From a virus, in IMG/VR virus record IMGVR_UViG_3300007734_000458, positions 1 through 21,236 of that record: a stretch of DNA of 21,236 nucleotides. One strand, given 5' to 3'. The position numbers and the translations under genes were made by a program. Below, one piece after another: positions 1-21,236 of this stretch (positions within the stretch are counted from its first letter, which is position 1; each line of letters begins with the position of its first letter). The notes under the pieces were generated by a model. The model had not been told where the DNA came from. It saw only the letters and a program-made list of their open reading frames with translations, and did no database searches.

Positions 1-84
1 GCTGAACAGTTGCGTGGCATCAACAAAGAAAACGCTGTCAAAGCAATGGAAGAGCTGCTCAAGCGTAAAGCTGGGCAACCTTGA
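1..84 (+). CDS. C-terminal end of an unknown protein (5' truncated)
   Basis: Only the last 27 codons are in the window, read in frame 1 and ending at TGA 82-84. The visible peptide is charged and probably helical (Lys, Glu, Leu rich), with no recognisable motif. It lies 18 bases upstream of the tail adaptor and in the same direction, so it is probably the last gene of the tail or internal virion protein block. The reading frame is open from base 1 and the downstream gene has its own ribosome binding site, which supports a real gene end. Function cannot be assigned. Confidence 0.6.
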   Translation, partial: AEQLRGINKENAVKAMEELLKRKAGQP

Positions 85-102
85 TACACAGGAGAACCAG
101 TA

Positions 103-585
103 ATGTCCGCACTCTCAATCAGACCGCCCTACCCAGCATTCGCTGGCGCTGACGGCCAGCCGCTGGACGATGGCTACATCTGGATCGGCACAGCCAACCT
201 AAGCCCCCAGGTCAACCAGATCGCGGTCTACTGGGACTCAGCCCTGGCCATTCCTGCTGTGCAGCCCATCCGCACCTCGGGCGGGTATCCGGTCTACCAG
301 GGCACGCCTTCACGCTTTTACACGACAAGCGACTACAGCATCCAGGTGCTGGACAGCAAAGGCAGCGTGGTCTACACGTCATTCAATGGAAATATTTCCT
401 CTGGGTCGGCAGTAACCAATGCAACTGGAAATAGTGTACAAACCATTTTTCCTGTGACATCTACACCATTCGCAATTTACATTAATGGCGTTTATCAGAA
501 CCAGAACACTTACACAGTGGCTGGCGGTAACGTGACATTCTCGGAAGCGCCACCATTCAATTCGGTTATCGAGTTTCTGATCTAA
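103..585 (+). CDS. Tail adaptor with P22-tailspike-like head-binding domain
   Basis: A 160-residue structural protein. Residues 8-97 match the pattern of the P22 tailspike head-binding domain: a proline-rich start, DGYIWIG at 23-29 (P22 has NGKIYIG), a VNQIAVYW strand at 37-44, then the GYPVYQG turn and a SIQVLDSKGSVVY strand pair at 79-91. In P22 this domain trimerises and attaches the spike to the tail; here it is a separate protein without the enzymatic beta-helix. Residues 105-160 form a second beta module with INGVYQ and TFSEAPP, common in phage tail fibres. The start is preceded by AGGAG at good spacing. It is followed 10 bases later by another tail gene. I infer that it is the virion anchor for the downstream tailspike. 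Confidence 0.8.
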   Translation: MSALSIRPPYPAFAGADGQPLDDGYIWIGTANLSPQVNQIAVYWDSALAIPAVQPIRTSGGYPVYQGTPSRFYTTSDYSIQVLDSKGSVVYTSFNGNISSGSAVTNATGNSVQTIFPVTSTPFAIYINGVYQNQNTYTVAGGNVTFSEAPPFNSVIEFLI

Positions 586-595
586 GGAGAAAGCA

Positions 596-1060
596 ATGCT
601 TAAAACAATTGGATTCCCATCAACACGCACCGGAGATCAGACCATTATCGATGGCAACCTTGTCATCGGTACATCTGGCAAAGGCATCGACTTTTCTGCC
701 ACACCTGGCACAGGCACAAGTGAGTTGCTTAATGACTATGAAGAAGGTACTTGGACGCCAAGTCAAGGTGCTGGCCTAGCAGTTGTTGGAACATTTAGCT
801 CTACTGGCAGATACACAAAAATTGGCAGGCAGGTTACTGTCTCTGGAACACTGAATGGATCAACATCGATTGCTGTTGCACCAGCGCAAATCCTATGTGG
901 AAATCTTCCTTTCTCGCCAGCTGGAAATAATGTTGGCGCTCTTTCAGTAAGCAACTTGAATCAATTTGGTGGAACTGTTACCGCTGGGACAAATATCTAC
1001 AGCACCAGTTCAACCACGGTGGATACACAGATTTTGTTTAACACCACTTTCACTATCTAA
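596..1060 (+). CDS. Small tail-fibre-associated beta-rich protein
   Basis: A 154-residue protein between the adaptor and the tailspike, with AAGGAGA before the ATG. Residues 20-35 carry NLVIGTSGKGIDFSA, and DYEEGTWTP (47-55) is followed by GRYTKIGRQV (71-80). I recognise this combination from small tail or receptor-binding proteins of many tailed phages, where it usually sits next to the spike or fibre. The rest is Ser/Thr/Gly/Asn-rich and predicted beta, consistent with an extracellular carbohydrate-facing or trimerising domain. No catalytic motif is visible. It could be a connector between adaptor and spike, or an independent decoration; the sequence does not decide. Confidence 0.7.
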   Translation: MLKTIGFPSTRTGDQTIIDGNLVIGTSGKGIDFSATPGTGTSELLNDYEEGTWTPSQGAGLAVVGTFSSTGRYTKIGRQVTVSGTLNGSTSIAVAPAQILCGNLPFSPAGNNVGALSVSNLNQFGGTVTAGTNIYSTSSTTVDTQILFNTTFTI

Positions 1061-1072
1061 ACAGGTAAGAAA

Positions 1073-2749
1073 ATGTCACTTACAAAAGTTTCTTACAGCA
1101 TGATTGAGGGTGGCTGCGCCAACGTCCTCGACTTTGGTGCAAAGGGTGACGGAGTAGCCAACGACACCGCAGCAATTCAAGCGGCTGTTGACAGTCTTTC
1201 AGTAAGTGGTGGAGCTGTGTATTTCCCAAGCGGAACGTACAAGGTTGTGCCACCGACTGCAACTACCGGTTGCATCTGGATTCCTTACGACAACATCACG
1301 TTGTTCGGGGATGGGTCGTCCTCTGTGATTCAGACCACAACAAACGCTTCCGTTCCGGTTCACGTTTGCTCAACAAACGACCTGACCATCGTTCCTTCTG
1401 CCATCACGCAATCTGTTCAGAATTTTGTTTGTCGTGATCTTGCTGTAAACGGAACAAGCAGTCCTCAGTATTTTGCACTCGGTTACGGGCGTGGAATTTT
1501 GATGCGTGTTGTCACAAACGCAATTGTAAAAAATTGCTTTGTGACCGACATGAGCATGATCGGCATTTGCTCAGAGGGTGGCAACGGCAAGTTTTTGGTT
1601 GACGGGAATCTTGTCACTAACTGCTATTACTCGGCCATCAATTACAACGGACGCTGCTATCAGTCCATCATCACAAACAACATCTGCTTTGGCTCGAACA
1701 TCAGTGCAAACTCGGTGTCCATCCAAGCCAACGGACACTGCGTAATTCACAACAACACAGTGTACGGAAGCCCTGGTGACTACGCGAACTGTGGCGGCAT
1801 CATTTGGGGCGAAGGCCCATATACCGGTGTCGGTGTTATCAGTGGGAACATTGTCAAGCATTGCAGGTTTGGCATCAAGACGATTTACAACGGGCCATGC
1901 ACAATTACCGACAACTTGATTGTCAATTGCTTGACGACTGGCGGCATCAATTTGATTGGTGACATTACGTTGCCATCTTTCCCAGTGGGGTCATCTGACA
2001 ACATTGTTTCCAACAACACGCTGATAAATAACTATCCGGCGCAAATCACATGCTCGGCTCCAAACAGCGTCATCAATGGAAATAGGTTAATTGGACATTT
2101 GGCTGCAATCAATGCAGGAGGCCCAACAGAACCTGACACGATCATAGATGTGATCCCAGAAATCTCCATTGAGATGAGCGCAAACTATTGCTCAATCATT
2201 GGGAATATCATCAATGGTTCTGTCCGTGGTGTTGTCCAATTGGAGGGCACTGTTCTTGGTGTTTTTGCAAATAATGACATGTACGGTGTTAGTGCTGGGA
2301 ACATGGCAGTCCAGACAACATCTGCTGTAATCGCTGCAACTACAGGCTTAATCAATCGCGTTTCAGATGGAACTGGTTTGTACCAGTCGCAGATCAATGC
2401 ATCTTCCAAGCCAACTGAAGGATTTTGGCAAACAGGAGACATTTGGAACCGTTACCCATTGGTCATCAGCTCAACACTTGGCGCTGTGGTTGTCGGATTA
2501 GTCAGTACAACAACCACAGCAACTGCTGCGGCTGGTGCTACTGCTATTACAACGGCTTCCGCTCCGTCTGCGGCATCTGGGAATATTCTTGGAATTCAGC
2601 TTGACAACGGCTCGTACCATTGGACAGCTGCAACCAGTGTTGTCGGTGCAACTGTAAACTTTTCTGCGCCCATTCCCACTGGACGATCTGTCGCAAACGG
2701 TGCAAAAGTTTACGGTCAGCAATGGCGTGACTTGGCAGTATTGGCATAA
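1073..2749 (+). CDS. Tailspike protein, pectate-lyase-like beta-helix
   Basis: A 558-residue tailspike. Near the N terminus NVLDFGAKGDG (18-28), followed by NDTAAIQAAVD and a GGAVYFPSGTY stretch, is the signature of the Pectate_lyase_3 / glycosyl hydrolase 28-like superfamily found in phage depolymerases. Residues from about 70 to 400 show repeating short strands with Asn-rich turns (for example VDGNLVTN, ITNNICFG, ISGNIVKH), as expected for a right-handed parallel beta-helix. The last 120 residues, with an Ala/Thr-rich stretch, are probably a trimerisation or binding domain. It should recognise and perhaps cleave host surface polysaccharide. It lacks its own head-binding domain, which is encoded separately at 103-585. 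AGGTAAG precedes the ATG. Substrate and catalytic residues cannot be named. Confidence 0.85.
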   Translation: MSLTKVSYSMIEGGCANVLDFGAKGDGVANDTAAIQAAVDSLSVSGGAVYFPSGTYKVVPPTATTGCIWIPYDNITLFGDGSSSVIQTTTNASVPVHVCSTNDLTIVPSAITQSVQNFVCRDLAVNGTSSPQYFALGYGRGILMRVVTNAIVKNCFVTDMSMIGICSEGGNGKFLVDGNLVTNCYYSAINYNGRCYQSIITNNICFGSNISANSVSIQANGHCVIHNNTVYGSPGDYANCGGIIWGEGPYTGVGVISGNIVKHCRFGIKTIYNGPCTITDNLIVNCLTTGGINLIGDITLPSFPVGSSDNIVSNNTLINNYPAQITCSAPNSVINGNRLIGHLAAINAGGPTEPDTIIDVIPEISIEMSANYCSIIGNIINGSVRGVVQLEGTVLGVFANNDMYGVSAGNMAVQTTSAVIAATTGLINRVSDGTGLYQSQINASSKPTEGFWQTGDIWNRYPLVISSTLGAVVVGLVSTTTTATAAAGATAITTASAPSAASGNILGIQLDNGSYHWTAATSVVGATVNFSAPIPTGRSVANGAKVYGQQWRDLAVLA

Positions 2750-2768
2750 TTAACGAAAGGAAATCATC

Positions 2769-3008
2769 ATGTCCAACGAAAATGTTTTTGTCGATCAAAT
2801 AGAGGTTGCAGACAACGGGGTTGTGCAAGTTAGAACTTGCACTCAAGTTTTTGGTGAAATGAACAAGGTGAGTGCATCATTTCATCGCCATGTTGTTGTT
2901 CCAGGCGATGACTACAGCGGTGAGGATCCCAAAGTTCAAGCTATCTGTTCCGATGCCCACACTGCTGATGTGATCGCAGCATACAAAAAATTAGTCAAAG
3001 GAGTCTGA
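2769..3008 (+). CDS. Hypothetical protein downstream of the tailspike
   Basis: A 79-residue protein with a strong AAAGGA site before the ATG. It has an acidic N-terminal strand region (VFVDQIEVADNGVVQVR), a central VSASFHRHVVVPGDDY and a helical C terminus (TADVIAAYKKLVKGV). I do not recognise a family. Small proteins of this kind often follow tailspike genes and may be virion components or spike assembly factors. It is 2 bases from the next start, so the two are co-translated. Real coding is supported by the ribosome site, tight spacing and same-strand context. Confidence 0.65.
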   Translation: MSNENVFVDQIEVADNGVVQVRTCTQVFGEMNKVSASFHRHVVVPGDDYSGEDPKVQAICSDAHTADVIAAYKKLVKGV

Positions 3009-3009
3009 C

Positions 3010-3363
3010 ATGTCCGGTAATTCACAAATTGCATTTGCACCACTTGGCAAGACCATTGTGGTGGCAGCAGCCGCAGTTGCACCTGCTGGTATTCAGGCAC
3101 CCGTCTTTGTCAAGTTTGATCCACAAAACGCAGGTCAGTATCGTGTAATCAATGCAGGTACCACAACCGTGTTCTTGGGCACTGGCCCAAACGCAACAGA
3201 TGCAACGGCCAACGCTGTGGCTCCAGTCGCAGGAACACCATCGGCAGCCATTGTGCTCGTTCCTGGTGCAGTTGAAATCTTGAGATTCAACCAAGATACC
3301 TACTTCAGCGGCCTGTCCAGTGCAGCAGCAACCGTCTACATCACGCCAGGCCAAGGCCTTTAA
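3010..3363 (+). CDS. Hypothetical Ala/Val-rich virion-associated protein
   Basis: A 117-residue protein starting one base after the preceding stop, with AAAGGAG upstream. The sequence is rich in Ala, Val, Gly and Pro and predicted to be nearly all beta (for example VFVKFDPQNAGQYRVIN and AIVLVPGAVEILRF). There is no signal peptide or membrane segment I would trust. The composition resembles small phage decoration or stabilising proteins, but this is a weak analogy. Its stop overlaps the next start by one base (TAATG at 3361-3365), linking the tail genes to the lysis genes in one transcript. Confidence 0.65.
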   Translation: MSGNSQIAFAPLGKTIVVAAAAVAPAGIQAPVFVKFDPQNAGQYRVINAGTTTVFLGTGPNATDATANAVAPVAGTPSAAIVLVPGAVEILRFNQDTYFSGLSSAAATVYITPGQGL

Positions 3364-3596
3364 TGTTGGAGACTGACGTTATGGCAGTAGAAGGAAACGA
3401 GATCGACCTTGTGAAATATGGCGTGCTCTGGCAGAAAGTTCAGGACATGGACAAAAAGATGGACAAGGTCGAGCGCCAGCTTGAGGAACTGGTGGCGCTG
3501 GCCAACAAAGGTCGTGGAGGCTTTTGGTTCGGAATGACGGTGGTCTCGGGAGCTTCTGCGCTTGTCGGATACATGCTCAACTACTTCAAGCACTGA
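3363..3596 (+). CDS. Small coiled-coil protein with C-terminal membrane segment (lysis)
   Basis: A 77-residue protein. Residues 17-48 form a charged heptad-like helix (VQDMDKKMDKVERQLEEL), then Gly-Arg-Gly-Gly, then one hydrophobic segment at about 53-72, ending in a short basic tail. This layout is like XhlA-type haemolysin or antiholin-like accessory proteins encoded beside endolysins. The listed ATG overlaps the previous stop by one base; an in-frame ATG at 3381 would give 71 residues and is a serious alternative. It is directly followed by the endolysin and then a second membrane protein. I infer a role in lysis, as an accessory holin or antiholin. Confidence 0.7.
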   Translation: MLETDVMAVEGNEIDLVKYGVLWQKVQDMDKKMDKVERQLEELVALANKGRGGFWFGMTVVSGASALVGYMLNYFKH

Positions 3597-3598
3597 TC

Positions 3599-3979
3599 AT
3601 GTACAAGCTCGGCGCAAGGTCAAAACAGCGGCTCAAAGGCGTGCATGAAGACCTGATTAAGGTCGTCGAGCGTGCCATTGAGATCAGCACCGTGGACTTC
3701 ACAGTGCTCGAAGGCCTACGCACTCCTGAGCGCCAGAAGACCCTGATGGAGTCCGGTGCAAGCCAGACCCTCAACTCACGCCACATTACCGGCCACGCGG
3801 TCGATCTTGGGGCTTGGGTGGACAACCAGGTGGATTGGTCTTGGCCGCTGTATCACAAGGTCGCAGCAGCCATGAAGGAAGCGGCCAAGCAGCTCGATGT
3901 GGCCATCGTTTGGGGCGGTGACTGGAACACATTCAAAGATGGCCCACACTTCGAACTTGACCGGAGAAAATACCCATGA
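3599..3979 (+). CDS. Endolysin, M15-family L-Ala-D-Glu/D-Ala-D-Ala type peptidase
   Basis: A 126-residue peptidoglycan peptidase of the M15 (VanY / Peptidase_M15_4) type, which cuts the stem peptide of the cell wall. The zinc signature is visible: SRHITGHAVDL at 60-70 gives His62 and Asp69 (H-x6-D), and DGPHFEL at 114-120 gives His117, with Asp114 as probable base. LEGLRTPERQ at 38-47 is the usual substrate-loop Arg region. The family is about this long. The frame is open upstream to 3524, but that extension lies over the preceding gene and the protein aligns from MYKLGARSK, so I start at 3599, two bases after the previous stop. No signal peptide or SAR segment is present, so export depends on a holin. 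Its stop overlaps the next start by four bases. Confidence 0.9.
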   Translation: MYKLGARSKQRLKGVHEDLIKVVERAIEISTVDFTVLEGLRTPERQKTLMESGASQTLNSRHITGHAVDLGAWVDNQVDWSWPLYHKVAAAMKEAAKQLDVAIVWGGDWNTFKDGPHFELDRRKYP

Positions 3980-4398
3980 TCGACCCTGTCACCATTGGCG
4001 GAATTTTCAGCATCGGAACGAAGCTGATCGACAAACTATTTCCAGACCCTACTGCAAAAGCTCAGGCCCAGCTCGAGTTGCTCAAGATGCAGCAGACTGG
4101 AGACCTTGATGAGATCAAAGTGCAACTGAGCGCTATCATTGCAGAGGCTCAAAGCTCAGACCCGTGGACAAGCAGGGCAAGACCATCGTTTCTGTACGTG
4201 GTCTATGTCCTATTGCTGTGGAGCATTCCAATGGGCATCCTGACCATTTTTAGGCCAGAAGCTGCTGCGGCATTCACAGCAGGATTCAAGGCTTGGATGC
4301 TGGCCATCCCTGAGCCAGTGCTGACCTTGTTCGGTGTCGTGATGACCGGCTATGTGGCAGGCCGATCATGGGAAAAGGTGCGAGGTGCTGCCAAGTGA
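3976..4398 (+). CDS. Holin, 3TM (HP1/GTA-release) type
   Basis: A 140-residue membrane protein. After an N-terminal Gly/Ile-rich segment and an amphipathic helix (25-58), SSDPWTSRARPSFLYVV at 60-76 is the hallmark of the Holin_3TMs family (PF11351, 'holin of 3TMs, for gene-transfer release'). Hydrophobic segments are at about 71-92 and 110-128, followed by a positive C terminus (GRSWEKVRGAAK). It should sit in the inner membrane and let the endolysin reach the wall. The ATG overlaps the endolysin stop (ATGA), so translation is coupled. This is the last gene of the rightward late transcript before the convergent early operon. Confidence 0.8.
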   Translation: MIDPVTIGGIFSIGTKLIDKLFPDPTAKAQAQLELLKMQQTGDLDEIKVQLSAIIAEAQSSDPWTSRARPSFLYVVYVLLLWSIPMGILTIFRPEAAAAFTAGFKAWMLAIPEPVLTLFGVVMTGYVAGRSWEKVRGAAK

Positions 4399-4407
4399 TT
4401 TTGGCAG
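4388..4407. terminator. Inverted repeat at the convergent gene junction
   Basis: CTGCCAA (4388-4394) and TTGGCAG (4401-4407) form a perfect 7-bp stem with a 6-base loop that holds the holin stop codon. It lies exactly where the rightward lysis transcript meets the leftward early transcript. Neither side has a T-tract, so it is at best a weak bidirectional terminator or a 3'-end stabiliser. Confidence 0.35.
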
Positions 4408-4414
4408 ACACTCG

Positions 4415-4603
4415 TCAATTCGCGTAAACGTAGGCGCAGTACAGCAAGAAGGCCAGCCACAGCAGGCCAAGGATGGCGGTCATCAGCCAATGAAAAAAGC
4501 GCCCAAGTAGGTGATTAAAGGTCAAAGGCTGCGGAGTATGGGCAACGCGCACAGGGCAATCACGGCCCTGCCTGCAATTGCCATAATCGTCGCAGCAGTT
4601 CAT
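4415..4603 (-). CDS. Small Cys-rich single-pass membrane protein
   Basis: A 62-residue protein. The N terminus is hydrophilic and cysteine-rich (MNCCDDYGNCRQGRDCPVR: Cys3, 4, 10, 16), followed by one strong hydrophobic helix at about 37-58. I recognise this MNCC..GNC.QGR.CP start from small proteins of betaproteobacterial phages and prophages, but no function is known to me. AAGGAG precedes the ATG, and the start overlaps the upstream gene's stop by four bases. As the last gene of the leftward operon it is probably an early inner-membrane protein, for example in host takeover or superinfection exclusion (inference). Confidence 0.75.
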   Translation of the reverse strand: MNCCDDYGNCRQGRDCPVRVAHTPQPLTFNHLLGRFFHWLMTAILGLLWLAFLLYCAYVYAN

Positions 4604-5130
4604 GTGTTCTTCTCCTTGAGTTTGGCTTCAATGGTTTTCATTAGGTCTTCATCGTCATGCGATGGGTCGCCCCACCCAACAACTTCTCGCCAGAGATTGT
4701 TACGTTCCTCATCAGTCAGCCCAACCAATGTGCGCTGTGGTGGGGTGGTGTAGGTGTATTGCTGTGTGTAAAGTTTGTGTTTGCCAACGGGTAGGCTCAT
4801 GTATTCCAAACGCCAATCCTTACCAAACACCTCAATGATTGCTCCGCACTTAGGTTCTTGCTCTGGTTTCACAAACTGTCCCCCAGCAATAGCCGCCGCG
4901 TGTTCTGCCTGACACTCTATTGAGTGTTCTTGGTCTGTGCGCGTGATGCCACAGTTCATTCCTTTGCATGGTGGGTGCGCCACAGGCTCCTGCTCTGGTT
5001 GTGCTAAGGCTGCTTTGATGACGGTGATGGCTTCATACATCTGCGGTTCAAAGTCAGCCAATATCCATCCGTCTTTATTGACTCGCTCAATAAACTCCAG
5101 CGCCAACTTCAATGCTTCGTCTTTAGTCAT
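4600..5130 (-). CDS. Mosaic PEQEP-repeat hypothetical protein
   Basis: A 176-residue protein. The N terminus is an amphipathic helical region (MTKDEALKLALEFIERV, then YEAITVIKAALAQ at 32-44). PEQEP occurs twice, at 45-49 and 89-93, separating a Cys/His-containing module (CKGMNC, IECQAEHAAA) from a C-terminal module with LYTQQY, TTPPQR and LTDEERNNLW. This patchwork with PEQEP linkers, TPPQR and LTDEE is typical of a modular protein class common in phages and prophages of Burkholderiales, comparable in style to Ea22-like mosaic proteins; function unknown. The frame is open further upstream to 5244, but MTKDEALK at 5130 overlaps the upstream stop by ATGA and is the usual family start. Confidence 0.75.
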   Translation of the reverse strand: MTKDEALKLALEFIERVNKDGWILADFEPQMYEAITVIKAALAQPEQEPVAHPPCKGMNCGITRTDQEHSIECQAEHAAAIAGGQFVKPEQEPKCGAIIEVFGKDWRLEYMSLPVGKHKLYTQQYTYTTPPQRTLVGLTDEERNNLWREVVGWGDPSHDDEDLMKTIEAKLKEKNT

Positions 5131-5291
5131 GACGACCACCAAGCCACCAAAAGGCAAGCCAAGCCAGCGCCAATGGCAAAGGCCAACACATAGCCTGCCA
5201 CACGCTCCCAAAGCGGCTCTGGGCGGCCATAGCCCTGCACCCATGTGCAGTCTGCAAAGTTACGTGGTGTTTGAAAGTTTGAGTTTTTCAC
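5127..5291 (-). CDS. Small single-pass membrane protein, GTG start
   Basis: A 54-residue protein that starts with GTG at 5291 and has no in-frame ATG, so a simple ATG scan misses it. AAGGAG lies six bases before the GTG. The N terminus is soluble (MKNSNFQTPRNFADCTW, with GYGRPEPLWERV at 20-31) and residues about 33-51 form one hydrophobic helix ending in WWSS. The stop overlaps the next start (ATGA). I associate the TPR.F.DC....GY...EP pattern with small membrane proteins of betaproteobacterial phages, without a known role. It is the first gene after the internal leftward promoter and is probably co-translated with the next two genes. Confidence 0.75.
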   Translation of the reverse strand: MKNSNFQTPRNFADCTWVQGYGRPEPLWERVAGYVLAFAIGAGLACLLVAWWSS

Positions 5292-5317
5292 GATCAGCTC
5301 CTTGCTGGTTGGTTAAT

Positions 5318-5335
5318 GTGGTCACACTATACCAC
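5318..5335. promoter_or_regulatory. Possible operator overlapping the -10 element
   Basis: GTGGT (5318-5322) and ACCAC (5331-5335) are inverted arms around an 8-base spacer that contains most of the leftward -10 hexamer. An imperfect dyad here would be well placed for a repressor. The phage encodes at least one ribbon-helix-helix and one HTH protein that could use it; this is inference. Confidence 0.3.
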
Positions 5336-5356
5336 GAAGTCCCACAATCAATGCAA
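5326..5356 (-). promoter_or_regulatory. Internal leftward promoter with extended -10
   Basis: On the minus strand, TATAGT (5331-5326) is preceded by TGG, giving an extended -10 (TGnTATAGT). A TTGCAT element at 5356-5351 could be a -35, but the spacer of 19 bases is long. It sits 35 bases upstream of the GTG of the small membrane protein and just after a hairpin, so it could re-start transcription of the last three leftward genes. Confidence 0.5.
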
Positions 5357-5373
5357 CTAGGGACAAACCCTAG
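5357..5373 (-). terminator. Hairpin at the end of the 162-residue gene
   Basis: CTAGGG and CCCTAG arms (6 bp) around a 5-base loop overlap the TAG stop of the preceding leftward gene. A second perfect stem (TGATGTG / CACATCA, 5376-5394) lies immediately before it inside the last codons. No clean T-run follows, so termination would be partial. The hairpin pair followed by a promoter suggests a transcription boundary in the early operon. Confidence 0.4.
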
Positions 5374-5858
5374 ATTGATGTGATCTCCACATCATGCGGC
5401 CTGCGCTTGCCATCGAGCAGGTCATGCAGTCGTTTTTCGGTCAATCGGTGGCATCGAATCATCACCCGAGCAGGCAACACTTCCAGAAGGGCGGCATAGT
5501 CGCTCAAAAGGGCGCGTACAGCCTGAATTCCAGACCCATCCATACGAATGGTGCCACCAGCCCTGTTTCGCTTGCCAGCGACCGCCAAAGCGGTAATGGC
5601 ATCCATCAGCAGGCCACCAGAATCCTCGCAGACCTTCATGTCGAGCACCAGCGTCTCCATGAGGTTGACTGCATCGGAAACCACACGCCAGTCGTCCGTG
5701 GTGGGTGTTGGCACTGTCTCCATTGCATTCAAGCCCTCATACATCATGGTGAGCTGGTGCGTGCGGTGCGCAACAGGCAATGGCTCAGTTGGACTGGCCA
5801 TCATCTCGTCCATGATGGTGTAGTACTTCCTGCGCTGCTGGCGCTTCTTTTTTTGCAT
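5370..5858 (-). CDS. Hypothetical helical protein
   Basis: A 162-residue protein with a very basic start (MQKKKRQQRRKYY) and then mostly alpha-helical sequence, including DWRVVSDAVNLMETLV at 60-75 and ALLSDYAALLEVLP around 128-141. The C terminus is basic (CHRLTEKRLHDLLDGKRR). I believe related proteins occur in the early regions of Pseudomonas and Burkholderia phages without an assigned role; the basic ends would suit nucleic-acid binding, which is only a suggestion. The frame is open to 6104, but a GGAGGGG site lies in front of the ATG at 5858, and the upstream part is covered by two other genes, so 5858 is the start. TGATG overlap with the upstream gene. Confidence 0.7.
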   Translation of the reverse strand: MQKKKRQQRRKYYTIMDEMMASPTEPLPVAHRTHQLTMMYEGLNAMETVPTPTTDDWRVVSDAVNLMETLVLDMKVCEDSGGLLMDAITALAVAGKRNRAGGTIRMDGSGIQAVRALLSDYAALLEVLPARVMIRCHRLTEKRLHDLLDGKRRPHDVEITSI

Positions 5859-5989
5859 CAATAGCCCCTCCAGGCGCGAACATCCACCAGCCACAGCGAG
5901 ATGAAGAACTCGCCATTGGCAAAGCCAATGCCAAATACTGGCCACTTGTGCATCAGCGTCTCGATGCTGATCTTGATCTGCTTCCTCAT
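5858..5989 (-). CDS. Tiny hypothetical protein, 43 residues
   Basis: A short frame from ATG 5989 to TGA 5858. It starts basic (MRKQIKISIE), followed by an aromatic, moderately hydrophobic stretch (WPVFGIGFANGEFFISLWL) and a basic end. Support for it being real: GGAGG seven bases before the start, ATGA overlap with the upstream ribbon-helix-helix gene, a one-base TGATG overlap with the downstream gene, and otherwise a 130-base hole in a fully packed operon. No family recognised. Confidence 0.6.
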   Translation of the reverse strand: MRKQIKISIETLMHKWPVFGIGFANGEFFISLWLVDVRAWRGY

Positions 5990-6156
5990 GCCTTGGCCTC
6001 CAGCGCCTGCTGGCGCTCCATCTCCATCTTGACGCAGTGCAGAATCTGCGCAGCCAGCGTTCGCGTGTTACGCTCGGCCATCTTGCGCAGCTCACGCTCA
6101 ACATCGGCAGGCAACCGAATGGTCATGTAGCGGTCTTTGATTTTTGCGGTGGCCAT
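5986..6156 (-). CDS. Arc-like ribbon-helix-helix DNA-binding protein
   Basis: A 56-residue protein. YMTIRLPADVERELRKMA (10-27) followed by ERNTRTLAAQILHCVKME (28-45) fits the ribbon-helix-helix fold: a short strand with alternating residues (M-T-I-R-L) that would enter the DNA major groove, helix A, the turn at NTRT, and helix B. It closely resembles P22 Arc in size and layout. Such proteins bind operators as dimers of dimers. GGAGG precedes the ATG, which overlaps the upstream stop by one base. The gene is short enough to be missed by length filters. Likely a regulator of phage or host promoters; the target is unknown, with the dyad at 5318-5335 a candidate. Confidence 0.8.
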   Translation of the reverse strand: MATAKIKDRYMTIRLPADVERELRKMAERNTRTLAAQILHCVKMEMERQQALEAKA

Positions 6157-6395
6157 CAGTCGGTGCCTCCAGCATTGGTGATCGCATCCTCAAACATGTC
6201 AGCAATGGCAGGTGCACCGGCCAGCTCGATTGGCACGCCACTGGTGAGCAGACTGACCAAATCCTCTTGGCCAGCGACCTCGATGTCGAATCTGGTTTGG
6301 GCAGCATGGCGAATGGCTTGTGCCTGATTGCCAGCGCGAATCAGGCGGTGACGGTTAGTCTCCACATCGGTGACCACATAAATGCGTGTGCTCAT
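6156..6395 (-). CDS. Hypothetical small early phage protein
   Basis: A 79-residue protein with AAGGA before the ATG, overlapping the nuclease stop by ATGA. The first half (RIYVVTDVETNRHRLIRAGNQAQAIRHAAQ) looks like a beta-strand, turn, strand, helix unit; the second half contains EVAGQEDLVSLL and an acidic helix near the end. I recognise the RIY.VTD..TN..RL.RA..QAQA pattern as a small conserved protein of many betaproteobacterial phages and prophages; no function is established that I know of. It lies between the VRR-NUC nuclease and the Arc-like protein in a tightly coupled cluster. Confidence 0.7.
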   Translation of the reverse strand: MSTRIYVVTDVETNRHRLIRAGNQAQAIRHAAQTRFDIEVAGQEDLVSLLTSGVPIELAGAPAIADMFEDAITNAGGTD

Positions 6396-6766
6396 AAATT
6401 GTCCTTGTGTTGGTTGAAAAAGGCCTGAATCTTGCCCTTGGCATCATCAGCACCTTTTCCCACTATACAACAGAATCTCACACTTTCAAGATATGCGATC
6501 CAGTCTTTCTGCTCGGCACTCAGGCTGCCACCCTTGCTGCGCTTCATCTCCACCCAAAGCCCCCAAGCAGGAATGAACAGATCAGGCACACCAGAAGACA
6601 CACCCTCGGCCTTCAAGCGGCCAGCGGTGGCCGGACTGCGAGCCCCGCCATTTGGGATCGAAAAAATGCGCACGCCTGGCCAAGTCTGTCGAAACCAGCT
6701 CACCAGCTCGCGCTGCTCCTCATGCTCGGTGGGTATTCGGTCGGTGGTCAAAAGGGCACCTCGCAT
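6392..6766 (-). CDS. VRR-NUC domain nuclease
   Basis: A 124-residue protein made almost entirely of a VRR-NUC domain (PD-(D/E)XK superfamily, as in FAN1 and phage stand-alone nucleases). EHEEQRELVSWF (14-25) holds the first acidic residue, then IPNGGARS (37-44), GVPDLFIP (59-66, Asp62), LWVEMKR (70-76, Glu73 and Lys75) and LSAEQKDW (82-89, Gln86). Stand-alone VRR-NUC proteins are thought to act as structure-specific, possibly Holliday-junction-type nucleases. Start choice is uncertain: ATG 6766 overlaps the upstream gene by 19 bases, while TTG at 6751 has GAGG seven to eight bases upstream and overlaps the upstream stop as TTGA, matching the style of this operon. The GTG at 6772 is less likely. 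Confidence 0.85.
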   Translation of the reverse strand: MRGALLTTDRIPTEHEEQRELVSWFRQTWPGVRIFSIPNGGARSPATAGRLKAEGVSSGVPDLFIPAWGLWVEMKRSKGGSLSAEQKDWIAYLESVRFCCIVGKGADDAKGKIQAFFNQHKDNL

Positions 6767-6945
6767 TCCCACTTAGGACAGGCATCAACCTCAGCCGCAA
6801 ACTCTGCTGGCGGCTCCTGAAAGAACTCAACGCACAGGCCATCGGTGCCGTAATGCTCGCAGGTGTGGCAGCACTTGGGTGGGCCTGCTTTGACCCACTC
6901 GCGGTAGTCGATCAGGAATTGTGGTTCGGGGGGTCTGGTTGTCAT
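6748..6945 (-). CDS. Small Cys-rich, probably zinc-binding protein
   Basis: A 65-residue protein with CCHTCEHYGTDGLC at 27-40 and ACPKWEC at 55-61; the pattern C-x2-C-x7-C then C-P-x-W-E resembles small phage proteins with a C..C.......C....PP..F....CP.WE layout that likely bind zinc. PPAEF sits between the two halves. Function unknown; protein or nucleic-acid interaction is plausible. The frame is open far upstream (to 7125), but MTTRPPEPQF at 6945 overlaps the previous stop as ATGA and the upstream portion is covered by another gene. A similar cysteine-rich region occurs in the C-terminal part of the PD-(D/E)XK nuclease of this phage. Confidence 0.7.
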   Translation of the reverse strand: MTTRPPEPQFLIDYREWVKAGPPKCCHTCEHYGTDGLCVEFFQEPPAEFAAEVDACPKWECEVPF

Positions 6946-7106
6946 TTGTGTTGATCTTCCAATATTTGTGCTTTGACAATTTCCAAGATGCCGATTGCTT
7001 CGGCCAATGAGATTCGATCTGCGTATTCGTAGACCACAGCTTCGATCTTGTTTGCCATCTCTCCAAGATGCTCGCGTCTGAATGGCACTGTGACGATGTT
7101 GCTCAT
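6942..7106 (-). CDS. Small helical hypothetical protein, 54 residues
   Basis: Starts at ATG 7106 with a near-perfect GGAGGTG site and ends with TGA overlapping the next start (ATGA). The sequence begins MSNIVTVPFRREHLGEM and continues as two helices, IEAVVYEYADRISLAEAIG and ILEIVKAQILEDQ, with a clear amphipathic pattern. No cysteine or membrane segment. It may be a helical adaptor or anti-host protein; nothing in the sequence assigns a role. Too short to appear in a 60-codon scan, but the ribosome site and exact fit between its neighbours make it convincing. Confidence 0.7.
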   Translation of the reverse strand: MSNIVTVPFRREHLGEMANKIEAVVYEYADRISLAEAIGILEIVKAQILEDQHK

Positions 7107-7192
7107 GCTTCACCTCCAAACTCACTCAGACATTTTTTGCAGACAATCAATCCGCGCATCGCTCTGCGATACCCGCAATGCTCACACATCAT
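7103..7192 (-). CDS. Tiny zinc-ribbon-like protein, 29 residues
   Basis: From ATG 7192 to TGA 7103, with AAGGAG six bases before the start. Two knuckles are visible: CEHC at 3-6 and CKKC at 18-21, separated by a basic stretch (GYRRAMRGLIV). This is the minimal C-x2-C / C-x2-C pattern of a zinc ribbon. The start overlaps the stop of the sigma-like gene (ATGA) and its own stop overlaps the next ATG, so it is fully embedded in the coupled series. A second in-frame ATG directly follows the first. It may bind zinc and a protein partner such as RNA polymerase or the sigma-like protein; that is inference. Confidence 0.65.
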   Translation of the reverse strand: MMCEHCGYRRAMRGLIVCKKCLSEFGGEA

Positions 7193-7611
7193 TTGCTTCT
7201 CCTTTTTTCAATCTTCCACCAAAACCAAGGCATCACCCTGGTGTCCAATTCCCATATATTCATGCCAGTCAGTGCCTTCTGGTGGGTTCGAAACCTGCGC
7301 AACGCCTTCTCCAAAATCTGCCGCACACGCTCTGGCGATCTGCCGCCCATCTCCTCGCCTGCTTCTTTGAGCGTGCAGCCATCGAGCACGCACAGCGCAA
7401 TGGCCTGCTCCTCCTGATCAGTCAGCGGCGTGATAGCCACCAGGCGGCGCGCAAAGTCCTGCACCAGAACCAGATCAGGATCGGTCTGCACCGGCCACCA
7501 GGCATCGATCGGCTCACATTGCTCCGGCTCAATGTCTCGGCTGTACCAGATCGCCTTGACCTCGCTGGGCAAGTTGGCCACACCGAGCTTGCCATAGTGT
7601 TGTCCCCTCAT
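7189..7611 (-). CDS. Sigma-70 region 4-like protein
   Basis: A 140-residue protein. Residues about 58-108 read as sigma region 4: LTDQEEQAIALCVLDG (63-78) matches the region 4.1 helix pair, and LKEAGEEMGGRSPERVRQ (81-98) followed by ILEKALRRFR (99-108) matches the region 4.2 helix-turn-helix with the typical S-x-E-R-V-R-Q-I-x-x-K-A-L-R ending. No region 2 is present, so it cannot replace a full sigma factor. The tail (109-140) is aromatic and basic. Region 4-only phage proteins may bind the polymerase beta flap or a -35 like site and redirect transcription. GGAG lies before the ATG, which overlaps the helicase stop (ATGA). A plain HTH regulator is the alternative. Confidence 0.8.
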   Translation of the reverse strand: MRGQHYGKLGVANLPSEVKAIWYSRDIEPEQCEPIDAWWPVQTDPDLVLVQDFARRLVAITPLTDQEEQAIALCVLDGCTLKEAGEEMGGRSPERVRQILEKALRRFRTHQKALTGMNIWELDTRVMPWFWWKIEKRRSK

Positions 7612-9209
7612 GCCCAGCTCCGCTTGATCACCCGAAAGAACTTGCCATCCATGCGGTACTCAATGCTGCTCGGTGGCATGGAGTTGCTCATCTGCACAGA
7701 CAGGTAATCCAGCCCCTGCTCGCCCTCCATGCGCGAGACTTGAGTCAAATCAGCACCAGCACTGTTGGCCATGTTGAATAACTGCTGCATGGCTCTCTGG
7801 CCTGCATACCCATCGTGCAGCACCGGCAAGTACTCGGTGATCGGCTTGTCCGACAGGCTGCCGTAGTAAGTGCAGGCCAGCATCAACTTGCCACTGGCCT
7901 TGCTTGTGTGCGTGCGCCAGTTCCAACTGGTGACCTCAAGGTCTTTACAATCCAGACCCATGATGTCATCGTCTCTGAGCATCATGGCCTTTTTGACCGG
8001 CTCAGGAAAAGCATGGCCACAGGAAGGACAAACCATCACCGAGATGTGCACCAGTTCCCCACAGTTGTCGCATACCTTGACTGGTGCCTCGCCATTGCCA
8101 TCGCCACCCTTTTTTGGCGGTTGCACATTGGTGATCGGGCCATGCGACTCGACCACACCGGCAAAGTCCAGGACCAGGCAGTGGTCGGCATGGCTTTTGA
8201 CCCTCATCCCGCGGCCTGCCATTTGCACGTACAGACTCGCGCTCATGGTCGGGCGCAGCATGGCAATCAGATCAATGTCGGGGTAATCAAAGCCAGTAGT
8301 CAACACATTGGCATTGGTCAGCGCACGCAAGCGGCCAGCCTTGAAGTCGGCCAGCATTCGCTCGCGCTCCTGCTTTGGCGTCTCGCCTGTCACGCATTCG
8401 GCAGCCACCCCGTGCTGGCGCAGAACTTCAGCAATGTGCTGGGCGTGCTTAACGCCTGTGCAAAACAACAGCCAGGCTTTGCGAAAACTGGCCAGGCCAA
8501 TAATCTCTTGGACCACCTTTTGATTCTGGTCGTCGGTGTCCACTGCAGCCTGCAGCTCGGACTCGATGTACTCGCCACCTCGCTTGTGGACGCCAGTTAC
8601 ATCCAGCTTGGCCTTGGTTACTTTTGATTTCAGCGTGGCCAGGTAGCCCTTGAAGATCAGCTCCTCGATGCTGACAGGCTCGATCAAGGCATCAAACAGC
8701 GCAGGCTTGTCGGTGATAAGACCGTGGCCCAAGCGGTAAGGCGTGGCCGTTAAGCCTATTACCCTGACATTTGGATTTGTACGATAGATGTTTGATAGCA
8801 GTGTCCGATAGCCACCTTCGTCTTTGTGGTTGACCAGGTGGCACTCGTCGATCAGAACTAGGTCCACGTGGCCAAGTTCTTTTGACTTGCTACGCACCGA
8901 CTGGATGCCAGCAAACGTAATCGGCTCGCCCAAATCACGCCGGCCAATGCCAGCGCTGTAGATGCCCATCGGTGCCCCTGGCCAGTGCTGGCGCATCTTC
9001 TCGGCATTCTGCTCAATCAGCTCTTTGACATGGGTAAGCATCAGCACCCGAGTCTCAGGCCAGTTCTGTAAGGCATCCTTGCACAATGCGGCAACAATGT
9101 GGCTCTTGCCGGAGCCGGTGGGCAGGACTAGGCACGGGTTGCCCTGGTTGCCTGCTTCGAACCAGGCGTAGAGCTGGTCGATGGTGCGTTGTTGGTAGTC
9201 TCTCAACAT
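7608..9209 (-). CDS. Superfamily 2 DEAD/DEAH-type helicase with zinc ribbon
   Basis: A 533-residue ATP-dependent helicase. Motifs in order: RDYQQRTIDQL (3-13, Q-like start), Walker A LPTGSGKS (29-36), DECH (121-124), TATPYR (154-159, motif III), a C-terminal RecA-like domain with TTGFDYPDIDLI (304-315) and QMAGRGMR (329-336, motif VI). A zinc ribbon follows (CDNC at 380-383, CPSC at 394-397). After it, 130 residues have no recognised motif. It resembles ResIII/type III restriction-like helicases of phage early regions and probably unwinds DNA or branched intermediates during replication and recombination. I start at ATG 9209, which overlaps the previous stop by seven bases; a longer frame to 9224 adds five residues. 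Confidence 0.9.
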   Translation of the reverse strand: MLRDYQQRTIDQLYAWFEAGNQGNPCLVLPTGSGKSHIVAALCKDALQNWPETRVLMLTHVKELIEQNAEKMRQHWPGAPMGIYSAGIGRRDLGEPITFAGIQSVRSKSKELGHVDLVLIDECHLVNHKDEGGYRTLLSNIYRTNPNVRVIGLTATPYRLGHGLITDKPALFDALIEPVSIEELIFKGYLATLKSKVTKAKLDVTGVHKRGGEYIESELQAAVDTDDQNQKVVQEIIGLASFRKAWLLFCTGVKHAQHIAEVLRQHGVAAECVTGETPKQERERMLADFKAGRLRALTNANVLTTGFDYPDIDLIAMLRPTMSASLYVQMAGRGMRVKSHADHCLVLDFAGVVESHGPITNVQPPKKGGDGNGEAPVKVCDNCGELVHISVMVCPSCGHAFPEPVKKAMMLRDDDIMGLDCKDLEVTSWNWRTHTSKASGKLMLACTYYGSLSDKPITEYLPVLHDGYAGQRAMQQLFNMANSAGADLTQVSRMEGEQGLDYLSVQMSNSMPPSSIEYRMDGKFFRVIKRSWA

Positions 9210-10222
9210 ATGCGCCCATCCCACTTCTGCCGCACTTCGGCAATTAGCGAATCACCACTGGCGCAGGCAGCAGCATTGGCTAACAGTTCCTTGCTGCCAT
9301 AGACCCCTTCCCCCGGCTCACCATTGGCAATTCCAAGCCCGTCGATCTCATAGACTGCCACCCAGTCGGATGGCCCCTCAAGCCGCTTCCAAGGCACCAG
9401 ATCAGGGTGCAGGACATGGCTCTCGCAACCGGTGCGCTGAGACTCCAACGGAATCACATCGTCCCATTTGGCGCAGTGCCAGGTGCTGTCCGACAGCGGC
9501 GTCACATGGGCGCAGGTGCGGCAATTGACATGCTTTGTCGTCTTGCTGCCGTGGCAGAAGTCGTGGGCTGGGCAAAACTTGCACTGATACCAGCTTGGGT
9601 CAGCGCTGATCGGCTCGGGCATCCTGTCGGTCAAGGCAATGCGCTGGCCACGCTCAATGGCTTTGGTCGCCACTTCCTTGTCAAACTTGATGCGCTCAGT
9701 GTGGATGCGGTCATCATCTTTGCAGATAGTCAAGTACAAGGCGCGGTCGATCTGGGTGCCTGCCATGTAGACTTGCATCTGGACAAAGTGCTCTGGCTTG
9801 GACTTCTCGACGCCATTCTTTTCCAGGTCGTCAAATGCCTTTTTGGATGCCGTCTTGAACTCGGCAATGTGCTTGGCCTTGGGTGCCCCCGGCACGCCAG
9901 AATCAATGATGGCATCGAGCGATCCACTGACATGGCTGCCAAAGTCCACCTTGAACTGGGCAGACACTTTGCGGACATCAAGACCGATGGCTCGCAGGTC
10001 GCTGATGATGTTGTCCTCCTCCTCGTGGCCACGCCTGAACAGCCGCAGGATGCGTCCTGGGAAGGTCTGCTGCACAGCCCAGCGGAAGTTCAGCCACAGC
10101 CACCTGTCGCACACATGGCCCAACGTACTGGCCCCCAGATGTGGCCGCGGCATTTCAGCCTGCTCCTCGTGGTGCTTGTCAATTAGCGACTGGATGTTAT
10201 GCTCTGACTCGGGAATCTTCAT
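9203..10222 (-). CDS. PD-(D/E)XK (RecB/Cas4-like) nuclease with probable Fe-S cluster
   Basis: A 339-residue nuclease. Catalytic signature: FRRGHEEED (62-70) with His66, GSLDA (100-104, Asp103), EFK (121-123) and QMQVY (148-152). Cys38 before the core and Cys214, Cys217, Cys223 after it (CKFCPAHDFC) match the four-cysteine arrangement that holds a 4Fe-4S cluster in AddB and Cas4-type nucleases. Further cysteines (CRTC at 234-237, then 250 and 266) may bind zinc. It probably resects DNA ends for the Sak4-like recombinase in the same operon. AAGGAG precedes ATG 10222; the frame remains open to 10414 only because it runs through the hairpin and the neighbouring gene. Length is in the usual range for phage RecB-like exonucleases. 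Confidence 0.85.
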   Translation of the reverse strand: MKIPESEHNIQSLIDKHHEEQAEMPRPHLGASTLGHVCDRWLWLNFRWAVQQTFPGRILRLFRRGHEEEDNIISDLRAIGLDVRKVSAQFKVDFGSHVSGSLDAIIDSGVPGAPKAKHIAEFKTASKKAFDDLEKNGVEKSKPEHFVQMQVYMAGTQIDRALYLTICKDDDRIHTERIKFDKEVATKAIERGQRIALTDRMPEPISADPSWYQCKFCPAHDFCHGSKTTKHVNCRTCAHVTPLSDSTWHCAKWDDVIPLESQRTGCESHVLHPDLVPWKRLEGPSDWVAVYEIDGLGIANGEPGEGVYGSKELLANAAACASGDSLIAEVRQKWDGRIC

Positions 10223-10251
10223 GGGTTCTCCTTTGTAGTTGCCATTTTTAT

Positions 10252-10277
10252 GCCCCAACCTTTCAACGGGTTGGGGC
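10252..10277. terminator. Strong intergenic stem-loop
   Basis: GCCCCAACC and GGTTGGGGC form a perfect 9-bp GC-rich stem (10252-10260 with 10269-10277) around an 8-base loop. It lies in the 67-base gap between the DUF669-like gene and the nuclease gene. On the plus strand it is followed by CTTTCTTTCTT, so as an intrinsic terminator it would stop rightward (antisense) transcription. For the leftward operon the downstream bases are A-rich, so it would act as an attenuator or an mRNA 3'-end stabiliser. Confidence 0.6.
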
Positions 10278-10289
10278 TTTCTTTCTTGC

Positions 10290-10775
10290 CTACTTCTTTT
10301 TCCAGGGCGCACCAAAGGGTGTTTTGGCTGGAGCTGGCGCGGCAGGAATAACTGAGGCAGCAGGCGCTGCGCTGCCAGAGACCGATCTGAAACCCTTGAC
10401 CTCGTTGCTCGCACCGTACTTGGGGTCCTGCTTGATTGTCAATTTGATGCTGATCTGACCGCCAATTAAGTTGTCGGTATCAACCACCTTGGCTAAGCCA
10501 ATGGCTCGCATGATGTCCCCCAGTTGCTGGCGGCCGATCTCCTCAGCTTTGACATTTGGGTTCTTGATGTTGAGATTGCTAAACACCACGCGACCTTGAT
10601 GGCTCGGGCCAGTGATGTCGTAGCGGCACTTGATGTACTGGCCATTGCCTGCGCCCGTGGTCTTCAGCTCTGCCTGTGTAATGGTCGCTGTATACCAGCC
10701 GGCCGGCAGCGGCTCAAAATTGCCATTGCCTTTCGGCAGTTCGTTGAGTTCGATTTGTTCAGGTAAAAAAGCCAT
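10290..10775 (-). CDS. DUF669-family ssDNA-binding-like protein
   Basis: A 161-residue protein of the DUF669 type (PF05037), a family found in phage recombination and replication modules and considered SSB-like. Residues 20-70 carry the characteristic FEPLPAGWYTATITQAEL and YIKCRYDITGPSHQGRVVF strands; GGQISIKLTIKQDPKY (105-120) and the EVKGFRSV end complete the OB-like beta core. An Ala/Pro-rich tail follows, ending PFGAPWKKK. It would coat single-stranded DNA and assist the Sak4-like recombinase encoded two genes upstream. AAGGA precedes the ATG, two bases after the previous stop. Confidence 0.8.
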   Translation of the reverse strand: MAFLPEQIELNELPKGNGNFEPLPAGWYTATITQAELKTTGAGNGQYIKCRYDITGPSHQGRVVFSNLNIKNPNVKAEEIGRQQLGDIMRAIGLAKVVDTDNLIGGQISIKLTIKQDPKYGASNEVKGFRSVSGSAAPAASVIPAAPAPAKTPFGAPWKKK

Positions 10776-10777
10776 GA

Positions 10778-11164
10778 TTATTCCTTGGTAATGATTTTGA
10801 AAGATGCGCGGCCAGGCTTGGCCGTGATTGCGTCCGCAAGCGGTTTAGTAATGGATTCATCTGTGGATTTCCAGACATCCATGTTGATCTCAGGTTTCCA
10901 CCTAAACAAAGTGGCCAGGTGGTCTGACAGGCCAGCCTCGGCTGCCAGTGCCTGCAGTTTGTCACCATCAACCTTGCGGTCGATGCGGCCCGAGATTTTG
11001 ACCACAAAGCCTTCCGGCTCGGCAGTCTCAGTGCCCTCGAAGTTGTCAGCAATGGCCAGCAGCTTGACCATCTGGTCCTCAACCTTGCGGCGCTCTGTCG
11101 TGGCCTTTCCTTCGTCCGTTTTGTGGCGCAGCCACTCTGCGCTCAAGGTTTGCATCTTGGTCAT
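10778..11164 (-). CDS. DUF7173-like recombination-associated protein
   Basis: A 128-residue protein. An N-terminal helix rich in Lys, Glu and Thr (LSAEWLRHKTDEGKATTERR, 7-26) is followed by a small beta region (EGFVVKISGR, 51-60) and a helical end with RKVDGDKLQAL and ITAKPGRASFKI. This layout matches a phage family encoded between Sak4-like ATPases and SSB-like proteins that I know as DUF7173; a host nuclease inhibitor role like Gam has been considered for proteins in this position but is not shown here. The frame is open to 11269, but MTKMQTL at 11164 overlaps the upstream stop (ATGA). An ATG three codons later is an alternative. Confidence 0.6.
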   Translation of the reverse strand: MTKMQTLSAEWLRHKTDEGKATTERRKVEDQMVKLLAIADNFEGTETAEPEGFVVKISGRIDRKVDGDKLQALAAEAGLSDHLATLFRWKPEINMDVWKSTDESITKPLADAITAKPGRASFKIITKE

Positions 11165-11838
11165 GCCATGCCACCGATCTTGGCAATGATGGCACCCAGG
11201 TCTGGCGCTTCCCAGGCTTCGAGCTTGCCAGAGCGATCCTTGGCCAGCCACAGGCCATCCGAGTCGCACATCAGGGCACGCTGGGTTATTCCTTCGGCAT
11301 CGCGCTCAACCCTTAAGGCCAACACTTCGTCGAAGAAGTAGGGCAAGCCTTGGGTCAGGCTCTTGCCAGGCATGCCTGGGTTGTAGAGCATCTTGCCCAT
11401 CTCGTCGGTGGACTTCTCCAACTTGGCGCTCATGTAGACATGCTTGCCAGGCAGGTCACGAAAGGCTCGGATCAGCTCTGTCATTGTGCTGTTCATCTCA
11501 CCATACGCTGCGCGGCCATCCTTGGACTTCTTCATCTCGTGATGCAAGACCACCTCGGCCACCTCGCTGATTGAGTCCAGCGCCACCGACTGAAAGCCAG
11601 CGGCCTCCTTGCTGTCTCGGCACCAGGCAAATGCCTCACGCAGATCGTCCATGCTCGCAATCTCGATGTAAGGCAAGTCAGCGTCCTGGATAGACAGCAG
11701 GCCACCCTCGGCGCTCAGCACGATCACATTGGGCAACGTCTGCACCAGCGTGGTCTTGCCTGACCCCGCAGCGCCGTACACCAACACCTTCACTCCATTG
11801 GCAGACAAGCTGCCCGTTGACTTCAGTTTGATAGCCAT
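11161..11838 (-). CDS. Sak4-like RecA-fold recombinase (AAA_24)
   Basis: A 225-residue ATP-binding protein. Walker A GAAGSGKT is at 22-29, a Walker B-type segment SVALDSIS at 84-91, and MSAKLEKSTDEMGKML (136-151) with PGMPGKSL follows. This is the AAA_24 / Sak4 class of small Rad51-like single-strand annealing proteins found in phages. It is probably the recombinase of the early operon, working with the DUF669 SSB-like protein and the Fe-S nuclease. I start at ATG 11838, which has AAGGAG at 7 bases; an in-frame ATG eight codons upstream (11862) lacks such a site. It is the first gene of the leftward operon, facing the divergent control region. Confidence 0.85.
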   Translation of the reverse strand: MAIKLKSTGSLSANGVKVLVYGAAGSGKTTLVQTLPNVIVLSAEGGLLSIQDADLPYIEIASMDDLREAFAWCRDSKEAAGFQSVALDSISEVAEVVLHHEMKKSKDGRAAYGEMNSTMTELIRAFRDLPGKHVYMSAKLEKSTDEMGKMLYNPGMPGKSLTQGLPYFFDEVLALRVERDAEGITQRALMCDSDGLWLAKDRSGKLEAWEAPDLGAIIAKIGGMA

Positions 11839-11958
11839 TTGGCTCTCCTTTTTGGCACCCACTTCAGGAAATCTGTTCTGGGTGTGGTTGGATCATAAAC
11901 CAGAAATAGTGTAATATCCGCACATTGCAATAAATATTTTCAACAAAGGAAAAAAAAC
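11839..11958. promoter_or_regulatory. Divergent early control region
   Basis: A 120-base AT-rich gap between the leftward recombination operon and the rightward HTH/primase operon. It must hold promoters for both directions. Besides the rightward promoter at 11888-11917, TATGAT on the minus strand (11897-11892) could be a leftward -10, though no good -35 is visible. Two short palindromes, ATTGCAAT (11924-11931) and AAATATTT (11932-11939), lie between the rightward -10 and the ribosome site and could be operators for the small HTH protein encoded next to them. Confidence 0.5.
11888..11917 (+). promoter_or_regulatory. Rightward sigma-70-type promoter
   Basis: TTGGAT at 11888-11893 and TAATAT at 11912-11917 with an 18-base spacer give a plausible sigma-70 promoter 42 bases before the HTH gene start. 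The sequence around the -10 (ATAGTGTAATATCC) shares ATAGTGT with the internal leftward promoter near 5326. Confidence 0.5.
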
Positions 11959-12144
11959 ATGATGACCCTTGAACAGATACGCAACGCCCTATCAGACCGA
12001 ATGCCAATCAAGGTAGCCGAGGCGACTGGCGTTCACTACAACACCATCCGCCAAGTGCGTGACAACCCAAACGCAAACCCAACCCATAAAGTCCTGCTGG
12101 CGCTGTCCAACTACTTGGAAAGCCGCAAGGTGACGCATGGCTGA
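11959..12144 (+). CDS. Small helix-turn-helix regulator
   Basis: A 61-residue protein. PIKVAEATGVHYNTIRQV (16-33) reads as an HTH: helix 2 IKVAEATG, turn, recognition helix VHYNTIRQVRD; then KVLLALSNYLES is the closing helix. It resembles Cro-size phage regulators. AAAGGA precedes the tandem ATG codons (11959 and 11962; either could be used). It is the first gene of the rightward transcript and faces the divergent promoters, so it is well placed to repress one or both (inference). Its last eight bases overlap the primase start. Confidence 0.75.
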   Translation: MMTLEQIRNALSDRMPIKVAEATGVHYNTIRQVRDNPNANPTHKVLLALSNYLESRKVTHG

Positions 12145-14155
12145 CCTTTCCAACGTCCTTGGCGGCCCTTGGTCGCCACCACCAGAAAAGAGAATTGAAG
12201 CACCTGAGACACAACTTAGAGACGCCATGCTGTCGGCTGGTCTGGAGCCGCCAGACGAGCTGCTGCTGGACGGAAAGATTCACAGGTTCAAGTCCGGCAC
12301 CAAGGGAAACGGCAGTCACGGAGGTGATAAGCCAGGCTGGTATCTGGTGTTTGGTGACGGCGTCCCGGCTGGCCGGTTCGGCTGCTGGCGCGCAGGCGTG
12401 GAGGTGACCTGGCGCGCAGAGGTTGGCCGCAAACTGACAGCCACCGAGGAAATGGCGCACGCCAAGCGCATGGCAGAGGCCAAGGCGCTGCGCGATGCCG
12501 AGCTGGAGCGCAAGCACGAGGTGGCATCAGCCACGGTCGAGATGATCTGGACCTCGGCTCAGACGGCCAGCCCAGAGCACCCCTACCTGGCGCGCAAGGG
12601 CATTGGCGTGCATGGGGCGCGCGTGACCGGCGATGGGCGCCTGGTAGTTCCGCTGTATGGCCAGGACGGCACCCTGGCCACGCTGCAGTACATCTCGCAC
12701 GACGGCGGCAAGCTGTACCACCCAGGCGGCCAGACTGGCGGTAAGTTCTGGATGGTAGGCTCACTGGATGAGCCTGGCACGCTGTTCGTGGCCGAGGGTT
12801 TTGCCACTGCAACCACCATCCACGAAACGACCAACAGGCCGGTGGTGGTGGCCTACAGCGCCAGCAACCTGGTGCCGGTGACTGGTAGCCTGCGCGAGAT
12901 GTACGGCTCCAGCCAGGACATTGTGATCGTGGCCGATCACGACAAGTCAGGCGTCGGCCAGCGGTACGCAGAACAGGCCTCGGCCAAATTTGGAGCGAGG
13001 ATGGTCATGCCGCCAATCGAAGGAGATGCAAACGATTATGTGCAGGCAGGGCACGACCTGGCCAGCCTGCTCATGCCCAGCCACGACGACTGGCTCATCC
13101 CGGCTGACGACTTCTCAGCCCAGCCCTCACCCATCTCCTGGTTGGTCAAGCGCTGGCTGCAGGCCCAGGCCTTGGTCATGGTCCACGGCCCATCGGGCGG
13201 CGGCAAGACATTCGTGGTGCTTGACTGGTGCCTCAGAATCGCCTCACAAACGCCTGAATGGGCTGGCCACAAGGTGCGGCCAGGCAATGTGGTCTATTTG
13301 GCCGGTGAAGGCCACCACGGCCTGCGTGGGCGCGTCGCAGCCTGGAAGCACCACCACCAGGTCGGGCACCTGGCCATGTGGCTGTCCAAAGACGGCTGCG
13401 ACCTCAACACCCCGATCGGCTACCTGAAGGTGGTCGAGCAGGTCAGGATGCTGCCAGAAAAACCATCCGTGATCGTGGTTGACACCCTGCACAGATTCCT
13501 GGCCGGTGATGAGAACAGTGCCCAGGACGCCAAGACCATGCTGGACGCCTGCAATGCCCTGATGATGGAGTTCAAGTGTTCGGTCATCCTGGTGCACCAT
13601 ACCGGCGTCTCCGACGAGGCCCAGCACAGGGCGCGAGGCTCAAGCGCTTGGCGAGGCGCTCTGGACATCGAGATCAGCATCGTGCCAGGCCAGGACGGCG
13701 CGCCGATGCAGATCGTGCAGCGCAAGTCCAAGGACGCCGAGCTGGCCGAAACCATCCACGTCGAGCTGCAGCAAGTCACCATCCCCGGCTGGTACGACGA
13801 GGACAACCAGCCGGTCACCAGCGCGGTGGTCGTTCAGGCCCAGGCGCCAACTTCAGGCAAAAAGGATAGCAAGATCGACAGCCATCGCAAGACTTTCGAG
13901 AACGCTTGGTGGTCATCAGAAGCCGAGGAACGTAATGGTTTACCCTATCTCAGCAGGTCGGCCATGATGGACTATCTGGTGCAAAAACTGGCCATCAGCG
14001 AGGCCTCAGCCAAGCAATACATGAAGGCCAGCGTGCCAGGAAAGCCGATCGCCGACCTTCTCACAGCCCAGATTATTGAGGCCTTTGAGCATGGCTGGTC
14101 CGTGGTCGACGAGGTTCAAGCAAGCGCCATGCTGATCCGGAAATCAACAAAATGA
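12137..14155 (+). CDS. Bifunctional TOPRIM primase / RepA-like helicase
   Basis: A 672-residue replication protein. The N-terminal half has a primase layout: PYLARKGI (149-156) and VPLYGQDGTLATLQYI (171-186), then a TOPRIM core with LFVAEGFATA (216-225, Glu220) and IVIVADHDKSG (262-272, Asp267 and Asp269). The C-terminal half is a RecA-fold ATPase of the RepA/AAA_25 type: Walker A GPSGGGKT (351-358), VVYLAGEG (385-392), Walker B VIVVDTLHRF (445-454) and ILVHHTG (484-490). It should make primers and unwind DNA at the phage fork. No zinc-binding domain is obvious at the N terminus. AAGGTGA precedes the ATG, which overlaps the HTH gene by eight bases. It lies directly upstream of the putative origin. 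Confidence 0.9.
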   Translation: MADLSNVLGGPWSPPPEKRIEAPETQLRDAMLSAGLEPPDELLLDGKIHRFKSGTKGNGSHGGDKPGWYLVFGDGVPAGRFGCWRAGVEVTWRAEVGRKLTATEEMAHAKRMAEAKALRDAELERKHEVASATVEMIWTSAQTASPEHPYLARKGIGVHGARVTGDGRLVVPLYGQDGTLATLQYISHDGGKLYHPGGQTGGKFWMVGSLDEPGTLFVAEGFATATTIHETTNRPVVVAYSASNLVPVTGSLREMYGSSQDIVIVADHDKSGVGQRYAEQASAKFGARMVMPPIEGDANDYVQAGHDLASLLMPSHDDWLIPADDFSAQPSPISWLVKRWLQAQALVMVHGPSGGGKTFVVLDWCLRIASQTPEWAGHKVRPGNVVYLAGEGHHGLRGRVAAWKHHHQVGHLAMWLSKDGCDLNTPIGYLKVVEQVRMLPEKPSVIVVDTLHRFLAGDENSAQDAKTMLDACNALMMEFKCSVILVHHTGVSDEAQHRARGSSAWRGALDIEISIVPGQDGAPMQIVQRKSKDAELAETIHVELQQVTIPGWYDEDNQPVTSAVVVQAQAPTSGKKDSKIDSHRKTFENAWWSSEAEERNGLPYLSRSAMMDYLVQKLAISEASAKQYMKASVPGKPIADLLTAQIIEAFEHGWSVVDEVQASAMLIRKSTK

Positions 14156-14161
14156 CCAAAG

Positions 14162-14170
14162 TTATCCACA
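14162..14170 (+). promoter_or_regulatory. DnaA box 1 (perfect consensus)
   Basis: TTATCCACA, identical to the high-affinity E. coli R1-type DnaA box, six bases after the primase stop. Confidence 0.75.
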
Positions 14171-14172
14171 AG

Positions 14173-14181
14173 TTATCCACA
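14173..14181 (+). promoter_or_regulatory. DnaA box 2 (perfect consensus)
   Basis: Second TTATCCACA in the same orientation, 11 bases (about one helical turn) after box 1, so two DnaA molecules could bind on the same DNA face. Confidence 0.75.
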
Positions 14182-14193
14182 ATCACTCAGGCC

Positions 14194-14299
14194 GTAACTG
14201 GTAACTGTAACGTAAAAAAACGTAACTGTTACATTGGGCAAAAGCAGCGATTTGCGGTAACGTAACGTAACACACCCCTTTAGGGGTGTTACCAGTTAC
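14194..14299. repeat. GTAAC iteron cluster with flanking inverted repeat
   Basis: GTAAC occurs at 14194, 14201, 14207, 14222, 14257, 14262 and 14267; its complement GTTAC at 14228, 14288 and 14295. Three copies at 14257-14271 are in direct tandem. The outer arms GTAACTGGTAAC (14194-14205) and GTTACCAGTTAC (14288-14299) are perfect inverted repeats of 12 bases. The pattern suggests binding sites for a phage initiator or regulator. Confidence 0.7.
14272..14289. repeat. Hairpin inside the iteron cluster
   Basis: ACACCCC and GGGGTGT make a 7-bp stem with a TTTA loop. It could be a terminator for the primase transcript (no T-run follows on either strand), or a structural element of the origin. 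Confidence 0.5.
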
Positions 14300-14351
14300 C
14301 GATCGATGCAGCGAGATTTGATACCAAACCAGAGCCAGACCATCAGAAAAG

Positions 14352-14360
14352 TTATCCACA
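14352..14360 (+). promoter_or_regulatory. DnaA box 3 (perfect consensus)
   Basis: Third TTATCCACA, same orientation, beginning 23 bases before the ATG of the next gene. Bound DnaA could block its promoter or ribosome site region, linking expression to DnaA occupancy (inference). Confidence 0.7.
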
Positions 14361-14374
14361 GGCAGATTTCAAAA

Positions 14375-14557
14375 ATGACCAAGCAACGAGAAACCCCAAA
14401 CTTCGCAAGCTGGCAACACGACACCCTGGCCAAGTTTGCAACCGAGTGCTACACCAGGCTGCAGGATGAGATGGCTGCGAACGATCAGTTGCGGCTGGAC
14501 CTCAAGGATGCGATGAAGCTGGCGCACAAACAAATTTTGGAGGACAATGCGGCATGA
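14375..14557 (+). CDS. Small helical hypothetical protein, 60 residues
   Basis: A 60-residue protein with TPNFASWQHDTLAKFATE (7-24) followed by a helix rich in Gln, Asp, Leu and Lys (QDEMAANDQLRLDLKDAMKLAHKQ). Similar short SW...L..FA.E proteins precede ParB-like genes in betaproteobacterial phages as far as I recall; no function known. The frame is open back to an ATG at 14306, but that start would place DnaA box 3 inside the gene and has no ribosome site. The ATG at 14375 also lacks a strong Shine-Dalgarno, so the start is uncertain. The stop overlaps the ParB-like start (ATGA). Confidence 0.65.
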   Translation: MTKQRETPNFASWQHDTLAKFATECYTRLQDEMAANDQLRLDLKDAMKLAHKQILEDNAA

Positions 14558-15084
14558 CCACGAAAACACACAATCCCGCAGATAAGGTTGAACGCTGGGC
14601 CATCGAAAAACTGGTGCCTTATGCACGCAACGCCAGGACGCACTCGGACGAGCAGGTCGGCCAGATCGCGGCCAGCATCAAGGAATGGGGATGGACTACT
14701 CCGATCTTGGTGGATGAGACCGGCAGCATCATTGCCGGCCACGGGCGCACGTTGGCCGCACAGCGCCTGCAAATGACCGAGGTGCCAGTGATGGTAGCCA
14801 AGGGTTGGTCAGATGCCAAGAAACGGGCCTACGTACTGGCAGACAATAAGTTGGCCATGAATGCTGGGTGGGACAATGAAATGCTGGCGCTTGAGCTAGG
14901 CGAAATTGGCGATCTGGGCTTTGACCTGGACCTGATTGGCTTTAGTGCTGGAGAAATTACCGGATTGACTTTTGAAGAAAAAGATTTATATCCTGATTCC
15001 AGCACAAAAGAAATTGATCCAGATGACTATAATATGGGACACCAATGTCCAAAATGCGGATTTGAGTTTGACGATGATAAGTAA
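14554..15084 (+). CDS. ParB/Srx-like domain protein with C-terminal zinc ribbon
   Basis: A 176-residue protein. Residues 15-100 form a ParB-like domain: IEKLVPYARNARTHSDEQV (17-35), SIKEWGWTTPILVDE, then IIAGHGRTLAAQRL (59-72), the box II motif that binds CTP in ParB and ATP in related Srx folds, and AYVLADNKLA (92-101). Phage proteins of this type are often fused to an N6-adenine or N4-cytosine methyltransferase; here that domain is absent and the protein ends in CPKC plus an acidic tail (165-176). The next gene, an overlapping frame, is a C5-methyltransferase. Composition becomes AT-rich from about codon 130 on. It probably binds DNA and may partner the methyltransferase (inference). Confidence 0.8.
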   Translation: MTTKTHNPADKVERWAIEKLVPYARNARTHSDEQVGQIAASIKEWGWTTPILVDETGSIIAGHGRTLAAQRLQMTEVPVMVAKGWSDAKKRAYVLADNKLAMNAGWDNEMLALELGEIGDLGFDLDLIGFSAGEITGLTFEEKDLYPDSSTKEIDPDDYNMGHQCPKCGFEFDDDK

Positions 15085-16135
15085 ACCAGATTGCGCTTGG
15101 AATTTGTCAGACTTGACAACCATTTCAAAAAACGGATTAAAGGTAATGAGTACCTTTGCCTGTGGTGGCGGCTCAAGTATGGGTTACAAACGAGCTGGAT
15201 GTGAAGTGATTGCAGCCAATGACATTGACCCGGAGATGGCCTGGCATTACAAGCTGAACATCAACCCAAAACATTATTTCCTTTGTCCTATTGGTGAATT
15301 GCTGGAAAAGGAATTGCCAGAAGAACTTTACAATCTGGACATTCTTGATGGTTCACCACCTTGTTCCACCTTCAGCATGGCAGGGAGTAGGGAAAAAGCC
15401 TGGGGTAAAGACAAACACTTTAGGGAAGGCCAAGCCAAGCAAGTGCTGTCTGACCTGTTCTTTGACTACCTCGACTTGGTGGGAAAGTTAAAGCCCAAGG
15501 TAGCCATTGCTGAGAATGTCAAGGGAATGTTGATTGGCAATGCCAAGGGTTACACCAAGATGGTGATGGCACGATTCAAAGAACTTGGTTACAGGCCGCA
15601 ATTGTTTTTGCTTAATGCTGCTGATTGTGGTGTCCCACAACGCAGGGAACGGGTTTTCTTTGTAGCCATCCGTGATGATATTGAAGTCCAGTCTTTGAGG
15701 TTGGCTCCAAAACATCAATGGATAAATTGTGGAAATGCCACAAAAGATTTAAAAATAACTTTGGATGAATTGGAAGAAGTTAAATTTACTGCTAATACTG
15801 ATTTAATCTGGTGGCCTAAAACCCGACCTGGTGAGGATTATGGAGATGCTGTTAAACGTACTGGACAACCAGTTAAATTATGGAATTCAAAAAAACTTGA
15901 TCCAAATGCGCCATCCTTAACATTGACCGCAACTCATGCAATGTTCAAACATTGGAAAGAACCAAGACATCTCACATTTCGTGAATATGTGAGATTAGGA
16001 GCATTTCCAGACGATTATCAAGCTAAATCAAATAATATTGGCAAATACATGATTGGCATGAGTGTTCCACCTAAAATGACTGAACAGGTTGCTCGTGCAG
16101 TGATTGACCAATGGCTTTTGCCAAAGGAGAAATGA
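15074..16135 (+). CDS. DNA (cytosine-5) methyltransferase
   Basis: A 353-residue C5-methyltransferase. Motif I FACGGGS (28-34), motif IV SPPCS (94-98) with catalytic Cys97, motif VI ENV (147-149), motif VIII QRRER (189-193), and C-terminal motifs IX/X around LTFREYVRLGAFPDDY (300-315) and IGMSVPP (327-333). The target-recognition region lies between about 205 and 295. No cognate restriction enzyme is nearby, so it is probably an orphan enzyme protecting phage DNA from host restriction. I start at ATG 15074, an 11-base overlap with the ParB-like gene; ATG at residue 25 is an alternative, and the longer frame from 14972 lies over the ParB gene. The gene is much more AT-rich than its neighbours: 17 of 60 bases are G+C at 15721-15780, against 43 of 60 at 13321-13380. 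Confidence 0.92.
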   Translation: MISKPDCAWNLSDLTTISKNGLKVMSTFACGGGSSMGYKRAGCEVIAANDIDPEMAWHYKLNINPKHYFLCPIGELLEKELPEELYNLDILDGSPPCSTFSMAGSREKAWGKDKHFREGQAKQVLSDLFFDYLDLVGKLKPKVAIAENVKGMLIGNAKGYTKMVMARFKELGYRPQLFLLNAADCGVPQRRERVFFVAIRDDIEVQSLRLAPKHQWINCGNATKDLKITLDELEEVKFTANTDLIWWPKTRPGEDYGDAVKRTGQPVKLWNSKKLDPNAPSLTLTATHAMFKHWKEPRHLTFREYVRLGAFPDDYQAKSNNIGKYMIGMSVPPKMTEQVARAVIDQWLLPKEK

Positions 16136-16557
16136 TGTCCAAGATTGAAAAACCCGCTCTAAAAAAGCAGGATGCCAGAAAATTAAACGGCGGCGCACGT
16201 GAAAATGCAGGTCGTAAAGCCTTTGAACCCACCGATTCCGAGCGCAAACAGGTCGAAGCACTGTCAGGCTACGGCCTGCCAATCGAGCAGATCGCAGTCC
16301 TGGTACGCGATGGCATCCACGTTGACACGCTCCGCGCTCACTTTGGCACCGAGCTGGTGTCAGGCAAAGCCAAGGCCAATGGTCAGGTCGGCAAGACCCT
16401 GTTCCAGAAAGTCATGGCTGGCGACACGACTGCAGCGATCTGGTGGAGCAAGACTCAGATGCGATGGGCAGAAACCCAAAAGCATGAGTTGACCGGCGCT
16501 GATGGTGCCCCGCTAGAGTTTGCCAAGATTGAGCGCGTGATTGTGAAGAATGGGTAA
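16135..16557 (+). CDS. Terminase small subunit
   Basis: A 140-residue DNA-binding packaging protein directly before the large terminase. The N terminus is basic, with NGGARENAGRKAFEPTDSER at 18-37; residues 38-75 (VEALSGYGLPIEQIAVLVRDGIHVDTLRAHF in short form) show an HTH typical of small terminases, where IEQIA and HVDTLRAHF are the two helices. KANGQVGKTLFQKVMAGDTTAAIWWSK resembles the phage packaging NU1-like C-terminal region. It would recognise the pac or cos site. AAAGGAG is five bases before the second of two tandem ATG codons, so I use 16135, which overlaps the methyltransferase stop as TGATG. It overlaps the large subunit by eight bases. Confidence 0.85.
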   Translation: MSKIEKPALKKQDARKLNGGARENAGRKAFEPTDSERKQVEALSGYGLPIEQIAVLVRDGIHVDTLRAHFGTELVSGKAKANGQVGKTLFQKVMAGDTTAAIWWSKTQMRWAETQKHELTGADGAPLEFAKIERVIVKNG

Positions 16558-17776
16558 AGTCCTGCAGCTGCAGACCCCCGAGTGGGCGCTGCCGCTACTC
16601 AGCCCCAGCCGCTACAAAGGCGCATGGGGTGGCCGAGGAAGCGGCAAAAGCCACATGATGGCCGAACTCATGATTGAAGCGCACATCATTGACCAGAAGC
16701 GGCGCAGCGTCTGCGTGCGCGAAATCCAGAAGTCCCTCAATCAATCCGTCAAGCGCCTGCTGGAGACCAAGATCGAGGCCATGAATGCCGGTGCCTACTT
16801 CGAGGTCCAGGATGCCGTTATTAAGTCCAGGAAGGCCGATGGCGCGATTATTTTCCAGGGTATGCAGAATCACACTGCCGACAGTATTAAATCGCTAGAG
16901 GGCTACGACTGCGCCTGGGTGGAGGAATCCCAAAGTTTGAGCCAGACCAGCCTTGACCTGCTGCGACCAACAATTCGCAAGCCCGACTCTGAGCTGTGGT
17001 TCACGTGGAACCCGCGCCAGGCTAACGATCCCGTTGACTTCCTGCTGCGTGGCCCGACACCGCCAAAGGATGCCACGGTCATCAAGGTCAACTTCAGCGA
17101 TAACCCCTGGTTTCCTGCCGTTCTGCGCGACGAGATGGAGTACGACAAGCGCCGCGACCCAGACAAATACCAGCATGTTTGGCAGGGCAGTTACCTGACC
17201 AACAGCCAGAGCAGAGTCTTCAAGAACTGGAAGATCGAGGAGTTTGAGGCACCACGGGACGCCATCCACCGGCTGGGCGCTGACTGGGGCTTTGCCATTG
17301 ACCCGACAGTCCTGGTGCGCTGCCACATCATTGGCCGCACGCTCTACATCGACCACGAGGCTTATATGGTGGGCTGCGAGATCGTCAACACGCCTGAGCT
17401 GTTCCTGCAGGTGCCCGAGTCCGAGAAGTGGCCCATCGTGGCTGACAGCGCACGGCCCGAGACCATCAGTCACATGAAGAAGAACGGCTTTCCAAAGATA
17501 ATGACAGCAGTCAAAGGCCCGAAGTCGGTCGAGGAAGGCATCGAGTTTCTCAAGGGTTACGACCTGATCGTCCACCCGCGTTGCACGCATACAATTGACG
17601 AGCTGACGCTGTACAGTTACAAGCAAGACCCGCTGACTGGGAGAATCCTGCCGGTGCTCGAAGACAAGAAAAACCACGTGATCGACGCTTTGAGATATGC
17701 TTGCGAGGGCGTGCGCCGCATGGCCGCTATAAAGCCAGCGACTTTCAAGCCATTGCCAACCGCACATAAATGGTGA
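16550..17776 (+). CDS. Terminase large subunit (PBSX/Terminase_3-like)
   Basis: A 408-residue packaging motor. ATPase: Walker A GGRGSGKS (27-34), Walker B CAWVEES (121-127, Glu125/126), coupling motif FTWNP (151-155). Nuclease (RNase H fold): GADWGF (243-248, Asp245), IVADSARPE (296-304, Asp299) and HVIDALRYA (376-384, Asp379). The layout is that of the PBSX/Terminase_3 family. It packages DNA into the prohead through the portal encoded next. The frame overlaps the small subunit by eight bases. A 27-base gap to the portal holds only its ribosome site. Confidence 0.95.
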   Translation: MGKVLQLQTPEWALPLLSPSRYKGAWGGRGSGKSHMMAELMIEAHIIDQKRRSVCVREIQKSLNQSVKRLLETKIEAMNAGAYFEVQDAVIKSRKADGAIIFQGMQNHTADSIKSLEGYDCAWVEESQSLSQTSLDLLRPTIRKPDSELWFTWNPRQANDPVDFLLRGPTPPKDATVIKVNFSDNPWFPAVLRDEMEYDKRRDPDKYQHVWQGSYLTNSQSRVFKNWKIEEFEAPRDAIHRLGADWGFAIDPTVLVRCHIIGRTLYIDHEAYMVGCEIVNTPELFLQVPESEKWPIVADSARPETISHMKKNGFPKIMTAVKGPKSVEEGIEFLKGYDLIVHPRCTHTIDELTLYSYKQDPLTGRILPVLEDKKNHVIDALRYACEGVRRMAAIKPATFKPLPTAHKW

Positions 17777-17803
17777 GAAAATAGGCGAAAATGAGGATAT
17801 ACC

Positions 17804-19843
17804 ATGGCTCGACTCTCCAACGACCAACGCCTTGCCAACCTGCACGACGAGGCGCTGGCTCAGTTTGACGATGTGCAAAGCGCCCTGCGCGACGAGCGCC
17901 TGCAATGCTTGCAAGACCGGCGCTTTTATTCTCTATGCGGCAGCCAGTGGGAAGGCCCACTCTCAAACCAGTATGAGAACAAACCCAAGTTTGAGGTCAA
18001 CAAAATCATGTTGTCCGTCATTCGGGTTATCAACGAGTACAGGAATAACCGCATCACGGTCGATTATGTGTCCAAGGATGGCACAGCGAATGACAAGCTG
18101 GCCGAGGTCTGCGATGGCCTGTACCGCGCCGACGAGCAGACATCCGTGGCCGACGAAGCCTACGACAATGCGTTTGAGGAGGCAGTCGGCGGCGGCATAG
18201 GAGCCTGGCGCCTGCGCACGGTCTACGAGGACGAGGAAGACCCAGAGGACGACCGGCAGCGCATCCGCATCGAGCCGATCTTCGACGCTGACAGCTCCGT
18301 GTTTTTCGACCTGGGTGCCAAGCGCCAGGACAAGTCGGATGCGAAGTTCTGCTTTGTTGTCACATCCATGACCCGCCAGGCTTACAAGGACACCTACGGC
18401 GACGACCCGGCAAGCTGGCCCAAGGTCATTCACCAGTACGAGTTTGACTGGGCTACGCCCGATGTGGTCTTCGTGGCCGAGTACTACAAGGTCGAAGAAA
18501 AGACTGAGACGATCCGCATCTTTGCAGCCATCGACGGCACCGAAGAGCGCTACACCCAGGCCGACTTTGCCAACGACGAGACCCTGGAAGAAACCCTGAT
18601 GGCCATTGGCAGCCGGGAAGTGCGCCAGAAGAAGGTCAAGCGCAAGAAAGTCCGCAAGTACGTCATGTCGGGCGGCAAGGTGCTGGAAGACGCTGGCTAC
18701 ATTGCTGGCAAGTGCATCCCTGTGGTCGTCGTGTTTGGCAAACGCTGGTTCGTGGACAACATCGAGCGCTGCATGGGCCACGTGCGCCTGGCCAAGGATG
18801 CCCAGCGCCTCAAGAACATGCAGCTCAGCAAGCTGGGCGAGATCAGCGCCCTGTCGTCGGTTGAGAAACCCATCCTGACCCCCGAGCAGGTGGCTGGCCA
18901 CCAGGTCATGTGGTCCGAGGACAACCTCAAGGACTACCCTTACCTCCTGGTCAACCCGATCACCGGGCAAAACGGCGAGCAAACCATCAGCGGCCCAGTG
19001 GCTTACACCCGGTCGGCAGCAATCCCGCCAGCAATGGCTGCACTGCTCCAAATCACCGAGACTGACATGCAGGAGATACTCGGTAACCCAGCGGGTGCCG
19101 ACAAGATGGTCAGCAATATCAGCGGCAAAGCCGTTGAGATGATCCAGGCCCGAGTCGATGGCCAGGCGTTTATCTACATGAGCAACTTTGCCAAAGGCAT
19201 GAAGCGCTGTGGTGAGATTTGGCTGAGCATGGCGCAGGAAATCTACGTCGAAGACAAGCGCAAGATGAAGACCGTGGATCAGGCTGGCGAGGTCGGCATG
19301 GTCGAGCTGATGCAGCCCACCATCAACCAGGAAACCGGCGAGATGGTCATGGCCAACGACCTCAGCGCTGCATCCTTTGAGGTCAATGTTGAAGTCGGAC
19401 CGTCCAGCAGCAGCAAGAAGCAAGCAACCGTCCGCGCTCTGACCGGGATGCTGCAGATCACCACCGACCCCGAGACCGCCCAGGTGCTGAGCGCAATGGC
19501 CATGATGAACATGGAAGGCGAGGGCATCAGCGATGCCAATGCCTACTTCCGCAAGAAGCTCCTCCGCATGGGCGTAGTCAAGCCGACCGAGAAGGAAGCC
19601 GAGGAAATGATGGCCGAGATGCAGGGCAATCCGCAAGACCCGCAAGCCATGTACCTGCAAGCCGCAGCCGAGGAAGCCACTGCCAAGGCAGCCAAAGCCC
19701 GAGCCGACACGGTTGAGACCGTGGCCAGCGCAGAATTGAAACGTGCCCAGACCATCGAGACACTCAGCAAGGTTGAGAACGACGATCAAACCCTGGCCAT
19801 CAACAGCGCCAAAACAATCCAGGAGATGATGCGAAATGGCTGA
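17804..19843 (+). CDS. Portal protein, P22 gp1-like
   Basis: A 679-residue portal, close to P22 gp1 in length (725). The N-terminal half contains SNQYENKPKFEVNKIMLSVI-like sequence (residues about 46-65), RNNRITVDYVS and GGGIGAWRLRTVYEDE, followed by IEPIFDADSSVFFDLGA (about 149-165); the order and spacing match P22-type portals. The C terminus (about 608-679) is Ala/Glu/Lys-rich with a long helix, probably barrel or tunnel region. It forms the ring at the head vertex through which DNA enters and leaves. GAGG lies seven bases before the ATG. The stop overlaps the next gene start by eight bases. An ATG at 17791 is in a different frame and is not used. Confidence 0.92.
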   Translation: MARLSNDQRLANLHDEALAQFDDVQSALRDERLQCLQDRRFYSLCGSQWEGPLSNQYENKPKFEVNKIMLSVIRVINEYRNNRITVDYVSKDGTANDKLAEVCDGLYRADEQTSVADEAYDNAFEEAVGGGIGAWRLRTVYEDEEDPEDDRQRIRIEPIFDADSSVFFDLGAKRQDKSDAKFCFVVTSMTRQAYKDTYGDDPASWPKVIHQYEFDWATPDVVFVAEYYKVEEKTETIRIFAAIDGTEERYTQADFANDETLEETLMAIGSREVRQKKVKRKKVRKYVMSGGKVLEDAGYIAGKCIPVVVVFGKRWFVDNIERCMGHVRLAKDAQRLKNMQLSKLGEISALSSVEKPILTPEQVAGHQVMWSEDNLKDYPYLLVNPITGQNGEQTISGPVAYTRSAAIPPAMAALLQITETDMQEILGNPAGADKMVSNISGKAVEMIQARVDGQAFIYMSNFAKGMKRCGEIWLSMAQEIYVEDKRKMKTVDQAGEVGMVELMQPTINQETGEMVMANDLSAASFEVNVEVGPSSSSKKQATVRALTGMLQITTDPETAQVLSAMAMMNMEGEGISDANAYFRKKLLRMGVVKPTEKEAEEMMAEMQGNPQDPQAMYLQAAAEEATAKAAKARADTVETVASAELKRAQTIETLSKVENDDQTLAINSAKTIQEMMRNG

Positions 19844-20708
19844 TCCATTCCTGCCTGAGCTGGCTCGCGCTGCCATGATGCTCACCGCACGACAGCCCAA
19901 CAGGGACTTCATGCAGGCAATTCCAGGCGGCGGCGGCAGTGAGCGCAGCGCCAACCCATCCTGGGACGCTATGTCCAACGCCGAGAAAGCTGCCTACTAT
20001 TCTGCCAATCCCACGATGGCTGGCATTAACCAGTTTGGGCAGAAAGCCATTGGCTACGCACCGTTTGGGATTGGCTTGGCAGCGAGAGCGCAGCAGGCCA
20101 TGTTTCCGCAATTTGTGGCAGAGCAGGCATCAGTTGCTCGCGGGATTGACCCCGGCACTGGTTTGCAAGTCGGCGGCTATGGTTCGCAACCTGGTACGTC
20201 TGGGATAACCCCCACTGGACTCTACGGCGACCAGTATGCGGGTATGCCTGCGCCAAAGGCAAATAATTTTGTCGAATCTCTGTTCAACAGTATTCTTCCC
20301 AGTTCTGCGGTGCAATTGAATCCAGCGCCAGTTGAAACTCAAACGGCAACACTTAATCCATATGGCGGAGTAAATCCAGCCCTGAGTTCAACAGGTAGCG
20401 GCTTCGCTGGCGCTGATATTGGCGCTGGCGGTGGTTTTACCGGCGGTGTTGCAACTGGAACCAGTGGCGGCAGTCCTGCTGAAGCCTCTGACTTGGGCTA
20501 CAACCAAGGCGGCATGGTAGACGCTGAGAATCTAATGGGCCAAGCCCCTGGACCAGACGATGGCTATGGAGCGCTGCAAGGCGGCGAGTATGTTATTAAG
20601 AAGGCTGCAGTTGATAAGTATGGCCAGGAATTGCTGGACGCTATCAATAATGGCACCTTTCAATTCGAGCAAAGTCTGATAAACTTTATGGCAACGCCAA
20701 CAAAATAA
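19836..20708 (+). CDS. Gly-rich hypothetical protein between portal and scaffold
   Basis: A 290-residue protein that begins within the portal stop (8-base overlap). The first 110 residues are helical with Ala-rich segments (ELARAAMMLTARQ, GIGLAARAQQAMFPQFVAEQ). The middle is Gly/Ser/Thr/Pro-rich and probably unfolded or flexible (GSGFAGADIGAGGGFTGGVA around 192-211). The end has ALQGGEYVIKKAAVDKYG (about 245-262) followed by LLDAINNG; this GEYVI..AAV...G...L..IN.G motif recurs at the ends of phage virion proteins. Position suggests a minor head, internal or ejection protein; I cannot decide which. Confidence 0.75.
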   Translation: MADPFLPELARAAMMLTARQPNRDFMQAIPGGGGSERSANPSWDAMSNAEKAAYYSANPTMAGINQFGQKAIGYAPFGIGLAARAQQAMFPQFVAEQASVARGIDPGTGLQVGGYGSQPGTSGITPTGLYGDQYAGMPAPKANNFVESLFNSILPSSAVQLNPAPVETQTATLNPYGGVNPALSSTGSGFAGADIGAGGGFTGGVATGTSGGSPAEASDLGYNQGGMVDAENLMGQAPGPDDGYGALQGGEYVIKKAAVDKYGQELLDAINNGTFQFEQSLINFMATPTK

Positions 20709-20738
20709 CGGCATCCACCCAGCCGTTCTAATTGGGTG
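20707..20738. repeat. Alternative hairpins before the scaffold gene
   Basis: AACGGC / GCCGTT (20707-20712 with 20722-20727) and CACCCA / TGGGTG (20716-20721 with 20733-20738) overlap and cannot form together. They lie between a stop codon and the scaffold ribosome site in a 47-base gap. They may tune scaffold translation or be a leftover terminator; the evidence is only the pairing. Confidence 0.3.
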
Positions 20739-20755
20739 AGTTTGATGGGGTCAAG

Positions 20756-21236
20756 ATGAACAAAAAGGCAGTAACTGGAGAAGATAACGAAGACGATAAC
20801 ACTGCGGTAATTGAGGACGAAGGCCAAAGCACTGAGCAAACTCCCGGCGAGTATCAATCCGCTGGCAACCAGGACGATGGCCAGGACACCGAAGATGACG
20901 CAGACGATTCGGACGAAGTTGTAGTATCCATTGGTGAGGAAGCGCCACCTCCCGAAGAACAGACTCATGCGCCAGAGTGGGTGCGCGAGCTGCGTAAAAC
21001 GAACCGAGAATTGCAACGGCAGAATCGTGAACTGCATGGCAAGCTGCAAAGCAACGCACAGACTGAGCGCAATCCAGTTGTGCTGGGCAAGAAGCCAACC
21101 CTGGAAGAACACGACTACGATGCCGAGAAATTCGAGGTAGCACTGGCAAATTGGTTTGACCGGAAACGGCACGCCGACGATGCCAACGCCAGGCACGAAG
21201 CTGAAGTTATGAATCAGAATCGAGCATGGCAAGCCA
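20756..21236 (+). CDS. Capsid scaffolding protein (3' truncated)
   Basis: The first 160 codons of a gene that runs off the window. Residues 1-70 are strongly acidic (Asp/Glu-rich, including EDDNTAVIEDEG and DDADDSDEVVVSIGEE). Residues 73-98 form a charged helix (WVRELRKTNRELQRQNRELH), then KPTLEEHDYDAEKFEVAL (113-130) with WFDRK. Acidic N terminus, coiled-coil and this P-x-L-x3-D-Y-D motif are typical of podovirus scaffold proteins placed between portal and capsid genes. It would guide prohead assembly and leave before or during packaging. ATG 20756 has GGGG five bases upstream; TTG at 20732 is an alternative. Confidence 0.8.
   Translation, partial: MNKKAVTGEDNEDDNTAVIEDEGQSTEQTPGEYQSAGNQDDGQDTEDDADDSDEVVVSIGEEAPPPEEQTHAPEWVRELRKTNRELQRQNRELHGKLQSNAQTERNPVVLGKKPTLEEHDYDAEKFEVALANWFDRKRHADDANARHEAEVMNQNRAWQA

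Follow-up and report, generated by a model that had tools for sequence, protein, structure and literature searches.

The 219-bp intergenic region at positions 14156-14374 of an IMG/VR virus record (21,236 bases, not marked complete; the whole stretch was analyzed and is called the window here) is very probably a phage replication origin, at which the primase-helicase encoded directly upstream would use its C-terminal domain to bind short repeats, helped by host DnaA in this lineage. Comparison with relatives supports this assignment: the layout of the region is conserved, its repeats change sequence in concert, residues 627, 633, and 634 of the primase-helicase track the repeat type, and a hairpin keeps its pairing. 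The origin, initiator, DNA-binding domain, and specificity residues of an uncharacterized phage family are proposed here from sequence alone.

Genomic context and the C-terminal domain

The window codes for a P22-like portal, a terminase, a scaffold protein, and a replication gene block. The following genes and protein segments bear on the proposed origin.

11959..12144, + strand: small HTH protein, 61 aa (phrog_18104 transcriptional regulator, E 5e-10)
12137..14155, + strand: primase-helicase, 672 aa, proposed initiator (Toprim_3, AAA_25; phrog_2249 DNA primase; RSF1010 RepA profile match)
13865..14149, + strand: codons 577-671, C-terminal winged-helix-like domain, proposed to bind the repeats (AlphaFold2)
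14015..14017, + strand: codon 627 (Gln), proposed specificity residue, tracks the repeat type
14033..14038, + strand: codons 633-634 (Val-Pro here), second proposed specificity position, separates the types
14554-15084: ParB-like protein with a ParB_N domain, ~200 bp downstream of the site

The HTH gene overlaps the primase-helicase gene by 8 bases. The primase-helicase carries a Toprim_3 domain (E 6e-12) and a RecA-like helicase domain with a profile match to RSF1010 RepA (PDB 1g8y; residues 323-503, E 4e-5). AlphaFold2 modeling of the C-terminal domain by itself (pLDDT 91.7, pTM 0.82) predicts a helix, a strand, three helices, a two-strand wing, and a final helix, an order that fits a winged helix, with residue 627 in a predicted helix (622-628) and residues 633-634 in a loop. 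Structure comparison retrieved mostly winged-helix regulators, weakly (best Foldseek E 0.04, best Z 6.7), and searches of the domain against Pfam and PDB sequences gave nothing clear; the predicted fold is probably a winged helix. The whole-protein model is poor outside the C-terminal domain (pLDDT 55.5), and its Foldseek list, headed by T7 gp4, is a hint only. We note that the window also codes for a C5 cytosine methylase, which could mark phage DNA, and a protein weakly similar to sigma factors (14972-16135 and 7189-7611, respectively).

Elements of the putative origin

Directly 3' of the primase-helicase stop codon the order is two DnaA boxes, ten repeats in two groups with a spacer, a hairpin, a third box, and the next gene (ATG at 14375), as follows.

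14162-14170, + strand: DnaA box 1, exact TTATCCACA, conserved in relatives
14173-14181, + strand: DnaA box 2, exact TTATCCACA, 11 bases from box 1 start to start
14194..14232: left repeat group, GTAAC at 14194, 14201, 14207, and 14222, inverted copy (GTTAC) at 14228
14236..14249, + strand: conserved spacer GGGCAAAAGCAGCG between the repeat groups, from the alignment of relatives
14257..14299: right repeat group, GTAAC at 14257, 14262, and 14267, inverted copies (GTTAC) at 14288 and 14295, hairpin between
14272-14289: hairpin ACACCCC-TTTA-GGGGTGT, paired stem in relatives
14352-14360, + strand: DnaA box 3, exact TTATCCACA, shortly before the ATG

What the initial annotation saw here is confirmed. 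The three boxes are exact, all on the + strand, with no further exact match in the window, and the seven GTAAC and three GTTAC elements lie far above chance, with ten in 219 bp where the remainder of the window predicts 0.2 (Poisson P ~2e-14). No other 5-mer in the window clusters comparably; the next best reaches 7, and 30 shuffles gave 5 to 7. The 12-base inverted repeat said to enclose the cluster is perfect (GTAACTGGTAAC/GTTACCAGTTAC at 14194-14205 and 14288-14299) and surrounds the repeats, but it leaves the DnaA boxes outside. The hairpin described within the cluster is present, and an A7 tract (14214-14220) forms the loop of the left repeat group; two stem-loops are possible on a single strand of the region, and its single-strand folding is better than in 200 of 200 shuffles (z -3.6). 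A role for the hairpin as a transcription terminator was rejected, as there is no T tract behind it and no terminator-like match, and an Rfam search of the site matched no known RNA family.

A GC skew switch at the site had also been named as a check. Cumulative GC skew has its minimum at 12183 instead and gives no support, and neither the window nor the complete relatives MW202867 and PB15 have a skew extreme at this location. Because the window minimum coincides with the change in transcription direction, we discarded it as an origin marker, and GC skew neither supports nor refutes the assignment.

Conservation and concerted repeat switching

A search of viral contigs with the primase-helicase protein yielded 80 relatives at ~79 to 90% identity, and box counts cover the 77 loci with a complete region. 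Conservation had been set beforehand as a test that could refute the origin, and both boxes and repeats are strongly conserved. Three perfect boxes are present in 53 of the 77 loci, two in 17, and one in 7; the box 1-box 2 spacing is 11 or 12 in all 53 three-box loci, with box 3 165 to 181 bases further on, and outside the region the same 77 loci contain 1 box in their remaining 709 kb. An origin elsewhere was the other outcome that would have counted against the site, and no second box cluster was found in 19 relatives, many of them >30 kb, in which boxes elsewhere are rare. The GGCAAA of the spacer is present in 74 of 77 regions, and the hairpin has more than 10 different stem sequences among relatives, with pairing maintained and the TTTA loop mostly retained. 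Conservation of the boxes is what points to the use of host DnaA, as the initial annotation had suggested.

Five loci (L009, L016, L025, L047, and L061) have an alternative right half of the origin 3' of the primase-helicase gene, with a TCTATAG loop and with box 3 in a TTGACTTATCCACA context; this right half is found with GTAAC and with GGAAC repeats, with matching copies in each. In another locus (L087:4116-4280, MW202867 14428-14592) the repeat array is covered by a hypothetical protein of the public record, and this annotation is probably not a gene.

The repeats of relatives are of type GTAAC, GGAAC, or CCCCT/AGGGG. GGAAC takes the place of nearly every GTAAC in roughly half of the relatives, and seven loci are of the CCCCT/AGGGG type. 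Inverted copies and hairpin arms change with the repeat type while order and orientation stay constant, such that the grammar >>><|>>><<, for example, is common to GGAAC and CCCCT loci, with close variants in GTAAC loci. In this notation three direct copies and an inverted one precede the spacer, and three direct and two inverted copies follow it. A tree of primase-helicase residues 1-590 mixes the repeat types, with at least 8 switches on supported branches and 13 on the best tree. Most GGAAC loci (e.g., L004, L026, and L030) retain exactly one GTAAC, in the left group, which is perhaps a relic or a tolerated site.

Primase-helicase residues that track the repeat type

Among the 672 residues of the primase-helicase, only 627, 633, and 634 separate GTAAC from GGAAC loci in the alignment. 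Residue 627 is Gln in 37 of 37 GTAAC loci, and Val (36/37) or Thr (1/37) in GGAAC loci; residue 634 is Pro in all GTAAC loci but one (36/37, the other being Gln) and in no GGAAC locus. Residue 627 also follows the repeats in 8 of 8 independent switch pairs (sign test p 0.008), and in CCCCT loci residues 593-650 are replaced. One relative (L043) was predicted from its Gln627 to have GTAAC repeats before they had been located, and its displaced origin does carry them. There, ~950 bases with an acyltransferase-like reading frame lie between the primase-helicase gene and the origin; the frame (L043:6177-7150) resembles bacterial 1-acylglycerol-3-phosphate acyltransferase and is either a captured host gene or an assembly chimera, and the origin behind it is intact.

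With just ~180 bp between the proposed specificity codons and the repeats, and with a replaced C-terminal segment in the CCCCT loci, one might suppose a single recombining cassette in which protein and repeats are physically linked and the binder is another protein. We regard this as very improbable. Linkage alone fails because sites nearer to the repeats than codon 634 do not track the type: the lowest nucleotide overlap between types is 0.32 for sites from codon 634 to the repeats, against 0.00 at 627 and 634. The pairing of Gln with GT, moreover, holds in relatives of ~50 to 60% identity with different surrounding repeats.

The initial annotation had offered either the primase-helicase or the HTH protein as the GTAAC binder, and the tracking residues favor the former. 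No column of the HTH protein alignment separates the types, and it is probably a regulator rather than the repeat binder; its gene slot upstream of the primase-helicase is exchanged for unrelated HTH types among close relatives. Neither the terminase, the ParB-like protein, nor other neighbors separate the types fully. The ParB-like gene, ~200 bp downstream, raises the thought of a parS-like partition site, and some ParB columns are associated with repeat type (lowest overlap 0.19), a partial association expected from its closeness on the map. We give this proposal next to no weight, however, as no ParB column does what primase-helicase residues 627 and 634 do, the gene was found in only 40 close loci, and the array also occurs with other neighbors.

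The repeats might instead be operators through which the primase-helicase or the HTH protein regulates downstream genes, with replication starting elsewhere. The array does lie between genes, the following start codon comes 15 bases after the end of box 3, and a promoter-like TTGACTTATCCACA context surrounds the site in some relatives. We nonetheless consider operators improbable: the repeat type is tracked by a replication enzyme and not by the HTH protein, no promoter-like or terminator-like match falls on the site in the window, the gene downstream varies among relatives while the array persists, and a two-dyad array of ten copies, combined with DnaA boxes and a paired hairpin, is more than an operator usually contains.

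The reading we prefer remains an origin, supported by the conserved boxes and repeats and by residue tracking. The winged-helix-like domain would bind the GTAAC repeats, with Gln627 in its helix and loop residues 633-634 setting which repeat is read. The two repeat groups, each with direct and then inverted copies, may bring protein assemblies to face each other and help to open the DNA between the groups, whereupon the primase-helicase would load its own helicase domain and the Toprim domain would prime, perhaps at the A7 and TTTA loops of the two stem-loops. In this lineage, host DnaA bound to the boxes on either side probably assists in opening or arranging the origin.

The wider family

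The isolated phages 1N2-2, CGphi29, PB15, and XX1924 and the assembled genome MW202867 have their own repeats and a hairpin at the same place.

Idiomarinaceae phage 1N2-2: repeat GGTACA
Alteromonas phages PB15 and XX1924: repeat GGTTCA
Salicola phage CGphi29: repeat GGGGACA
MW202867: repeat TGGGACA

Across 68 distinct combinations, which are not independent and include many close kin, the second base of the 5-base repeat is T in 23/23 with Gln627 (two of them poorly aligned), G in 7/7 with Val627, and G in 14/15 with Thr627; with Lys and Asn at 627 it is mixed and not predicted. We infer a rule that is chemically sensible for Gln627 and T, because contacts of glutamine with adenine are classical. 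It is moderately likely that these proteins form a widespread initiator family whose C-terminal domain reads the repeats by a rule close to a code (at the second base, T:A would be read by Gln627 and G:C by Val or Thr), and that the phages re-key their origins repeatedly, altering between one and three residues along with the full set of repeats, possibly escaping nucleases, satellites, or incompatible relatives.

DnaA boxes are absent 3' of the gene in 1N2-2, PB15, and XX1924, and since several relatives are without boxes, DnaA appears to be an accessory of some lineages. A large group (part of L130-L169, e.g., L132 and L140) has coding sequence and no repeats 3' of the gene, together with an insertion or altered segment in the C-terminal domain; its origin must lie elsewhere or differ. 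The part of the literature consulted that names the isolated relatives makes no mention of an origin or iterons.

Comparison with known replication systems

A close parallel is phage P4, whose alpha protein joins a Toprim-type primase, a helicase, and a C-terminal winged helix in one chain, the last binding origin repeats (PMC4234260). The protein here has the Toprim-type primase domain (Toprim_3), and repeat binding is proposed for its C-terminal domain; its helicase is RepA-type with a RecA-like fold, whereas that of P4 is SF3. The putative origin here comes immediately after the gene, with DnaA boxes on both sides, and where P4 has a second cis site (crr) besides ori, a single cluster is present in this incomplete 21-kb window. 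By analogy, the protein would work like P4 alpha with an RSF1010 RepA-like helicase.

The origin oriV of IncQ plasmid RSF1010 (RepA, RepB', and RepC) shares the related helicase domain, placed with the hexameric RepA-type helicases by its sequence match to 1g8y, as well as repeats and stem-loops as possible priming sites. It differs in having separate RepC and RepB', while here a single fused protein has a Toprim primase, there is no RepC, and the repeats are of 5 to 7 bp at a single compact site. The two stem-loops here recall the RSF1010 priming hairpins and the stem-loop origin of Sulfolobus plasmid pRN1 (PMC4234260). In pRN1 (orf56/orf904) a small repressor gene precedes a primase-helicase with a C-terminal winged helix, and the stem-loop origin lies at most ~170 bp downstream (PMC4234260), matching the arrangement here of small probable regulator, primase-helicase, and then putative origin. 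However, pRN1 has an archaeal-type primase and an SF3 helicase and lacks repeats and DnaA boxes.

Among origins classed by their binding sites, the cluster of consensus boxes with conserved spacing resembles DnaA-dependent origins, although several relatives lack boxes; concerted repeat switching and residue tracking by a nearby-encoded primase-helicase make the region a candidate iteron origin, in which that protein would bind the repeats. Lambdoid O proteins are phage initiators with lineage-specific iterons; in lambda these repeats form part of the O gene, and O brings in the helicase of the host, whereas here the repeats are 3' of the gene and the proposed initiator has its own helicase domain.

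Swapping of initiator domains with their repeats is already known from the RepA/origin modules of PLE satellites of Vibrio cholerae, in which the DNA-binding domain covaries with the repeats and has been swapped several times, and a phage nuclease is able to target the PLE origin repeats (PMC8263062). The PLE initiator has a RepA_N domain and ~30-bp repeats, with no helicase or primase fusion reported there, whereas a few single residues mark the difference here. What is added here is single-residue resolution, many independent switches, and a grammar independent of the repeat sequence. The evolutionary problem of how an initiator and a ten-copy array change specificity jointly recurs here at least 8 times among close relatives; these natural swaps act as ready-made mutants, and a small protein domain with short DNA would suffice to test the rule directly.
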